Source of the DNA: Fructobacillus durionis | GTDB taxonomy: Bacteria > Bacillota > Bacilli > Lactobacillales > Lactobacillaceae | Assembly (NCBI RefSeq): GCF_900112405.1 | Contig: NZ_FOLI01000001.1 | Coordinates: 372,001 to 436,000 of the forward strand | Direction: 5' to 3' | Length of the DNA: 64,000 nucleotides | Part shown: positions 1-64,000 of the stretch, in pieces | Numbering within the stretch: position 1 is the first letter of the stretch | Layout of the letters: each line of letters opens with the position of its first letter | Notes under the pieces: model-generated | Told to the model about the DNA's origin: nothing | Seen by the model: the letters and a program-made list of their open reading frames with translations, nothing else | The model's database searches: none | Program-made: the position numbers and the translations under genes

Positions 1-1444
1 GCAGGTCTTTCAGTACCCAGCGGTTTTACAAGCCTTGTCACCGGTTTATGCCGTTCAAACGCTCTTTTCTTCCTATAACAGTCAGGGAATCTTGATCCTA
101 GGAAGTATCTTCCTGGCCACAACCGGTGCCGAAGCGCTCTATTCTGATATGGGACACGTTGGTAAGCACAATATTTACTTGTCTTGGCCATTTGTTTATA
201 CCATGCTGATTTTAAACTACATGGGGCAAGGCGCTTGGGTGATTATGAACCACCCAAGTGGTACGAATTTAAACCTCTTCTTTGATATTTTGCCGAACCA
301 GTGGCGAATCGTTGGGGTTATCTTGAGTACGATTGCCGCGGTGATTGCTTCCCAGGCTTTGATTACCGGAGCCTTTACACTGGTGTCAGAGGCGATTTCG
401 TTAAAGATTATGCCTCGTCTACGGATAACCTATCCAACGACGGCTCGTGGGCAGATGTACATCGCCTTTGTGAACTGGCTACTCTGTGCCGTCGGCATTG
501 GCGTGGTGCTCTTCTTTAAGACCTCGCACCACATGGAATCGGCCTATGGCTTGGCCATTACGGTCACCATGCTGATGACCACGCTTTTGCTCTTTGAGTT
601 TATTCGAAGTCAGTCGCAGTTAACCTATGCGGTAATTTTTGCCGCGACCTTCGGTAGCTTAGAGACCCTGTTCTTGATTGCTAGTTTGGTGAAGTTCATT
701 CACGGTGGCTATTTCACGGTCATCTTACTGATGTTGATTCTATCCGTCATGGTCTTCTGGTATTACGGTAATAAGCGTCGTGAGGCTTTGTCTTTGAACA
801 ACGACTACCTGTCCTTGAAGGATTACCGCCGTCAGCTAGTGGAACTATCACAGGATACAAACGAGCCGTTGATGGCCAACAACCTGGTTTATCTAGTGAA
901 TATTCACGATGACTATACGTTGAAGAAGTCCGTTATCTATTCGCTTCTAGGTGCCCGGCCAAAGCGTGCGAAAGTCTACTGGTTTGTCACCATTCGTGAG
1001 GGACGAAATCCTTATGAAAAGTCCTATTCCATTGATCAAATGGGGACGAAGAACATCGTTCGTGTCGTCCTGTACTTAGGATTTAAGGTCAATCCTGAGT
1101 TGGAGTACTTCATTCGGCAGATTGCCAAGTCACTCGTTCGAGAGGGTTACCTGGAACCACAAAAGGTACGTTACGGCTTGGATATGAAGCGGGCCGTAGG
1201 TGACTTTAAGTACATCTTAACCAACAATTACTATACGGATTTGGAAGCTGTAACTCATATTTCTTCCTGGGACCGTTTCTTGATTGCCGGTCGTGTGCTA
1301 CTTCAATCGCACTCTGTTAACCTCCGTTCCTTCTATCGCTTGCGCTTCTCCGATACTGTCGAGGAAGTGGTACCGCTCTTTATGGAACGACCACAGTCTT
1401 CGAAGCTTGAACGACTAGAAGTGATTAATCAACCAAGTGAATAA
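1..1444 (+). CDS. kup: Kup-family potassium uptake protein, 5' end outside window
   Basis: Low-affinity K+:H+ symporter of the cytoplasmic membrane. The frame is open from the first complete codon at position 2, so the true start lies upstream and this is about the last 480 residues of a family usually near 670. The conserved GAEALYSDMGHVGK motif of the Kup core is visible, followed by hydrophobic segments up to about the middle of the visible part and then a hydrophilic cytosolic tail rich in Lys and Arg, as in the family. The stop at 1442-1444 runs straight into a strong terminator. Confident family call; the missing N-terminus cannot be judged. Confidence 0.93.
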   Translation, partial: QVFQYPAVLQALSPVYAVQTLFSSYNSQGILILGSIFLATTGAEALYSDMGHVGKHNIYLSWPFVYTMLILNYMGQGAWVIMNHPSGTNLNLFFDILPNQWRIVGVILSTIAAVIASQALITGAFTLVSEAISLKIMPRLRITYPTTARGQMYIAFVNWLLCAVGIGVVLFFKTSHHMESAYGLAITVTMLMTTLLLFEFIRSQSQLTYAVIFAATFGSLETLFLIASLVKFIHGGYFTVILLMLILSVMVFWYYGNKRREALSLNNDYLSLKDYRRQLVELSQDTNEPLMANNLVYLVNIHDDYTLKKSVIYSLLGARPKRAKVYWFVTIREGRNPYEKSYSIDQMGTKNIVRVVLYLGFKVNPELEYFIRQIAKSLVREGYLEPQKVRYGLDMKRAVGDFKYILTNNYYTDLEAVTHISSWDRFLIAGRVLLQSHSVNLRSFYRLRFSDTVEEVVPLFMERPQSSKLERLEVINQPSE

Positions 1445-1480
1445 AAAAACCAGCAGGTGATGAACCTGCTGGTTTTTTTA
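1445..1480. terminator. Bidirectional intrinsic terminator, kup / amidase
   Basis: An 11-bp stem (1448-1458 with 1464-1474) and a five-base loop is flanked by an A run on the left and a T run on the right. It can stop kup from the left and the convergent amidase gene from the right. Confidence 0.85.
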
Positions 1481-1487
1481 TATGGTG

Positions 1488-2336
1488 TTAATTTGATTGG
1501 ATGTAGTTGTAAAGGCCATTGGTAATGTCTTTGGCAATCTTTTCCTGGTAAGACGTTGACTTGATGTAGTTCAGGTCCTTATCGGAATCAATGAAGCCTA
1601 GTTCGAGCAAGACAGCCGGACGGGTGACATCCTTAATCACTAGGTAAGGAATAGAATCATAACCGCGGTTTTGGAGAGGTAGGTTGTTCAAGGACTTGGA
1701 AAGTGATTGAACCAGGCTCAGCGAGTTACTGTTGTAGTAATACTGGGAAATACCTGACGCTGAGTTATGAGTACCAGAAGCATCGAAGTGGAAGGAGATT
1801 TGGGCGTCTGCTTGATACTTTTCTGCTGTACGGGGAATGTAGAGCAAAGGCACAATGACATCGGTTGAACGGGTCATCAAGACGCGGGCACCGGTCTTTT
1901 CCAAATCCTTCCTTGTCGCAAGGGCGGTTTTCAAGGTGTATGTCTTTTCGTAGTACTTATTGTTGTAAGACATGGCACCCGTATCGGAACCCCCGTGACC
2001 CGGATCCAAGACAATCGTTGCTTCAGAAAGTGCCGTTGGCTTCTTTAAGAAGGTATTGTTGGCAACCCATGACGCAACCCAGCCCTCTTGGTCGTCCTTG
2101 GAATCCTTGACATACCACCAGCCGTTTTGCCGTTTCAAAACAGTTAGTTTTGTCCCGGCCTTCATCGCTATAATTTGCTTCGAGGTACGGCTTGGTCCTT
2201 TCCGAAGAGGGACGTCGTCCGGACGGGTGGTTAACTGGTTCTGCTGCGAAAGCGAGAGGACCAGTAGGAAGGTAGTCAGGGTGATTAACCCTAGGACCGA
2301 TAGGCCAATTTTATTATTTTTAATCCAATCAATCAT
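1488..2336 (-). CDS. N-acetylmuramoyl-L-alanine amidase with SH3 domain
   Basis: Cell-wall hydrolase that cleaves the bond between N-acetylmuramic acid and L-alanine. Residues 10-30 form one hydrophobic signal or anchor segment, so the enzyme acts outside the membrane. Residues about 40-92 form a bacterial SH3 domain (ends in GWVASWV). Residues about 106-280 are an Amidase_3 catalytic domain. The zinc ligands are visible as His114 (DPGHGG), Glu130 (YYEKTYT) and His183 (SFHFDA), and the catalytic Glu245 lies in LLELGF. It is a single-gene unit facing kup and shares kup's terminator. The physiological target (separation, turnover or autolysis) is not shown by the sequence. Confidence 0.93.
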   Translation of the reverse strand: MIDWIKNNKIGLSVLGLITLTTFLLVLSLSQQNQLTTRPDDVPLRKGPSRTSKQIIAMKAGTKLTVLKRQNGWWYVKDSKDDQEGWVASWVANNTFLKKPTALSEATIVLDPGHGGSDTGAMSYNNKYYEKTYTLKTALATRKDLEKTGARVLMTRSTDVIVPLLYIPRTAEKYQADAQISFHFDASGTHNSASGISQYYYNSNSLSLVQSLSKSLNNLPLQNRGYDSIPYLVIKDVTRPAVLLELGFIDSDKDLNYIKSTSYQEKIAKDITNGLYNYIQSN

Positions 2337-2387
2337 AAAATGACTCTTTTTCTTTCGTGAACTTTCCTAAATAGTTTACCACGATGG

Positions 2388-2416
2388 CCGACAAAACCGG
2401 TTAAATTAAGTATAAT
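2388..2416 (+). promoter_or_regulatory. Promoter of the ABC-F gene
   Basis: A perfect TATAAT at 2411-2416 is preceded at 17 bp by CCGACA (2388-2393), a 4/6 match to the -35 consensus. Only seven bases separate the -10 box from the ATG at 2424, so transcription is expected to begin at or next to the start codon. Confidence 0.65.
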
Positions 2417-2423
2417 AGAAAGC

Positions 2424-4334
2424 ATGAAACAATTCCGAGTAGAAAATTTAACTTCCGTATATGGTGAAAAAGTCCTTTTTGAGGACCTTTCCTTTTTAAT
2501 CTCTTCTGGTGACCGTGTTGGGCTAGTTGGTGTGAATGGTTCAGGGAAGACAACCCTGTTGAACGCCTTGTCTGGTAAGCATCCAGCCGACAGTGGTACG
2601 ATTACGACCCAGAACGACTTTCGAATTGGCTACCTGGAACAGGATCCTGATTTGGATGGGCACTTAACTGTTTTGGATGCCGTTTATGCTGGTGATCAAC
2701 CTGTTTTTAAGACGGTACGAGCCTACCAGGAGGCGCTAGACGCCTTTTCGATGAATCCCGAGGATACCAAGGCGGCGGATCGTTTTGAAAAGGCCCAGGC
2801 GGCCATGGACCGTGATGATGCCTGGACGATTGAGTCGCAAATCAAAACGATTTTAACCCAGCTACATTTAACGGACTTAAAAGCCGAAGTGAAGAATCTT
2901 TCCGGTGGTCAGAAGAAGCGTGTCGGGATGGCGCAAGTTTTGATTCAAGAGCCAGACTTGCTCATCTTGGACGAGCCCACCAACCACTTGGACTTCGATT
3001 CCATTGCCTGGTTGGAACAGTACCTAGCCAAGTATAAGGGTGCTTTACTAACGGTTACTCACGACCGTTACTTCTTGGACCGAGTAACCAACCGTGTCTT
3101 TGAGCTTTCCTTTGGTAAACTCTACGAATACGAGGGAAACTACCAGGACTACCTCGAGGGGAAGGCCCAACGTCAATCGGATGAGGCCCTGGCGGAGCAT
3201 AAGCTGGAAAAGAAATACGAGCAGGAAAAGATTTGGATGAATAAATCCGCCCGTGCTCGTACAACGAAGCAAAAGGGCCGTGAGAAGGCCTTTGCACAGT
3301 TGGAAGAATCGATGGGTCAGGTCAAGCAGGACGAGGACATCGAGCTATCACTGGGCCAGTCACGCCTGGGTAAGAAAGTCATGAAGTTGGAAGATGCGAC
3401 TTTGGCATTTGGAGACAAGTTGATTTTCAAGAATTTATCCATGCTTTTGGGGCAGCGTGACCGAATCGGAATTACTGGGCCAAACGGGGTTGGAAAGTCT
3501 TCCTTGCTAAACGTTTTGGCAGGCCGTTTGCCATTGACCGATGGAATCTTTGAAGTTGGTCAAACCGTCAAGCTTGGTTACTACACGCAGGTGACGGAAG
3601 AGATTCCTGACGATAAGCGTGTGATTGAGTATTTGACGGACGTGGCTTCGACCATTAAGGATGAGAATGGTCAGCCTTTGTCAGCAAAGGACTTGCTTGA
3701 GCAGTTCCTCTTCCCACCATTTATGCATGGGACACTGGTTCGTAAACTGTCCGGTGGGGAACGCCGTCGCCTTTACCTGTTGAAGATTTTGATGCAGGCA
3801 CCAAACGTTTTGCTCTTAGATGAGCCGACGAACGATTTGGACATTGGGACTTTGACGGTTTTGGAGAACTTCTTAGCTCGCTTTGCTGGAACAATTGTGA
3901 CGGTTTCCCACGATCGTTACTTCCTAGATTCAGTTGCTGACTATGGTTATTACCTAGCTGGCGGAGGTGAAGTTGACCGTTATAATGGTGCTTTCTCAGA
4001 CTATTTGGATGAAGTGATTCTGCCTCAAGAGAGTGGGAATGGACAAGCTGCCGTCAAGGAAGAAAAGGCCGTTGAGGATAGTCCTGAGCCACAGAAAAAA
4101 GAGAAAAAACGTAAGTTAACTTACAAAGAAAAACAAGAATGGGAAACGATTGAAGATGATATTGCTGCTTTGGAAGAGCAAGTTGATTCTTTGAATAATG
4201 ACATCGCGGAATGCGGTTCAGATTACGGTAAAATCGTGACGATTCAATCAGAGCTCGATGAAAAGCAGGCCGCTTTAGATGACAAGATGAGCCGCTGGGA
4301 ATACCTTTCTGAAATTGTTGAAGGACAGGACTAA
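2424..4334 (+). CDS. ABC-F family ATPase, Uup/YfmR type
   Basis: Soluble tandem ABC ATPase of the ABC-F group, which acts on ribosomes and not as a transporter; no membrane segment is present. The first cassette has Walker A GVNGSGKTT at 36-44, signature LSGGQKKRV and Walker B LLILDEPTNHLD. The second has GPNGVGKSS, LSGGERRRL and VLLLDEPTNDLD. The last 80 residues are highly charged and predicted to form a coiled coil (KKEKKRKLTYKEKQ onward), the hallmark of the Uup/YfmR subgroup, and 636 residues is the usual length for it. The ATG lies immediately after the -10 box with no room for a ribosome site, so the mRNA may be leaderless. Which ribosomal problem it resolves is inference from the family. 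Confidence 0.93.
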   Translation: MKQFRVENLTSVYGEKVLFEDLSFLISSGDRVGLVGVNGSGKTTLLNALSGKHPADSGTITTQNDFRIGYLEQDPDLDGHLTVLDAVYAGDQPVFKTVRAYQEALDAFSMNPEDTKAADRFEKAQAAMDRDDAWTIESQIKTILTQLHLTDLKAEVKNLSGGQKKRVGMAQVLIQEPDLLILDEPTNHLDFDSIAWLEQYLAKYKGALLTVTHDRYFLDRVTNRVFELSFGKLYEYEGNYQDYLEGKAQRQSDEALAEHKLEKKYEQEKIWMNKSARARTTKQKGREKAFAQLEESMGQVKQDEDIELSLGQSRLGKKVMKLEDATLAFGDKLIFKNLSMLLGQRDRIGITGPNGVGKSSLLNVLAGRLPLTDGIFEVGQTVKLGYYTQVTEEIPDDKRVIEYLTDVASTIKDENGQPLSAKDLLEQFLFPPFMHGTLVRKLSGGERRRLYLLKILMQAPNVLLLDEPTNDLDIGTLTVLENFLARFAGTIVTVSHDRYFLDSVADYGYYLAGGGEVDRYNGAFSDYLDEVILPQESGNGQAAVKEEKAVEDSPEPQKKEKKRKLTYKEKQEWETIEDDIAALEEQVDSLNNDIAECGSDYGKIVTIQSELDEKQAALDDKMSRWEYLSEIVEGQD

Positions 4335-4350
4335 GGTCCTGTTTTTTATT
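4325..4350 (+). terminator. Terminator overlapping the ABC-F stop codon
   Basis: The stem CAGGAC (4326-4331) / GTCCTG (4336-4341) with a four-base loop is followed by six T. The loop contains the TAA stop of the ABC-F gene, separating it from dprA. Confidence 0.75.
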
Positions 4351-4398
4351 GGACTTTTTTATTTGTATTTCGTATCAACTCTAAAAGGGGAAATACAG

Positions 4399-5271
4399 AT
4401 GAAGCAGAAAGAGTTTTTATTGGCCCTTCATTTAACGAAGGGAATTGGTCTTATTCGTAAGGAAAAAATAATTCGCGCCATTGAAGAGAATCGGGCGAAG
4501 ACAGAATATCCTTGGTCTTTTTCCGAGTTACTCCTTATTTTGGAGATGAATGGACAGAAGCGCTTTGCTGATCAGTTAGCAGTTGCTTATCAGGAGGGGC
4601 TTTTGCTGGCTCGTAATTATCCAGATGCTTACCTTTCGTACTTTGATGAAGAGTATCCAGTATTGTTGAGGGAGAGCTATCAGGCACCGTTGATTCTCTT
4701 TTATAAAGGTGACTTGCGGGCATTGCAGTTACCCGCTTTGGCAGTGGTGGGGACCCGAACGGCAACGGCTTATGGACAGGAAGTGCTGAGATACTTGCTG
4801 CCACCCTTGCTTGAAAGAGGGGGGGCGATTGTATCCGGTTTAGCGAAGGGAATCGATGTGATGGCGCATCAGGTGACTTTTGCGCATGGGGGTGTTCCGA
4901 TTGCGGTCATTGGATCAGGGATAGGACGGGCCTATCCGGTACAAAACAGACGCTTGCAGGAGCAGGTAGCGGAACAGGGGCTCTTATTATCCGAATACCC
5001 ACGAGATGTCGGCCCTAGTCGGGGCCATTTTCCTGAAAGAAATCGAATTATTGCGGGCTTAACTCGAGCAACCCTGGTTGTGGAGGCTAAGAAACGGTCG
5101 GGCTCTCTAATTACGGCTAATTTAGCCTTACAGAATAACCGGGAGGTCTTAGCAGTACCAGGATCAATTTTTTCTGAGGAATCCCGCGGTTGCCATGAAA
5201 TTATTCAGGCAGGTGCTCTTCCTGTTCGATCAGTTGAAGATATTCTAAAAAATGCAAATTTTACAAATTGA
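4399..5271 (+). CDS. dprA: DNA-processing protein DprA
   Basis: Binds incoming single-stranded DNA and loads RecA during natural transformation, in the cytoplasm. The Rossmann-fold core is clear: VVGTRTATAYGQ, GGAIVSGLAKGIDVMAHQ, VIGSGIGRAYPVQNRRL, FPERNRIIAGL and RSGSLITANLAL. I place the start at ATG 4399, because AAAGGGG lies just upstream and earlier codons in the frame fall inside the preceding terminator. The 290 residues end soon after the core, so the C-terminal winged-helix of longer DprA proteins is absent or very short. In many related genomes dprA sits beside topA; here about 3.6 kb holding codB, codA and a membrane protein separate them. Confidence 0.93.
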   Translation: MKQKEFLLALHLTKGIGLIRKEKIIRAIEENRAKTEYPWSFSELLLILEMNGQKRFADQLAVAYQEGLLLARNYPDAYLSYFDEEYPVLLRESYQAPLILFYKGDLRALQLPALAVVGTRTATAYGQEVLRYLLPPLLERGGAIVSGLAKGIDVMAHQVTFAHGGVPIAVIGSGIGRAYPVQNRRLQEQVAEQGLLLSEYPRDVGPSRGHFPERNRIIAGLTRATLVVEAKKRSGSLITANLALQNNREVLAVPGSIFSEESRGCHEIIQAGALPVRSVEDILKNANFTN

Positions 5272-5312
5272 TGACATTTCCTTTAAATTCCATACCGAAT
5301 CGGAAAGAACTG

Positions 5313-5321
5313 TGCTATGCT
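5313..5321 (+). promoter_or_regulatory. Extended -10 promoter of the codBA operon
   Basis: TG-C-TATGCT is an extended -10 element. Its expected start near 5328 falls just before the structured leader that begins at 5336. No good -35 box is visible. Confidence 0.55.
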
Positions 5322-5335
5322 TTATACAACTTTAA

Positions 5336-5440
5336 GTGGTTCAGAGAAATCAGAAGTTGCAAAATATTAAATTTTAATGCGGGGATTATCGCCCCTTTTT
5401 GCAGCACGCTCTGAATCACGGATGGTTCGGAGCGTTTTTT
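5336..5440 (+). ncRNA. Candidate riboswitch-like attenuator leader of codBA
   Basis: The leader can fold two exclusive ways. In one, 5336-5346 pairs with 5409-5419 (11 bp, one G-U) and encloses a second 9-bp helix (5356-5364 with 5397-5405) that carries two small hairpins, including GGGG 5381-5384 with CCCC 5392-5395. In the other, 5406-5417 pairs with 5424-5435 to make a terminator. The two helices share 5409-5417, so the first fold is an antiterminator. This is the layout of an ON-type riboswitch or protein-dependent antiterminator. I do not recognise it as a purine, preQ1, TPP, THF or PyrR element. The pairing is seen; the regulation is inferred. Confidence 0.6.
5406..5440 (+). terminator. 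Leader terminator upstream of codB
   Basis: A 12-bp stem (5406-5417 with 5424-5435, two G-U pairs) and a six-base loop runs into a run of six T at 5435-5440. It lies 25 bp before the codB start, so it must be read through for codB and codA to be expressed. Confidence 0.8.
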
Positions 5441-5464
5441 CTTTGAAAAAGAGGGGGAGTCAAA

Positions 5465-6829
5465 ATGGACAGTAAGCACTATCACGTTCGGCCAGTACCG
5501 GCCGAGGAACGAAATCTAGGTAAGTGGGACATGTTTGCCACTTGGTTTGGGGCCAATGCGAACAACGGCACCTGGTACATTGGTGGTATCATCGCTGCCT
5601 GTGGCATGATTGGCGGAATCTGGGCCTTGCTCATCGCCTCGATTTTGTCCTACATCTTCCTCAGTTTTATCTCCTTTATGGGCTATAAAACGGGACTATC
5701 AACTACTACACTGAGCCGTGCGACCTTCGGGATCCGCGGTAGTATCATCCCATCCATGATTAACTTCATCATGTTCATGGGCTGGACGGCGGTGAACACC
5801 TTCATCGCGGCGACTTCCCTTTCCTTTATCTTTCACAGTTTCTTTGGCTGGCCAGTCTACGGTCAGGCCGGTGGAAACAAGGGCTTGATTGTCGGTATCT
5901 TAATCATGTCCGTTCTGCACATTTTGAGTATTATTTCTGGTCAAAAGTCAGTCCGAATCATTGAGCGAATTGGAATTCTCTTGGTTATCTTCTTCGTTCT
6001 ATGGGAAGGCATTGTGGTCTTCCGCCACGTTTCCTTGCACGAATTAGTGAACTGGGTGGTGCCCGCTAAGGACCGTATGCAATTTGGGGCAGCAATTGAT
6101 ATTTTGGCTGCCTTTAACTTGGCTTGGGTTACTTCAGCCGCCGACTTTTCACGTTTTGCAAAGACTAAGACAGTGTCAACGGTGTCATCCTTCTGGGGAG
6201 CGCTTGTTGGGGTGGTTGCCTTTGCCGCCATGGGCTTGAGCACTGCAATCTCAATTGCCTTAACGACCGGCATTTACAAGCCAGATAATTCCGATCCATC
6301 AACGGTTGCCAATGAACTGGGACTGGGAACCATTGCCATGATTGTCATTGTCTTGACCAGTATGACGGCCAACGCGGTGAACTTGCAGGCAGCTGGTTCA
6401 GCTTTGAACAACATCTTCAGCAAGATTTCACTTCGCAACGCCTTGTTGATTTCAACAATTATCGCGACAATTTTTACCTTTATCCCGGTTATTAACGGAG
6501 ACTTCTTATCCGTCTTCACGGCCTTTCTGGACTACATCGGGATGTTCCTTGGCCCAATCATCGCCATTATGATTGTCGATTACTTCTTGCTAAACAAGGA
6601 AAACTACCAGCGTCAAAACTTTGAAAAGAACGGGGGACCTTTCTGGTTCCGCGGTGGTTACAACTTCATGGTGATTGCCCTCTGGGTTGTCGGTGTTTTG
6701 ATGTACCTTTACCTTTCAAACGTGGAATTTTTGAAGGATACCATCGGAGCGACTTTCCTAGTAATGGTTGTAATTGGCGCTGTCTACTACGCCTTGGTTA
6801 AGTTAATGAATCGTTCAGGTGACAAATAA
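5465..6829 (+). CDS. codB: Cytosine/purine permease, NCS1 family
   Basis: Membrane symporter of the nucleobase:cation symporter-1 family, expected to bring cytosine or a related base into the cell. The 454 residues are mostly hydrophobic with about twelve membrane segments. The N-terminal WDMFATWFGANANNGTWYIGG and the region around NLAWVTSAADFSRFAK match the family. A strong GGGGG ribosome site lies before ATG 5465. The stop overlaps the codA start by one base (TAATG), so the two are translationally coupled. The substrate is inferred from coupling to a cytosine-deaminase-like gene. The leader at 5336-5440 is the likely control point. Confidence 0.9.
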   Translation: MDSKHYHVRPVPAEERNLGKWDMFATWFGANANNGTWYIGGIIAACGMIGGIWALLIASILSYIFLSFISFMGYKTGLSTTTLSRATFGIRGSIIPSMINFIMFMGWTAVNTFIAATSLSFIFHSFFGWPVYGQAGGNKGLIVGILIMSVLHILSIISGQKSVRIIERIGILLVIFFVLWEGIVVFRHVSLHELVNWVVPAKDRMQFGAAIDILAAFNLAWVTSAADFSRFAKTKTVSTVSSFWGALVGVVAFAAMGLSTAISIALTTGIYKPDNSDPSTVANELGLGTIAMIVIVLTSMTANAVNLQAAGSALNNIFSKISLRNALLISTIIATIFTFIPVINGDFLSVFTAFLDYIGMFLGPIIAIMIVDYFLLNKENYQRQNFEKNGGPFWFRGGYNFMVIALWVVGVLMYLYLSNVEFLKDTIGATFLVMVVIGAVYYALVKLMNRSGDK

Positions 6830-8073
6830 TGTTAATTAAAAACGCACGGATTGAAAATGCTGCTGAAACAAGCGATATTCGTATTGAAAAAGGTGTGATT
6901 ACGGAACTGGCCCCTTTGATTGAAGGGGCTGCCGGGGAAGAGATTTTAGACTTACAAGGGAAGTTAGTCTTGCCACCCTTTGTCGACTCCCATATTCACT
7001 TGGACTCAACACTGACTGCTGGACAGCCAGAGTGGAATGAGACGGGAACGCTTTTTGACGGTATCCGAATCTGGGCAGAGCGTAAGAAGACTTTGACCGA
7101 GTCCGATGTGAAGGAACGGGCAATTCGAACGTTAAAAAAGCAGGCCTGCCACGGTGTGCAATACGTTCGTAGCCACGTTGATGTGACAGACCCAAACTTA
7201 ACCGCCTTGAAAGCCTTGCTAGAGGTGCGTGAAGAGGTCAAACCCTTCATGGATTTGCAACTAGTGGCCTTTCCACAGGACGGCATTCTATCCTTCCCAA
7301 ACGGGAAAGCGTTAATGGAGAAGGCTGTCCAGATGGGGGTGGATGCCGTGGGTGGTATTCCACACTATGAATTCAATCAGTACTATGGAAAGGACTCCTT
7401 GGAGTTTTTGGTGGATTTGGCGAAGCGCTATGACCGCTTGGTCGACGTTCACTGTGATGAAATTGATGATCCAAACTCACGTAATTTGGAAGTCCTTGCG
7501 ACTTTGGCTTACGAAAGCGGCTTGAAGAACAAGGTAACGGCCAGTCACACGGTTTCCTTTGCCTCAGTGCCCGATGCCTACGCCTACAAGCTGATGCGTG
7601 TTTTGAACATGTCTGGCATTAACATGGTGGCCAATCCACTGGTTAACATGCACCTTGGTGGCCGTTTTGATACCTATCCTAAGCGCCGTGGTTTAACCCG
7701 AGTGAAGGAACTACTGGAAAACGAGATTAACGTTTCCTTTGGTGAAGACGATGTGAAAGACCCTTGGTATCCAATGGGGGATGGCAACATGCTGGATTCA
7801 CTCTACGTTGGTATTTTGGCTTCTGGTTTGATGGGATACACTCAGATTCAAAATTCTTACAAGTTGATTGGTGAGAATGGCGCCAAGACTTTGCACCGAG
7901 AAGATGGGTACGGTATCAAAGTCGGTAATAAAGCCAACTTCTTAGTCTTTGATGCCGACAACTTCTACGATGTTTTGAATGAACGTCGTACCATGCTTTA
8001 TTCCTTCCATCAGGGTGAAGTGATTATCGAAAACCAACCGGTCAAGACGGTCAGCCGTTTGAAAATGAACTGA
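6829..8073 (+). CDS. codA: Cytosine deaminase-like amidohydrolase
   Basis: Cytoplasmic metal-dependent hydrolase expected to convert cytosine to uracil plus ammonia for pyrimidine salvage. The metal and catalytic residues of the CodA group are visible: His55 and His57 (DSHIHLD), His208 and Glu211 (VDVHCDE), His240 (TASHT) and Asp307 (FGEDDV). The residue before that Asp is Glu306, where E. coli CodA has His, so close relatives with other substrates (creatinine, isoguanine or other cyclic amidines) cannot be excluded. Length, 414 residues, is normal. It is the second gene of a two-gene operon and overlaps codB by one base. No terminator is visible right after it. Confidence 0.87.
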   Translation: MLIKNARIENAAETSDIRIEKGVITELAPLIEGAAGEEILDLQGKLVLPPFVDSHIHLDSTLTAGQPEWNETGTLFDGIRIWAERKKTLTESDVKERAIRTLKKQACHGVQYVRSHVDVTDPNLTALKALLEVREEVKPFMDLQLVAFPQDGILSFPNGKALMEKAVQMGVDAVGGIPHYEFNQYYGKDSLEFLVDLAKRYDRLVDVHCDEIDDPNSRNLEVLATLAYESGLKNKVTASHTVSFASVPDAYAYKLMRVLNMSGINMVANPLVNMHLGGRFDTYPKRRGLTRVKELLENEINVSFGEDDVKDPWYPMGDGNMLDSLYVGILASGLMGYTQIQNSYKLIGENGAKTLHREDGYGIKVGNKANFLVFDADNFYDVLNERRTMLYSFHQGEVIIENQPVKTVSRLKMN

Positions 8074-8091
8074 AATGTTTTAGAGTCATTC

Positions 8092-8120
8092 TTGCCTAGT
8101 GTAAATCACCGTGCTATATT
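8092..8120 (+). promoter_or_regulatory. Promoter of the PNPOx-like membrane protein gene
   Basis: TTGCCT (8092-8097), a 17-bp spacer and TATATT (8115-8120) preceded by TG-C form a near-ideal promoter with an extended -10. It shows that the next gene is transcribed separately from codBA. Confidence 0.7.
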
Positions 8121-8151
8121 TAATTTAATGTGATGAATTAGGGAGAGCAGC

Positions 8152-8772
8152 ATGTATCCAAAACGTTTTATTCAATTATTTCTTATCTTTTTTGTAACGG
8201 TCATTGTTGCCGAATTACTGTCTGATGGGGTGGGGATGAACAGTCTTTGGCCTCACATCTTCTTTGTGACGGTCATTGGCTATTTGGTCTTGGTAACGCC
8301 TTTAACGATTTTGACGGTGATGAAGAACCGCAAGAAGTTTGGTAAGGACGATGCCACTAGTAAGAACGAGGCATTGAACGAAGCCTACGCGGCATTACCA
8401 AACATGGTTGCGCTGGCAACAAAGGATGAAAGCTGCTTGGTTTCAAACACTTTGATTGCCTTTAAGCCATCAGCACGTGAAGAAAACGTTTTGTACTTAG
8501 TAACCGATAAGGATTCAACCAAAGCCGCTGACTTACGCTGCCATCCTGAATGTGCCTTTACCACTTGGTACGCTAAGTCTGGATTGCGTTTGCACTCCAA
8601 CCAGACAACCGCCGTTGTACTGGAAGATGAATTGGCTGAAAGTGAAATTGCAGAACATCCTGAAATTTTGAAACTTTCTGAGAATGCTGCTAAGCAAGCG
8701 GTCATTAAGTTGACTTTTTCTTCTATTGTAATTGAATCTTTCCAAAAGGCTGCCCAAGTGCTAACCTTTTAA
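8152..8772 (+). CDS. Membrane-anchored pyridoxamine-5'-phosphate-oxidase-like protein
   Basis: The first 60 residues contain two hydrophobic segments (about 5-25 and 33-57), followed by a soluble domain resembling the split-barrel flavin-binding PNPOx-like family. Signs of the latter are PNMVALATKDESCLVSNT, then LYLVTDKDSTKAADLRCHPECAFTTW. In this family the pattern reports a flavin- or heme-type ligand site, but true PdxH catalytic residues are not evident. I therefore do not propose vitamin B6 synthesis. It has its own promoter and a terminator. An inner-membrane redox or ligand-binding role is inference only. Confidence 0.7.
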   Translation: MYPKRFIQLFLIFFVTVIVAELLSDGVGMNSLWPHIFFVTVIGYLVLVTPLTILTVMKNRKKFGKDDATSKNEALNEAYAALPNMVALATKDESCLVSNTLIAFKPSAREENVLYLVTDKDSTKAADLRCHPECAFTTWYAKSGLRLHSNQTTAVVLEDELAESEIAEHPEILKLSENAAKQAVIKLTFSSIVIESFQKAAQVLTF

Positions 8773-8778
8773 TAGACA

Positions 8779-8806
8779 AACGAGACTGTAAAGTTCTCGT
8801 TTTTTA
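8779..8806 (+). terminator. Terminator after the PNPOx-like gene
   Basis: AACGAGA (8779-8785) pairs with TCTCGTT (8795-8801), followed by a T run. Confidence 0.75.
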
Positions 8807-8857
8807 TTTGATGTTTGAAGATGACTTTTTAAAAAATATCTGTTTTAATATTCTGTA

Positions 8858-8866
8858 TGCTATAAT
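8858..8866 (+). promoter_or_regulatory. Extended -10 promoter of topA
   Basis: TG-C-TATAAT, with a perfect -10 hexamer at 8861-8866, lies 32 bp before the GTG start of topA. No strong -35 box is visible. Confidence 0.65.
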
Positions 8867-8898
8867 GCAGATAATTTGAAGAACTGTGAGGATCTGTC

Positions 8899-10992
8899 GT
8901 GGCAGAGAAGAAAACGAGCAAAACGACAACTCGTAAGAAAACAACTAGCAAGAAGACGACCCGGTCTTCTAAAAATAAAAAACTGGTGATTGTCGAGTCT
9001 CCTTCGAAGGCAAAGACAATTGAAAAGTACCTTGGTTCTACTTACCAAGTTGTGGCATCAATCGGTCACGTTCGTGACTTGCCTAAGTCAACCTTGGGTG
9101 TTGATGTCGAGGACAACTACCAGCCAAAGTACATTAACATTCGTGGAAAAGGTCCCGTCATTAAGGACCTGAAGAAGGCGGCTAAGAACGCCAAGCAAGT
9201 TTATCTCGCATCCGACCCGGATCGCGAAGGGGAAGCCATTGCCTGGCACTTGCAATATATTTTAGGGTTGGACCCCGAAAAATCCAACCGTGTTGTTTTT
9301 AACGAAATTACCAAAGATACTGTTAAGAACGCTTTTAAGGAGCCACGGACCATCAACCAGGATTTGGTCGATGCCCAGCAGGCCCGTCGAATCATTGACC
9401 GACTCGTGGGTTACTCGATTTCACCCGTCTTGTGGAAGACAGTGAAGCGTGGTTTGTCAGCCGGACGTGTTCAGTCCGTTGCTCTTGGTTTGATTATCGC
9501 CCGTGAAAAGGAAATCCAAGCCTTCCAACCAGAAGAATACTGGACCTTGGATTCTGAATTTAAGAAGGGCCGCTCAAAGTTTAAGGCGAACTTCTACGGA
9601 TTTGATGGTAAGAAACAGCCACTGCCTGATAACGCAGCCGTCCAGAGTGTGATGGGGCAGTTGGACACGAAGAAGCCATTTACGGTTTCTTCCGTTAAGG
9701 CGAAGGAACGTAAGCGTTCCCCACAGCCACCATTTACCACGTCAACTATGCAACAGGCAGCCAACACGCAGTTGAAGTTCCGTACTCGAAAGACGATGAT
9801 GACGGCTCAGCAATTGTATGAAGGGATTAACTTGGGCCGTGGACTCGGACAAGTTGGGTTGATTACCTATATGCGTACCGATTCAACCCGTTTGTCAGCG
9901 GTTGCTAAGAATGCAGCTGCTCAATACATTCACAACGAATGGGGTGAAGAGTACTCAAGCCATAAGCCAGTGGCTGGTGTCCCTCAGGAAGGGGCACAGG
10001 ATGCCCACGAAGCCATTCGTCCAACGGATGTTTTCAAGACACCCGCTTCTATCAAGGATAAGTTGACGCCTGACCAGTTCAAGCTCTACTCCTTGATTTG
10101 GTCCCGTTTCGTCGCATCCTTGATGACACCAGAAATCTTGGATACGATGGCCGTGACGGTTGAACAAAACGGTGTGCTCTTCCACGCCAATGGTTCTAAG
10201 ACAAAGTTCCCTGGATTTACGAAGGCCTATCCTTCAGCCAAGGAAAAGGACAACCTTCTACCTGATTTGGCGGAGGGGGATGCCGTTGATTTGGCAAAGA
10301 CCAATCCGGAACAGCACTTCACAATGCCACCAGCCCGTTATTCTGAAGCGGCTTTGATTAAGGCCTTGGAAGAAAACGGTGTTGGACGTCCTTCAACTTA
10401 TGCACCGACCTTGGATACGATCCAGCGTCGTAACTACGTCCGTGTGGATGCCCGTAAGTTTGTGCCAACTGAATTAGGTGAAGTTGTTCAAAACATCGTG
10501 GACGACAAGTTCCCGGATATCACCAATACGAAGTTTACTGCCAAAGTCGAGCACTCACTGGATGAAATCGAAGTCGGTGAGAAGAAGTGGGTGCCAGTTG
10601 TGGACGAGTTCTACAAGCCATTTGCTAAGGAAGTCGAATCCGCTGAAAAGACTTTGGAAAAGATTACCATGCACGATGAATTGGCGGGGATGGACTGTGA
10701 GGTCTGTGGCGCACCAATGGTTGTGAAGATGGGACGCTACGGTAAGTTCTACGCCTGTTCTCGTTTCCCAGATTGCCGTAACACCAAGGCAATTGTGCAA
10801 GAAATCGGGATTGAATGTCCAAAGTGTCATAAGGGGCAGGTCGTTGAGCGTAAGACCAAGCGTGGTCGAAAGTTCTACGGTTGTTCCCGTTACCCTGACT
10901 GTGATTTCGTTTCATGGGATAAGCCAAAGGCGCCCGGTGAAGAACAGTCGGATGATAAAAAAGATACGAAGAAGAAAACTGGCGCTAAGTAA
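8899..10992 (+). CDS. topA: DNA topoisomerase I (type IA)
   Basis: Relaxes negative supercoils by single-strand passage. The toprim domain opens with [18 protein letters not shown] and has [13 protein letters not shown]. The DNA-linking tyrosine is Tyr324 in [12 protein letters not shown]. Two C-terminal Cys4 zinc ribbons ([10 protein letters not shown]...CSRFPDC and [10 protein letters not shown]...CSRYPDC) follow, and 697 residues is usual for Firmicutes. The first 28 residues are an unusual Lys/Thr/Ser-rich tail that probably contacts nucleic acid. The start is GTG 8899, with GAGGAT just upstream. It is monocistronic, between an extended -10 promoter and a terminator. Confidence 0.97.
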
Positions 10993-11020
10993 TATTGCTT
11001 AAGAAACTAGTTTAAGTAAA

Positions 11021-11047
11021 AGACGAGCCGCTGGGCTCGCCTTTTTT
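11021..11047 (+). terminator. Terminator after topA
   Basis: CGAGCC (11024-11029) pairs with GGCTCG (11034-11039) around a GCTG loop, followed by six T. Confidence 0.8.
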
Positions 11048-11061
11048 AGAAAAGAGATTAA

Positions 11062-11871
11062 ATGGTCAAAAAAGTACTTACAATTGCGGGTTCTGACTCG
11101 CTTTCAGGTGGTGGCTTACAGGCTGACTTGGCGACTTTTGCAACGAAGGGGCTGGCAGCTTTTTCGGTCATCTCTTCGATTGCCATTATTCAGGAAAACG
11201 CTGTGACGATTCAGCCGGTAGATGATCAAACCTTTGCGACGCAATTTGAATCGTTGGAGCAGGTTGACCACTTTGATGCCATTAAAGTTGGCTTGCTTTG
11301 CTCGGTTGAACAAATCGAAACGACCTATCACTTCTTAAAGGGCTACTTAGGGCCGATTGTTGTTGATCCGGTACTGTCCTTTAAGGAGGGAGAGCTGGCG
11401 GTTGATCCGGAGATTTTAACCGCTTACCTTGACCGACTATTACCATTGGCCACTGTGGCAACGCCGAACTTGAATGAAGCCATTGCCTTAGCTCATCAGA
11501 ACTATTTACCTCGGACAAAATCGGCAGCCGTTGCTCTAGCCAAACAATTGAGTGCCCGTGCCCGTTGTGCCATCTATTTGAAGGCTGGTCAGCAAATCCT
11601 AGCTGATCACCAGATTGATGTGCTAATGGATGAAGATGGACATTTATCGGTGATTCGCCATGAAACCATTCATTCGGACGGAAATAACGGAGCGGGTTGT
11701 ACTTTGGCAGCGGCCTTAACCGCCCGTCTGGCCTTTGGGGATGAACTGTACGATGCCGCCCAACGTGCAGCGGAATTTACACGCCAGGGAATTCGACATG
11801 CCTACTCCTTATCGGATAAGCGTTCGGATGGCAATGTTTGGCCAAACTGGTATTTAGCAAAGAATAAATAA
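11062..11871 (+). CDS. PfkB-family pyridoxal / hydroxymethylpyrimidine kinase
   Basis: Cytoplasmic kinase of the ThiD/PdxK branch of the ribokinase-like superfamily. It phosphorylates either pyridoxine-type vitamers or hydroxymethylpyrimidine. The N-terminal LTIAGSDSLSGGGLQADLAT motif and the anion-hole motif around SDGNNGAGCTLAAAL near residues 210-225 are diagnostic, and 269 residues is typical. The sequence alone does not settle the substrate. No thiamine genes are near, and the pyridoxal kinase assignment is the commoner one for an isolated copy in lactic acid bacteria. A hairpin shared with the next, convergent gene ends it. Confidence 0.85.
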   Translation: MVKKVLTIAGSDSLSGGGLQADLATFATKGLAAFSVISSIAIIQENAVTIQPVDDQTFATQFESLEQVDHFDAIKVGLLCSVEQIETTYHFLKGYLGPIVVDPVLSFKEGELAVDPEILTAYLDRLLPLATVATPNLNEAIALAHQNYLPRTKSAAVALAKQLSARARCAIYLKAGQQILADHQIDVLMDEDGHLSVIRHETIHSDGNNGAGCTLAAALTARLAFGDELYDAAQRAAEFTRQGIRHAYSLSDKRSDGNVWPNWYLAKNK

Positions 11872-11930
11872 AAAAACGACTCCTTGATTGGATAGGCCTA
11901 AAGGCAGTTCAATCATTGAGTCGTTTTATT
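11871..11930. terminator. Bidirectional terminator, vitamin kinase / Ada-like gene
   Basis: AAAACGACTC (11873-11882) pairs with GAGTCGTTTT (11918-11927), extended by TGATTG/CAATCA inside. A and T runs flank both sides. The right arm overlaps the last codons of the convergent Ada-like gene. Confidence 0.8.
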
Positions 11931-12477
11931 TTGCTTGTTTACGATATTGTACGGCGGTCATGCCAACTTGTTGCTTGAAAACCGTGTTGAAATAAGAGAG
12001 GTTTGGGATGCCGACTTTTAAGCCAATCAGTGCAACAGAATCCTTGCTGTCGCGGAGCATCTTCTTGGCCTGATACATTCGAAGGCGTACGAGGTAGGCC
12101 TGGGGCGTTTCATCAGTTGTGGTAACGAAGGCCCGGTGGATGACGCCAGTTGATACGTTGAATTCATCGGCTAGCGTTTCCAGGGTTAGACGTTTCTGAT
12201 AGTTGTGAGCCAAGTAAACCTTCACTTGATAGACCAGCTTTGCTTTGTCTGAAAGGACACCGAAGGGCTGGCAATCAGGGCAGGGGACAAAGCCTTCAAA
12301 AAGTGCCTCATCGCAAGTTTTAAAAATGCGGATATCCTTTGGAACACAGTCTTCTTCACGTTGGCAGGAAGGGCAGCAAACCCGGTGGTCAGCTGTTACG
12401 CCGTAAATGAACTGGCCGTCAAAACTAGCGTCCTGATCGTGAATCGCTTGCCAACGCTTCTTGGTTAATGAATACAT
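11926..12477 (-). CDS. Ada-like methylphosphotriester repair protein / AraC regulator
   Basis: Resembles AdaA: an N-terminal zinc domain that takes a methyl group from DNA phosphotriesters, joined to an AraC-type helix-turn-helix. The four zinc cysteines are visible with Ada spacing: Cys34 and Cys38 (RVCCPSC), Cys66 and Cys69 (VPCPDC). Cys34 is the position that accepts methyl in Ada. The AraC part covers about residues 85-183 (RLTLETLADEFNVS and VGIPNLSYFNTVFKQQVG). The C-terminal O6-methylguanine methyltransferase of E. coli Ada is absent, and no separate copy is in this window. Methylation sensing is inference from the conserved cysteines. A GGAAGGAG ribosome site precedes the ATG. Confidence 0.82.
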   Translation of the reverse strand: MYSLTKKRWQAIHDQDASFDGQFIYGVTADHRVCCPSCQREEDCVPKDIRIFKTCDEALFEGFVPCPDCQPFGVLSDKAKLVYQVKVYLAHNYQKRLTLETLADEFNVSTGVIHRAFVTTTDETPQAYLVRLRMYQAKKMLRDSKDSVALIGLKVGIPNLSYFNTVFKQQVGMTAVQYRKQAK

Positions 12478-12532
12478 GACTGACTCCTTCCATAAAAGTG
12501 AATGGTCTTTCTAAAAAAACATAATATTATTA

Positions 12533-12541
12533 ATTTTAGCA
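12533..12541 (-). promoter_or_regulatory. Extended -10 promoter of the Ada-like gene
   Basis: Read on the minus strand, TG-C-TAAAAT lies about 60 bp before the ATG. The rest of the 230-bp divergent region (12478-12707) is AT-rich, with no gene I can support. Confidence 0.45.
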
Positions 12542-12680
12542 CGAAATAGCGCTTTAGGGGGTTGAACATTGCTATAGCGATAATTGCCTTTGCCCTTCGG
12601 TATTTCAGAAGTGACGCTCGAAAAATATGGAAAGTTTTCATTTTCTAAAAATGCTTCTTTATACTTAGAACTGAGCAGGA

Positions 12681-12686
12681 TATAAT
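12681..12686 (+). promoter_or_regulatory. -10 box of the TPR protein gene
   Basis: A perfect TATAAT lies 43 bp before the chosen ATG at 12729, with TTTATA about 17 bp further upstream. Confidence 0.5.
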
Positions 12687-12728
12687 AGTTAGTAGAGTTT
12701 TTTAACAATGAACAAAGGGGCGGTAATC

Positions 12729-14000
12729 ATGACAAATCACGCAGAAGAAATGATGAGTGCATTGAACTTAGGTCAGGTGACTGACGCTCAAAAAGCCTTT
12801 GACCTTTCGCTTAAAGAGGATAGCGATGATTTGGTTTTCTCACTGGCAGAAGACCTATACGCCATGGGCTTTGTGGATGAATCCAAGCAGGCTTATTTAC
12901 AGCTTTTAGCAAAGCACCCGGACGAAGATCAATTGAAGTCTGCGCTTGCCGAATTAGCCATTGAAGAAGATAACTTAGAGGAAGCTCAGGATTATTTGGC
13001 ACAGATTGCACCTAATTCAGATGCCTACTTGCAGGCATTGCTGGTCAAGGCCGACCTATATCAGCAGGAAGGCTTACAGGAGTCTGCTGAATACGCTTTG
13101 AAGCAGGCACGGCAGATTGCACCAGAGGAACCAGTGGTGGCCTTCGCCTTAGCGGAGTTTTACTTTTCAACTGGGGAGTATAACAAGGCCATTGCCTTGT
13201 ACCGCTCCTTGCTTCTCATGGGCCAACGCCGAATTGCCAAAGTCGATGTTGCTGCTCGAATTGGAACGGCCTATGCTGCTGTTGGCAATATTGATAACGC
13301 CATTGCTTACTTCGAACAGATTAAGCCAATCGATATGACGGTTGATAATAAGTTCCAACTTGGCTTCCTTTACTATCAAAAGGGTGAAACCGCTGAAGCG
13401 GTTGAACTCTTGGAAGAAGTCTTGGACATTGACCCACACTACACCTCGGTCTATCCAATTCTGGGTCAAGCTCAGGAAAAGGCCAACGAAAAAGAGGCCG
13501 CTCTCAAAACTTATCAGGCAGGTCTATCTTATGACCAAACTAACGTCGTACTCTTTCGTTTGACTGCCAACCTGGCTTTCCAGATGGGGGATGACAAGTT
13601 GGCCGAAGATTCTTATAAGAAGGCCCTGGCTTTGGATGATGCCGATGTGGTTACAATTGCGGCGATGGCCGACTTTTACTTAGCTAAGCATGATTATGAC
13701 CAAACGATTGAAATGATTACGGATGCGAATAAGCGCGACCTCTTTGATCCAAAGTTTAACTGGGATTTGGCCCGTGCCTACCATGCCAAGGAAGAGGATG
13801 AAAAAGCAGCTTCCTATTGGCAACAAGCAGCCGAGGATTATCCAGAAGATACGGACTTCCTCCACGATTTGGCGGACTGGTACCATGAAACGGGAAATCG
13901 TGACGAAGAAGCAGCTACTTTGAAGAAGGCCTTAGCTATTAATCCTGACAACTTTGAATTGTCCGAACGACTAGCTGAATTGGAAGACGTATTTTTCTAA
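12729..14000 (+). CDS. Tetratricopeptide-repeat protein (YpiA-like)
   Basis: A cytoplasmic, almost wholly helical protein of about 423 residues, made of roughly ten 34-residue TPR units. Several are obvious, for example around EYNKAIALYRSLLLMG, NIDNAIAYFEQIKPID and AEAVELLEEVLDIDP. No signal peptide or enzyme motif is visible, so it is a protein-protein scaffold of unknown partner. I choose ATG 12729 over the in-frame ATG at 12708, because AAAGGGG (12714-12720) sits eight bases before it and inside the longer version. The gene lies upstream of cca, as in several Lactobacillales. Confidence 0.85.
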   Translation: MTNHAEEMMSALNLGQVTDAQKAFDLSLKEDSDDLVFSLAEDLYAMGFVDESKQAYLQLLAKHPDEDQLKSALAELAIEEDNLEEAQDYLAQIAPNSDAYLQALLVKADLYQQEGLQESAEYALKQARQIAPEEPVVAFALAEFYFSTGEYNKAIALYRSLLLMGQRRIAKVDVAARIGTAYAAVGNIDNAIAYFEQIKPIDMTVDNKFQLGFLYYQKGETAEAVELLEEVLDIDPHYTSVYPILGQAQEKANEKEAALKTYQAGLSYDQTNVVLFRLTANLAFQMGDDKLAEDSYKKALALDDADVVTIAAMADFYLAKHDYDQTIEMITDANKRDLFDPKFNWDLARAYHAKEEDEKAASYWQQAAEDYPEDTDFLHDLADWYHETGNRDEEAATLKKALAINPDNFELSERLAELEDVFF

Positions 14001-14047
14001 TTTAACCCTTAAAAACAGGCCGTGTTCGTGCATTTATCTAGAATTAT

Positions 14048-14056
14048 TGCTAAGAT
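14048..14056 (+). promoter_or_regulatory. Extended -10 promoter of the cca operon
   Basis: TG-C-TAAGAT precedes cca by 30 bp and could drive the run of genes from cca to rnhB. Confidence 0.45.
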
Positions 14057-14086
14057 AAAACTATAAGGAATAGTTGAGGTGGCCCC

Positions 14087-15289
14087 ATGCAATTTGATGA
14101 ACTGCCCGCCCAGTTAGTGGCGGCCAAACCGATATTAGAAAAGATAAACGAAGCTGGTTTCGAAGCTTACTTCGTTGGTGGCTGTGTCCGCGATATGATT
14201 CTTGGAGAAGAACTCCACGATGTCGATATCGCCTCATCGGCTTACCCAGAAGAGATTAAAGAGATTTTTGACAAGACCGTTGATACGGGTATTCAACACG
14301 GGACGGTCATGGTCTTAGACCATGGGGAAGGTTACGAAATTACGACCTTCCGAACGGAATCAACCTATACGGACTTCCGTCGGCCTGACTCAGTTACCTT
14401 CGTTCGCTCCCTGTCGGAAGACTTGAAGCGCCGTGACTTTACCATTAACGCTTTTGCTTTAGACGCCGATGGTACGGTAATTGATTTGTTTAATGGCCTC
14501 GATGATTTGAAGAAAAAACAAATTCGAGCCGTTGGAAAAGCCAAGGAGCGGTTTACTGAAGACGCCTTGCGAATGATGCGCGCGCTGCGTTTTGCGGCTA
14601 AGTTAGACTTTTCAATTGAAGAGGCGACCTTAGAGGCGTTGGCAGAACTAGCGCCTAACCTGGAAAAGATTGCCGTTGAACGTATTCAGGTTGAATTTGA
14701 AAAGATGCTAATGGGACAGGCGGCCGGCCGTTCTTTGATGACCATGGTTGAAGTTGGCTTGTTGCCATACTTCCCAGGTAAGACTGGTCGAATTAAGGCT
14801 AGTCATTTACTAGAACTAGCCAACTACCTACAAAGCGCCCAGCCTAAGAACTTTGCTGAAGTTTGGACGCTCTATCTAGCCACTGCTGGTCTTAATGCAG
14901 ATGAATTACAAGATGAATTAAGGACTTGGAAGTTATCGCGTGAGGTTATGTCGACGGTTAACCGTTTGGCACCGGCGATTGAGAAGGTGGAGGGCCTGTC
15001 GGTGTGGGACCTCTACCAAATTAACGATTTAGCTGAAACGTTCTTATCAGTACTTGCAATCATCGGTGTTGATGAGTCAGTGCGCTTATCAATTGCTGCA
15101 CAGTTCGATGCTTTGCCAATTCGTTCGGCTAAGGAATTAGCCGTTAACGGTGGTGCGCTGATTCAAGCAGGCATTGCTAAGCCAGGTCCAGCACTTGGAA
15201 AGATTCTTTCAGATATTGAACAGGCCGTTGTAAACGGGCAAGTGGAGAATGAACAAGCGGTGCTTTTCGACTTTGCAAAGGGGAAGTAA
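14087..15289 (+). CDS. cca: CCA tRNA nucleotidyltransferase
   Basis: Adds or repairs the 3' CCA end of tRNAs using CTP and ATP without a template. The class II nucleotidyltransferase head is clear: FVGGCVRDMILG, then HDVDIASSA with the catalytic acidic pair, ITTFRTE, and the RRDFTINAFALD motif that contributes to base selection. FTEDALRMMRALRFAAKLDF starts the helical neck. The 400 residues match Firmicutes enzymes. GAGGTGG precedes the start. The stop is followed after one base by the dihydrofolate reductase ATG. Confidence 0.96.
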   Translation: MQFDELPAQLVAAKPILEKINEAGFEAYFVGGCVRDMILGEELHDVDIASSAYPEEIKEIFDKTVDTGIQHGTVMVLDHGEGYEITTFRTESTYTDFRRPDSVTFVRSLSEDLKRRDFTINAFALDADGTVIDLFNGLDDLKKKQIRAVGKAKERFTEDALRMMRALRFAAKLDFSIEEATLEALAELAPNLEKIAVERIQVEFEKMLMGQAAGRSLMTMVEVGLLPYFPGKTGRIKASHLLELANYLQSAQPKNFAEVWTLYLATAGLNADELQDELRTWKLSREVMSTVNRLAPAIEKVEGLSVWDLYQINDLAETFLSVLAIIGVDESVRLSIAAQFDALPIRSAKELAVNGGALIQAGIAKPGPALGKILSDIEQAVVNGQVENEQAVLFDFAKGK

Positions 15290-15290
15290 T

Positions 15291-15791
15291 ATGGCAGTAT
15301 TAAGAATGGTTTGGGCCGAGGACGACCGACATGCCATTGGTAAAAATGGTACCTTGCCTTGGTCTTTGCCAGCTGATTTAGCACACTTTAAATCTGAAAC
15401 ATTAAATAGTACGATGTTAATGGGCCGTGCCACATGGGACTCCATTGGCCGACCTTTGCCAAAACGACGAACTGTTGTTTTGACAAGACAGCAGGACTTC
15501 AATCCGGGCTTTGATTCAGTTATCGTTGTTCATTCATTGGATGAGCTAAAGAAATTGATTGAAGCTGAGTGGAAGGAAGACCAATTGGTTACAGTTGCCG
15601 GTGGCGCTCAGCTATACAAAGCGTTAATGCCCATGGCAACGGAACTATCCGTTACGAAGGTAGCGGGTGACTTTGACGGCGATACATTTGTCGAAGCAAT
15701 TGATCCATCTATTTTTGAATTAACTAATAAAGAAGAATTGGTTGATAATGGTCAAGCAATTCAATTTTTAACATATAAGCGAAGGGCTTAG
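15291..15791 (+). CDS. dfrA: Dihydrofolate reductase
   Basis: Reduces dihydrofolate to tetrahydrofolate with NADPH, the trimethoprim target. Visible motifs are IGKNGTLPW near residue 20, GRATWDSIGRPLP for the NADPH-binding turn, and VAGGAQLYKALMP near residue 105. I start at ATG 15291 (166 residues), because AAAGGGGAAG is correctly placed and the N-terminus then begins MAVLRMVWAED, as in the family; an upstream ATG in frame lies inside cca. No thymidylate synthase gene is adjacent, unlike the common thyA-folA pairing. Confidence 0.94.
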   Translation: MAVLRMVWAEDDRHAIGKNGTLPWSLPADLAHFKSETLNSTMLMGRATWDSIGRPLPKRRTVVLTRQQDFNPGFDSVIVVHSLDELKKLIEAEWKEDQLVTVAGGAQLYKALMPMATELSVTKVAGDFDGDTFVEAIDPSIFELTNKEELVDNGQAIQFLTYKRRA

Positions 15792-15800
15792 GGGGAAACG

Positions 15801-16652
15801 ATGAGCAAGGTAAAGATTGTAACTGATTCAGGTGCACGTTTTTCAGAGGCAGAATTAAAGGAATTCGATATGCAAATCGTTCCTTTGTCAGTTGAAATTG
15901 ATGGCACAATCTATCAAGACGGTGTTAGCATTACATCTGAAAAGTTCTTGGACTTGATGAAAGAAAGTAAGGAATTGCCTCATACTTCACAGCCATCAAT
16001 TGGTTCCTTCCAAGAAGCCTACGAAAAGGCTGCCGATGGTGATGAAGATGTTGAAATCCTTTCATTGCACATTTCATCTGGATTGTCAGGTACTGTAAAC
16101 GCTGCTAGCCAAGCATCGGCACTTGTTCGTAACAAGGTTGTTGCCTTCGATACACGCTCAGCTGACCGTTCCGAAGCATTCGTTGTTTTGGCAGCGGCTC
16201 GTGTTGCTGCAGCTGGTGGTAGCATGGACGAAGTCCTTGCAGCAGCTGAAAAGGCCCGTGATGAAACTTACATCTACTTGTCATTCCGTACGCTAGACAA
16301 CATGGTTGCTGGTGGACGACTCTCAAAGACACAGGGCTTGATTGGAAACTTGTTGAACATTAAGGTTGGTGCCTTTGTCGATAAGGAAGGAAAAGTCGAT
16401 GTTGCGGTTAAGGGCCGTGGTATGAAGACTTTGAACAAGTTTAACGACGATGTGATTGAAAAGATGAAGGGCTTCAAGACGATGAAGCACATTGGTGTGA
16501 GTCACGCTGGTATTCCAGAAGAAGCACAGGCTTTGGCTGATCGTTTGAATGAAATCTGGCCTGATATGGATATCTTGGTATCCACCACATCACCATTGAT
16601 TTCAACGCACACTGGGTTAGGCGCTTTAGCCATCTTGTTTGAAGCAGAATAA
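15801..16652 (+). CDS. DegV family fatty-acid-binding protein
   Basis: Homolog of FakB, which holds a fatty acid for phosphorylation by FakA in uptake of exogenous fatty acids. The N-terminal IVTDSGARF, the TSQPSIGSF loop, the ISSGLSGTVNAA motif near residue 90 and the VSTTSPLISTHTGLGAL C-terminus are characteristic. Length, 283 residues, is normal. A strong AGGGGGAAA ribosome site precedes ATG 15801. It is embedded in a housekeeping operon, ten bases after dfrA. FakA is not in this window. Lipid binding is known for the family, not shown here. Confidence 0.92.
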   Translation: MSKVKIVTDSGARFSEAELKEFDMQIVPLSVEIDGTIYQDGVSITSEKFLDLMKESKELPHTSQPSIGSFQEAYEKAADGDEDVEILSLHISSGLSGTVNAASQASALVRNKVVAFDTRSADRSEAFVVLAAARVAAAGGSMDEVLAAAEKARDETYIYLSFRTLDNMVAGGRLSKTQGLIGNLLNIKVGAFVDKEGKVDVAVKGRGMKTLNKFNDDVIEKMKGFKTMKHIGVSHAGIPEEAQALADRLNEIWPDMDILVSTTSPLISTHTGLGALAILFEAE

Positions 16653-16674
16653 AGAGTAGTAAGAGGGGTTTGTC

Positions 16675-17250
16675 ATGAAGAAGCACCGTTCCGTTTGGTT
16701 TTGGTTCTTTTGGTTATTAATAATTGCCATTCTATCGTTTGGGGCCTACACGGCTTACTTAGCAATGATGCCGACACGGACAAACTTTAGTACGACAACA
16801 CCTAGTCAGAATACTAAAATTGATTTGACTTTGAACCGTGACCAGTTGAACGCCTTGGCTAAGACCTACTTAACCGATGATTCAAATGGTAAATACCAGG
16901 TGAAGGTTAATTCCGACAACGTTGTGGCGAATACGACGGTGACAATTTTTGGTCAGAAGTTGGATGCCCAGTTGACGATGGACCCAAAGACGACTGATGA
17001 CGGAAACATTATTATGGCTGTTCAAAAGGTGGAACTCGGTCGCCTGGACTTGCCAGTCAACGTGGCCATGGGCTACATTAAGGCCATGTACTCTGGTCCT
17101 AAGGGTGTTTCAATTCAACCTGATCAGCAGCAAATTGCCCTTGATTTGTCTAAGTTGACGAACAAGAACGGTTGGACGGTTCGTGCCGACCAATTCGATT
17201 TGAAGGAAAACCGTTTCGCCTTTACAGGAGTGATGCAAAATGCCCAGTAA
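16675..17250 (+). CDS. YpmS family membrane-anchored protein (DUF2140)
   Basis: A 191-residue protein with one N-terminal membrane helix (about 8-30, FWFFWLLIIAILSFGAY) and an extracytoplasmic beta-rich domain. The overall pattern, including LTLNRDQLNALAKTYL and MGYIKAMYSGPKGVSIQPD, matches the YpmS family found beside dfrA and degV in Bacillus and Lactobacillus. Function is unknown. The 3' end overlaps the following gene by 11 bases, so they are co-translated. Confidence 0.85.
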   Translation: MKKHRSVWFWFFWLLIIAILSFGAYTAYLAMMPTRTNFSTTTPSQNTKIDLTLNRDQLNALAKTYLTDDSNGKYQVKVNSDNVVANTTVTIFGQKLDAQLTMDPKTTDDGNIIMAVQKVELGRLDLPVNVAMGYIKAMYSGPKGVSIQPDQQQIALDLSKLTNKNGWTVRADQFDLKENRFAFTGVMQNAQ

Positions 17251-17467
17251 ATCTAGAAGCTTTTACGGTTGGTTGATGACAAACCGCAACCCCGTTGCTG
17301 CTAATGAAATTCAGCAGTTTGCTAACAATGCTTTTTTGGATGCTTCCTTTCCGAAGCAGTCAATGGATTTCGATGAGATTTCCGAGTATTTGGAAACAAG
17401 TACTTCATATTTAATGTCGATGACGATTTTTGATGAAGCCTGGTCGGAGTACCAGGCTTCTCGTTAG
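17240..17467 (+). CDS. YozE family protein
   Basis: A 75-residue helical protein matching the YozE SAM-like family: SFYGWLMTNRNP at the start, then ASFPKQSMDFDEISEYLE. The family is small, cytoplasmic and without a proven function. It overlaps the ypmS-like gene by 11 bases and precedes rbgA by about 13. A CAGGAGTG ribosome site lies inside the upstream gene. Confidence 0.87.
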   Translation: MPSKSRSFYGWLMTNRNPVAANEIQQFANNAFLDASFPKQSMDFDEISEYLETSTSYLMSMTIFDEAWSEYQASR

Positions 17468-17480
17468 TTAGGAGGAAGTG

Positions 17481-18326
17481 ATGGGACAGAATATTCAATG
17501 GTACCCTGGTCACATGGCCAAGGCCTTTCGTTTGATGCGTGAAAACTTGTCATTAGTTGACATTGTTTTTGAGTTGGTTGATGCGCGAATCCCAATGTCT
17601 TCACGGAATCCTGAAGTTGATAAGCTAATTGAAAAGAAGCCCCGTTTGTTGGTGATGACGAAGGCGGATTTGGCTGACCCAAAAGAAACGGCAGCTTGGA
17701 AAGCCCACTTTGAAAAAAAGGGCTTGGCTGTGGCCGTATTGGACACCCGTGGTCCAAAGACTGCCCAGTATATAACGAAGGCTGCCAAGGATGTTTTGGC
17801 TGATAAGCTTGAAGCACAGGAGGCCAAGGGAATTAAGGACCGTCCAATTCGAGTGATGTTGGCAGGTATTCCAAACGTCGGGAAGTCAACTTTGCTCAAC
17901 CACTTGGTTCAAAAGAACGTGGCGATTACGGCGAACAAGCCAGGGGTAACTAAAAAAGTCGCCTGGTTGAAAACCTCAACCGGACTGCAAATTTTGGATT
18001 CACCAGGTGTCCTTTGGCCAAAGTTCGAAGACCAAAAGATTGGTCAGCGTTTGGCTTTGACAGGGGCGGTGAAGGATACTATCTTTGCTAAGGATGATGC
18101 TGCACTGAACTTGTTAGCATTCTTCCGGGACTACAACCAAAAGGCGATTATCGACCGCTATCATCTCAATGATGATGCCTTTGATTTGTCGGATGTTGAT
18201 TTGCTCCTGGCCATTACTGCTAAACTTGGTTTTAAGGATGACTACGAAAAAGCAGCCATCCGAATGCTAAACGATTTGCGTTCTGGCAAGCTTGGCCGCT
18301 ACACATTGGATCGAGAATATGACTGA
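17481..18326 (+). CDS. rbgA: Ribosome biogenesis GTPase RbgA (YlqF)
   Basis: GTPase needed for late 50S subunit assembly. The G motifs are circularly permuted as in YlqF: TKAD (G4) near residue 60 comes before [12 protein letters not shown] (G1) near residue 130 and DSPGVL (G3) near residue 170. The N-terminal WYPGHMAKA is diagnostic. ATG 17481 is chosen over the GTG three bases earlier because GGAGG (17471-17475) is then properly spaced. The stop overlaps the rnhB start by eight bases, the classic rbgA-rnhB pair. Confidence 0.95.
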   Translation: MGQNIQWYPGHMAKAFRLMRENLSLVDIVFELVDARIPMSSRNPEVDKLIEKKPRLLVMTKADLADPKETAAWKAHFEKKGLAVAVLDTRGPKTAQYITKAAKDVLADKLEAQEAKGIKDRPIRVMLAGIPNVGKSTLLNHLVQKNVAITANKPGVTKKVAWLKTSTGLQILDSPGVLWPKFEDQKIGQRLALTGAVKDTIFAKDDAALNLLAFFRDYNQKAIIDRYHLNDDAFDLSDVDLLLAITAKLGFKDDYEKAAIRMLNDLRSGKLGRYTLDREYD

Positions 18327-19086
18327 GACCATTGCAACAATTAAAGCGGCTTTGAAAGAAGCGACCTTCGATGATGCCCGTTTAGCGGAATGGCGATTGG
18401 ACGAGCGTGCGGGTGTTCAAGCAGCCTTGAAGTCCTTTGACCGTCGTATCGAAAAAGCGGCTAAGCAGAAGGCAGACTTCATGACTCGCTTTGCCTTTGA
18501 GTCCGAGCTCTGGGAGCAGGGTTATCAGGCCATTGCCGGAATCGATGAAGTGGGTCGTGGTCCATTGGCTGGTCCGGTGGTAGCGGCTTCGGTGGTTTTG
18601 CCGGCTGACTTTGATGCATACGGTGTCATTGATTCTAAGCAGCTATCCGAAAAGGTTCGTGACGATCTCGTCCAGTATATTAAGGATGAAGCCATTGCCT
18701 ATGGTATTGGAATCGTGCCGGCCGAACGAATTGATGAGATTAACATCTATGAGGCTAGCCGTGAAGCGATGAAGGAAGCAGTTTTGGCTATGAAAGTACC
18801 TGCTGACTATCTTCTAATCGATGCCATGGTAGTGGATTTGCCAATCCCCCAAACGAAATTGATTAAGGGCGATGCCCGTTCGAATTCAATTGGGGCAGCC
18901 TCGATTTTAGCTAAGGTGACCCGTGATGCTATCATGGTTGCCTATGATAAGGAATATCCTGGCTACGACTTTGCCAGTAACGATGGCTATGGGACGAAGA
19001 AGCACTTGGAAGGGCTGGCTAAGCTCGGTCCGTGTCCAATCCATCGTAGGTCCTTTGCGCCCGTTAAAAAATTACTTTCTGAATAA
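18319..19086 (+). CDS. rnhB: Ribonuclease HII
   Basis: Cuts RNA in RNA-DNA hybrids, including single ribonucleotides in DNA. The catalytic core is visible as GIDEVGRGPLAGPVVAA, DSKQLSEKVRDDL, LLIDAMVVDLP and GDARSNSIGAASILAKVTRD, then GYGTKKHLEGL and CPIHRRSFAPV. I start at ATG 18319, which overlaps the end of rbgA, giving 255 residues; a longer start would lie deep inside rbgA. It is the last gene before a terminator, so it closes the cca-to-rnhB operon. Confidence 0.96.
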   Translation: MTETIATIKAALKEATFDDARLAEWRLDERAGVQAALKSFDRRIEKAAKQKADFMTRFAFESELWEQGYQAIAGIDEVGRGPLAGPVVAASVVLPADFDAYGVIDSKQLSEKVRDDLVQYIKDEAIAYGIGIVPAERIDEINIYEASREAMKEAVLAMKVPADYLLIDAMVVDLPIPQTKLIKGDARSNSIGAASILAKVTRDAIMVAYDKEYPGYDFASNDGYGTKKHLEGLAKLGPCPIHRRSFAPVKKLLSE

Positions 19087-19107
19087 AACCGCTCAGGCGG
19101 TTTTTTA
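19085..19107 (+). terminator. Terminator after rnhB
   Basis: AACCGC (19087-19092) pairs with GCGGTT (19097-19102) around TCAG and runs into six T. Confidence 0.8.
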
Positions 19108-19126
19108 ATTTGTTTCTAATTTAGTC

Positions 19127-19170
19127 TTGTTGTAAAAGATACTGAACAGTATAATAAAGAAAAGTTCAGT
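19127..19170 (+). promoter_or_regulatory. trmK promoter with a dyad around the -10 box
   Basis: TTGTTG (19127-19132), 17 bp and TATAAT (19150-19155). A perfect 7-bp inverted repeat, ACTGAAC (19141-19147) and GTTCAGT (19164-19170), brackets the -10 box and looks like a possible operator. The binding protein is unknown. Confidence 0.5.
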
Positions 19171-19196
19171 CGAATTATTTTGAAGGAGTGTCGTTC

Positions 19197-19886
19197 ATGC
19201 CCCAAGTAAAGTTGAGTCCCCGCTTAGAAGCGGTTGCGAATTTGGTGGACGCAAAAAAACGAGTTGCCGATATTGGCTCCGACCACGCCTATCTAGCCAC
19301 TTACCTGGTTGAGCAGGGAAAAGTCGCCCAGGCCATCGTTGGTGAAGTAGCGTTCGGCCCCTTAGATAACGCGAAGCACACAGTCGCCACACAGGGGTTA
19401 GGTTCCCAAATTGACTGCCGCTTGGCTGATGGCTTAGCTGCCGTTTCAAAAGAAGACGGGGTTGAGACCGTTGTTATTGCGGGTATGGGTGGCTTGCTCA
19501 TTAAGAAGATTTTGAACGACCAGAAGCAATTAGGGCCCTTTAGCCAGTTGGTTCTGCAACCCAATACTGATCAGGACGCGGTGCGCGCCTGGTTAGTCGA
19601 GAACGGGTATGCCATCGTCAAAGAGCAAATGGTCGAAGAAGGGGAGCACCGCTACGAAATTATTGTGGCCGAACCCGGAAAACAGACTTTGTCAGCCGAT
19701 GACCTCACTTTTGGCCCATTCTTGCGTAAGGAACAAGGCCATATTTTCTTACAAAAGTGGCAGCACGAGCAGAAACGTTTACAGTTGGTACTGGACCGCT
19801 TGAAGGAAGCTGGACAAGTGGATAATCCCAAGTACCATCAGGTATCAGAGAAGGTTAAGAAGATTCAGGAGGTGCTTTCAGCATGA
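19197..19886 (+). CDS. trmK: tRNA (adenine(22)-N1)-methyltransferase TrmK
   Basis: SAM-dependent Rossmann-fold methyltransferase that makes m1A22 in tRNA. The SAM-binding motif VADIGSDHAYLATYL is near residue 25, and VIAGMGGLLIKKIL near residue 95 is the family's second signature. The start is ATG 19197, because GAAGGAG (19182-19188) is then eight bases upstream; a GTG nine bases earlier overlaps that site. The stop overlaps the next start by four bases (ATGA). Confidence 0.92.
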   Translation: MPQVKLSPRLEAVANLVDAKKRVADIGSDHAYLATYLVEQGKVAQAIVGEVAFGPLDNAKHTVATQGLGSQIDCRLADGLAAVSKEDGVETVVIAGMGGLLIKKILNDQKQLGPFSQLVLQPNTDQDAVRAWLVENGYAIVKEQMVEEGEHRYEIIVAEPGKQTLSADDLTFGPFLRKEQGHIFLQKWQHEQKRLQLVLDRLKEAGQVDNPKYHQVSEKVKKIQEVLSA

Positions 19887-20674
19887 TTTTAGCTGCTGAT
19901 TTGATTAAAAAAATTGAAGCTTTTGCACCAAAAGAGTTAGCTGAGAAGGGTGACCCAACTGGCTTGCAAATTGGTGACCCCAAGCAGGCCATCCACCGGG
20001 TGATGACGGTCTTGGACGTTCGTCCGGAAACAGTGGCAGAAGCCATTGAAAAGAAGGTAGATTTCATTTGGGCCCACCATGAACCACTGTTCTTCCCGGC
20101 GAAGAACCTGGACCTTTCAAACCCACAAAACAAGATGTATGCCGATTTGATTAAACACAACATTGTGGTCTACTCATCCCATACGAACTTGGATGCTGCC
20201 GAAGGCGGTTTGAACGACTGGCTCTGCCAAGCCTTTGATATTCAGAATGCGAAGCCATTGGTTGCCGAAGAGGGTAATGAGAAGACTGGCCTTGGCCGAG
20301 TGGGCTCTTTGCCGACACCGATGAAGATGGCCGATTATGCTAAACGAGTTAAGGCTGCCTGTGGCGTTGCCGCGGTCCGTCTCATTGCGAATAATCCGGA
20401 CCAAGAGGTGCAGAAGATTGCTGTGCTCGGTGGTGACGGTGGTAAGTTCTGGAAAATGGCGCAAGCTGCCGGAGCTGACCTATACATTACGGCTGATTTG
20501 TACTACCACGTCGGTCACGATGTCTTAGCAGAAGACTTTGCCGTGCTCGACCCTGACCACCACATGGAAGCCTTGGCTAAACAGCCGATGGCCGACAAGG
20601 TGCAGGAATGGTTTGCTGGTGAACTGGAATCCCTTGTTAGTGAAGTAAATACTGATCCATATCGTTATTTGTAG
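19883..20674 (+). CDS. Nif3-like dinuclear metal-centre protein (YqfO)
   Basis: NIF3 family protein with a probable two-metal site, usually beside trmK in Firmicutes. Metal-ligand motifs are visible: AHHEPLFF near residue 55, [16 protein letters not shown] near 97, and the late [12 protein letters not shown]. The 263 residues correspond to the short form, without the extra PII-like insert of about 370-residue YqfO. A strong AGGAGGTG ribosome site lies within trmK. The family has been linked to GTP cyclohydrolase-like activity, but function is uncertain. Confidence 0.9.
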
Positions 20675-20684
20675 GAGGTTTATA

Positions 20685-21920
20685 ATGTCAACAAAATACC
20701 CAGAATTAATTAACCGCTTTATGCGCTTTGTCAAAGTCAACACACGTTCAAACGAAGAGTCTGAAACGACGCCTTCTGATCCAAAGGAAGTTGCTTTCTT
20801 GAAGGACCTTTCAGAAGAACTCCGTTCACTCGGTTTGTCTGACGTTCAAACAATGCCAGATGGCTACGTTTTTGCGAAGATGCCAGCCAACATTGATGAT
20901 GCTGATGTACCAACGATTGGTTTTATTTCCCACGTTGATACGGCTGACTTCAACTCTGAAAACATTCAGCCACAAGAAGTGAAGAACTATGATGGTCAAT
21001 CAGTTATCAAGTTGGGTGACTCTGGATTTACTTTGGATCCAAAGGATTTTCCAAATTTGAAAAACTACAAGGGTCACGATTTGATTACAACTGACGGCCG
21101 TACCTTGTTAGGTGCCGATGACAAGGCGGGGGTTGCTGAAATTTTTGCCTTGATTGACTACTTGAATGCACACCCTGAAGTTAAGCATGGGGCGCTTTCA
21201 TTCGCCTTTGGACCAGATGAAGAAATTGGTCGTGGTGCTAATAACTTTGAAGTTAAAGCTTTTGGTGCCGACTTCGCCTACACGGTTGATGGTGGACCAC
21301 TCGGTGAATTGGAATGGGAAACTTTCAACGCTGCTGGTGCAAAAATTTCAATTACGGGTCGTAACGTTCACCCTGGAACGGCTAAGGATACCATGGTCAA
21401 CGCTTTGCAATTGGCCATCGATTTGCACAATGCCTTGCCAGCCGATGAACGTCCAGAAAAGACGGAAGGCCGTGAAGGATTCTTCCACTTGTACGCTTTG
21501 AATGGTACGCCAGACGAAGCTTCAATGGGCTACATTATTCGTGATCACGATCGAGAAGCCTTTGAGGCGAAGAAGAACCTTTTGATTGTGGCCGCTGACG
21601 AATTGAACGCCCAATTCGAAAGCCCACGTATCAAAGTAGACGTACAAGACCAGTACTACAACATGGGTGACGTATTGAAGGACAAGCAGGAATCAGTTGT
21701 ACTAGCTGAATCTGCTATGAAGGCCTTGAACATCGAGCCAAAGATTGAAGCCGTTCGTGGTGGTACGGATGGTTCGAAGATTACCTTCCTTGGACTACCA
21801 ACGCCAAACCTCTTTGCGGGTGGTGAGAACATGCACGGTCGTTTTGAATACGTTTCAAAGCAGGTCATGGAACAGGCAACGGACGTTTTGCTTGAAATTG
21901 TTCAGGAAGCAGCTAAGTAA
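20685..21920 (+). CDS. pepT: Peptidase T (tripeptide aminopeptidase)
   Basis: Cytoplasmic zinc exopeptidase of the M20 family that removes the N-terminal residue from tripeptides, part of peptide use in lactic acid bacteria. The metal and catalytic motifs are present: SHVDTADF near residue 83, GADDKAG near 145, [12 protein letters not shown] near 178, [14 protein letters not shown], and [13 protein letters not shown] near the end. Length, 411 residues, is standard. TAGGAGGT precedes the ATG, ten bases after the Nif3-like gene, and a long terminator follows. Confidence 0.95.
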
Positions 21921-21930
21921 ATCAGAATAG

Positions 21931-21975
21931 AAAAAGGACTTTTTGAAGCGAAATGCCTCAAAAAGTCCTTTTTAA
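21931..21975. terminator. Bidirectional terminator, pepT / DUF2929 gene
   Basis: A perfect 16-bp stem (21931-21946 with 21958-21973) has A and T runs built into the arms. It separates two convergent genes. Confidence 0.85.
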
Positions 21976-21987
21976 TTCTTTTAAATT

Positions 21988-22170
21988 TTACTGAGCGGTC
22001 TGGCTGTCCTTTGAAAGGGCAGGGACAACGACAACAGCCAGTTCTCCAATGATAACAGTTACTAGTGCTGACATTGCTGGGTTAAAAGTGACACTCGTCA
22101 TTTGACCAACGAGGTAGCCGAGAATTAATCCGAAGAATGCTGACCAGATTGCGGTAACGATATAGCGCAT
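21988..22170 (-). CDS. Small membrane protein, DUF2929 (YjzD-like)
   Basis: A 60-residue protein with two hydrophobic segments (MRYIVTAIWSAFFGLILGYL and a second around residues 30-50) and a polar tail. The start pattern MRYIVT..W resembles the DUF2929 family of small Firmicutes membrane proteins. I start at the ATG ending at 22170, because GGTGG lies eight bases upstream; a longer start is not supported. It sits divergently from dnaE. Function is unknown. Confidence 0.72.
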   Translation of the reverse strand: MRYIVTAIWSAFFGLILGYLVGQMTSVTFNPAMSALVTVIIGELAVVVVPALSKDSQTAQ

Positions 22171-22324
22171 TTTTTCACCACCTTTTTTATTTAATGCCAA
22201 TCTTACGCCTATTTTAGAATTGGTCAAGCAACAGAAACGAATTTTCGTCTAGGAAAAGTCGAGTCAGGGTGGTAGATGCCAGTAAACTTCACGGTTTTTT
22301 AAAGATATGAGAACAAATTTTCGG

Positions 22325-22330
22325 TATAAT
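22325..22330 (+). promoter_or_regulatory. -10 box of dnaE
   Basis: A perfect TATAAT lies 34 bp before the ATG at 22364; the -35 region is poor. Confidence 0.5.
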
Positions 22331-22363
22331 AAAAGCAAGAATTGTCACGTTTGGGAGGCCTCT

Positions 22364-25300
22364 ATGTACGCACCATTACAAGTGAAAAGTGCTTATTCGC
22401 TCTTACAGAGCCCAAGTAGCATTCAACAAATCGTGGATACGGCCAAGGCCCGTGGCTACCAAGCAGTGTCATTAGCTGAACAGAACGTGATGTACTCTTT
22501 TGTTGACTTTTACAAGGAGGCCCGGGCGAAGGACTTAAAGCCTGTCTTTTCATTGCAGTTGATGGTGAATGGCTTAGTGAATTTGGCAACGGCCTTTCCG
22601 CTCTTGCTAACGGCTTACGAACAAAATGGGTATCAAAACCTGATTGAACTATCTTCTAAGAAGATGACTCTTGAAGACGATGAGCCGATGACTTTGGCCA
22701 TGTTGGCTGACCATTTGGATGGGCTGGCATTGACTCTAACGCCCGAGTCAGAACTTGGCCAGTTAATTTCAACCAATGATCCATCGACGAAGAATTACTT
22801 AGAAAATCTTCTGAAACTGATTGGACAGCCGGGTAAGTTCTACTTAGGTATTTCGCCTAGTCTGTCCTTCGTCCAGCAAAAAGCACTCGCAACCTATGCT
22901 GGCGAAAACAATCTACCTTTAATTGCCTGGGACCGGGTTGATTACTTAAATCCGGAAGATACCTTTACAACCCAGGTTCTACGAGCTGTGAATGCTGGAA
23001 CGGTGCTCGAAAACCTAGGACCACTTTCCCATGAAAAGGGTGCCTTTTACTTGAAGGACCAGGCGGAACTTGCCCAGTCGTATCAGCAAAGCCTTGAATT
23101 GAAGAGGGCTTACGAAAATAACGAGGCCTTGATTGATTCCGTTGACGTGGCCCTGAATTTTAAAAAGCCGGCATTGCCCGTCTATCAGCAAGACACCGGT
23201 CTCTCGTCGGCCGATTTCTTGAAGAGCCTCGCTCAAGCTGGCCTGAAACGTCGTTTGACTTTGGCTGGTATTCAAGAGGTGCAGCCCTATGTGGAACGTT
23301 TAGAAGGGGAACTGTCCGTTATTATCGACCTGGGTTTTGCCGATTACTTCCTCATCGTCTGGGATATCTTAAAGTTTGCCCGTGACCACAGTGTTCAAAC
23401 AGGTGCAGGCCGTGGTTCAGCCGCTGGCTCCCTTGTTGCGTACTGCCTTGGTATCACAAACGTTGATCCACTCCAAGCCGGTTTGCTTTTTGAACGTTTC
23501 TTGAACCCTGAACGTGCTCAGATGCCCGATATTGATATTGATTGGCCAGATGACCGACGGGATGAACTGTTGGCCTACCTACACGATAAGTACGGACAGG
23601 CTGACTTCGCCCAGATTATTACCTTTGGTACCTTGGCTGCAAAGCAGGTACTTCGTGACGTCGGCCGTGTCTTTGGTCTAGATGCCAAAGAGCAGAAGAA
23701 GCTGACGGACACGATTCCGGCTGGTAAGAACGGTCGAAAAGTCAGCCTAGATGAAACCTTGGCAGACCCTAAGAACCGTTTGGAACCAGCAGTTTCAAAG
23801 TACGAGTTTGGAAAGCTGCTTTTGCAGACGGCTCGTAAGATGGAAAACTTACCCCGTAATTATTCCACCCACGCGGCCGGTGTTGTTTTGTCTGACAGTC
23901 CATTGACGGAAACCTTGCCCGTTCAGCGCGGCAATGACGGTTATTTGATGACTCAACTGCCAAAGGGACCGGTTGAAGAACTAGGGCTATTGAAGATTGA
24001 TGTGTTGGGTCTAACGACTTTGAAGATTTTGGCAAAGGGGATTGAGCTGGCGCGTCCGGTTCTCGGGGACGACTTTGATATCAAAAAGATTTCCTTCGAG
24101 GATCAGGATACACTGGCGCTCTTTGCGGCCGGACAAACAAATGGTGTCTTCCAGTTTGAATCCCCCGGGATGCAGCGGATGTTGCGACGACTCAAGATTG
24201 ACCGTTTTGCTTTAATTACGGCCTCGACGGCCCTTTACCGTCCAGGACCAAGTCAGCACATTGAAACCTTTATCAAGCGACGGTTGGGCCAGGAACAGGT
24301 ACCCAAGTCCGACCCAGTTGTTGATCGGATTTTAGCGGAGACCTACGGAATTCTGGTTTACCAGGAGCAGGTCATGCAGGTGGCGGAAGCCTATGCCGGC
24401 TTCACACTGGCTCAAGCGGATTTCCTACGGGCAGCCATGTCGAAGAAAAAAGTCCAGCAGATGAAGCAGGCCAAAGAGGCCTTTTTGAAGGGGGCCCTTG
24501 AAAACGGTCACAGCCAGCAAGAAGCGGAACAACTCTTTGACTATATTGACCAATTTGCCAATTACGGATTTAACAAGTCTCACGCTGTGGCCTATTCTGA
24601 ACTGTCCTTCTCCTTAGCTTATTTGAAGGCACACGCGCCTTTGGCCTTTTATACGGCCTTGTTGAATGCCCACCAGGGTGGGGCAGCGAAGGCACAGGGG
24701 TATTTGCAAGAGGCTAAGCGCCGCGGTGTCAAAGTCTTGGGACCGGATGTGAATCAATCCGAGGCGGACTGGTCAATTGAAGACGGCGCCTTACGGATGG
24801 GCTTGGGCAATATCTCAGGCCTTCCAACGCCATTCATTACCGATTTGATAGGCGCGCGCAGTCAGATAGGGGAGTTCAAGACAATTCAGTCCTTTGTCCT
24901 GGCTTTGCCGGACAAGTGGCGGAAAGAAAAGGTCTTGGGCTTGCTAACCTATGCGGGTGCGTTGGACCGTTTTGGCTATAACCGTGCTGAGTTAATTGAG
25001 AACATGGACGACTTGCTGACGGCGGCAGCCTTTGGTGAACAGGTTTTGAAGGAAACGAAGATGCGTCAGGTGCCAGACTTTGGACTGGTGGAACGCTTGC
25101 AAAAGGAAAAGGAAGTGCTGGGCTTTAATTTGTCGGGCCATCCAACTGAAGCTTTCCAAGCCGATTACGATGCTGGTAAAGTCAGAAGCATTGCGGACCT
25201 GGCTGAAAATCAGCAGGTTTCGATTTACGGCTTGATTAAGCAGGTCAAAGTCATTAAGACCAAGAAGGGGGACCAAATGGCCTTCCTTTCTGTATCCGAT

Positions 25301-25756
25301 ATGACTGGTTCTGTTGACGTGACCGTCTTTCCAAAGACTTATGAGCGTTTAGCTGACCAGTTAAAGATCGGACGGGTTTTCCAGATTTCCGGTAAGACGG
25401 AATTGCGTCAGGGGCTCTCTTTGATTGCCAACCGTTTGGTAGAAGTGAATCCAAATGAGGGCAACAATCAACGACAGCAGGCGCAATTAACAGAAGCTAG
25501 TTCGAAGCAAGAAAGGTCGGAGGGGATTTGGTTCCTCCGTTTAACTGATGAAAAGTCTGAGGTTGAGCAGAAGGCGGCCATCTGGGAATTGATGAAAAAA
25601 TACCCAGGTCCGAACTTAGTGACCCTTTATTGGCCAGCTACGAAAAAAAGGCAGAATTTGCCAATTCAGTTTGGATTGGCAGGCAAAACGACTGTTATGG
25701 CGCCTTTGCAAGAGCTATTGGGTGAAAAAAATGTCGTTTTTAAACAAAAAGCTTAG
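22364..25756 (+). CDS. dnaE: DNA polymerase III subunit alpha, DnaE type
   Basis: C-family replicative polymerase, the second polymerase beside PolC in Firmicutes. The catalytic aspartates lie in PDIDIDWPDDRR (Asp389, 391 and 393), after GAGRGSAAGSLVAYCLG. An OB-fold is seen near residues 950-1030 (VSIYGLIKQVKVIKTKKGD onward). The N-terminal PHP domain is degenerate: the usual HVHSEYSLLDG reads QVKSAYSLLQS and the TDH motif is replaced by LAEQN, so its metal site is lost. Start ATG 22364 follows GGGAGGCC and gives 1130 residues. Confidence 0.96.
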   Translation: MYAPLQVKSAYSLLQSPSSIQQIVDTAKARGYQAVSLAEQNVMYSFVDFYKEARAKDLKPVFSLQLMVNGLVNLATAFPLLLTAYEQNGYQNLIELSSKKMTLEDDEPMTLAMLADHLDGLALTLTPESELGQLISTNDPSTKNYLENLLKLIGQPGKFYLGISPSLSFVQQKALATYAGENNLPLIAWDRVDYLNPEDTFTTQVLRAVNAGTVLENLGPLSHEKGAFYLKDQAELAQSYQQSLELKRAYENNEALIDSVDVALNFKKPALPVYQQDTGLSSADFLKSLAQAGLKRRLTLAGIQEVQPYVERLEGELSVIIDLGFADYFLIVWDILKFARDHSVQTGAGRGSAAGSLVAYCLGITNVDPLQAGLLFERFLNPERAQMPDIDIDWPDDRRDELLAYLHDKYGQADFAQIITFGTLAAKQVLRDVGRVFGLDAKEQKKLTDTIPAGKNGRKVSLDETLADPKNRLEPAVSKYEFGKLLLQTARKMENLPRNYSTHAAGVVLSDSPLTETLPVQRGNDGYLMTQLPKGPVEELGLLKIDVLGLTTLKILAKGIELARPVLGDDFDIKKISFEDQDTLALFAAGQTNGVFQFESPGMQRMLRRLKIDRFALITASTALYRPGPSQHIETFIKRRLGQEQVPKSDPVVDRILAETYGILVYQEQVMQVAEAYAGFTLAQADFLRAAMSKKKVQQMKQAKEAFLKGALENGHSQQEAEQLFDYIDQFANYGFNKSHAVAYSELSFSLAYLKAHAPLAFYTALLNAHQGGAAKAQGYLQEAKRRGVKVLGPDVNQSEADWSIEDGALRMGLGNISGLPTPFITDLIGARSQIGEFKTIQSFVLALPDKWRKEKVLGLLTYAGALDRFGYNRAELIENMDDLLTAAAFGEQVLKETKMRQVPDFGLVERLQKEKEVLGFNLSGHPTEAFQADYDAGKVRSIADLAENQQVSIYGLIKQVKVIKTKKGDQMAFLSVSDMTGSVDVTVFPKTYERLADQLKIGRVFQISGKTELRQGLSLIANRLVEVNPNEGNNQRQQAQLTEASSKQERSEGIWFLRLTDEKSEVEQKAAIWELMKKYPGPNLVTLYWPATKKRQNLPIQFGLAGKTTVMAPLQELLGEKNVVFKQKA

Positions 25757-25764
25757 ATTCTAGC

Positions 25765-25794
25765 TTGTGAATTTACTGCCTTGTGTATTACAAT
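25765..25794 (+). promoter_or_regulatory. Promoter of pyk
   Basis: TTGTGA (25765-25770), 18 bp and TACAAT (25789-25794). It gives pyk its own transcript with a leader of about 50 bases. Confidence 0.6.
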
Positions 25795-25851
25795 GTCTTT
25801 AGGAAGTTGTTTGAAGCAACTCACCAAGATATCAAAGGAGCAGATTTACCC

Positions 25852-27258
25852 ATGAAAAAGACGAAAATCGTCTCAACACTTGGTCCCTCATCAAACGATG
25901 TAGATACCATTGTGAAGTTAATTGAAGCTGGTGCTAACGTATTCCGTTTCAACTTCTCCCACGGTGATCACGAAGAACACTTGGGCCGTATGCAAAAGGT
26001 TGCAGAAGCTGAAAAGATTACTGGCAAGACAGTTGGACTTTTGCTTGACACCAAGGGTGCCGAAATCCGTACAACTAAGCAAGCTGATGGTAAGATCCAA
26101 TTCACCACTGGTGACGTATTCCGTATCTCTATGGATGCTGACTTGGAAGGTACACACGACAAGATCGCTGTTACATACCCAGGTTTGTATGATGACGTTA
26201 AGGTTGGCGGAAAGGTTCTCTTTGATGATGGTTTGCTTGGAACAACTATCATGGAAAAGGATGACGCAAACCGTGAATTGGTCGTAAAGGCTGACAACCA
26301 CGGATTGCTTGGATCACGTAAGGGTGTTAACGCACCTGGTGTTTCAATCAACTTGCCAGGTATCACTGAAAAGGATGCTGATGACATCCGCTTCGGTTTG
26401 GATCACGAAATCAACTATATCGCGGCTTCATTCGTTCGTAAGCCTGAAGATGTTTTGGATATCCGTGCCTTGTTGAAGGAAAAGAACATGGAACACGTTC
26501 AAATCATCCCTAAGATCGAATCACAAGAAGGTATCGATAACTTGGATGCTGTCTTGGATGTATCTGATGGTTTGATGATTCCTCGTGGTGACATGGGTGT
26601 TGAAATTCCTGCAGAAGATGTTCCTCTTGTGCAAAACGAAATGACAGCCAACATGAACAAGCGTGGATTGCCAGTTATTACTGCCACTCAAATGCTTGAC
26701 TCAATGGAAGATAACCCACGTCCTACACGTGCCGAAGCAACTGACGTTGCCAACGCCGTATGGAACGGAACTGACGCTACTATGTTGTCAGGTGAATCAG
26801 CTAACGGTGAATACCCAGTTGAAGCCGTTACAATGATGGCTAAGTTGGACGAAAAGGCAGAAACTGTTTTGCCTAAGTACAACCGTCACAAGGATACTTT
26901 CTATCCAAACGACGACATCGAAGCTGCTGCATACTCAGCTGCACGTTTGGCTGACTCTGTTGATGCCAAGGCCGTTGTTGTCTTGACTGAATCAGGTTAC
27001 GAAGCACGTATGCTTTCAAAGCACCGCCCAATGGCACCTATCTTCGCTTTGACTAACGAAGAACGCGTACAACGTGGTTTGACTTTGAACAACGGCGTAT
27101 TCCCAATCTTGGAAAAGAACGCTATCAAGTCAGCTGATGAATTGGTTGCTGAAGCTAAGAACGTTGCTAAGGAACAAGGCGAAGCCGTTTCAGGTGACAA
27201 GATTGTTGTTATGTCTGTTGCTAAGTCAGCAAACAGCGTTTCAGTTGAAACTCTTTAA
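25852..27258 (+). CDS. pyk: Pyruvate kinase
   Basis: Last ATP-forming step of glycolysis, phosphoenolpyruvate to pyruvate. Motifs are the N-terminal KIVSTLGPSSNDVDTI, NFSHGDHEEH, LLDTKGAEIRT, MIPRGDMGVEIPAEDVP, and the active-site region ITATQMLDSMEDNPRPTRAE. I start at ATG 25852 after AAAGGAG (468 residues). The protein ends right after the allosteric domain and lacks the extra phosphoenolpyruvate-utilising domain of many Bacillus and Lactobacillus enzymes. Codon use is strongly biased (AAG, GAA, GTT), a sign of high expression. pfkA, usually next to it, is absent. Confidence 0.97.
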   Translation: MKKTKIVSTLGPSSNDVDTIVKLIEAGANVFRFNFSHGDHEEHLGRMQKVAEAEKITGKTVGLLLDTKGAEIRTTKQADGKIQFTTGDVFRISMDADLEGTHDKIAVTYPGLYDDVKVGGKVLFDDGLLGTTIMEKDDANRELVVKADNHGLLGSRKGVNAPGVSINLPGITEKDADDIRFGLDHEINYIAASFVRKPEDVLDIRALLKEKNMEHVQIIPKIESQEGIDNLDAVLDVSDGLMIPRGDMGVEIPAEDVPLVQNEMTANMNKRGLPVITATQMLDSMEDNPRPTRAEATDVANAVWNGTDATMLSGESANGEYPVEAVTMMAKLDEKAETVLPKYNRHKDTFYPNDDIEAAAYSAARLADSVDAKAVVVLTESGYEARMLSKHRPMAPIFALTNEERVQRGLTLNNGVFPILEKNAIKSADELVAEAKNVAKEQGEAVSGDKIVVMSVAKSANSVSVETL

Positions 27259-27278
27259 TTTAAAGTCTGTTTCACTCA

Positions 27279-27305
27279 AAAGTCCGACTCTGTCGGGCTT
27301 TTTTT
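27279..27305 (+). terminator. Terminator after pyk
   Basis: AGTCCGAC (27281-27288) pairs with GTCGGGCT (27292-27299) around a three-base loop and is followed by seven T. Confidence 0.85.
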
Positions 27306-27306
27306 G

Positions 27307-27315
27307 TGTTAAAAT
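27307..27315 (+). promoter_or_regulatory. Extended -10 promoter of the phoH operon
   Basis: TG-T-TAAAAT lies just after the pyk terminator and 34 bp before the TTG start of phoH. Confidence 0.5.
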
Positions 27316-27349
27316 TAAGAAAGTTCCAAGCAAATGAGGGATATGATTT

Positions 27350-28351
27350 TTGACAAAACAGAGTGAAAAGATTTTTACCTTTCAAAACATTGAGCAGCAG
27401 AGCGTTTTAACTGGTACTAACGACCAGTTACTCGTCTTAATTGAAGAGGCGCTTCATGTCACCATTCATGTTCGTGGTTCACAAGCGGTCATTGCTGGTG
27501 AAGAGGCGGATTTAACGAAGGCCTATGCCGTCTTAGACGTTCTGGCCAAACTTGTGAAAAAACAGGTTTCGGTTGGACCGGCGGACGTGGTTTCTGCTAC
27601 CACAATGGCGCAGAAGGGGACGCTTGAATACTTTTTGGACTTCTACCAGGAATCCATTATTCGTGATAATAAGGGACGGGCTGTCCGCGTGAAAAACTAC
27701 GGACAGCGCCAGTATGTCTCAGCAATCAAGCATAACGATTTGACTTTTGGAATCGGTGCAGCGGGAACCGGTAAAACCTTCCTGGCCGTGGCAATGGCTG
27801 TGGCCGCTCTGAAAAAGGGAGAGGTTGAGCGGATTATTATCGCCCGTCCCGCCGTTGAAGCAGGGGAGTCACTTGGTTTCTTACCAGGGGACTTAAAAGA
27901 AAAAGTCGACCCCTACATGCGACCAATATACGATGCCATGAACACCTTAATTGGTGCTGATCACGTTGAACGTTTAATTGAACGGGGTGTCTTGGAAATT
28001 GCGCCTTTGGCCTATATGCGTGGTCGAACTTTGGATGACGCTTTTATCATTGTCGATGAAGCGCAGAACACGACGAACGCCCAGATGAAGATGGTGCTAA
28101 CCCGTCTGGGCTTTCAGTCAAAGATGGTCGTCAACGGCGATCCATCCCAAATTGATTTGCCAAAGGGTGTGAAGTCCGGTTTATTAGCCGCGCAAAAGAT
28201 TTTGCAGGGATTGAACCGCGTGGACTTCGTTCATTTTGACAGTCAGGATGTCGTTCGACACCCAGTTGTGGGACAGATTGTCACGGCCTACGAAGAAGCC
28301 GATGAAAAATTAAAAGCATTGAAAAAAGCACGTGAAGAAGGACAAGCATAA
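27350..28351 (+). CDS. phoH: PhoH-like ATPase
   Basis: Cytoplasmic P-loop ATPase associated with RNA metabolism, conserved next to ybeY. Walker A is GAAGTGKT at residues 136-143 and Walker B is FIIVDEAQNTT; RPAVEAGESLGFLPGD is the family's helicase-like motif. An N-terminal KH-like region precedes it. The start is a TTG at 27350: GAGGG lies nine bases upstream and no in-frame ATG fits. Length 333. The stop overlaps the ybeY start by one base. Confidence 0.93.
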   Translation: MTKQSEKIFTFQNIEQQSVLTGTNDQLLVLIEEALHVTIHVRGSQAVIAGEEADLTKAYAVLDVLAKLVKKQVSVGPADVVSATTMAQKGTLEYFLDFYQESIIRDNKGRAVRVKNYGQRQYVSAIKHNDLTFGIGAAGTGKTFLAVAMAVAALKKGEVERIIIARPAVEAGESLGFLPGDLKEKVDPYMRPIYDAMNTLIGADHVERLIERGVLEIAPLAYMRGRTLDDAFIIVDEAQNTTNAQMKMVLTRLGFQSKMVVNGDPSQIDLPKGVKSGLLAAQKILQGLNRVDFVHFDSQDVVRHPVVGQIVTAYEEADEKLKALKKAREEGQA

Positions 28352-28833
28352 TGGATTTAGCGATTATTGATCAAACCAAGGATGGGGTCACACAGTTCCA
28401 CAAGGACTTGGTAACCTATGTTTTGGACTATGCTGGTAAATACATCGACTTACCAGATAACACGGAGATGTCCGTGACTTTTATGAACAACGATGCCATC
28501 CAGGCCTACAACCGTGACTACCGTGGTTTGGACAAGCCAACGGATGTTATCTCTTTCGCCATTGAAGAAGATGGTGATGATAGCCCAGTCTTGGCCGATG
28601 AAGAGATGGATGCTGAAATTGCCAAGAACATTGGTGATATCTTGGTTTCAGTTGATATTATCGAGAGCCAGGCCGAATACCTTGGCCACTCTTTCGAACG
28701 TGAACTCGGATTCTTAGTGGTTCACGGTTTCTTGCACTTGAATGGTTACGACCACATGCTTGGTGAAAAAGAAGAAAAAGAAATGTTTGATTTGCAGAGG
28801 AATATTTTAGATGACTATGGACTCCGACGCTAA
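28351..28833 (+). CDS. ybeY: Endoribonuclease YbeY
   Basis: Zinc-dependent RNase for 16S rRNA 3'-end maturation and ribosome quality control. The H3xH5xH metal motif is present as HGFLHLNGYDH with His125, His129 and His135. RGLDKPTDVISFA and the LGDILVSVDI-like segment (IGDILVSVDIIESQA) also match. Length 160. It is coupled to phoH by a TAATG overlap and overlaps the next start by 23 bases. Confidence 0.95.
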   Translation: MDLAIIDQTKDGVTQFHKDLVTYVLDYAGKYIDLPDNTEMSVTFMNNDAIQAYNRDYRGLDKPTDVISFAIEEDGDDSPVLADEEMDAEIAKNIGDILVSVDIIESQAEYLGHSFERELGFLVVHGFLHLNGYDHMLGEKEEKEMFDLQRNILDDYGLRR

Positions 28834-29365
28834 ACGCAGCGAAAACCTACAACGTGATGAACTAGCCCGTTTTCAAGATGAGCTTGATCAATCGTCAAAG
28901 GTTCAACAGCAAAGTCAGCAGAAGGAAATCTCTGATGAACACGGACGGGAAACGGGTCGAAACCGTAATTTCTTTAAATCGCTCTTTAACGCGATTAAGG
29001 GGATTTTACTGGTTCTTGTTCGCGAACGAAACATGCGCTTCCACGTTGGCTTCGCCTTGATTGTGCTGGCTGGTGGTCTCTACCTAGGATTAAACCGTTC
29101 GGAGTGGCTCTGGGTTGTGATTGGCGTGTTCTTAGCCATTTATGGCGAATTCGTTAACACCGTTGTCGAAGCGGTGATTGATTTGATGGTGGATAAGCGC
29201 TACCACCCACTGGCAGGTCTGGTAAAAGATGTGTCAGCCGGAATGGTGCTGGTTTCTGTGGCAGCTGAAATGATTATCTTGTTCTTAATCTTCCAGCCAC
29301 ACCTCTGGCACTTCTTCGGTATCGAAACAGACTTCTCACGCTTCATTCACCGTTTGAAAGGATAA
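28811..29365 (+). CDS. dgkA: Diacylglycerol / undecaprenol kinase family protein
   Basis: Small integral membrane kinase with three predicted helices. In Gram-positives it phosphorylates undecaprenol for the cell-wall lipid cycle. The DgkA signature is clear: EFVNTVVEAVIDLMVD near residue 117, then YHPLAGLVKDVSAGMVL. A hydrophilic N-terminal extension of about 60 residues, rich in Gln, Ser and Lys, precedes the core, longer than in most family members of about 120-130. AGAGG inside ybeY supports ATG 28811 over the ATG six bases later. It lies between ybeY and era, as in Bacillus. Confidence 0.9.
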   Translation: MTMDSDAKRSENLQRDELARFQDELDQSSKVQQQSQQKEISDEHGRETGRNRNFFKSLFNAIKGILLVLVRERNMRFHVGFALIVLAGGLYLGLNRSEWLWVVIGVFLAIYGEFVNTVVEAVIDLMVDKRYHPLAGLVKDVSAGMVLVSVAAEMIILFLIFQPHLWHFFGIETDFSRFIHRLKG

Positions 29366-29368
29366 TTC

Positions 29369-30280
29369 ATGACTAAAGAAGGATTTAAATCAGGTTTCGT
29401 TGCAATCATTGGACGACCAAACGTGGGGAAGTCCACATTACTAAACCGTATTGTTGGCGAAAAGATTGCCATCATGTCAAACAAGGCGCAGACGACTCGT
29501 AACAAGATTCAAGGAATCTACACGACGGATGATGCACAGGTTGTCTTCATCGACACTCCTGGTGTTCACAAGCCACAGAACTCATTGGGCGATTACATGG
29601 TGAAGTCCGCCTTTTCTGCCTTGCACGAAGCCGATGCCATCTGGTTCGTTGTCGACGCTTCGAAGAAGCGTGGTGCCGGTGATAACTTCATCATTAACCG
29701 TTTGAAGGATGTTAAGAATACGCCAATCTTCTTACTCATCAACAAAGTGGACTTACTTAAAAAAGAAGAACTCTTTGAAGTGATTAAGACTTATCAGGAA
29801 GATGCGCCCGAATGGACGGAAATCTTCCCAATTTCTGCTACTGAAGGGGACAACGTTCCTGAATTGTTGGACACGGTTATCGCGGACTTGGACGAAGGTC
29901 CTCAGTACTTTGATGCCGACCAATTAACGGACCACCCAGAGCGCTTTGTTATCTCGGAATTGATTCGTGAAAAAGTCTTGCAGCTAACGCAGCAGGAAGT
30001 GCCTCACTCAGTGGCCGTTGTCATCGATAAGATTGAAACAGCTGACGATGGCATTGTTCACATTCAAGCTTCCATCATTGTTGAGCGCCCAACACAGAAG
30101 AACATTGTGATTGGAAAGCAAGGAAAGATGATCAAGCAAATCGGAACCCGTGCCCGTAAGGACATCGAGCGTTTGCTCGGATCCCGCGTCTTCTTGGAGA
30201 CCTGGGTTAAGGTCGAAGAGCGTTGGCGTGACCGTCCTCAGGCCTTGCAATCATTGGGTTACCGTAAGGACGACTTTTAA
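29369..30280 (+). CDS. era: GTPase Era
   Basis: Essential GTPase that binds the 3' end of 16S rRNA and checks 30S assembly. GTPase motifs are [12 protein letters not shown] (residues 15-26), DTPGVHKP and NKVD. The C-terminal KH domain has [19 protein letters not shown] and ends in [10 protein letters not shown]. Length 303. It starts three bases after the dgkA stop and is followed by a hairpin that may partly stop transcription before recO. Confidence 0.97.
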
Positions 30281-30295
30281 AAGAAATAAGATTTT

Positions 30296-30324
30296 GCGGC
30301 TGGTCGCACAACTGGCCGCTTTTT
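30296..30324 (+). terminator. Hairpin terminator between era and recO
   Basis: A 9-bp stem (30296-30304 with 30311-30319, two G-U pairs) is followed by five T. It is moderate in strength and may attenuate, not block. Confidence 0.6.
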
Positions 30325-30358
30325 CGTACATAGACATGCTAGAAGAAAGGAGAGGGTC

Positions 30359-31150
30359 ATGGCGCTGATTGAAGGATTGATTTTACATACAACCGCCTAC
30401 CGGGATAATGATTTACTGGTCAAAGTCTTTACCAAAGACGCTGGCATTATCACGGCCATGGCCCGGGGTGCCAAGAAGCAAAAGTCGAAGTTGGCGCCCG
30501 TTGGACAGGCCTTTACCTGGGTGGTGGTTGACGGGATTTACCCAAAGAATCAACAGGGTCTGGGCTTTATCAACTCCATTCAGGAGAGCCGGATTTATAA
30601 GAACGTTGTCACGGATTTAACGGCTGCGGCTTATGCGGCGCTGATTGCCAAGGACTTAACGGTTGCCTTGGAAGAAAATGTTCCACAGCCCGACTGGTAC
30701 GAGAAGACCCTCGCAGCCTTTGAACAGTTAAACAAGCAAAAGGACCCACAGGTGGTGGCCAACATTATGGAATTGCAGTTACTACCGGTCTTTGGTGTTT
30801 CACCGAACTGGGTTCGTGACCCCTTATCCGGTGCTGAGACAGGGGACTTTGACTACTCCGATAAGTACAACGGGATTATCGAGAAGTCCCACTTTGATAT
30901 GGATGACCACCGGCTGCACTTGGACCAGAAGACGGTCTACTACTTACGGCTCTTTTCAACCATTGATATCAGTAAGCTGGGGTCGGTGACACTATCGCCG
31001 ATGACTAAGCGGGGTATTCAGCGAGTCGTCGATTATTTATACGATCAGCAGGTCGGTTTTCAACCGAAAGAAAAGCGTTTTATTCAAAAAATGGCCGCCT
31101 TTGAAGGGCAGTTACAGATTAAGCCACGTAAAAAGGAGAGTGAATCATGA
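30359..31150 (+). CDS. recO: DNA repair protein RecO
   Basis: Mediator that loads RecA onto SSB-coated single strands in the RecFOR pathway. The N-terminal OB-fold is recognisable (EGLILHTTAYRDNDLLVKVFTKDAGIITAMARGAKK, seen here as separate short motifs). The helical domain follows, with the family's PNWV and late RVVDYLYDQ segments. The zinc cysteines of some RecO proteins are absent. Length 263. AGGAGAGGG precedes ATG 30359, and the stop overlaps the asparaginase start by four bases. Confidence 0.92.
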   Translation: MALIEGLILHTTAYRDNDLLVKVFTKDAGIITAMARGAKKQKSKLAPVGQAFTWVVVDGIYPKNQQGLGFINSIQESRIYKNVVTDLTAAAYAALIAKDLTVALEENVPQPDWYEKTLAAFEQLNKQKDPQVVANIMELQLLPVFGVSPNWVRDPLSGAETGDFDYSDKYNGIIEKSHFDMDDHRLHLDQKTVYYLRLFSTIDISKLGSVTLSPMTKRGIQRVVDYLYDQQVGFQPKEKRFIQKMAAFEGQLQIKPRKKESES

Positions 31151-32112
31151 AGAAGATTTTAGTTTTACATACTGGTGGAACCATCGCCATGCATGCTGCT
31201 GAAGACGGTGACGTGGAAGTTGGCTCAATTAATCCATTGAATCAGGCACAGTTTGATTTTCCTGCCGTTGATTTGGAGATTGAAAACCCCTTTAACATCC
31301 CCTCTGAGCACATTACGCCAGAACATATGTTAACACTCTATAACCGCCTAAAAGACGCTGAGAAAGACTATGACGGCGTTGTAATTACACATGGAACGGA
31401 TACACTCGAAGAAACGTCTTTCTTCCTGGATAAGACCCTTGATTTGACTATTCCAGTCGTCATGACCGGGGCCATGCGTTCCTCAAATGAACTCGGTTCT
31501 GACGGTCTCTATAACTTCCAATCTGCTTTGCGGGTGGCCATGGATGAGGAAGCGGGGAACCGTGGCGTGATGGTTGTCTTGAATGATGAAATTCACGCGG
31601 CTCGCTTTGTCACCAAGACCCACGCCACGAACGTGGCGACTTTTGCATCCCCAATCTCTGGACCAATGGGTATGATTACCAAGCGGCAGATTATCTTCTT
31701 TTACGATTTGCCAAAGACAATGACCTACCCAATTGCTGCAGTGACCAAGAAGATTCCCGTTATGAAGGCCTACGCCGGAATGGATGGGCAGATTCTTTCA
31801 CTCTTTGCTGAAACCGAGCATATCGACGGGATCATCATTGAAGCGCTGGGGGCCGGAAATTTGGGTGAAGATGCCGCCCGTGGGGTCCAGGAGTTACTAG
31901 ACGCCGATATTCCGGTTGTCATTGTTTCCCGTTCATTCAACGGTTTAGCGGAACCGGTTTACGACTACTTAGGTGGTGGTATTCAATTGGAACGCGAAGG
32001 GGCGATTTTTGCCCGGGCAGTGAACGGGCAAAAGGCCCGTCTAAAGCTTCTTATCGGTTTGGAGAACGGTCTTTCAAAGAAAGCCTTGAAAGACTTTTTG
32101 AACGAATTCTAA
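31147..32112 (+). CDS. ansA: L-asparaginase (type I)
   Basis: Hydrolyses asparagine to aspartate and ammonia in the cytoplasm; no signal peptide is present. The catalytic threonines lie in VLHTGGTIAMH near residue 12 and ITHGTDTLEETSFF near residue 82. Length 321. It overlaps recO by four bases, so the two are co-translated, although their functions are unrelated. Aspartate from this enzyme could feed the lysine and purine genes elsewhere in the window; that link is inference. Confidence 0.93.
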   Translation: MKKILVLHTGGTIAMHAAEDGDVEVGSINPLNQAQFDFPAVDLEIENPFNIPSEHITPEHMLTLYNRLKDAEKDYDGVVITHGTDTLEETSFFLDKTLDLTIPVVMTGAMRSSNELGSDGLYNFQSALRVAMDEEAGNRGVMVVLNDEIHAARFVTKTHATNVATFASPISGPMGMITKRQIIFFYDLPKTMTYPIAAVTKKIPVMKAYAGMDGQILSLFAETEHIDGIIIEALGAGNLGEDAARGVQELLDADIPVVIVSRSFNGLAEPVYDYLGGGIQLEREGAIFARAVNGQKARLKLLIGLENGLSKKALKDFLNEF

Positions 32113-32122
32113 GGAAGCGCGC

Positions 32123-32209
32123 TATAATAGTTTGGTAAAGCTTTTTACATAACGGTGGTAATCGTGCCTCGTTAAAAGTCCGGATCACATATACGTAGGA
32201 GAAAAGCAC
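32123..32209 (+). promoter_or_regulatory. glyA promoter and 75-base leader
   Basis: A perfect TATAAT lies at 32123-32128. The transcript leader starts with a small hairpin, GTAAA (32135-32139) with TTTAC (32144-32148), and has weaker AACG/CGTT pairing further on. It does not match the ZTP or THF riboswitch patterns I know. A GTAGGAG ribosome site ends it. Confidence 0.45.
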
Positions 32210-33442
32210 ATGACATTTATGCAACAAGACCCATTGGTCTTCTCAGGAATCGAACAGGAAGCGGCTCGTCAGAACCGTACCATTGAGTTGATTGCCTCTG
32301 AAAACTTTGCCTCACCAGCCGTTCGCGCGGCCCAGGGCTCTGTTTTGACGAACAAGTACGCCGAGGGTTACCCATACAAGCGTTACTACGGTGGAACTGA
32401 ATACGTCGATATCATCGAGCAGGCGGCTATTGACCGTTTGAAGGCGCTTTTCGGTGCCGAATACGCCAACGTGCAACCCCATTCTGGCTCACAGGCTAAT
32501 GCTGCCGCCTACATGGCCTTCTTGAAGCCTGGCGACACGATTTTGGGGATGGATTTGGAAGCCGGTGGTCACTTGACCCACGGTGCCAAAGTCTCATTCT
32601 CTGGTAAGGTTTACCATTCTGAGTCATATGGCTTGGATCCTGAAACAGAAGAATTGGATTATGATGCCATCATGGAAAAGGCCAAGGCTGTCCAACCACA
32701 GATGATTGTGGCCGGGGCTTCCGCATACTCACGTTTTATCGACTTTAAGAAGTTCCGTGAAATCGCCGATGAAGTCGGTGCCTTCTTGATGGTCGACATG
32801 GCTCACATTGCTGGTTTGGTTGCCGCTGGTTTGCACCAGAACCCAGTTGGTATCGCCGACGTTGTGACATCAACAACCCACAAGACTTTGCGTGGTCCAC
32901 GTGGTGGGGTAATCTTGTCACAGGAGAAGTACGCCAAGAAGATTAACTCAGCCATCTTCCCTGGTTCACAGGGTGGTCCTTTGGAACACGTGATTGCTGC
33001 CAAGGCCGTGGCCTTTGGAGAAGCTTTGCAACCAGCCTTTAAGGACTACGCAAAGCAGATTATCGCCAATGCCAAGGCCATGGTTGACGTCTTCAACGAA
33101 GCCGAAACGATTCGCGTGGTGGCAGGTGGTACTGATAACCATCTCTTCAACTTGGACCTAACAGCAACTGGCTTGACCGGTAAGGAAGCTCAGGAACTTT
33201 TGGATGCCGTATCCATTACAACCAACAAGGAAGCGTTGCCTAACGAACAACGTTCACCATTCGTGACATCTGGTATCCGTATTGGAACACCAGCCATTAC
33301 CACTCGTGGATTTGATGAAGCAGCCAGCCGTAAGGTGGCCCGTTTGATTGTTGGGGCTCTTGAAAATCCAGATGATGACAAGGTTTTGAAGCAAATCAAG
33401 CGCGATGCTGAAAAACTTGCTATGCAGCACCCAATGCCATAA
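32210..33442 (+). CDS. glyA: Serine hydroxymethyltransferase
   Basis: PLP enzyme that interconverts serine and glycine while loading one-carbon units on tetrahydrofolate. The cofactor lysine is Lys225 in [14 protein letters not shown]. Other motifs are [29 protein letters not shown] and [15 protein letters not shown]. Length 410. Codon use is biased toward highly expressed codons. The next gene, 5-formyl-THF cyclo-ligase, acts on a folate side product of this enzyme. Confidence 0.97.
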
Positions 33443-33466
33443 ATTAACTTATGTTTTTATACTAAA

Positions 33467-34024
33467 ATGACTGAATTGCTTAGTAAAAAAGACTGTCGGG
33501 ATCAGCAAAAGGCCCGCCTGAAGGCATTAGCTGAAGAACATCCTGACGTAAAAGTCGCCCAGGAAGAAAGGCTGTATCGAAAGCTCTTTTCTTCGGCCGG
33601 TTGGCGGTCGGCTGATACGGTAGCGCTTACGAAATCACTACCGTTTGAAGTGAATACTGATTCGCTGATTCAACAGGCATGGCTGGAGAAGAAGACCGTC
33701 CTAGTTGCGCGAGTCGCTGAAGCTGGTCGCTTGGACTTCGTCCAGGTAAGCGAGAAAACGAACTGGTCGAAGCCAAATCGAATGGGCTTGGTTGAACCAC
33801 TGGATGGAAAGGTCATGCCAGTAGCCGCCATTAACTTAATGATTGTACCTGCTTTGGCCTTTGATTGTGACAGTGGACAACGTCTGGGTTTTGGTGGCGG
33901 TTATTACGACCGGGTCTTAAAGGACTTTACCGGGAAAAGCGCTGCCTTATGTCTAGCTGAGCAGGCTCGATGCGACTGGATAAAAGACGATTTCGATCAA
34001 GTCGTACAAGAAATCATTAATTGA
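33467..34024 (+). CDS. 5-formyltetrahydrofolate cyclo-ligase
   Basis: Converts 5-formyl-THF to methenyl-THF with ATP, recycling a folate formed by GlyA. The C-terminal signature LGFGGGYYDRVL is intact, and the N-terminal basic helix (KKDCRDQQKARLKAL) matches the family; 185 residues is normal. The ATG at 33467 has no ribosome site: the upstream bases are AT-rich and contain -10-like TATACT at 33458-33463. No other in-frame start keeps the conserved N-terminus. Translation is either leaderless or weak. Confidence 0.92.
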   Translation: MTELLSKKDCRDQQKARLKALAEEHPDVKVAQEERLYRKLFSSAGWRSADTVALTKSLPFEVNTDSLIQQAWLEKKTVLVARVAEAGRLDFVQVSEKTNWSKPNRMGLVEPLDGKVMPVAAINLMIVPALAFDCDSGQRLGFGGGYYDRVLKDFTGKSAALCLAEQARCDWIKDDFDQVVQEIIN

Positions 34025-34029
34025 AATAT

Positions 34030-34066
34030 ACAAAGAAGATGGAAAAATCCATCTTCTTTTTTTCTT
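34030..34066 (+). terminator. Terminator after the cyclo-ligase gene
   Basis: A perfect 12-bp stem (34032-34043 with 34048-34059) and an AAAA loop are followed by a T run. Confidence 0.85.
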
Positions 34067-34073
34067 GCTAAAG

Positions 34074-34093
34074 CGAACATCTGTTCGTATAAT
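34074..34093 (+). promoter_or_regulatory. LexA (SOS) box and -10 box of the umuC operon
   Basis: CGAACATCTGTTCG at 34074-34087 is a perfect CGAAC-N4-GTTCG dyad, the Gram-positive LexA/DinR operator. TATAAT follows directly at 34088-34093, so LexA bound here would block RNA polymerase. This is direct sequence evidence for SOS control. Confidence 0.88.
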
Positions 34094-34127
34094 AAAAAAG
34101 CACGGTATTTTGTATGAGGTAAGAACG

Positions 34128-35462
34128 ATGGCAAGAACAATTCAAGATATTTATGCTAATGAAAAGCGGCGGGTTGTCTTTTTAATCGATTCGAAAAGTT
34201 TCTATGCCAGCGTGGAGTGTGTGGAACGGGGACTTAATCCCTTGAAGGCTATGTTAGTAGTTATGTCCCATCAGGAGAACCTGAAGGGTGGCTTAGTGTT
34301 AGCATCGTCGCCCATGGCTAAAAAGCGTTTAGGGATTTCGAACGTTACCCGCCAAAAGGACGTCCCGGACATACCCGGTTTAGTGAAAGCTGAACCCCGC
34401 ATGAATCTATACATACAAAAGAACTTGGAAATTAATGCTATCTATCAGCGCTATGTAGACGAGCAGCACCTGCTGCCGTATTCAATTGATGAATCCATAT
34501 TAGACGTTACGGACTTTTGGAAACTTTTTGGGGAAAGCCCCAAGGAAGTGGCTCAAAAAATCCAAAAAGAAGTCCTAAAGGAAACGGGGATTTACCTGTC
34601 GGTCGGCATTGGTGACAGTCCGGTGATGGCCAAACTGGCTCTAGATTTAGCGGCCAAGTCCGACCCCCATCTATTGGCCGAGTGGCACTATGAGGACTTG
34701 CCCCAAGTGCTTTGGCCGGTTAGTGACTTTGGCAAAGTCTGGTCGATTGGTCGAAAGACCGCTAAAAAATTACAGGCCTGGGGCATTCATTCGATGGGGG
34801 ACCTGGCCCATTACAATCCCTACGTTTTGAAAAAGAAGTTAGGTCTAATGGGGGAGCAGCTCTTTGCCCTGGCCTGGGGTATCGACCGTTCCGACTTGAC
34901 AGAGAAAGTCCAAACGAAGAATAAATCCTATGGTAATTCCCAAGTGCTCCCTTATAACTATCGGGACCGAGAAGCGATTCGGGTTGTGATATTGGAAATG
35001 GCGGACCAGGTAGCCTCCCGGCTTCGGTCACACGGGGTTCGGGCGGGGCTTGTCAGTCTTTATATGGGCTATGCCGAAGAGAAGATTGACTTTGACGAAC
35101 GGCACAGCCGGACAACGGGTCTCCACCAGACTGTACGAATTGAACCAAGTAACCGCAGTAGTACCATGATGGCTACCCTGGAGAAGCTCTTTAATCAGTA
35201 TTGGAACGGACAGCCGGTACGGCACGTTGGCGTGACGATGGCAGATTTAGGGACGGATAAGGTTCAGACCTTGTCACTTTTTGAACCAGCACCAGAAGCA
35301 GAAGAAGAAAAACAGGACCCGGTTGACCAAGTGGTTGATCAACTACGGAAACGTTTTGGTTCTGCTGCCATTGTTCGTTCCCACTCACTAGAGCACGGTG
35401 CCCGAGCCATTGAACGAGCCGGTTTGGTTGGCGGACACAACGGGGGGAATACCTATGAATAA
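34128..35462 (+). CDS. Y-family DNA polymerase (UmuC/UvrX-like)
   Basis: Translesion DNA polymerase expected to copy damaged DNA with low fidelity. The family start VVFLIDSKSFYASVECVERG holds the first metal-binding Asp. LLPYSIDESILDVTD has the catalytic Asp-Glu, and SVGIGDSPVMAKLALDLAAKSDP is typical of the Gram-positive UmuC/UvrX branch, not of DinB. Start ATG 34128 follows GAGGT, giving 444 residues. A LexA box overlaps the promoter. It heads a three-gene operon; its stop overlaps the next gene by eight bases. Confidence 0.92.
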   Translation: MARTIQDIYANEKRRVVFLIDSKSFYASVECVERGLNPLKAMLVVMSHQENLKGGLVLASSPMAKKRLGISNVTRQKDVPDIPGLVKAEPRMNLYIQKNLEINAIYQRYVDEQHLLPYSIDESILDVTDFWKLFGESPKEVAQKIQKEVLKETGIYLSVGIGDSPVMAKLALDLAAKSDPHLLAEWHYEDLPQVLWPVSDFGKVWSIGRKTAKKLQAWGIHSMGDLAHYNPYVLKKKLGLMGEQLFALAWGIDRSDLTEKVQTKNKSYGNSQVLPYNYRDREAIRVVILEMADQVASRLRSHGVRAGLVSLYMGYAEEKIDFDERHSRTTGLHQTVRIEPSNRSSTMMATLEKLFNQYWNGQPVRHVGVTMADLGTDKVQTLSLFEPAPEAEEEKQDPVDQVVDQLRKRFGSAAIVRSHSLEHGARAIERAGLVGGHNGGNTYE

Positions 35463-35865
35463 GGACTTCTTAGAAGGGGAAGACTGGCTAGCCATGGTGC
35501 AGCAGTACTTTGAAAAGGACTATCGGGAACGGGGAAAGGTGAAGTGGAACGGCTTCTTCCTATCTGACCACACGGCAAAGTTAAAGAGCAAGAGCCAGAA
35601 TGAGAAAGTGGCGAATCAAGCGGTTTGGTTATCAAAGCGGTCACTGGAGCAAATCCAACAATCCGTTCACCTGGCCTATGAGCATGCCAGCCTATTGATT
35701 CTTCAGAAGAACCAAGTTGATTGTGATAATCGAATACCCTTGCCAGTAGCAGGGCGAGTACGTGATTTTTATGCAGAGGGCTTTTATTTAGGAGATGAAG
35801 CCATTGATTGGACCGAAGTACGGTATGCGGAGGTAAAGAATGGAAAATCAAGAATTAATTACTGA
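35455..35865 (+). CDS. YolD-like protein of the umuC operon
   Basis: A 136-residue soluble protein whose early segment (DYRERGKVKWNGFFLSDH) resembles the YolD family, small proteins encoded beside UmuC/UvrX polymerases in Firmicutes and phages. No enzyme motif is visible. The start is ATG 35455, with GGGGGGAA just before it and an eight-base overlap with the polymerase gene; the gene also overlaps the next one by 26 bases. A partner role for the polymerase is inferred from position and the shared SOS promoter. Confidence 0.65.
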   Translation: MNKDFLEGEDWLAMVQQYFEKDYRERGKVKWNGFFLSDHTAKLKSKSQNEKVANQAVWLSKRSLEQIQQSVHLAYEHASLLILQKNQVDCDNRIPLPVAGRVRDFYAEGFYLGDEAIDWTEVRYAEVKNGKSRINY

Positions 35866-36100
35866 AGTAATAAGAAGCATTGAGCCGCTTTTTCAAAAGA
35901 AGCCCAACGTCATTTATGAGGTGCGCTTAGTGAATCAGCCCTTTGCGGAGCAAATGAACATCTTCTTTGAGTGGGGGAGGATTGGACATGCGACAATTTC
36001 CAGACAGATTAAAGCGGTCCACCATATTGGCATGGACCAGGTTTTGACTTTTAAAAAGGAACTGGCAAAGCGCCTGTCGATCCCAATCCGTGTCGATTAA
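35840..36100 (+). CDS. Unrecognised 86-residue protein of the umuC operon
   Basis: A small protein, probably cytoplasmic, with no membrane segment. It has an acidic N-terminus (MENQELITEVIRSIEPLF), a central beta-like part containing EVRLVNQPFAEQMNIFFEW, and a basic helical C-terminus (LTFKKELAKRL). I do not recognise the family. It overlaps the YolD-like gene by 26 bases and is under the same LexA box, so a DNA-damage role is likely but unproven. GGAGGTAAAG before the ATG supports translation. Confidence 0.65.
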   Translation: MENQELITEVIRSIEPLFQKKPNVIYEVRLVNQPFAEQMNIFFEWGRIGHATISRQIKAVHHIGMDQVLTFKKELAKRLSIPIRVD

Positions 36101-36101
36101 G

Positions 36102-36130
36102 GAACAGAATCTGACATCTGTTCAACTTTT
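36102..36130 (+). terminator. Probable terminator of the umuC operon
   Basis: GAACAGA (36102-36108) pairs with TCTGTTC (36117-36123), followed by AACTTTTT. It is weaker than the other terminators here and could instead be an operator for the next promoter. Confidence 0.5.
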
Positions 36131-36139
36131 TCTAAATAG

Positions 36140-36169
36140 TTTACATATGTGAAGTAATAAGACTATACT
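36140..36169 (+). promoter_or_regulatory. Promoter of the pyruvate oxidase gene
   Basis: TTTACA (36140-36145), 18 bp and TATACT (36164-36169). The palindrome ACATATGT (36143-36150) overlaps the -35 box and could bind a regulator. Confidence 0.6.
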
Positions 36170-36198
36170 GGGGGTAAGAAAAGAACAGGAGATGTCTT

Positions 36199-38016
36199 AT
36201 GTCAGAGAATACTGTAGCAGCAAGCGTCGCAATGTTAAAGGTTATTGAGGGATGGGGTGTTGACCATGTGTATGGTTACCCTGGTGGATCATTTAACTCC
36301 ACCTTGTCCGCTTTAACCGAAGAAAAAGATAAGTTGAAGTACATTCAAATTCGTCATGAGCAGGTCGGAGCCTTTGCTGCAGCGGCCGATGCGAAGTTGA
36401 CGGGTAAGATTGGTGTGGCCTTCGCCTCAGCTGGTCCAGGAGCTACCAACCTATTGACTGGTTTGTACGATGCCCGTGAGGACCATGCTCCCGTTTTGGC
36501 CTTGGTTGGACAAGCCGGTACTTCAGTAATGAATACGAACTTCTTCCAGGAATTCAACGAAGATCCAATTTTTGAAGATGTTTCCGTATACTGCCGTACG
36601 ATTATGACAGCCGAGAGCTTGCCACACGTTGTGGACCAAGCCATTCGTCAGGCCTATAAGAATAAGGGCGTGGCCGTTGTTATTATCCCTAATGACTTAG
36701 GCTTCGAACAAATTCCAGACCTTCCATACGGTTCGCACAGTGCTAGTGACGATAAAGTCGCTCCTAAGGTGCAACCAACGGACCAAGAGGTCAAAGAGTT
36801 CTTGCGCCTCGTTTCTCAGGCAAAGCGTCCTGTCCTACACGTTGGACGCGGAATCAAGGATGGTGGGGATGCCATCATCGATTTGTCCAAGAAGTTGCAA
36901 ATTCCAATTATCATGACCGGCTTGGCCAAGGGTTACGTGGATGAGAGTTACGAAGGTAACCTCGGTATGTCAAACCGTGCCGCCCACAAGGCAGCCGATG
37001 AAATCATGGCATCAGCAGACTTGTTGATTGCCGTGGGTGCGGATTTCCCATTCGCCGATGTCATTTATCAAACACACCCAATGAAGTTCATTCAGATTGA
37101 TAACGACCGTGTTGAACTTGGCCGTCACCACAACCTTGATTTGGGTATCTGGTCGGATGCTACTGAGTTTGTAAAGGCTGTCTTGACCAAGGCTGACCAA
37201 GTCGAAGAACGCCCATTCATGAAGGCAGCTATCGCTGATAACTTGAACTGGCGTGACTACATGAAGAAGCAAGAAGAGGGGGCTGTTAACCCAATCAAGC
37301 CCGCCTTCGTCTACCAGCAGGTCAACCGAATTGCCGAAGACGATGCCATCTTCTCAATTGATGTCGGTGATAATATCATTAACGCTTTCCGACACTTGCA
37401 CGTCGGTAAGCGCCAAAAGATGGTCATTTCAGCACTCTTTGCTTCAATGGGAACCGGATTGCCTGGTGCTCTAGCCGCTAAGTTGTCCTTCCCAAACCGC
37501 CAAGCCATTCAAGTGGCCGGGGATGGTGCCTTCTCAATGATTATGCAGGATTTGATTACGGAACGTAAGTATCACTTGCCAATCATTAACGTCATTACTT
37601 CAAACAAGGTGCTTGAATTCATTAAGTCTGAACAAGACGATTTGCCAATGCACCGTTCAGGTATTGATTTGGAAGACCAGAACTTCGCTAAGATTGCTGA
37701 AGGAATGGGTGTAGAAGGTGTTCAGGTAACGGAAGCTGCTGATTTGCCTCGTGCATTTGACCAAGCACTTCAGGTTACGAAAGAAGGCCGTCCATTCTTA
37801 ATCGATGTGAAGGTTACGCCAGCTCGTGCTTTGCCAGTTGAAGCCTTGCAACTTCACCAAGGAAACGGTAAATTTGTTGAGACTGTCAGCCCTAAGTACA
37901 ACGCAAACTTTGATGTTGAACGACCTAAGTCCGTTCGTGACTTCTTAGACTCCTATGACGGTCAATCACTAAAGACTTTGCCAGAGTTCTTTGATGAATA
38001 CGGTGTCACATTATAA
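36199..38016 (+). CDS. Pyruvate oxidase (TPP/FAD enzyme)
   Basis: Cytoplasmic flavoenzyme that converts pyruvate, phosphate and oxygen to acetyl phosphate, CO2 and hydrogen peroxide. The N-terminal half reads like Lactobacillus pyruvate oxidase (YGYPGGSFNSTLSAL, RHEQVGAFAAAADAKLTGK, FASAGPGATNLLTGLYDARE), with the TPP-activating Glu54. The thiamine-magnesium motif GDGAFSMIMQDL has Asp442. At 605 residues it fits Pox better than catabolic acetolactate synthase (about 560), although the two are related and acetolactate synthase remains the alternative. It is a single gene with its own promoter and terminator. Confidence 0.87.
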   Translation: MSENTVAASVAMLKVIEGWGVDHVYGYPGGSFNSTLSALTEEKDKLKYIQIRHEQVGAFAAAADAKLTGKIGVAFASAGPGATNLLTGLYDAREDHAPVLALVGQAGTSVMNTNFFQEFNEDPIFEDVSVYCRTIMTAESLPHVVDQAIRQAYKNKGVAVVIIPNDLGFEQIPDLPYGSHSASDDKVAPKVQPTDQEVKEFLRLVSQAKRPVLHVGRGIKDGGDAIIDLSKKLQIPIIMTGLAKGYVDESYEGNLGMSNRAAHKAADEIMASADLLIAVGADFPFADVIYQTHPMKFIQIDNDRVELGRHHNLDLGIWSDATEFVKAVLTKADQVEERPFMKAAIADNLNWRDYMKKQEEGAVNPIKPAFVYQQVNRIAEDDAIFSIDVGDNIINAFRHLHVGKRQKMVISALFASMGTGLPGALAAKLSFPNRQAIQVAGDGAFSMIMQDLITERKYHLPIINVITSNKVLEFIKSEQDDLPMHRSGIDLEDQNFAKIAEGMGVEGVQVTEAADLPRAFDQALQVTKEGRPFLIDVKVTPARALPVEALQLHQGNGKFVETVSPKYNANFDVERPKSVRDFLDSYDGQSLKTLPEFFDEYGVTL

Positions 38017-38025
38017 AAGTAAAAA

Positions 38026-38055
38026 AAGAAAAGACGCTTCGGCGCCTTTTTTATT
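38026..38055 (+). terminator. Terminator after the pyruvate oxidase gene
   Basis: A short GC-rich stem with one mismatch and a TTCG tetraloop (GACGC-TTCG-GCGCC) is followed by six T. Confidence 0.7.
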
Positions 38056-38073
38056 TGGAAAAGTCATTCGTCC

Positions 38074-38103
38074 TTGATTATGCTATAGCAGAAAGTGTAA
38101 AAT
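38074..38103 (+). promoter_or_regulatory. Promoter of gpmA
   Basis: TTGATT (38074-38079), 18 bp and TAAAAT (38098-38103), with AAAGGAG before the ATG. Confidence 0.55.
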
Positions 38104-38130
38104 AGGTCACAATCAAAAAAGGAGTTCGAT

Positions 38131-38844
38131 ATGCCAACACTTGTCTTAATACGTCACGGTCAAAGTGAATGGAATCAAGCAAACCGCTTTAACGGTTGGA
38201 TTGATACACAACTTTCAGAAACTGGAAAGAAACAAGCACGGGAAGCGGGAAAGCTTTTGCAAGATCAAGAGCTACACTTCGCTCGGGCTTACTCTTCTGT
38301 TTTGTCACGGACGATTATGACGGTGAACCGGGTGTTGGAAGAGCTGGGTCAGGCCTACATTCCCCAAGTCAAGACCTGGCGTTTGAATGAACGTCACTAC
38401 GGTATTTTGCAGGGTGAGGATAAGGACGTGATGCGGGCTAAGTACGGCAAGGAGCAGGTACAAACTTGGCGTCGTTCTTACTCCGTCTTGCCTCCGTCAT
38501 CAGCGGGATTGTCAAAGACTGTTACCATTGATGGCCGAGTTTACCCTGCCTTTGACCACCGTTATGCAGAAGTTCCCTACGGCTTGTTGCCAAAGAGCGA
38601 AAATATCCAAACGACGGAAGCCCGTGTAAAGCCAATCTTTGAAGAAGGTATCTTGGCAGACTTAAAGCAGGGCAAGGATGTTCTTGTGGTCGCCCATGGG
38701 ACGTCCATTCGGGCCTTGACTAAGTTGGTTGAAGGATTAACGCCGGAGGAAGTCACCAAGGTTGAAATTCCAAACGGTCAGCCAATTCTATATGACTTTT
38801 CAAATGACTTAACTATCAAGCAAAAGACCGTTTTAGGTGATTAA
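38131..38844 (+). CDS. gpmA: 2,3-bisphosphoglycerate-dependent phosphoglycerate mutase
   Basis: Glycolytic interconversion of 3- and 2-phosphoglycerate through a phosphohistidine. The phosphorylated His9 lies in LIRHGQSEWN, FNGWIDTQLSETGKKQA follows, NERHYGILQG holds a substrate-binding Glu, and the second catalytic His189 lies in VVAHGTSIRAL. Length 237 is close to the usual 228-250. It is monocistronic. Confidence 0.95.
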   Translation: MPTLVLIRHGQSEWNQANRFNGWIDTQLSETGKKQAREAGKLLQDQELHFARAYSSVLSRTIMTVNRVLEELGQAYIPQVKTWRLNERHYGILQGEDKDVMRAKYGKEQVQTWRRSYSVLPPSSAGLSKTVTIDGRVYPAFDHRYAEVPYGLLPKSENIQTTEARVKPIFEEGILADLKQGKDVLVVAHGTSIRALTKLVEGLTPEEVTKVEIPNGQPILYDFSNDLTIKQKTVLGD

Positions 38845-38849
38845 GGGAC

Positions 38850-38874
38850 AAAGGACGTGGAAACGTCCTTTTTA
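38850..38874 (+). terminator. Terminator after gpmA
   Basis: AAAGGACGT (38850-38858) pairs with ACGTCCTTT (38863-38871) around GGAA. Confidence 0.8.
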
Positions 38875-38893
38875 TGTAGGGTGAAGTGGGACT

Positions 38894-38922
38894 TTGCAAA
38901 AGAAAGTGTCTTCTTTTATAAT
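38894..38922 (+). promoter_or_regulatory. Promoter of the NAD(P)-binding protein gene
   Basis: TTGCAA (38894-38899), 17 bp and a perfect TATAAT (38917-38922). Confidence 0.55.
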
Positions 38923-38971
38923 AGAAAATCCATCAGTTTCTTTATAAAGTACAATCAATAAGGAGGTTAGC

Positions 38972-39625
38972 ATGTCAAATGTATTAGTAATCGGGGCCCA
39001 TGGTAAAGTCGGTCGTTTAGCCGTCCAAAACCTACTAGCGTCAGGCGACAACGTTTACGCTGGTTATCGAGAAGAAAAGCAGTTTGATACACTAGCAGAT
39101 CAGCATTCTTTAACAGCTATTCTATTCGATCTCAACATGTCGGCAACTGAAATGGCTGCTGTGATGACGAAATATGGTATTCAGCAGGTGGTCTTCACTG
39201 CTGGGGCTGGTGGTAAAGGTGGTGCTGAACGAACTGCTGCTGTTGATTTGGATGGTGCAGTTAAAGCCATGGAAGCCGCAAAGTCTGCTGAAATTGAAAA
39301 GTTCGTCATGGTTTCAGCAGCTGGTGCTGATAACCGTGTCATCTGGAAGAAGTCTGGTATCTATACCTACTTTATGATGAAGCACTATGCGGATATGATT
39401 TTGCAGGATTCTACTTTGAATTACACCATTTTGCGACCAAGCACGCTTTCTGATGAGCAGGCCAGTGGTGAGATTACTCTGTTAGATGAGCAGACTGTGC
39501 CCACTAGTTCAGTTTCAAGAGCTGATGTTGCTCAAATGATTGTTTTAGCAGTACACAATTCAAAAATGGATAAAAAGATTATTTCATTTGAACAGGGAAA
39601 TGCTGACATGTACGCCTTGTTCTAA
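38972..39625 (+). CDS. NAD(P)-binding oxidoreductase, atypical SDR
   Basis: A Rossmann-fold protein of 217 residues. The nucleotide-binding glycine motif is GAHGKVGR at the N-terminus and VFTAGAGGKGG follows. The SDR catalytic Tyr-Lys pair is not obvious, so it belongs with the atypical NmrA/YhfK-like short-chain group, whose members act as reductases or redox sensors. ILRPSTLSDE is a family motif. AAGGAGG lies before the ATG. The substrate is unknown. The gene has its own promoter and terminator. Confidence 0.82.
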   Translation: MSNVLVIGAHGKVGRLAVQNLLASGDNVYAGYREEKQFDTLADQHSLTAILFDLNMSATEMAAVMTKYGIQQVVFTAGAGGKGGAERTAAVDLDGAVKAMEAAKSAEIEKFVMVSAAGADNRVIWKKSGIYTYFMMKHYADMILQDSTLNYTILRPSTLSDEQASGEITLLDEQTVPTSSVSRADVAQMIVLAVHNSKMDKKIISFEQGNADMYALF

Positions 39626-39628
39626 AAT

Positions 39629-39664
39629 AAAAAGCCCTTCGCATTGAGTTGCGAGGGGCTTTTT
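39629..39664. terminator. Bidirectional terminator, oxidoreductase / HAD gene
   Basis: A 15-bp stem (39629-39643 with 39650-39664, one G-T) lies between two convergent genes, with A and T runs in the arms. Confidence 0.85.
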
Positions 39665-39666
39665 GA

Positions 39667-40356
39667 TTAGAGCATTTGGGCTAGTTCAGCTAATGAATAG
39701 GCGATGCGGTTGGGGTGAATGCTGTCTGGTAGTTCTTTTTTTGTTAGGTTCAGCCAAATGGTTTCGATACCCGCGTTCTGACCACCGAGCATGTCGGAGT
39801 ATAGACCATCCCCAATCATGATTGTCTTTTCTTTATCAACGTCAGGGCGACTAGCAAAGATTTTTTCAAAGAAAAGGGCGTCAGGCTTGGCAACGGCAAG
39901 ACCTTCAGATGTAAAGACCTGGTCGAAATATGGCATGAGTCCAGTCTCCTTTAAACGACGTAGCTGTGTTTCTTCTTGGCCGTTGGTACCGGCTAAGATT
40001 CGGTAGCGACCGTGCAGACTTTTCAATAGTTCTTTAGCGCCGTCTAACATGCGATAGTTGTGATCACGAAGGTAGGCGTAGTCTTCTTCCATTTGTGTAG
40101 CATTAACTTGTTGGCTTAATGCCAGCTTTTCCAAAGTCTTAGGAAAGCGGTCTTGAAAGATGGTGTGACGGTCAATTTCTTTCATCTCATACTGATACCA
40201 AAGACGACTGTTAACGGCCTGGTAGGTGGTTAAAGCCTCTTCTAGTGCAGCACCTGAAAGTTGTGCGTGCTTTTGAAAGAGCTCCTTAATATCGGCTACC
40301 TCACCACCCTTAAAGTCGAGCAGTGTGTCATCTAAGTCAAAAATTAGGGTTTGCAT
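39667..40356 (-). CDS. HAD hydrolase, YjjG-type nucleotidase
   Basis: Haloacid-dehalogenase phosphatase resembling YjjG, which removes phosphate from pyrimidine and non-standard nucleoside monophosphates. Motif I is FDLDDTLLDF with the nucleophile Asp and the acid-base Asp. The motif II threonine lies in LAGTNG, the motif III lysine in KPDALFF, and motif IV is MIGDGLYSDMLGGQNAGI. The start is the ATG ending at 40356, since GGAGG lies eleven bases upstream and inside a longer version. It has 229 residues. The substrate is inferred from family resemblance. Confidence 0.87.
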   Translation of the reverse strand: MQTLIFDLDDTLLDFKGGEVADIKELFQKHAQLSGAALEEALTTYQAVNSRLWYQYEMKEIDRHTIFQDRFPKTLEKLALSQQVNATQMEEDYAYLRDHNYRMLDGAKELLKSLHGRYRILAGTNGQEETQLRRLKETGLMPYFDQVFTSEGLAVAKPDALFFEKIFASRPDVDKEKTIMIGDGLYSDMLGGQNAGIETIWLNLTKKELPDSIHPNRIAYSLAELAQML

Positions 40357-40394
40357 GAAATTAAAATCCTCCAAAAGATATCACGAATGCTTAT

Positions 40395-40403
40395 ATTATA
40401 GCA
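40395..40403 (-). promoter_or_regulatory. Extended -10 promoter of the HAD gene
   Basis: On the minus strand, TG-C-TATAAT lies 39 bp before the HAD start. Confidence 0.6.
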
Positions 40404-40459
40404 GGTGGTGATAGGGAGAAAGTTGGCGTCAAACAAACTTAGTAAATTATTAATTTCAC

Positions 40460-40488
40460 TTGAAATCAATCCAAGTTAGGTGTTTAAT
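40460..40488 (+). promoter_or_regulatory. Promoter of the YeiH-like gene
   Basis: TTGAAA (40460-40465), 17 bp and TTTAAT (40483-40488). Confidence 0.5.
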
Positions 40489-40531
40489 AAAATTCGTTGC
40501 TTTCATTAAAAATGATAAGGAAGAGAAGACT

Positions 40532-41533
40532 ATGAAAATCAAAAAAGAGCAGGTGAAGGGAATCGTTCTCGTACTGATTCTCTCCGCTTTGTCCCAGTTC
40601 TTTGCCCGCTTTTTACCACAATTAGGTGCCGAAGGAATTGCCATGATTTTGGGAATTATCCTCGGTAATACCTTGTTAACATCAGCGAGTTACGCTTCTG
40701 GTGTGAAGTGGTCCGAAAAGTATCCAATCGAAATTGGGATTGCTTTACTAGGATCGACTTTAACCTTTGCCACGATTGCTAAGCTTGGCTATCAAGGGGT
40801 TCTCTTCATTATTGTGAACATGGCCTTGGTTATCGGAACGGTTTTCTTGCTAGGACGCTATGTCTTCAAGGTCTCTTTGTCCGAAACGATGTTAATGGCT
40901 GCTGGAAACGCAGTCTGTGGTTCTTCCGCCATTGCCGGTGTTGCACCAGCGATTAATGCTAAGGACGATGATCGTCGTACAGCCGTTGCCACGGTGTCTC
41001 TGACAGGAATGCTCTTGCTTTTGACTTTACCAGCCCTAAGCCACGTCCTATTTGGTAGTCATAACTTCTTAACGGGTGCCTTAGTTGGTGGAACGGTTCA
41101 ATCGGTTGGACAGGTTGTTGGTACCGCTTCGTTGATTAACCCAACGGTTGTCACTTATGCGACACTCTTCAAATTGCTCCGTGTCATGATGTTGGTGGTC
41201 GTCGTGATTTCCTTTGCGACAATCGCGAAAAAGGCTTCCGCAGAAGAAGTTGTTGAAGACGAGAAGAAGGCGAAGAACAAGTTACTTCCTTGGTACATCA
41301 TCGCCTTTATCATCCTTCTTGTTATCAACTCAATGGCAACGTTACCAAGTGCTGTGCACGACGTGGCGCATGGTATTTCATCCTTCTTTGGCGTTGTCAA
41401 CTTGGCCGCCATTGGCTTGAACTTGAAGTGGACGGTCATTAAGAAGTCCGGGGCAAAGTTCTTATCATTTGGATTCGTTGTTGGACTTTGTCAGGTTATT
41501 CTTGCCATTGTCTTGATTAAGTTATTCTTTTAA
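40532..41533 (+). CDS. YeiH family putative sulfate/anion exporter (UPF0324)
   Basis: A multi-pass membrane protein of 333 residues with about ten hydrophobic segments. The family markers GIILGNTLL, KYPIEIGIALLGSTLTF and GNAVCGSSAIAGVAPAI are clear, as is the short cytosolic loop KKASAEEVVEDEKKAKNK before the last helices. The family is annotated as putative sulfate exporters, but the substrate is not well established. The start is ATG 40532 after AAGGAAGAG; a longer frame lies in the promoter region. No LysR-type partner is adjacent, unlike in enterobacteria. Confidence 0.87.
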   Translation: MKIKKEQVKGIVLVLILSALSQFFARFLPQLGAEGIAMILGIILGNTLLTSASYASGVKWSEKYPIEIGIALLGSTLTFATIAKLGYQGVLFIIVNMALVIGTVFLLGRYVFKVSLSETMLMAAGNAVCGSSAIAGVAPAINAKDDDRRTAVATVSLTGMLLLLTLPALSHVLFGSHNFLTGALVGGTVQSVGQVVGTASLINPTVVTYATLFKLLRVMMLVVVVISFATIAKKASAEEVVEDEKKAKNKLLPWYIIAFIILLVINSMATLPSAVHDVAHGISSFFGVVNLAAIGLNLKWTVIKKSGAKFLSFGFVVGLCQVILAIVLIKLFF

Positions 41534-41543
41534 TCTTATTTGG

Positions 41544-41572
41544 AAAGCAGCCGGAGTGCTGCTTTTTTTATT
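41544..41572 (+). terminator. Terminator after the YeiH-like gene
   Basis: AAAGCAGC (41544-41551) pairs with GCTGCTTT (41558-41565), followed by more T. Confidence 0.8.
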
Positions 41573-41580
41573 GTTATAAT
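41572..41580 (+). promoter_or_regulatory. Extended -10 promoter of the quinone reductase gene
   Basis: TG-T-TATAAT lies immediately after the preceding terminator and 56 bp before the ATG. Confidence 0.6.
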
Positions 41581-41635
41581 ATTCCATAAGAAGGCTTTTT
41601 CATCAAAAGAGTCTTTCAATGGAGTAGGGGGAATG

Positions 41636-42202
41636 ATGAATCTATTAATTATTCAAGGACACCCGGACAGGGAGTCTTTCACACATGCCAACGCGATGAA
41701 TGCGATGAGAGAGGCTGAGAAAGCCGGGCATCAGGTGAAAATGATTGACTTAGCAGTCGATGATTTTGATCCAATACTACGCTTTGGTTATCGTCAGCAC
41801 ATGGATGATGAGAGTGCACCCCATCATTTTCAAGAGTTGATTCAAGAAGCTGACCATTTAGCCTTTTTCTTTCCAGTCTGGTGGGGTGCAGAACCCGCCG
41901 TGTTAAAAGGTTTTTTAGATCGAACGTTAACTCCTGGCTTTGCTTATCACTATGAGTCGCCAACTAAGATTCAGCATCTCTTGAAGGGGAAAACAGCTAG
42001 TCTGTTCATTACGAGTCGTGGTCCTGCCTGGTTTACGAAATCACCATACGGGGCCGTTGTGTCCCGTTGGAAACGGTTAGTCCTCGGTTTTTCTGGCATC
42101 AAAGTTAAAAAGACGCTTGTGATGGGTGATATGAATACGAAGAAAAATACAGAAAAGAAGCGCCAAGCATTCATGGCGCTCTCTGCAAAAGAATTGCAAT
42201 AG
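41636..42202 (+). CDS. NAD(P)H quinone reductase-like flavoprotein
   Basis: Flavodoxin-fold protein of the NQO1/KefF/MdaB type, expected to bind FAD or FMN and reduce quinones or similar acceptors. Motifs are LLIIQGHPDRESFTHA at the start and FFFPVWWGAEPAVLKGFLDR near residue 85, then TPGFAYHYE. The start is one of two adjacent ATGs (41633 or 41636) after AGTAGGGGGA; 41636 gives 188 residues. It has its own promoter and a bidirectional terminator. The acceptor is unknown. Confidence 0.86.
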   Translation: MNLLIIQGHPDRESFTHANAMNAMREAEKAGHQVKMIDLAVDDFDPILRFGYRQHMDDESAPHHFQELIQEADHLAFFFPVWWGAEPAVLKGFLDRTLTPGFAYHYESPTKIQHLLKGKTASLFITSRGPAWFTKSPYGAVVSRWKRLVLGFSGIKVKKTLVMGDMNTKKNTEKKRQAFMALSAKELQ

Positions 42203-42236
42203 AAAAAGAGCTAACCTTCGATGGTTAGCTCTTTTT
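42203..42236. terminator. Bidirectional terminator, quinone reductase / amtB
   Basis: A perfect 14-bp stem (42203-42216 with 42223-42236) and a TTCGAT loop. Confidence 0.88.
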
Positions 42237-42251
42237 AAGTATGTTGACTTA

Positions 42252-43427
42252 TTAGTTTAAGCCTTTTTCTTCGGTTTTTGCATCAACTCGGAGTGTTCCG
42301 TTAAAGAAGAATGACAAGATTTTTGCGATGATGTATGAAACGATGGCAGTGAAGGCAATCGTAATCACAACGGCCAACACTTGGTCGCCTAATAGTGACC
42401 AGCTACCTTGAATTAATCCAGCAGTCGTTGAGCCGAATTCCTTACTTGCAAAAACGCCGGTTAAGAGAGCACCAAGAATTCCACCAACACCGTGAATTCC
42501 AAAGGCATCGAGTGTATCGTCGTAGCCACACTTTGTTTTAAGAGTTGAAAGTGACCAGTGGATAACGAATGCAACCAGAATTCCAAAGATAAGCGATGCC
42601 CATGGGGCAACAAAGCCAGCAGCAGGAGTGATGACAACCAATCCTGCAAGAGAACCGTTAAAGAGGTCTGCAACCGTTACGACTTTGTTCTTACGGTAAG
42701 CAATGTATGCGTAAACGAGCATGGCTGTTGCAGAAGCAACGCCCGTGTTGATAATGGCTGAAATGGCTTGGCCATTGGCGGCCAAAGCAGATCCACCGTT
42801 AAATCCGAACCAACCGAGCCAGAGTAGGAGCCCACCAACAAAAGTGAAGGAATCCTTTCCCTTAGGTGTAATCATGTGACGACGGGCACCAAGGACGAGA
42901 GCCAACGTCAATCCTGTCACACCTGAGGAAATGTGAACGACAGTACCACCGGCAAAGTCGATGGCACCAAGTTGGGCGATAAATCCGTTGTCCCAGACCA
43001 TGTGAGCAAGTGGTGCGTACACAAGTACCATCCAAAAGCTTAGGAATGCTAGGAGGGCGGCTGTCTTCATTCGACCGACAATTGAGCCGGTAATGATCAT
43101 CACGGTGATGATGGCGAATGTTCCTTGGAAGAAGGCAAAACCTGCATCAGGAATCGTTAGGGCACGAGTTGTATGATCGAATGAAACACCGTTTAAGAAG
43201 AGGTGCTTGAAGATATCGTTAAAGTGGTTTGTTCCTGGAAAGGCAAATGAATAACCGAGGGCGAACCAGAGCACGCTGACTAGACCAATTACGATTAATC
43301 CGAGGCGTAACATGTAGAAACGATTTTTTTCTTCAGCAACACCCGCGTAGAAAAGTGCTAAACCAGGGGTCATTAACCAAACTAAGAGCGACGAAACTAG
43401 GACAAAAGCAATATCTCCTGAACTCAT
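42252..43427 (-). CDS. amtB: Ammonium transporter (Amt family)
   Basis: Eleven-helix ammonium channel of the cytoplasmic membrane. The Amt signatures are GGTVVHISSGVTGL, LLWLGWFGFNGGSAL and DTLDAFGIHGVGGILGALLTG, which carries a pore histidine. The start is the ATG at 43427, eight bases after AAAGGAAA; an upstream TTG overlaps the ribosome site. It has 391 residues. The usual partner glnK is not adjacent, and I could not find a convincing GlnR box upstream. Confidence 0.94.
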   Translation of the reverse strand: MSSGDIAFVLVSSLLVWLMTPGLALFYAGVAEEKNRFYMLRLGLIVIGLVSVLWFALGYSFAFPGTNHFNDIFKHLFLNGVSFDHTTRALTIPDAGFAFFQGTFAIITVMIITGSIVGRMKTAALLAFLSFWMVLVYAPLAHMVWDNGFIAQLGAIDFAGGTVVHISSGVTGLTLALVLGARRHMITPKGKDSFTFVGGLLLWLGWFGFNGGSALAANGQAISAIINTGVASATAMLVYAYIAYRKNKVVTVADLFNGSLAGLVVITPAAGFVAPWASLIFGILVAFVIHWSLSTLKTKCGYDDTLDAFGIHGVGGILGALLTGVFASKEFGSTTAGLIQGSWSLLGDQVLAVVITIAFTAIVSYIIAKILSFFFNGTLRVDAKTEEKGLN

Positions 43428-43530
43428 TGTAGTATTTCCTTTCAAATGACGATTTATAATATAAATAGTACTTTACGACATTTTTAGCTATACCAATTAA
43501 ATTTCGGGAACTTTTCTGACATTAGGACAT

Positions 43531-43557
43531 AAAAAAAGCACTCATTGAGTGCTTTTT
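43531..43557. terminator. Terminator after purA
   Basis: The stem AAAAAGCACTC / GAGTGCTTTTT (43533-43543 with 43547-43557) lies just past the purA stop, with a T run on the minus strand. It separates purA from amtB. Confidence 0.8.
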
Positions 43558-43559
43558 AC

Positions 43560-44921
<1,362 letters not shown>

Positions 44922-44928
44922 TTAGTCC

Positions 44929-44941
44929 ATTGTTCGTGTTT
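44929..44941. promoter_or_regulatory. PurBox-like site 1
   Basis: ATTGTTCGTGTTT, whose complement is AAACACGAACAAT, matches the Gram-positive PurBox pattern (AWWWCCGAACWWT) at about 11 of 13 positions. Confidence 0.5.
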
Positions 44942-44992
44942 AAATATTTAAAAAACGGTGTTGTTCTCATTTTTATGGCAAATATCAAAACT

Positions 44993-45005
44993 ATTGTTCG
45001 TTTTT
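44993..45005. promoter_or_regulatory. PurBox-like site 2
   Basis: ATTGTTCGTTTTT, complement AAAAACGAACAAT, matches the PurBox pattern at about 12 of 13 positions. It lies just upstream of the purB -10 box and would overlap bound polymerase. Confidence 0.55.
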
Positions 45006-45007
45006 TA

Positions 45008-45016
45008 TGCTAAAAT
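45008..45016 (+). promoter_or_regulatory. Extended -10 promoter of purB
   Basis: TG-C-TAAAAT, directly downstream of PurBox-like site 2 and 33 bp before the ATG. Confidence 0.6.
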
Positions 45017-45049
45017 GACATTATTCGAAGAAAATAGAGGACGTTTTTT

Positions 45050-46345
45050 ATGTTGCCACGTTATGCCAAAGCTGAGATGCGCCAAATCTGGTCGATGGAA
45101 AACCAGTACCGCACTTGGTTAGATGTTGAAATCGCCATCGATGAGGCCTGGGCGAAGAGGGGCTTAATCCCTACCGAAGATTTAAAGGCCATTCAAGAGC
45201 ATGCCGACTTTGATTTAAACCGTATCCAAGAAATTGAAGCACAGACCCATCATGATGTGGTGGCCTTTACGCGGGCGGTGTCTGAGACTTTGGGAGACGA
45301 AAAGAAATGGATTCATTACGGGGTCACGAGTACGGACGTTGTTGATACGGCCAATGGCTTACGTTTGAAACAGGCCAACACAATCATTAAAGAAGACTTG
45401 CAAGCCTTACACCAACTGTTAAAGGAACAGGCTCTGCAGTATAAAGAAACGGTCATGATTGGTCGTACACACGGCGTGCACGCTGAACCAACGTCATGGG
45501 GTTTCAAACTAGCCCGCTGGTACGATGAAATTACCCGTCAGATTAGACGTTTTGATGAAGCATCTGCCGCTGTCGAAGTTGGACAGATTTCAGGTGCCGT
45601 TGGGACTTTTGCAAACATTTCGCCAGAAGTCGAAGAATACGTGTGTCATAAGCTGGGGTTGGGCGTTCAACCAATTACCAGTCAGGTTCTTCCTCGTGAT
45701 TTACATGCGGACTACATGGCGACCATTGCCTTGATTGGTTCTTCGTTGGAAAGCTTCGCCACTGAGATTCGCTCACTACAGCGAACTGAAATACGAGAAG
45801 TCCAAGAGTTCTTCGATAAGAAGCAAAAGGGTTCTTCCGCCATGCCTCATAAGCGAAACCCCATTGGTTGCGAAAACATTTGCGGTCTGTCACGTGTGTT
45901 ACGAGGGTACGTTATCCCATCATATGAAGACATCGCCCTCTGGCACGAACGTGATATCTCACACTCCTCTGTTGAGCGGATTCTCTTCCCAGATGCTACG
46001 AGCCTATTGGACTACATGCTTAAGCGCTTTACCAATATCTTGCGCAAGCTCGAAGTCTACCCAGAGCGGATGAAGGCCAACATGGACCATACCGGCGGTT
46101 TGATCTATAGCCAACGAGTTCTCTTGAAGCTGATTGACCAGGGCTTGAGTCGTGAAGCTGCCTATGACATGGTTCAGCCATTGACTGCCCGGGCCTGGGA
46201 CGAAGGACTATCCTTTGAAAAGTTGGTGCACGATTCAGCTGAAATCGGCCAGTATTTGACTAAGGAAGAGTTAGATGATGCCTTCGACTATCGCTACCAC
46301 TTGCGTCGAATTGACCAAGTTTATAAGCGCTTAGGAATTGAATAA
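45050..46345 (+). CDS. purB: Adenylosuccinate lyase
   Basis: Releases fumarate in two purine steps: SAICAR to AICAR, and adenylosuccinate to AMP. The fumarase-superfamily signature GSSAMPHKRNP is at residues 261-271 with the catalytic Ser; His141 in IGRTHGVHAEPTSWG is the general acid. Length 431. AGAGGACG precedes ATG 45050. It works with the divergent purA and probably shares PurR control with it. Confidence 0.97.
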   Translation: MLPRYAKAEMRQIWSMENQYRTWLDVEIAIDEAWAKRGLIPTEDLKAIQEHADFDLNRIQEIEAQTHHDVVAFTRAVSETLGDEKKWIHYGVTSTDVVDTANGLRLKQANTIIKEDLQALHQLLKEQALQYKETVMIGRTHGVHAEPTSWGFKLARWYDEITRQIRRFDEASAAVEVGQISGAVGTFANISPEVEEYVCHKLGLGVQPITSQVLPRDLHADYMATIALIGSSLESFATEIRSLQRTEIREVQEFFDKKQKGSSAMPHKRNPIGCENICGLSRVLRGYVIPSYEDIALWHERDISHSSVERILFPDATSLLDYMLKRFTNILRKLEVYPERMKANMDHTGGLIYSQRVLLKLIDQGLSREAAYDMVQPLTARAWDEGLSFEKLVHDSAEIGQYLTKEELDDAFDYRYHLRRIDQVYKRLGIE

Positions 46346-46359
46346 AATTTTTCATCATC

Positions 46360-46385
46360 AAAGCAGGAATTTCCTGCTTTTTTTG
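46360..46385 (+). terminator. Terminator after purB
   Basis: AAAGCAGGA (46360-46368) pairs with TCCTGCTTT (46372-46380), followed by four T. Confidence 0.8.
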
Positions 46386-46417
46386 TACGATAAAAGCCTA
46401 GCCAGACGCCTTTTTAC

Positions 46418-46426
46418 TGCTATAAT
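46418..46426 (+). promoter_or_regulatory. Extended -10 promoter of proBA
   Basis: TG-C-TATAAT with a perfect hexamer, 27 bp before proB. No T-box leader fits in the space. Confidence 0.6.
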
Positions 46427-46453
46427 AAAATAAAAAACGTTGAGGAAAATAAA

Positions 46454-47242
46454 ATGGCAAAATGGCAGCGGATTGTTGTAAAAGTCGGGACGAGTACCAT
46501 TGTTGATACGAATGGTAAGGTCAACTACCCGGTGATTAATCGCTTGGCACAGGTGCTTACGTCATTACAAAACGAAGGACGGGAAGTGCTCTTCGTGACA
46601 TCTGGTGCGATTGGTGTTGCCATTGACCAAATGGGACTAGCAGCACGTCCCAAGGAGATTCCCGAACAGCAGGCACTGGCAGCTATTGGCCAGGGTTATT
46701 TGATGTCAATCTATAACCAGTCCTTTGCCTTTTACAAGCAAACGGTCGGCCAAGTTTTGTTGACATACGATGTTTTTGAAAATCCGGGTATGCTAGCCAA
46801 TACCAAGCAGGCAATTCAAGAGTTATTCAAGAACGAGGTTATCCCAATTGTTAATGAAAACGATGTGATTGCCGTTGATGAGTTGGATCACCAGCATTCC
46901 TTTGGTGATAATGACCATTTGGCAGCTCTAGTCGCTGATGAAATTGATGCGGATTTGATTATTTTGTCCGACGTGGATGCTCTTTATACTGCTAACCCTA
47001 ATCTGGATCCGAATGCGAAAGCGATGCACTACGTTGCTGAAATTACTGATGAGATTCGACAGGCAGCAACTGGTTCAACTTCGGGACTAGGAACCGGCGG
47101 TATGACCACCAAGTTGGCTGCAGCAGAGTACATGATGAAGCAGGGCCATCGAATGGCTTTGATTAACGGTGCGAACCCAGATAACATCCTTTCTGTCATT
47201 GCAGGGGATGAAGTGGGGACACACTTTGAAGGAGAAATGTGA
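46454..47242 (+). CDS. proB: Glutamate 5-kinase
   Basis: First step of proline synthesis: phosphorylates glutamate at the gamma carboxyl. The amino-acid-kinase fold is seen as VVKVGTSTIVDTNGKVNY, FVTSGAIGVAIDQMGL, VNENDVIAVDEL, FGDNDHLAALVA and GLGTGGMTTKLAAA. The 262 residues end after the kinase domain, so the C-terminal PUA domain of about 370-residue ProB is missing, as in several lactic acid bacteria. TGAGGAAA precedes the ATG. The stop overlaps proA (TGATG). Confidence 0.95.
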   Translation: MAKWQRIVVKVGTSTIVDTNGKVNYPVINRLAQVLTSLQNEGREVLFVTSGAIGVAIDQMGLAARPKEIPEQQALAAIGQGYLMSIYNQSFAFYKQTVGQVLLTYDVFENPGMLANTKQAIQELFKNEVIPIVNENDVIAVDELDHQHSFGDNDHLAALVADEIDADLIILSDVDALYTANPNLDPNAKAMHYVAEITDEIRQAATGSTSGLGTGGMTTKLAAAEYMMKQGHRMALINGANPDNILSVIAGDEVGTHFEGEM

Positions 47243-48483
47243 TGACAGTTCTTGAACAAATGGGGGCACAGGCTAAAGCCGCTAGTCAGCAAATTGCCGC
47301 CTTAAGCGATGACTTACGTAACGATGTGTTAAAGGCGATGGCAGTTGCCCTACAAGATAATGAAGAAGCGATTATTGAGGCGAATCAGGCCGATTTGGCC
47401 CATGCAGAAGGTTTGTCTGCACCAATGCGTAACCGTTTAACGGTGGATTCTGCTGTCCTGCAGGGGATTGCAACTTCATTAGCTGCTGTTGCGACTTTGC
47501 CAGATCCATTAGCCGGTCCATATGAATCTTGGGAGCACCAAAGCGGTTTTGAAATTGTTAAAAAAATCGTACCTCTGGGTGTCGTTGCCATGGTCTATGA
47601 AGCACGCCCAAATGTGACGGTTGATGCTGCGGCACTTTCCATTAAATCTGGAAACGCTGTTATTCTTCGTGGTGGGAAAGAGGCGATTCGAACGAATGTT
47701 GCCTTAGCGATAGTTCTTCGTACCGTCTTAGAATTAAAAGGCTTGAACCCAAACATCGTTCAGTTAATTGAAGACACCTCCCACGAGAGTGTTAACGAAC
47801 TATTAGGTATGAGAAAGTACGTGGACGTACTTATTCCCCGTGGTTCTAGAGGGTTTATCGACTTTGTTGTCAAAAATGCGTCGGTTCCGGTTATTGAGAC
47901 TGGTGCTGGAAATACGCACATTTTTGTGGACGATTCGGCTAAGCAAAAAGAGGCAATTCAGGTGATTGTTAACGCCAAAACCTCTAAACCAGCCGTCTGT
48001 AACTCGGCCGAAAAGCTACTGATTCACGAGGCGATTGCGGCGGACTTTTTGCCAGCAGTTGCCTCGGCTCTTATTGAAAAAGGAGTTGAACTTCGTGGCG
48101 ATCAAATTGCACAAAGCATCGATTCTCGTATCAATAAAGCGAGCGATGAAGACTGGGATACGGAATATAATGACCTCATTATGGCTATCAAAATTGTCCG
48201 TAATGTTGATCAAGCTATTGATTGGGTTAACGAGCACACAACTCACCACTCAGAAACCATCCTCTCAGAAAACAAGGAACACGTGGCGGACTTCATGAAC
48301 CAGGTGGATGCCGCTGTTGTTTACCAAAATGTTTCATCACGCTTCACCGATGGCTTCGAATTTGGATTTGGAGCCGAAATTGGTATTTCTACGCAAAAGT
48401 TGCATGCCCGTGGCCCAATGGGCTTGCCTGCACTAACAACGATTAAGTATGAAGTGTTTGGTGATGGACAGGTTCGTCAATAG
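47242..48483 (+). CDS. proA: Glutamate-5-semialdehyde dehydrogenase
   Basis: Reduces glutamyl phosphate to the semialdehyde with NADPH. The catalytic Cys253 lies in KTSKPAVCNSAEKLL. Other motifs are PLGVVAMVYEARPNV, SGNAVILRGGKEA and ETGAGNTHIFVD. The start is ATG 47242, one base into the proB stop, seven bases after GGAG; a GTG three bases earlier is possible. It has 413 residues. No terminator follows immediately; a small reading frame lies between it and the next terminator. Confidence 0.96.
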   Translation: MTVLEQMGAQAKAASQQIAALSDDLRNDVLKAMAVALQDNEEAIIEANQADLAHAEGLSAPMRNRLTVDSAVLQGIATSLAAVATLPDPLAGPYESWEHQSGFEIVKKIVPLGVVAMVYEARPNVTVDAAALSIKSGNAVILRGGKEAIRTNVALAIVLRTVLELKGLNPNIVQLIEDTSHESVNELLGMRKYVDVLIPRGSRGFIDFVVKNASVPVIETGAGNTHIFVDDSAKQKEAIQVIVNAKTSKPAVCNSAEKLLIHEAIAADFLPAVASALIEKGVELRGDQIAQSIDSRINKASDEDWDTEYNDLIMAIKIVRNVDQAIDWVNEHTTHHSETILSENKEHVADFMNQVDAAVVYQNVSSRFTDGFEFGFGAEIGISTQKLHARGPMGLPALTTIKYEVFGDGQVRQ

Positions 48484-48558
48484 ATCAAGGCCCGAAGGAG
48501 GTTGTTAAGAAAGGTCTGATAATGAGTGGTTATTCTTTGATACAGAAAGGAAAATTCA

Positions 48559-48693
48559 ATGCAAACAATATCTTTTGATAGCATTTATGATGATGCTTTA
48601 AATCAAAGTAACGAACGCAAACTGCATTTAAAACAATTAGATGTAGCTATGAAGAGAGAAGTTACATTGACTTCCGAAAAGACTTTCGACTAG
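48559..48693 (+). CDS. Small 44-residue protein of unknown function downstream of proA
   Basis: A short frame with ATG 48559, preceded by AGAAAGGA (48544-48551). The product (MQTISFDSIYDDALNQSNE and onward, ending KTFD) is polar, with alternating charged residues in its second half. I do not recognise it. The frame shifted by two bases stays open from 48618 to 48767 and ends in the terminator region, so this could also be the broken start of a longer gene, or an antitoxin-like remnant. Base use is more AT-rich than in proA. It is probably transcribed with proBA. Confidence 0.4.
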   Translation: MQTISFDSIYDDALNQSNERKLHLKQLDVAMKREVTLTSEKTFD

Positions 48694-48741
48694 ATACACT
48701 TAAAAAGTCATTGCAACAACCATCATTCTCTTTTAACAAAC

Positions 48742-48781
48742 AAAAGAGCTCCTTGTTTAACGCTTAAACAAGGAGCTTTTA
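48742..48781. terminator. Bidirectional terminator, proBA region / dapF
   Basis: A perfect 14-bp stem (48747-48760 with 48764-48777) and a CGC loop, with A and T runs outside. Confidence 0.85.
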
Positions 48782-48790
48782 TTAATGCTT

Positions 48791-49768
48791 TTATAACGAC
48801 TCAACAAAGGCCTGATAGGCCGTTTCTTCATCCGTTTTAGTAGTTGTGAAGTTTGATTCTTCCAACTTAGCCTGATGCAAATCAGATTCATCGAAGGATG
48901 CTTTATCTAAGAAAGTCGCATTTCCGATCAATTCAATCCAAGGATGCTCGGCATCAGGATGAACATTCGTCTTTACCATACCACCTGGGTTATAAACTGA
49001 GATAGGTTGCTTGAGATTAACCTGTTCTGGATGAATTAGGGCAAAGGCGAAAGAAGTGGCGGACATTCCTGTTCCACAGGCGTTGGTAAAACCAACACCG
49101 CGTTCAAAGGTGCGGACAAAGAGCTTGTTTGGACCCAAAATCTTTGCAAAGTTGACGTTCACTCCGTCAGGAAAGTAAGGGTTTTCGCTGTTTAAGCGCT
49201 GACCGATTTCGCCTAACGTCTCGTTTAAATCCTGGTCGTTTTCGACAAAGGAAATCAAGTGTGGATTGGGTACAGCGATGGTCGTAAATGATAGGTGGTC
49301 ATTAATTACTGGCAGCTTTTCGTTTACGATTTTATCGAAGCCTAAATGATCAAAGGGGAAAGCTTCCTTGTTAAAGAGAACAGGGGAGATTTCAACAGAG
49401 AAGGCGGGAACGCCTTCAGCAAAATCAGTAGCCCGACTAACACGTAAATCAGCCTCTGCCGTTTCGACCGTGAACTCTTTTTGTCCCATTTTTTCCGACA
49501 AGTAACGAGCTACCGTCCGGAGACCATTTCCGCACATCGAGGCAATGCTACCGTCAGCGTTGATGACCGTCATCTTGCCAAGGGGACCAGGGTGGGTTGG
49601 CTCATCAACAACCAAAACACCATCGGCGCCCGGCCAAAAGTCATTTTTCTGACAGAATCTTTGTGCCAATGCGACGAGTTCGTCCTGCGTTAAAGGCGTT
49701 TGTAATGTAGTTTGATCAAGGATATAAAAATGGTTGTGAGAACCATGGACATGAATTAAATCGACCAT
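48791..49768 (-). CDS. dapF: Diaminopimelate epimerase
   Basis: Converts LL- to meso-diaminopimelate. The two catalytic cysteines are Cys79 in MCGNGLRT and Cys231 in NACGTGMSA, so the enzyme looks intact. The 325 residues are longer than the usual 270-280; the extra is a C-terminal acidic tail (about the last 50 residues). The ATG follows the lysC stop after one base, with GGAGG inside the end of lysC, so the two are tightly coupled. Confidence 0.95.
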   Translation of the reverse strand: MVDLIHVHGSHNHFYILDQTTLQTPLTQDELVALAQRFCQKNDFWPGADGVLVVDEPTHPGPLGKMTVINADGSIASMCGNGLRTVARYLSEKMGQKEFTVETAEADLRVSRATDFAEGVPAFSVEISPVLFNKEAFPFDHLGFDKIVNEKLPVINDHLSFTTIAVPNPHLISFVENDQDLNETLGEIGQRLNSENPYFPDGVNVNFAKILGPNKLFVRTFERGVGFTNACGTGMSATSFAFALIHPEQVNLKQPISVYNPGGMVKTNVHPDAEHPWIELIGNATFLDKASFDESDLHQAKLEESNFTTTKTDEETAYQAFVESL

Positions 49769-49769
49769 C

Positions 49770-51146
49770 TTAGGCCTCCTGTTCGTTCTTGTTAAAGAAG
49801 TGTTGGTAAATTAATGATACCGCTTTTTTACCATAGGCACGTTTCGTCCCAAGCATCGTTGAGATTTGAGAAGCACCCTGGTTGATCATGTTAATGGGCA
49901 CGCCATTGTTCGTTAACGAGGCAATGGCATCCGTAATAATCGTTGGTTTTTTGAACATTCCTTCGCCAACAATCATGATAATGGTATAGTCGTCAATCCA
50001 TTGCATAACGTCCGGATTCAAAGCGTCTTTAATATCTGCACAAAGTCGTTCAATCATCTCTTCGTTTAACTGCCGGTTATCAAAGATAACGGTCAAGTCA
50101 TCAATACCTGAAGGCATGTGTTCGTATGAAATGTTGTATTTGTAGAAGATTTGAAGAAGCTTCAAAGTCATACCAACTTCCTGGTTCAAGAGATAGCGGT
50201 GTAAGTAGAGGGCTGAGAAGTGATCAGAGTTCGTGACACCGGTAATTGGGTATTCGGCTTCAAAGTCTTTTTCCGGAACAATCAAGGTACCTGGGTCTGT
50301 TGGACGGTTGGTGTTTTTCACATTAATGGTTACTTGACCCTGGATAGCTGGAATAATCGCTTCGTCATTGAAGACGGAAAAACCGGAATAGGAAAGTTCC
50401 CGCATTTCACGGTAGGTCATTTGTTTAATCGAAACGGGTTCTTCAATGATATGTGGGTTTGCAACATAAACAGCCGAAACATCGGTGAAGTTTTCGTATA
50501 ATTTAATGCCCAGTCCACGAGCAACAATTGAGCCGGTTATGTCTGATCCACCACGAGCAAAGGTTGCCATTTGACCATCCTTTGTCATGCCATAAAAACC
50601 AGGAACCACGAGAATTTCATCATCGGAATATTCAAAGTTTTTCAAATTGGTATAGCTTTCTTCAAGGACGGTTGCGGCATTTGGCTGCCCTTCAACATAG
50701 AGTCCTAACTCCGCTGGCCCGGCAAAGCGTGCTTGATGTCCCAATTGATTCAAAACCATGGCCATTAAGATGGCATTTAGATGTTCACCGTGTGCTTTAA
50801 AATAGGCTAAACGGTAGTCGTCCTCTCCTGAAAAAGTACTTGAAAGATTTGAAATAATATCAGCAATCCCTTGGAAGTCCTTTTCTGAAATTTTGAAATA
50901 GTCCGCAATGTTCTGATAGCGGGAAATCAATTCTTTTTGAACAGCAAAAAATTCTGAGCTGCCAGGAGTGCTTTTCGCATACTGTATGAGTAAATCGGTA
51001 ACTTTGGTATCGATGTCAAAGCGTTTACCTGGAGCAGATACAACCACGACGCGTCTTTCTGGGTCTGCTAACACGATGTTAACAACCTTTTCGTACTGTT
51101 CTCCGTTAGCTAGGGACGATCCGCCAAACTTAACAACTCTTGCCAT
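49770..51146 (-). CDS. lysC: Aspartate kinase
   Basis: First step of the aspartate family: makes aspartyl phosphate. The N-terminus VVKFGGSSLANGEQYEKV is diagnostic of aspartokinases, FARGGSDITGSIVARGL holds the substrate pocket, and two ACT-type regulatory segments occupy the last 140 residues. The start is the ATG at 51146 after GAGGAGAATGAG, giving 458 residues; the frame upstream is unsupported. It leads a lysC-dapF operon transcribed away from the lysine riboswitch. I see no riboswitch in its own short leader. Feedback by lysine or threonine cannot be told from sequence. Confidence 0.94.
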   Translation of the reverse strand: MARVVKFGGSSLANGEQYEKVVNIVLADPERRVVVVSAPGKRFDIDTKVTDLLIQYAKSTPGSSEFFAVQKELISRYQNIADYFKISEKDFQGIADIISNLSSTFSGEDDYRLAYFKAHGEHLNAILMAMVLNQLGHQARFAGPAELGLYVEGQPNAATVLEESYTNLKNFEYSDDEILVVPGFYGMTKDGQMATFARGGSDITGSIVARGLGIKLYENFTDVSAVYVANPHIIEEPVSIKQMTYREMRELSYSGFSVFNDEAIIPAIQGQVTINVKNTNRPTDPGTLIVPEKDFEAEYPITGVTNSDHFSALYLHRYLLNQEVGMTLKLLQIFYKYNISYEHMPSGIDDLTVIFDNRQLNEEMIERLCADIKDALNPDVMQWIDDYTIIMIVGEGMFKKPTIITDAIASLTNNGVPINMINQGASQISTMLGTKRAYGKKAVSLIYQHFFNKNEQEA

Positions 51147-51184
51147 ATTCTCATTCTCCTCTAGTCGTTCTTTAATCTGATTGC

Positions 51185-51212
51185 ATTGTATCAGCACTTT
51201 TTCAAGAAACAA
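51185..51212 (-). promoter_or_regulatory. Promoter of lysC-dapF
   Basis: On the minus strand, TTGTTT (51212-51207), 16 bp and TACAAT (51190-51185) with an extended TG-A. The leader to the ATG is only about 30 bases. Confidence 0.55.
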
Positions 51213-51292
51213 GGGAGAATGTTATTCAAAAGGACTCAATTTTTTTGCCAATAGATGAAGAAATAAAATTAAAATTTTTTTAATTAAAAGGG

Positions 51293-51321
51293 TTGACGGA
51301 TTCTAAAAACTGTTTTATTAT
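51293..51321 (+). promoter_or_regulatory. Promoter of the lysine riboswitch operon
   Basis: TTGACG (51293-51298), 17 bp and TATTAT (51316-51321). The expected start, about 51328, is the first base of the riboswitch. Confidence 0.75.
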
Positions 51322-51327
51322 TTAGAC

Positions 51328-51579
51328 ATCGAAGAGGTTGCGACCACGATGAGTAAATTAGTCGAGTTCCTGTGTGAACCATGACGCTAATCGAAAGGCA
51401 CGGTCGCCGAAGCGCTTTAGTAGCACAGACTAAAGTAAGCTGGGACATCGTTTAATAAGCGATGGACTGTCACGATTCACATCGTGGTGCGCTTTCGACA
51501 ATTGAAACCAGTAATTTTTTTATGAACCATTGGATTCTCTTGTATGAAGTGTAAACCACTTCGTACAGGAGTTTTTTTT
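51328..51579 (+). promoter_or_regulatory. Lysine riboswitch (L-box) with terminator
   Basis: The aptamer spans about 51329-51498. The conserved L-box blocks are present in order: GAGGTTGCGAC at 51334-51344, AGTA, AAAGGCACGGTCGCCGAAGC at 51396-51415, GCTGGGAC, GGACTGTCACG, and GTGGTGCGCTT. The closing helix pairs TCGAAG (51329-51334) with CTTTCGA (51492-51498). The expression platform ends in a 15-bp terminator, 51537-51551 with 51557-51571, followed by eight T. With lysine bound, the operon should be shut off. Recognition rests on consensus blocks known from B. subtilis lysC and Lactobacillales lys genes. Confidence 0.93.
51537..51579 (+). terminator. Riboswitch terminator before lysA
   Basis: A 15-bp stem with two G-U pairs and a TAAAC loop, then TTTTTTTT. 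It is the OFF state of the lysine riboswitch. Confidence 0.85.
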
Positions 51580-51604
51580 ATGCCAAATTGAGGGAGAGTA
51601 AAAA

Positions 51605-52924
51605 ATGAACGAGCAAATTGAAAACAATCAAATTAATTCAGCCGGTCATTTGACGATTGGCGGCTGCGATGCCGTTGAATTAGCAAATGAATTCGGTACG
51701 CCTGTACTGGTTTACGATACTGCAGCAATCAAGACACAAATCCGACACTTCCAAGAAGTGTTTACACAAAACGATGTCGATTATGCAGTTTGTTACGCTA
51801 GCAAGGCCTTTGCTAACACGGCCATGTATCAACTAGTTAACCAAATGGACTGCCACATTGACGTGGTGTCCGAGGGTGAAATGAAGATGGCCATGCATGC
51901 CGGTTTCCCAGCTTCACGCATGACTTTTCACGGGAACAACAAATCCGCTGAAGAATTGCGTTTAGCAGTTACTTCCGGTATTGGCGTTATCGCTTTAGAT
52001 AACTTCCATGAGATTCAATTGCTGAGTCAAATCCTAGAAGAAACGAACCAGCAGGTTGATGTCATCCTGAGAATCACTCCGGGAATTTCAGCCCACACCC
52101 ACGAATATATTCAAACGGGTCAGGTTGATAGTAAATTTGGTTTTGATCTTGAATCAGGTCAGGCCGAAGAAGCATTGCAACTTGTTCTGAAAGAAGAGCG
52201 CATGAATATGCTTGGTGTACACGCCCACATCGGTTCACAAATCTTTGAACTAGCCGGTTTTGAAGGCGAGGGTGAAAAGCTCGTTGACCTAGCTGCTAGT
52301 TGGGAAAAGAAGTACGGTTATCAGACAAAAGTCTTAAACGTTGGTGGCGGATTCGGAATTCGTTACACATCCGATGACCGACCACTGGCTCCACAAGACT
52401 TTGTTAACACAATTATCAAAACCATCAAAGCTCGTACGAGCGAACTAGGCATTGCAACACCAGCCATTTGGATTGAACCTGGTCGTTCAATTGTCGGACC
52501 TGCCGGATACAGCTTGTATACCGTTGGATCACGTAAAGACGTGCCGGGCATTCGCTCTTACTTAGCTGTTGACGGCGGAATGGGTGATAACATTCGCCCC
52601 GCTTTATATGATGCAAAGTACGAAGCGGTCTTGGCGAACAACCCTGCAGCAGAAGCCGTTGAAACGGTACACGTTGCCGGAAAGTTCTGTGAATCAGGTG
52701 ACATCTTGATTCAGGAACAGGCATTGCCAGCTACAAAGCCTGGTGATATCTTGGCTGTCCTAAACACTGGAGCTTACGGTTACTCAATGGCTTCGAACTA
52801 CAACTTGAACCCCAAACCAGCGATTGTCTTTGCTGAAAACGGGAAGGCCACTTTGGTAACTCGTCGTGAACGAATTGAAGATTTGGAAGCACTAGATTTC
52901 AATTTAGACGGTTCAAGTAACTAA
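51605..52924 (+). CDS. lysA: Diaminopimelate decarboxylase
   Basis: Last step: meso-diaminopimelate to L-lysine. The PLP-binding Lys67 lies in VCYASKAFANTAMY. LNVGGGFGIRY binds the cofactor phosphate, and EPGRSIVGPAGYSLYTVG and GKFCESGDIL complete the active site. Length 439. GAGGGAGAG precedes the ATG. Being the first gene behind the riboswitch, it is directly repressed by its own product. Confidence 0.97.
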   Translation: MNEQIENNQINSAGHLTIGGCDAVELANEFGTPVLVYDTAAIKTQIRHFQEVFTQNDVDYAVCYASKAFANTAMYQLVNQMDCHIDVVSEGEMKMAMHAGFPASRMTFHGNNKSAEELRLAVTSGIGVIALDNFHEIQLLSQILEETNQQVDVILRITPGISAHTHEYIQTGQVDSKFGFDLESGQAEEALQLVLKEERMNMLGVHAHIGSQIFELAGFEGEGEKLVDLAASWEKKYGYQTKVLNVGGGFGIRYTSDDRPLAPQDFVNTIIKTIKARTSELGIATPAIWIEPGRSIVGPAGYSLYTVGSRKDVPGIRSYLAVDGGMGDNIRPALYDAKYEAVLANNPAAEAVETVHVAGKFCESGDILIQEQALPATKPGDILAVLNTGAYGYSMASNYNLNPKPAIVFAENGKATLVTRRERIEDLEALDFNLDGSSN

Positions 52925-52980
52925 AACGAAAAACACACTCAATAAAAATACTATTAATATAGAAGAAAAGGTACAAAAAC

Positions 52981-53685
52981 ATGGAAAAGATGACTGCAAA
53001 AGAAATCATTCAATACATTGGTTCCGCTCAGAAGCAAACACCAACAAAGGCCTACATTAAAGGTAATCTAGCGGATGTCACTTATCCCGAGGGTGTCAAA
53101 GTCTTCGGCGATGACCAAGTCGCCACCATTTTTGGTGACTGGTCAGCCGTTCAGGCCGTTATTGCCCAGGCTGGTGTAGAAGATTCTGAAATTGAAAACA
53201 ACGCCCGCAACTCAGCGGTGCCATTGTTGGATTTAAAGAACGTGAACGCCCGCATCGAACCAGGAACGGTGATTCGTGATCAGGTAACCATTGGCGACAA
53301 CGCCGTTATCATGATGGGTGCTGTCATTAACATCGGTTGTGAAATCGGTGCCAACTCCATGATTGACATGGGTGTTGTGATGGGGGGCCGTGCCGTTGTC
53401 GGTGAGCACTCACACATCGGGGCCGGCGCGGTTTTGGCCGGAGTTATTGAACCAGCATCCGCACAACCAGTTGTTATTGAAGATAACGTATTGGTCGGTG
53501 CCAACGCAGTTGTAATCGAAGGTGTTCGAGTAGGAAAGGGTGCGGTTGTCGCTGCTGGCGCAATTGTTACAAAGGATGTTGAACCCTACACCGTTGTTGC
53601 AGGAAACCCAGCACGTAAAGTCAAGGATGTCGACGCGAAGACGGAGTCGAAGACGACTTTGGAAGATGATTTAAGAAAGCTGTGA
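52981..53685 (+). CDS. dapD: Tetrahydrodipicolinate N-acetyltransferase
   Basis: Uses acetyl-CoA to acetylate tetrahydrodipicolinate; also called DapH. The C-terminal two thirds is a left-handed beta helix of hexapeptide repeats ([20 protein letters not shown], then [19 protein letters not shown]). This choice marks the acetyl branch, not the succinyl or dehydrogenase branch. It has 234 residues, and an ATG nine bases later is a second possible start. It overlaps the next gene by one base if that starts at 53685. Confidence 0.95.
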
Positions 53686-54842
53686 TGAGCATGTTAACGA
53701 AAGAAGATTTAATTCAAATTCGGCGTGATTTGCACCAGATTCCCGAGCTTGCGCTCGAGGAATTCCAAACACATGACTATTTACTGAAGGAAATCGCTCA
53801 ATTTAACCAGGAATTCCTGACGGTTCGCGAGTTACCAAAGCTGCCAACGGCCATTCTAGTTCGAGTTGAAGGGTCAAACCCAATCAAGACGATTGGCTAT
53901 CGTGCCGACATTGACGCACTTCCTGTTACGGAAGAAACGGGATTACCATTCTCCTCAAATCACGAGGGGGTTATGCACGCTTGTGGCCACGATATGCACA
54001 TGACAGTTGCTCTGGCTGTTCTCAATTACTTCTCTGAACACCAACCAAAGGACAACATGCTTTTCTTCTTCCAACCTGCTGAAGAAGAAAAGTGCGGTGG
54101 GCTATTGGCCTATGAAATGGGTGTTTTTGAAGGCGAATGGCGACCTGATGAATTCTACGGTTTGCACGATTCACCTGATTTGCCAGCCGGTACAATTGGC
54201 TGCCGAATGGGCACGCTTTTTGCCGGATCAACAGAAGTTGACGTTGACTTCATTGGTACTAGCGGACACGCGGCTTTCCCTCACAACGCGAACGACATGG
54301 TCGTTGCAGCATCTGCCTTTATCGGACAAATTCAAACGATTGTTTCTCGTAGCATTGACCCTGTTCGCTCCGGTGTTATTACCTTTGGTAAGTTTGAGGC
54401 CGGGACCATTCGTAATGTCATCACTGGAAAGGCTCACTTGGAAGGAACCATTCGTGGCCTTGAACAATCGATGATTGAAGAGCTTGTTGCTCGAATTAAG
54501 GACGTGGCTGAGGGAATCGCCCGTTCCTTCAACTGTGAAGTCGTACCAACCTTTGAACAGGGTGGTTACTTACCAGTCGAAAACAACCCTGAATTAACAA
54601 AGAACTTTATTGATTATATGGAAGCCAACCATGGCGACCAGTTCAAGTTAACGGAACCTGCGATGACCGGTGAGGATTTTGGTTACTTACTTTCCAAGAT
54701 TCCTGGCACGATGTTCTGGCTGGGAGTTGATGATAGCCATCCCCTCCATTCTTCCGAACTGAGTCCCAGTGAAGATGCTTTGGAACCTGGTGTAAAAGCC
54801 ATCGTTGATTTCCTAGAATACCGAATGCAAGAGGAGGCCTGA
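53685..54842 (+). CDS. N-acetyldiaminopimelate deacetylase
   Basis: M20 peptidase-family amidohydrolase that removes acetyl from N-acetyl-LL-diaminopimelate (often annotated dapL or ykuR-like). Metal motifs are [27 protein letters not shown] and [21 protein letters not shown] near the end is also typical. The start is uncertain between ATG 53685 and ATG 53691; 53685 overlaps the dapD stop. About 385 residues. Its place between dapD and dapA gives the substrate, since related M20 enzymes act on hippurate or auxin conjugates. Confidence 0.92.
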
Positions 54843-54846
54843 GTTC

Positions 54847-55716
54847 ATGCTATTTGAAAACGCAGATTTGATGACAGCCATTATTACGCCTTTTGACGAG
54901 AATAATGAGATTGACTTTGATACCTTGGCAACGCTGACAGAACGTTACATTAACGAAGGACACCGTGGCTTTATCATTGGTGGAACAACGGGTGAAACGC
55001 CAACGTTGACACACGATGAAAAGCTGGCCCTGTATCGAAAGTTTGCTGAAATTGTGGCCGGACGAGTACCCGTTATTGCTGGTACCGGATCAAATAATAC
55101 GGCTGAAACGATCGACTTTACTAAGGAAGTTAGCCAAATCGACGGAATTGATGCCGCCTTGGTTGTGGTGCCTTACTATAACAAGCCAGACCAACGTCGT
55201 ATGACCGCTCATTTTGAAGCGGTTGCTGAAGAGGGTGGCCTACCAGTGGTGATTTACAACATCCCCGGCCGAACTGGTGTCACCATGAGTAACGAAACGG
55301 TTGTCGAATTGTCTAAGAATCCGAACATCGTCGGTGTTAAGCAGTGTACCAGCATGACTGATTTGGAATACTTGGTAGACCATACTGGCCATGACTTTGC
55401 CGTTTATTCTGGTGAAGATGCACAGGCACTCTTTGCCCGTGTAATCGGGGCCAATGGGGTCATTTCCGTTGCTTCCCATTTGTACGGACCACAGATGCGC
55501 GCCATGTATGACGCTTTGTATTCTGGAAACTATCAGGAAGCAGGTGTACTACAACGTTGGTTAACGCCAAAGATGAGCGCCTTGTTCATGTATCCATCCC
55601 CAGCGCCAGTTAAGGCACTGCTAGATGCCGAAGGTTATAAAGTCGGTGGCTGCCGCCTACCAATTCTTCCATTAAACGATGAAGAAATGGAAGCTCTCGC
55701 ACAAGCCATCCAGTAA
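54847..55716 (+). CDS. dapA: 4-hydroxy-tetrahydrodipicolinate synthase
   Basis: Condenses aspartate semialdehyde with pyruvate. The Schiff-base Lys165 lies in IVGVKQ and Tyr137 in [26 protein letters not shown] starts the active-site loop. Length 289. GAGGAGG lies just upstream, four bases after the deacetylase stop. Lysine feedback, weak in Gram-positive DapA, is probably replaced here by the riboswitch. Confidence 0.97.
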
Positions 55717-55728
55717 AGGAGATTACCA

Positions 55729-56502
55729 TTGATTAAAGTTATTATTGCTGGCTTCCGTGGTGCCATGGGCCAGCAAGCACTCCAAATGATCAAAGAGCAA
55801 GACAACCTAGAAGTTGTCGCTGTCTACTCGCCAAGCGCGAACGCTGAGAACGCGCAAGCAGCAGGTGTTGAAGCTGACACGCAGGTCTTCAACCAACTAG
55901 AGGACATCAAGGTCGAAGCTGACGTTTGGCTTGACTTTACTACGCCAGCAGCGGTTTTCGAGAACACGAAGTTTGCCATAGAACACGGTTATCAACCTGT
56001 GATTGGGACCACCGGACTGACTGATCAACAGGAAGAAGAACTAATGAACTTAGCCTCTGATAAAAAAGTCGGTGGCCTAATCGTACCGAACTTCTCACTG
56101 TCAGCCGTTCTGCTCATGAAGTTTTCAGAGGAAGCAGCGCAGTACTTCTCAGACGTTGAAGTAATTGAAATGCATCACGAAGATAAGAAGGATGCACCTT
56201 CTGGGACAGCCTTGATGACGGCCAAGCGAATCGATAAGGTTCGCAAGGCACACGAACAAGGTGACTCCAAGGAAACGATGCCAGGGGTTCGTGGCGCAGA
56301 CTTAAATGGCATTCGTATTCACGCTGTTCGCCTTCCAGGCTACGTTGCCCACGAGCAGGTTCTGTTCGGAGGGGAGGGGGAAGCTCTGACAATCCGTCAG
56401 GATAGCTTTAACCGTTCTTCCTTTATGAAGGGCGTGAAATTAGCCATTGAAAAAGTTCACACAGTCGACAAACTAACCATCGGGTTAGAGCAGGTTATGT
56501 AA
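55729..56502 (+). CDS. dapB: 4-hydroxy-tetrahydrodipicolinate reductase
   Basis: NAD(P)H-dependent reductase giving tetrahydrodipicolinate. The N-terminal IAGFRGAMGQQALQ binds the nucleotide. EMHHEDKKDAPSGTAL holds the catalytic His and Lys region, and GVRGADLNGIRIHAVRLPG follows. It starts with TTG at 55729 after AAAGGAGA; no in-frame ATG fits the conserved N-terminus. Length 257. Confidence 0.96.
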   Translation: MIKVIIAGFRGAMGQQALQMIKEQDNLEVVAVYSPSANAENAQAAGVEADTQVFNQLEDIKVEADVWLDFTTPAAVFENTKFAIEHGYQPVIGTTGLTDQQEEELMNLASDKKVGGLIVPNFSLSAVLLMKFSEEAAQYFSDVEVIEMHHEDKKDAPSGTALMTAKRIDKVRKAHEQGDSKETMPGVRGADLNGIRIHAVRLPGYVAHEQVLFGGEGEALTIRQDSFNRSSFMKGVKLAIEKVHTVDKLTIGLEQVM

Positions 56503-56518
56503 TCAGAAAGAAGCAAGT

Positions 56519-57712
56519 ATGCCGGAATTATTACCACAACTAGAAGATAGCTATAATCAGCGCCTTAACTTAGTTAAGCCATCCAAGATTCGTTCCTTTG
56601 ACAATCAGATTTCTGATATCGAAGGATTGGTTAAGCTGACCATCGGGGAACCCGACTTTGACACGCCAGATCACATCAAGAAGGCCGCTATTAAGGCTAT
56701 GCAGCAAAACCAAACGCACTACACGGCCCAAGCCGGCACAGCTGCACTACAAGAAGCGATTGCTGGATACCTCAAGCGACACCACGACCTGGTCTACTCA
56801 GCTCATAGTGAAATTGTTGCGACAGTTGGGGCAACGGAAGCGATTTACGCTATCTTGGAAACTTTGATTAATCCCGGTGATCAGTTTGTGATTCCAACTC
56901 CAGCCTTTGCGCTTTACGAGCCAATTATTAATTTACTTGGCGGTGAAGTCATTGATGTTGATACGTCAGAGACTGATTTTAAGCTTTCGCCTACGGTGCT
57001 TGAAAAAGTCTTATCCGAGAACGCCCGCGTTAAGGCAGTCTTCTTAAGCTATCCAAATAATCCTTCCGGTAGCACACTTTCTGAAGAAGAAGTTCATGCT
57101 TTAGCAAAAGTCATTAAGAAGCACCATGTCTTTGTCATTTCTGATGAGATTTACAGTGACTTGACCTACGATAAGCAACCATACTCAATTGCTCGTGATT
57201 TGCCAAAACAAACAATCTACATTTCAGGGGTTTCAAAATCCTATGCTATGACGGGTTGGCGAATCGGTTTCGTTGCTGCACCGGCAGACTTTATTGCTCG
57301 CCTACGTAAGATTCACGCCTTTATGGTGACTTGTCCATCGGCCATTGATCAGGCAGCCGCCGCAGAAGCCTTCCTGAATGGCGATGCCGATATTGATAAG
57401 ATGCGTTTCGAATACCGTGAACGTCGGAACGTCTTGTTCCAAGGACTAACTTCCATGGGACTGCGACCACTTTATCCAGAAGGGGCTTTCTACCTTTTCG
57501 TTCCAGTTCCTGAATCATTCCAAAATGATGATGAACTCTTTGCCTTCCGATTAGCACGAATGGCAAAGGTCGGTGTAATTCCGGGTTCTGCTTTTGGAAA
57601 CGGCGGTAAGGGATATGTACGCTTATCTTATGCAGCCTCAATGGATAGTATTAAGGAAGCACTCCGTCGAATTAAAACGGCTCTTAACGATGGCGTCTTT
57701 GTAAATGATTAA
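56519..57712 (+). CDS. patA: Aminotransferase, N-acetyl-LL-diaminopimelate type (PatA)
   Basis: Class I PLP aminotransferase. The cofactor Lys240 lies in SGVSKSYAMTGWRIGF, and SYPNNPSGSTLSE and VISDEIYSDLTY are standard. The operon position between dapB and asd points to transamination of N-acetyl-2-amino-6-oxopimelate, the only acetyl-branch step not otherwise covered. Other aromatic or branched aminotransferases share the motifs, so the substrate is inferred from context. Length 397. Confidence 0.93.
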   Translation: MPELLPQLEDSYNQRLNLVKPSKIRSFDNQISDIEGLVKLTIGEPDFDTPDHIKKAAIKAMQQNQTHYTAQAGTAALQEAIAGYLKRHHDLVYSAHSEIVATVGATEAIYAILETLINPGDQFVIPTPAFALYEPIINLLGGEVIDVDTSETDFKLSPTVLEKVLSENARVKAVFLSYPNNPSGSTLSEEEVHALAKVIKKHHVFVISDEIYSDLTYDKQPYSIARDLPKQTIYISGVSKSYAMTGWRIGFVAAPADFIARLRKIHAFMVTCPSAIDQAAAAEAFLNGDADIDKMRFEYRERRNVLFQGLTSMGLRPLYPEGAFYLFVPVPESFQNDDELFAFRLARMAKVGVIPGSAFGNGGKGYVRLSYAASMDSIKEALRRIKTALNDGVFVND

Positions 57713-57724
57713 GGAGATAAGAAA

Positions 57725-58783
57725 ATGAGAACTTATAACGTTGCGATTCTAGGTGCTACAGGGGCTGTTGGAACTCGTTTAGTTCAACAACTCGAACAAT
57801 CAACAATTCCCGTGGCCTCTGTTAAACTGTTAGCTTCTGCTCGGTCAGCTGGTAAGAAAGCGACTTTTAAGGGAGAAGAAGTGACGATTGAAGAAGCCAC
57901 TCCTGAAGCCTTCGTAGGCATCGACATCGTTCTTGCTTCTGCTGGTGGTTCAGTTTCAAAGCGTCTGCTCCCTGAAGCTGTAAAACGTGGCGCTGTTTGT
58001 ATCGACAATACTTCTGCCTTCCGAATGGACCCAGAAGTGCCACTGGTTGTGCCTGAGGTAAACCCAGAACAGTTGAAGAAGCACCATGGCATCATTGCCA
58101 ACCCAAATTGTTCAACCATTCAGATGGTGGTTGCTTTGAAACCCGTTTTTGAGAAGTTCGGTATTGAACAGGTGATTGTGTCAACTTACCAGGCCGCTTC
58201 TGGTGCAGGCCAATCTGCCTTGAACGAGTTTTTCCAGGAAAGTCGCGACTACTTGGATGATAAGGAAATGTCAGCCGAGATTCTGCCAACGGCCAGTGAT
58301 AAGAAGCACTACCCATTAGCCTTTAACTTGCTTCCTCAAATCGACGTCTTTGAGGACGAAGGTTACACCCATGAAGAATGGAAGATGATTCACGAAACAA
58401 AGAAGATTCTCTTGAACGATATGAATGCTACTGACCTTAAGGTGACAGCAACCTGTGTTCGTGTTCCCGTCCCAATTTCACACGGAGAATCGGTTTACGT
58501 TCAAGTCAAGGATAAGAAAGCAACCGCTCAAGATATTCGAGCAGCGATTGCCGAAGGGGAGGGGATTGTGCTACAAGATGACCCATCACAGCAAATTTAC
58601 CCTCAACCATTGAATGCCGTTGGAACACGGGAAACGTATGTTGGTCGTATCCGTCCTGATCAAGAAAACGCCGGAGCATTCAACATGTGGGTTGTTTCAG
58701 ATAACCTCCTAAAAGGAGCAGCTTGGAACACCGTAGAAATCGCGGAACGTTTGGTTTCAGAAGACTTGGTACATCCACAATAA
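57725..58783 (+). CDS. asd: Aspartate-semialdehyde dehydrogenase
   Basis: Reduces aspartyl phosphate to aspartate semialdehyde with NADPH. The nucleotide motif is [16 protein letters not shown] and the catalytic Cys129 lies in [25 protein letters not shown] follows. Length 352. AAGGAGAT precedes the ATG, twelve bases after patA. It is the last gene of the lysA operon and is followed by a terminator. With lysC it completes aspartate to lysine inside this window. Confidence 0.97.
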
Positions 58784-58790
58784 TCATTTT

Positions 58791-58822
58791 AAAAGTCCTA
58801 ATTAACCTTAGGACTTTTTTTA
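58791..58822 (+). terminator. Terminator of the lysine operon
   Basis: AAAGTCCTAA (58792-58801) pairs with TTAGGACTTT (58808-58817), followed by more T. Confidence 0.85.
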
Positions 58823-59053
58823 TTTGTCTTAAAAAGGTAGCTGTTGAACATTCGTCTTTTAATAATATTTAACTAAAATGTAATATAAAGTTCGTTTTTA
58901 ATTAGAATATTCATCTGGATTCCCGTTGAATATTCATTTAATCTAACAGATAATAGGTTAGTAAGCGAATGATTGGTTGCGTTTAATCCGACTTTATCAT
59001 TCAAATACGAATGATATTGTTAGTTGTCGTATTTTTAGGAGAAAAACAGAAAA
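58823..59053 (+). promoter_or_regulatory. Dyad-rich control region of the PhnD-like gene
   Basis: This gene-free, AT-rich stretch repeats GAAT/ATTC words. AGAATATTCA (58904-58913) and the perfect palindrome TGAATATTCA (58927-58936) lie 23 bp apart. ATCATTC (58996-59002) and GAATGAT (59009-59015) form a 7-bp inverted repeat that overlaps an extended -10, TG-A-TATTGT (59012-59020). CTAAC/GTTAG arms lie between. This looks like a multi-site operator; the regulator is unknown. Confidence 0.5.
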
Positions 59054-59998
59054 ATGAAAAAACTTCTTGTTGCCGTTGCGGTCGTTATTATCGCCGTTGG
59101 AGGATTCTTTGCTTTTAATGCAAGCGGGAAAAAATCCGACGCTGACTCCAGTAAGAAATCGTCGAAGATGGACTTGAAGGAATTGAATCTTCAATTCGTT
59201 CCATCAATTAACTCAGATACCTTGGTAGCCAAGGCTAAGCCACTGGAACAACTATTGGGTAAAGAATTGGGCATTCCGGTCCACGTATCACTTGGAACTA
59301 GTGGTAACAGTGTCGTTGAAGCACTTGGTTCTAAGAAAGTCGATGCATCCTTCCTATCACCTGATTCTTATGTTCAAGCTCACAAGTTGTACGGTGCTAA
59401 GGCGTTGTTGCAATCAACCCGTTACGGTATCAAGAAGGACAACACTGGAGAATCAACTGGTAAGCTCGTTGATAACTACAGTTCATTCGTTATTGTTGGT
59501 AAGAACTCCGGCATCAACTCAGTGAAGGACTTGAAGGGGAAGAAAATCGCCGTTCAAGGCCCATCATCTGCTGCCGGTTACGTTTACCCAGCTGTTGAGT
59601 TGAACAAGAAGGGCATTAACGTCCTGAAGGAATCAACGCTTGTCCAAGTTAAGGGACACGATCAAGCCGTTATGTCTGTCTTGGATGGCGATGTTGACGC
59701 AGCCTTTATCTTCGGTGACGCTCGAAACGTTGTAAAGAAGGATCAACCAGACGTCTTCAATAAGACAAAGATTTTGTATGCCACAAGCGGTATTCCAAAC
59801 GATACAGTAACTGTACGTAAAGGAATTAGCTCATCTGATGATCAAAAGATTAAGGATGCTTTGAAGAAGATTGCCAAGACTGATGAAGGTAAGAAAGTCT
59901 TGAAGAACATCTACTCATGGGATGGTGTTGCCGATTCAAAGGACTCAAACTTTGACACAGTGCGCGAGTACAACAAGCAAGTAGCGAAGTTGCAGTAA
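59054..59998 (+). CDS. PhnD-like phosphate/phosphonate solute-binding protein
   Basis: Periplasmic-binding-type protein related to PhnD, which captures phosphonates, phosphite or similar oxyanions for an ABC importer. The first 25 residues are a hydrophobic signal or anchor (LLVAVAVVIIAVGGFFAF). No lipobox Cys follows, so it is either membrane-anchored or released, unlike typical Gram-positive binding lipoproteins. Body motifs are ASFLSPDSYVQAH, DLKGKKIAVQGPSSAAGYVYP and VKGHDQAVMSVLDGDVDAAF. No ATPase or permease gene lies nearby; the ligand is unknown. GGAGAAA precedes the ATG. Confidence 0.87.
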   Translation: MKKLLVAVAVVIIAVGGFFAFNASGKKSDADSSKKSSKMDLKELNLQFVPSINSDTLVAKAKPLEQLLGKELGIPVHVSLGTSGNSVVEALGSKKVDASFLSPDSYVQAHKLYGAKALLQSTRYGIKKDNTGESTGKLVDNYSSFVIVGKNSGINSVKDLKGKKIAVQGPSSAAGYVYPAVELNKKGINVLKESTLVQVKGHDQAVMSVLDGDVDAAFIFGDARNVVKKDQPDVFNKTKILYATSGIPNDTVTVRKGISSSDDQKIKDALKKIAKTDEGKKVLKNIYSWDGVADSKDSNFDTVREYNKQVAKLQ

Positions 59999-60018
59999 TG
60001 ATAAATTAGTAAAAATAC

Positions 60019-60063
60019 AAAAAGCAGGAAACCGTCTATAAAGGCGATTTACCTGCTTTTTTT
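60019..60063 (+). terminator. Terminator after the PhnD-like gene
   Basis: AAAAAGCAGG (60019-60028) pairs with CCTGCTTTTT (60052-60061), extended by an inner imperfect stem, then further T. Confidence 0.8.
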
Positions 60064-60098
60064 CATTGAGCATATCTACAATATCTCAATGTCAAACA

Positions 60099-60107
60099 TG
60101 CTATAAT
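60099..60107 (+). promoter_or_regulatory. Toxin promoter (extended -10)
   Basis: TG-C-TATAAT with a perfect hexamer at 60102-60107; expected start near 60114, giving a 5' leader of about 94 bases before the toxin ATG. Confidence 0.6.
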
Positions 60108-60132
60108 CACTTTGCAAACAAGTGAAGATGGT

Positions 60133-60205
60133 GGCTATCCTGGAAAGGTGGTGGTGCCGATGATTTCAAAATCATGACCCCAAACATCCTAGGAAAGGAG
60201 AAGCC
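60133..60205 (+). promoter_or_regulatory. Leader structure hiding the toxin ribosome site
   Basis: GGCT-A-TCCT (60133-60141) can pair with AGGA-GA-AGCC (60196-60205), eight base pairs that cover the ribosome-binding AGGAG three to ten bases before the ATG. An inner hairpin ATGATT/AATCAT (60160-60175) closes the domain. This fits a translationally inactive full-length toxin mRNA, known from type I systems; whether the RNA is processed is unknown. Confidence 0.5.
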
Positions 60206-60207
60206 TG

Positions 60208-60312
60208 ATGTCTGTAATGGACGTCTTAACGCTGCTGATAGCGTTTGGAATACTTATTCTGACGTTTATTGGCATCGTCATTGACCTAATCAAATTAAGT
60301 CAAAAAAAATAA
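60208..60312 (+). CDS. Type I toxin-like small hydrophobic peptide
   Basis: A 34-residue peptide: a short N-terminus (MSVMDVLTLLIAFG), one membrane helix over about residues 6-27 (ILILTFIGIVIDLI), and a polar basic tail (KLSQKK). This is the form of the 'putative holin-like toxin' peptides of lactic acid bacteria, which insert into the membrane and stop growth when overproduced. AGGAAAGGAG ends eight bases before the ATG. A convergent promoter and a terminator inside the last codons predict an antisense RNA. Toxicity is inference from family form and locus layout. Confidence 0.72.
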   Translation: MSVMDVLTLLIAFGILILTFIGIVIDLIKLSQKK

Positions 60313-60345
60313 CCATCTTAGACTGTGACAAGCTAATGGTTATTT
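60307..60345. terminator. Hairpin shared by toxin mRNA 3' region and antisense RNA
   Basis: AAATAACCAT (60307-60316) pairs with ATGGTTATTT (60336-60345). On the minus strand it is followed by eight T, so it mainly terminates the antisense RNA. Confidence 0.6.
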
Positions 60346-60387
60346 ATTAATCTATAAGGCTAGCCACCGTTAACTGGTTTGCTAGGG

Positions 60388-60417
60388 AAACGGTGCTGTT
60401 GAGTCAGCATCGTTTTT
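60388..60417 (+). terminator. Terminator of the toxin mRNA
   Basis: AAACGGTGCTG (60388-60398) pairs with CAGCATCGTTT (60405-60415, one G-T), followed by T at 60413-60417. It would give a toxin transcript of about 300 bases that overlaps the antisense RNA. Confidence 0.65.
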
Positions 60418-60427
60418 CTGTACACTC

Positions 60428-60436
60428 ATTATAACA
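60428..60436 (-). promoter_or_regulatory. Antisense RNA promoter (extended -10)
   Basis: Read on the minus strand, TG-T-TATAAT with a perfect hexamer; no clear -35. Confidence 0.55.
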
Positions 60437-60877
60437 TATGCGAGCCATGATGACTTTGGCCAGTTGATGATATTGCGTAATTGCTAGGTATTAATGAATA
60501 CCACTGATATAGTTGGTTCCTTTATATAATCCAATCACCAAACCATCACATTTAACTTCAGACAAAGGACCACTAAGGCGCTTAATTTATGCTGATATTG
60601 AATGGTAGCGTGCAAAAAACCTGATTAAGAGAAAAATATTAGCTGGGTAACAAAGCGGGGTTATTTTTGTTTGTTGGATTGAATTGAAAAGATAAACAGA
60701 TATTACTTTCGATAATATATATTATGTAAAGTAAACCATATAGAAACTCATTTACTCTAAATTAAAACATGCAATGATGATCAAACTACATACTATCTTA
60801 TAAAGCTCTTGTCATTATCATTGGTTCTAGTAAAATTAAGCTATTGTCCTTTAAAACAATTAGATTTGAGAGGTATT
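60437..60877. other. Gene-free AT-rich stretch before the EamA gene
   Basis: About 440 bp with frequent stops in all frames. On the minus strand, roughly 25 codons near 60430-60500 stay open but have no start, and may be debris of a lost gene. The one clear structure is the 32-bp dyad at 60703-60734, listed separately. Confidence 0.5.
60703..60734. repeat. 32-bp near-perfect dyad upstream of the EamA gene
   Basis: TTACTTT (60703-60709) and AAAGTAA (60728-60734) flank the 14-bp palindrome ATAATATATATTAT (60712-60725). Only two base pairs on each side of the inner part fail to match. It could be a large operator or the stem of a transcript. It is 144 bp before the EamA start. Confidence 0.7.
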
Positions 60878-61765
60878 ATGAAAAGTAAAACAAATACTGG
60901 TTTACTCTTTGCCATCATTGGTGGTGTTTTCTGGGGCGCTTCTGGAACCGTTGCAGAATACGTATTCAGTGTCCAGCACGTACCGTCAACTTGGTTAGTT
61001 GGTATTAGACTTTTGAGCGCCGGATTGCTCTTATTAGGCGTATCGGTAACACTTCATCAAGACATTTTCGCTATCTGGCATAAATGGTCATCAGTTATAT
61101 CGTTACTATTATTTTCTTTCTTCGGAATGCTACCTTCTCAATTAGCTTATTTTATGGCTATTCAGTATGGAAACGCACCGACAGCAACTGTTTTACAGTT
61201 TCTAGGGCCTATTTTTATCATTTTATATCTAGCATTGTCTAGCAAACATTGGCCTAGTCGAATTAATACGATTAGCGTTTTCATTGCGGTTACAGGAACG
61301 TTTTTACTCGTCACAAGCGGTAATATTAAAGGTTTATCCTTCTCATTAGCGGCCATTTTATGGGGAATTGGTGCTGGTTTGAGTCAAGCTTCCTATACAC
61401 TTTTACCAAGAAAATTGTTGATTGAATTCGATGATACATTGGTTGTTGGTTGGGGAATGTTTTTAAGTAGTATTCCCTTCCTTGGTGTTATTTTTAATTC
61501 TAAAGTCACTATAAATAATGTTGGTACAGCTAGTTCCATTGTCTTCATCGTTATTTTTGGTACGATGCTAGCGTACCTATTTTATCTAAAGAGTCTCCGG
61601 TATATCTCACCAAGCATTACTGGTATGTTAAGTTCATTTGAACCATTAACAGCTACTTTGTTATCGATTACATTCTTGCATGTTACTTTTAATTTTGTAC
61701 AATTAATCGGTGGCGCATTAATCCTTTCAACGGTGTTTTTGCAATACTTTTTCAATAAAGAATAA
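60878..61765 (+). CDS. EamA/DMT family transporter
   Basis: Drug/metabolite transporter superfamily member with ten predicted membrane helices in two EamA halves (the first around GLLFAIIGGVFWGASGTVAE, the second around LSFSLAAILWGIGAGLSQAS). These proteins usually export small metabolites, amino acids or drugs; the substrate is not readable. The start is ATG 60878 after GAGAGG, giving 295 residues; a longer frame has no ribosome site. Codon use is more AT-rich (TTA, ATA, AAT) than the housekeeping genes to the left, suggesting acquisition. Confidence 0.88.
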   Translation: MKSKTNTGLLFAIIGGVFWGASGTVAEYVFSVQHVPSTWLVGIRLLSAGLLLLGVSVTLHQDIFAIWHKWSSVISLLLFSFFGMLPSQLAYFMAIQYGNAPTATVLQFLGPIFIILYLALSSKHWPSRINTISVFIAVTGTFLLVTSGNIKGLSFSLAAILWGIGAGLSQASYTLLPRKLLIEFDDTLVVGWGMFLSSIPFLGVIFNSKVTINNVGTASSIVFIVIFGTMLAYLFYLKSLRYISPSITGMLSSFEPLTATLLSITFLHVTFNFVQLIGGALILSTVFLQYFFNKE

Positions 61766-61796
61766 ACTATTCTTTGTTCATATAAAAATTAGTAAT

Positions 61797-61833
61797 AAAA
61801 AACAACAGTGAGATTTTCTGGCTGTTGTTTTTT
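61797..61833. terminator. Bidirectional terminator, EamA / oxidoreductase
   Basis: AAAAAACAACAG (61797-61808) pairs with CTGTTGTTTTTT (61822-61833) between convergent genes. Confidence 0.85.
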
Positions 61834-61886
61834 ATATTTATCTATTTGCTATATATTTATGTTATCAAGAAATTCTTGTTCATTTA

Positions 61887-62462
61887 CTACTTCGTTTCAA
61901 TCAACTTAGTCACCATTTCGTCCGCGACCGAATCAATATGAACAGGCCGTAATCCAGATGAAAAGAGTCCCAAGACTTTAAATAAAGGTACTAACTTAGA
62001 CAAGGCATCCGACCGACCATTCCCATAAACCAAAGTCGGATTAACAATTGCTGTTGGAATTCCGCTGTTGACTAACATGTCTGTTATTACCTGCTTGATT
62101 TCAAGAAAAGCTTTCGGGCCAAGACTACCTTGAATGAAACCCATTCCTTTGACATGATAAGCCTTTGCAATTTTCAACATCACTTTTGCAGGCTCCTCAT
62201 TGATAGTTTTTAATTGTTCCTTGTCTTTTTCTGGCCGCCCAACAAGGTCAATAATATAGTCAATATGATCTGGGAGCATTGCTTTCAATTCAGAAAAATT
62301 CGTTACATCAACTGCATAATTATGTATATTAGGCTGATTAAGCACCTGCTTTTCTGATCGTGAATAGACAAAAAAATCCACGTTAGCATCACGATTTACC
62401 CAAGTTTCAATAATATTTCTTCCAATGTAGCCACCGCCACCTAAAAGTACTACGTTCGTCAT
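61887..62462 (-). CDS. NAD(P)-binding epimerase/NmrA-like oxidoreductase
   Basis: A 191-residue Rossmann protein: VVLLGGGGYIGRNIIETW is the dinucleotide-binding N-terminus, followed by FVYSRSE. It lacks a clear Tyr-x3-Lys catalytic pair and is shorter than full epimerases, so it belongs to the atypical SDR/NmrA-like group. PTAIVNPTLVYGNGRSD is a family motif. The start is the ATG at 62462 after AAAGGATG; an upstream in-frame ATG lies in the promoter region. Divergent to a TetR regulator, which probably controls it. Confidence 0.82.
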   Translation of the reverse strand: MTNVVLLGGGGYIGRNIIETWVNRDANVDFFVYSRSEKQVLNQPNIHNYAVDVTNFSELKAMLPDHIDYIIDLVGRPEKDKEQLKTINEEPAKVMLKIAKAYHVKGMGFIQGSLGPKAFLEIKQVITDMLVNSGIPTAIVNPTLVYGNGRSDALSKLVPLFKVLGLFSSGLRPVHIDSVADEMVTKLIETK

Positions 62463-62494
62463 AAATTCATCCTTTTTTTGTATAATTAAAATTG

Positions 62495-62512
62495 TATATG
62501 TATCAGCATATA
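62495..62512. promoter_or_regulatory. Possible TetR operator in divergent region
   Basis: TATATG (62495-62500) and CATATA (62507-62512) form an inverted repeat with a six-base centre, midway between the oxidoreductase and the TetR gene. It overlaps the region where both promoters must lie. Confidence 0.45.
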
Positions 62513-62557
62513 GTACAGTCATACAAAGAAGAACAACAGGTTATCGAAAAGTGTTGA

Positions 62558-63142
62558 GTGAAAATGGATAGTCATTTAATTAAAAACAATACAAAATCAA
62601 AAATATTCTCCACATTAATTTTATTTACCAAGGACAAAACTATTTACACGGTAACAGTAGCCGAATTAACTCGAAAAATTGGCATTAATCGAAGTACATT
62701 TTATTTATATTTCACTGACATCTCTGATGCCATATCGCAAATGGAAAAGTTGCTAATTGAAAACATTATTAACGTATTAAAACGGACTCGAACACTTCAC
62801 AGTGATGATGCAATTGAACTTGATATGTATAAAGCAATTACCTATTCAATAGATAATAATAGCGATGCTTTTATTGCACTCTTAGGGACGAACGGAGATC
62901 AACAGTTTGCTAATCGCCTGAAACAAAGCATTGCTCCTTTTATCGGTCCTAATGGGATTACAAAAACGACCAAAAATTCAGATATTCCAGAGGACTTTGC
63001 AGAAGATTTTATTATTAATAGTATTTTCAGCATCGTCCTCTTCTGGATCAACCATAATGCGGAGATGCCTTATGAAAAAGTCGCGAAGATTATCTATAAA
63101 ACCAGAAGACTATCGCCACTCGAAATTGCAGGTGTTAACTAA
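62558..63142 (+). CDS. TetR/AcrR family transcriptional regulator
   Basis: One-domain HTH repressor of about 194 residues. The DNA-binding helix-turn-helix is at about residues 30-55 (VTVAELTRKIGINRSTFYLYF), the classic TetR signature. The C-terminal ligand domain is not recognisable as to inducer. The start may be GTG 62558 or ATG 62564; neither has a strong ribosome site. AT-rich, with rare-looking codons. It is divergent from an oxidoreductase, the usual arrangement for a local repressor. Confidence 0.87.
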   Translation: MKMDSHLIKNNTKSKIFSTLILFTKDKTIYTVTVAELTRKIGINRSTFYLYFTDISDAISQMEKLLIENIINVLKRTRTLHSDDAIELDMYKAITYSIDNNSDAFIALLGTNGDQQFANRLKQSIAPFIGPNGITKTTKNSDIPEDFAEDFIINSIFSIVLFWINHNAEMPYEKVAKIIYKTRRLSPLEIAGVN

Positions 63143-63180
63143 TAAAAATCTCCCCCACTATTAAATATAAAAACTCATTA

Positions 63181-63221
63181 AAAAAACGGCTTTCCTTATC
63201 AATTAAAGAAAACCGTTTTTT
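63181..63221. terminator. Bidirectional terminator, TetR / GNAT
   Basis: AAAAACGG (63182-63189) pairs with CCGTTTTT (63213-63220), extended inward by CTTTC/GAAAA with a mismatch. Confidence 0.75.
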
Positions 63222-63222
63222 C

Positions 63223-63705
63223 TTATAAATCTAAAATAAAGAATTGATCACAGGCGTTATGTTGAGCTTCTTTCAACGGTGCATCAATCTCTCGAAAGCC
63301 GACTTTTTGATAGACATGAACAGCTGACTCTAATTTGTGATGCGTTTCGAGGTAAAGCTGCTGATAGCCAGCCTTGCGTGCCTCATTGATGACCAGCTCA
63401 ATTAATTGATAACTGAGCCCTTGTCCTCGAGATGCCTCACTCAAATAAAGTTTTTGTAGTTCTGCCACCCTTTGTTCATTATCGTATTCAGCGAAACCTG
63501 CGCCACCAAATACCTCCCCCTCATCACTTAAAGCAACATAGTAATCCCGGTTATCTTTCGCATCGTAGAAACGACTCATTTGCCCCAGTTCAGGATCAAA
63601 GTAAGCCGTTCCTTTAATGTTTAAACCAAAGGACTTTAACGAGCTTTGTATAATGTTTTTCAAAGCGGCGTCATCATTTGGCGTAATTTTCCGTATCTGC
63701 GTCAT
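63223..63705 (-). CDS. GNAT family N-acetyltransferase
   Basis: Acetyl-CoA-dependent acetyltransferase of 160 residues. Motif A of the fold, ELQKLYLSEASRGQGLSYQL, gives the pantetheine-binding RGQGLS loop. LYLETHHKLESAVHVYQKVGF is motif B. The acceptor (amino acid, peptide, amine or drug) cannot be told. No neighbour explains its role. It is a single gene on the minus strand with a weak TTGATT/TAAGAT promoter 30-60 bp upstream. Confidence 0.9.
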   Translation of the reverse strand: MTQIRKITPNDDAALKNIIQSSLKSFGLNIKGTAYFDPELGQMSRFYDAKDNRDYYVALSDEGEVFGGAGFAEYDNEQRVAELQKLYLSEASRGQGLSYQLIELVINEARKAGYQQLYLETHHKLESAVHVYQKVGFREIDAPLKEAQHNACDQFFILDL

Positions 63706-63802
63706 TTTGTCTATTCCTTTGGCCTTCCAATTCCTATCTTATAGATCAATTCTTATAAATCAATTTAACTCTTAATTTAACTCTTTATGTAGTTCGATAA
63801 AG

Positions 63803-63970
63803 TCACCCCTGGTGCTTTTGACCATCTAAAATGACGTCCACAATTTCCTGGCCAACCGTTTCAGCCGTCTTAAAACCCTCGACTGACATGTTTCCGTTTT
63901 CTGCCTTCATTTCCACCTTCTGCCCCGTTGGCGCGTGAAAATCGCCTGGTTCCAATGCTTTAAAAGTCAT
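63803..63970 (-). CDS. Small 55-residue protein of unknown function
   Basis: An ATG ending at 63970, preceded by GAAAGAAGA, opens a frame of 55 codons. The product (MTFKALEPGDFHAPTGQKVE and onward to DVILDGQKHQG) is soluble and acidic-to-neutral, with no membrane segment. Codon choice resembles the chromosome's genes, not random sequence. I do not recognise a family. It is transcribed away from the window edge, and its promoter would lie at or beyond position 64000. Confidence 0.55.
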   Translation of the reverse strand: MTFKALEPGDFHAPTGQKVEMKAENGNMSVEGFKTAETVGQEIVDVILDGQKHQG

Positions 63971-64000
63971 AAGGTCTTCTTTCAGTAAAATTAATTATAA

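Follow-up and report, generated by a model that had tools for sequence, protein, structure and literature searches.

A probable diverged PyrR-dependent attenuator in front of the cytosine permease and deaminase genes of Fructobacillus durionis

The PyrR hexaloop has the general form CNGNGA. In the closest described systems, the pyr attenuators of Bacillus subtilis (Rfam family RF00515), this hexaloop and an asymmetric internal loop are combined with three mutually exclusive folds, a PyrR protein encoded in the genome and pyrimidine genes downstream. According to PMC7430163, the PyrR loops of B. subtilis follow the consensus ARUCCAGAGAGGYU and the top of the upper stem matters for PyrR; PMC6296669 describes UMP and PRPP as acting through the pyrR RNA elements of pneumococcus. 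The leader of the cytosine permease and deaminase genes (codBA) of Fructobacillus durionis shares the hexaloop, the internal loop, the three folds, the PyrR gene in the genome and the pyrimidine genes downstream with the B. subtilis attenuators, but its upper stem reads GGUU/AAUC instead of ARUC/GGYU, its target is cytosine salvage and not de novo synthesis, it scores 31.2 bits against an RF00515 cut-off (gathering score) of 54, and the pyrR gene of the host lacks a leader of its own. The leader belongs to RF00515 by architecture and does not belong by score, and we consider it very probably a diverged PyrR-dependent transcription attenuator controlling codBA. No PyrR site before codB was found in the open-licence literature consulted, including parts of PMC3766115, PMC12802215, PMC4448216, PMC2965389, PMC10886434 and PMC10672894, an absence that is weak evidence.

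The window, that is, the whole stretch of 64,000 nucleotides that was analysed, contains the leader as the gap between dprA (Pfam PF02481), which ends at 5271, and codB, which starts at 5465; all features of the leader and operon given below lie on the forward strand. The codB gene (5465-6829) encodes a codB-type NCS1 nucleobase permease (Pfam PF02133, 187.6 bits; every NCBIfam match is below its cut-off), and its closest relative found is that of Fructobacillus sp. CRL 2054, with 95% identity. It is followed by codA for cytosine deaminase (6829-8073; NF006685, 578.6 bits, cut-off 483), and because the two genes overlap by 1 base they probably form one operon. The host genome encodes PyrR at G000:C7:304637-305158 (225.3 bits, cut-off 138), and the protein matches solved PyrR proteins with E values of 2.5e-52 or better for nine of the 11 sequences listed. 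The pyrR gene sits 34 nt after an ORF that is by eye a pseudouridine synthase, a gap too short for a separate leader, and carA and carB (by eye) lie downstream. Two ORF pairs in the host genome are carAB by eye (L106 3198-6774 and L242 3058-7366): the pair behind pyrR has a short CarB of 838 aa and the pair in the pyrB operon a full-length CarB of 1,060 aa.

An extended -10 promoter element, TG-C-TATGCT (TGCTATGCT), can be read from the letters at 5313-5321, and transcription is expected to start at about 5328. This element had been proposed in the initial annotation; it is visible and kept as TG-N-TAT in four of four aligned Fructobacillus leaders, but it is absent from the list of a generic promoter scan. 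Just downstream, positions 5327-5359 form a PyrR-type loop, a hairpin characteristic of PyrR-binding anti-antiterminators and here the predicted one, which is supported by a motif scan, nascent-RNA minimum free energy (MFE) folding, conservation and covariation. Its lower stem (5327-5332/5354-5359, CAACUU/AAGUUG), recovered independently by an inverted-repeat search, is followed by an internal loop and by an upper stem at 5337-5341/5348-5352 (UGGUU/AAUCA) that is closed by the hexaloop CAGAGA at 5342-5347. The hexaloop fits CNGNGA and is identical in its letters to the loop of the B. subtilis consensus as given in PMC7430163. CUUUAA at 5330-5335 fits the 5' CUUU(U)AA and asymmetric internal loop that are expected of PyrR attenuators from alignments, including the Rfam alignment. 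The consensus letters of the upper stem, ARUCC..GGYU, are not matched: GGUUCAGAGAAAUC fits in the loop, whereas the stem is off at five of eight positions and still pairs, and its top is U-A/U-A instead of the U-G/C-G of the consensus.

The hairpin competes with both helices of an antiterminator. The outer helix (5336-5346/5409-5419), identified by inverted-repeat scan, folding and shuffle test, has arms of 11 nt that form 10 Watson-Crick pairs and one G-U pair, and its 5' arm overlaps the upper stem and hexaloop of the PyrR-type loop. The inner helix found by folding (5356-5364/5397-5405) encloses hairpins at 5365-5379 and 5381-5395 and shares bases with the 3' side of the loop's lower stem. 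An intrinsic terminator (stem-loop 5406-5435, with its U-tract extending to 5441) is called by terminator and repeat scans and by folding; the mechanical scan gives 13 pairs between 5406-5418 and 5423-5435, with a T-run behind. The 11-bp antiterminator and 12-bp terminator helices of the initial annotation, their competition for nine bases (5409-5417), and the 9-bp helix with two hairpins inside the first fold were thus all recovered, the two competing helices mechanically and the enclosed elements by folding. Its interval of 5336-5440 starts too late, given that the hairpin that begins nine bases upstream was missed. Scans, folding and shuffles agree on a mutually exclusive antiterminator that overlaps both the loop and the terminator. 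The fold of the 131-nt segment 5320-5450 is 4.47 s.d. better than dinucleotide shuffles (z -4.47), with none of 200 as good. The antiterminator duplex, in which the loop region pairs with the terminator arm, is better than any obtained after the letters of the loop region were shuffled 200 times.

The computed order of folds is the one that would be expected of PyrR attenuation. For nascent RNA ending at 5365 or 5375 the MFE structure is the PyrR-type hairpin alone (-7.1 kcal/mol), at 5419 it is the antiterminator (-27.6 versus -14.3 kcal/mol with the hairpin forced), and at full length the best fold contains the terminator (-36.0). With the antiterminator forced, the full-length RNA reaches -31.3, and with the PyrR hairpin and terminator forced -33.0, so the hairpin lies outside the best free full-length fold. 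In the proposed scheme, the emerging RNA folds the hairpin 5327-5359 first; the further steps, namely PyrR binding, UMP as the signal and which way control runs, are predicted from the known PyrR mechanism. At high levels of UMP or UTP, PyrR, whose gene lies elsewhere in the genome, would bind and hold this hairpin, which would block the antiterminator, allow the terminator 5406-5435 to form and switch codBA off, so that the attenuator is predicted to shut the operon at high UMP. When pyrimidine nucleotides are scarce, PyrR would be unbound, the antiterminator (5336-5346/5409-5419 with 5356-5364/5397-5405) would displace the hairpin, RNA polymerase would read through, and cytosine would be imported and deaminated to uracil. 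An attenuator of the cytosine permease/deaminase operon, suggested earlier with a nucleotide among its possible ligands, is upheld, and its signal is probably a nucleotide.

A search of the window with Rfam gathering thresholds yields just two matches, a lysine riboswitch and rli28, neither of them at the leader. Relaxing the thresholds over 5250-5480 (231 nt), with E values up to 10 allowed, gives nine Rfam matches in the leader, of which RF00515 is the best; it aligns end to end (model 1-115) over 5325-5442 with an E value of 0.0085, 23 bits short of the gathering score. The PyrR-type loop and this match replace the earlier labels of an unassigned, riboswitch-like leader without resemblance to PyrR elements. 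The genome-wide RF00515 search of the host lists 10 weak matches that include neither the codB nor the pyrB site, so the score alone proves little; the case rests on comparisons within the genus, within the genome and with other genera. Across 13 Fructobacillus genomes RF00515 gives many weak matches and none at the cut-off; where weak rows were checked by position, they span the pyrB loop in G100 and G202 and fall between the loop and pyrB in G201. When the leader was compared by BLAST with 201 family genomes, the matches were its own genome, the F. fructosus codB leader (85% over 47 nt) and otherwise short stretches of 17-40 nt; a search against plasmids gave no match.

Within Fructobacillus, pyrR is present in 13 of 13 genomes, pyrB in 11 and codB in six. 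All 11 pyrB genes are preceded by a PyrR loop, 195-233 nt upstream of the matched start, with a terminator behind it in every case, and the loop is closed by C-G around CGGAGA in five genomes and by U-A around CAGAGA in six, including the host. The idea that residue 25 of PyrR (His or Arg) goes with the pair closing the loop was considered and dropped, as it is broken by G001. In the host, the pyrB attenuator (G000:C7:58477-58522) resembles the codB leader in its CUUUAA...CAGAGA...AAG core, its U-A closed hexaloop and its terminator arm GCUCUGAUCA, which is complementary to the loop; it differs in its upper stem (UGAU/AUCA) and in the distance between loop and terminator (~130 nt, against ~45 nt at codB). 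The pattern CTTTAA-CAGAGA-AAG, built from elements common to the pyrB and codB sites and chosen after both had been seen, has exactly two matches in the 1.33-Mb host genome, before pyrB and before codB. In the 13 genomes of the genus, 11 of its 12 matches lie before pyrB or codB, counting a pyrB remnant in G041, and the twelfth is in G202; the backwards control has two matches. The terminator arm is complementary to the loop, with at most one of 200 loop shuffles as good, in 12 of 15 Fructobacillus leaders (4/4 codB and 8/11 pyrB), and the remaining three pyrB leaders are not clearly above shuffles. The G041 remnant belongs to F. papyriferae (L241, G041:C1:678500-690500), in which a reverse-strand ORF (8725-9138), by eye the start of PyrB joined to the end of PyrD, follows an intact PyrR loop (65 bits with model R1, described below) and precedes ORFs that are by eye pyrF and pyrE, a reduced pyr operon.

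A PyrR-type loop lies upstream of codB in four of the six genomes, namely the host, CRL 2054, F. papyrifericola and F. fructosus. Covariance models restricted to the loop, R1 from the 11 Fructobacillus pyrB loops and R2 from 35 PyrR loops excluding the four Fructobacillus codB ones, respond to these sites poorly. R1 finds the pyrB sites genome-wide in 12 genomes, including the G041 remnant and the host site, and no codB site; when searched against codB loci it finds only that of G204 (11.0 bits, E 0.97). R2 scores the leader at 8.8 bits (E 0.06 in 193 nt), finds only G204 among the codB loci (E 2.9) and nothing at codB genome-wide. Because both models miss codB genome-wide and the letters of the upper stem differ while it still pairs, we regard the site as a diverged member. 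The same divergence and missed searches would also be expected if the leader were a decayed site, descended from a PyrR attenuator, that had lost PyrR binding and kept a constitutive partial terminator, and the codB leaders of F. parabroussonetiae and F. papyriferae do lack a CNGNGA loop. However, 29 of the 33 loop positions are invariant across the four species, with hexaloop and stems intact while the downstream stretch drifts, and the two loop-less relatives are also without matches to codA and pyrB, so that we consider decay unlikely. The joint absence of loop, codA and pyrB within the genus is a suggestion only, six genomes being too few for more.

The initial annotation had taken the enclosed 60-base domain for an aptamer, which would make the leader a metabolite riboswitch for cytosine or another nucleobase. 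A switch between antiterminator and terminator on a transport operon, with a stable enclosed fold, is compatible with this idea, but the domain is mostly poorly conserved: only 13 of 47 positions are invariant at 5360-5406, a comparison of four sequences only, and no conserved ligand core is seen. Moreover, the conserved part resembles a protein-binding loop that the host genome carries upstream of pyrB as well, and no riboswitch family is among the nine Rfam matches in the leader, which makes a riboswitch very improbable. Least plausible of all is antitermination at this leader by an RNA-binding protein of the BglG/LicT type: the weak match to RF03530 (bglG-cis-reg) scores 15.6 bits (gathering score 80), with an E value of 2.1 in the search of 231 nt, and the operon is not for a sugar.

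The reading as a diverged PyrR-dependent attenuator can be compared with codB leaders across the Lactobacillaceae, in which CodB matches at E ≤ 1e-60 occur in 153 of 301 genomes and 109 codB upstream loci were examined. PyrR-like loops scoring at least 7 are present on the sense strand in 31 of the 109 regions versus two on the opposite strand. RF00515 matches 23 of 26 non-Fructobacillus codB leaders that had been preselected by the loop motif (42.2-58.8 bits; all but L126, L148 and L167). By batch, 18 of 20 and then six of 11 sources gave matches, and these 24 comprise the 23 non-Fructobacillus leaders and that of F. papyrifericola (35.8 bits); at E values up to 1 there was no match in two loop-bearing genomes, CRL 2054 and F. 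fructosus, nor in the loop-less F. parabroussonetiae and F. papyriferae. The initial annotation had named a match to a described Rfam family as grounds for abandoning its reading. Such a match is weak at the leader itself; in related genera, 11 leaders reach or exceed the gathering score. These elements lie at the orthologous position before the NCS1 permease, but most of them carry an AGUC/GGCU-like upper stem, unlike the leader described here.

Later comparisons used 24 leaders, the 23 matched by RF00515 and L167. L190, a partial duplicate of L189, was left out of the analysis, and the motif matches L126, L148 and L151 were not used. When 28 codB-leader loops (26 distinct) are aligned without gaps, 98.5% of the upper-stem cells are paired, a value reached by none of 500 shuffles, compared with 14-48% in slid registers. 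The 26 distinct loops contain 26 double-change cells in the upper stem versus 7.7 in shuffles (0/500 reach this), and two of five covariation measures, the number of pairs with a double change and further pair types, are not above shuffles. The antiterminator is less evident outside Fructobacillus: among the 23 codB leaders with a terminator called (none is called in L168), 21 are not clearly above shuffles and two have at most 1% of shuffles as good. In these genomes codA is downstream of codB, divergent, elsewhere or without a match (6/24 genomes checked). It lies divergently beside the codB leader in seven of them (L165, L169, L172, L173, L174, L184 and L185), an arrangement in which a PyrR attenuator would control codB but not codA.

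An attenuator of this kind is ordinary; of mild interest are the operon it would control and the fact that the family model overlooks it. If the assignment holds, PyrR governs not only de novo synthesis but also the uptake and deamination of cytosine in a fructophilic lactic acid bacterium, and the list of orphan riboswitches is one candidate shorter. Given that none of 13 genomes has RF00515 at its cut-off even though 11 have pyrB loops, PyrR regulons are probably under-annotated in Fructobacillus. More tentatively, and at somewhat below even chance, PyrR and its RNA loops in the host's species group may jointly have drifted towards an altered recognition code: both top upper-stem pairs are replaced in the same genomes (U-A/U-A at codB and A-U/U-A at pyrB), and a working PyrR regulon that includes cytosine salvage may thus be scored below the cut-off by the standard family model.

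Two other types of conserved codB leader were observed. One, around AATGTGT(A/C/T)AAA, occurs in 12 of the 109 regions (L084-L092, L094, L096 and L097), at a distance of 45-60 nt from the region's 3' end, and in none of the 28 with a PyrR loop. The other is near letter-for-letter identical in seven of the 109 regions (L093, L095 and L098-L102), around ACAAAATGTTAATATTTTGGAGGAAAC. Elsewhere in the window, the lysine riboswitch (RF00168) lies at 51324-51503 on the forward strand with 106 bits, well above its cut-off. The match to rli28 (RF01492), a Listeria sRNA family and as such unexpected in Fructobacillus, lies at 60092-60280 on the same strand (66.2 bits, cut-off 45), between two ORFs of which the upstream one is by eye a phosphonate-binding-like solute-binding protein.
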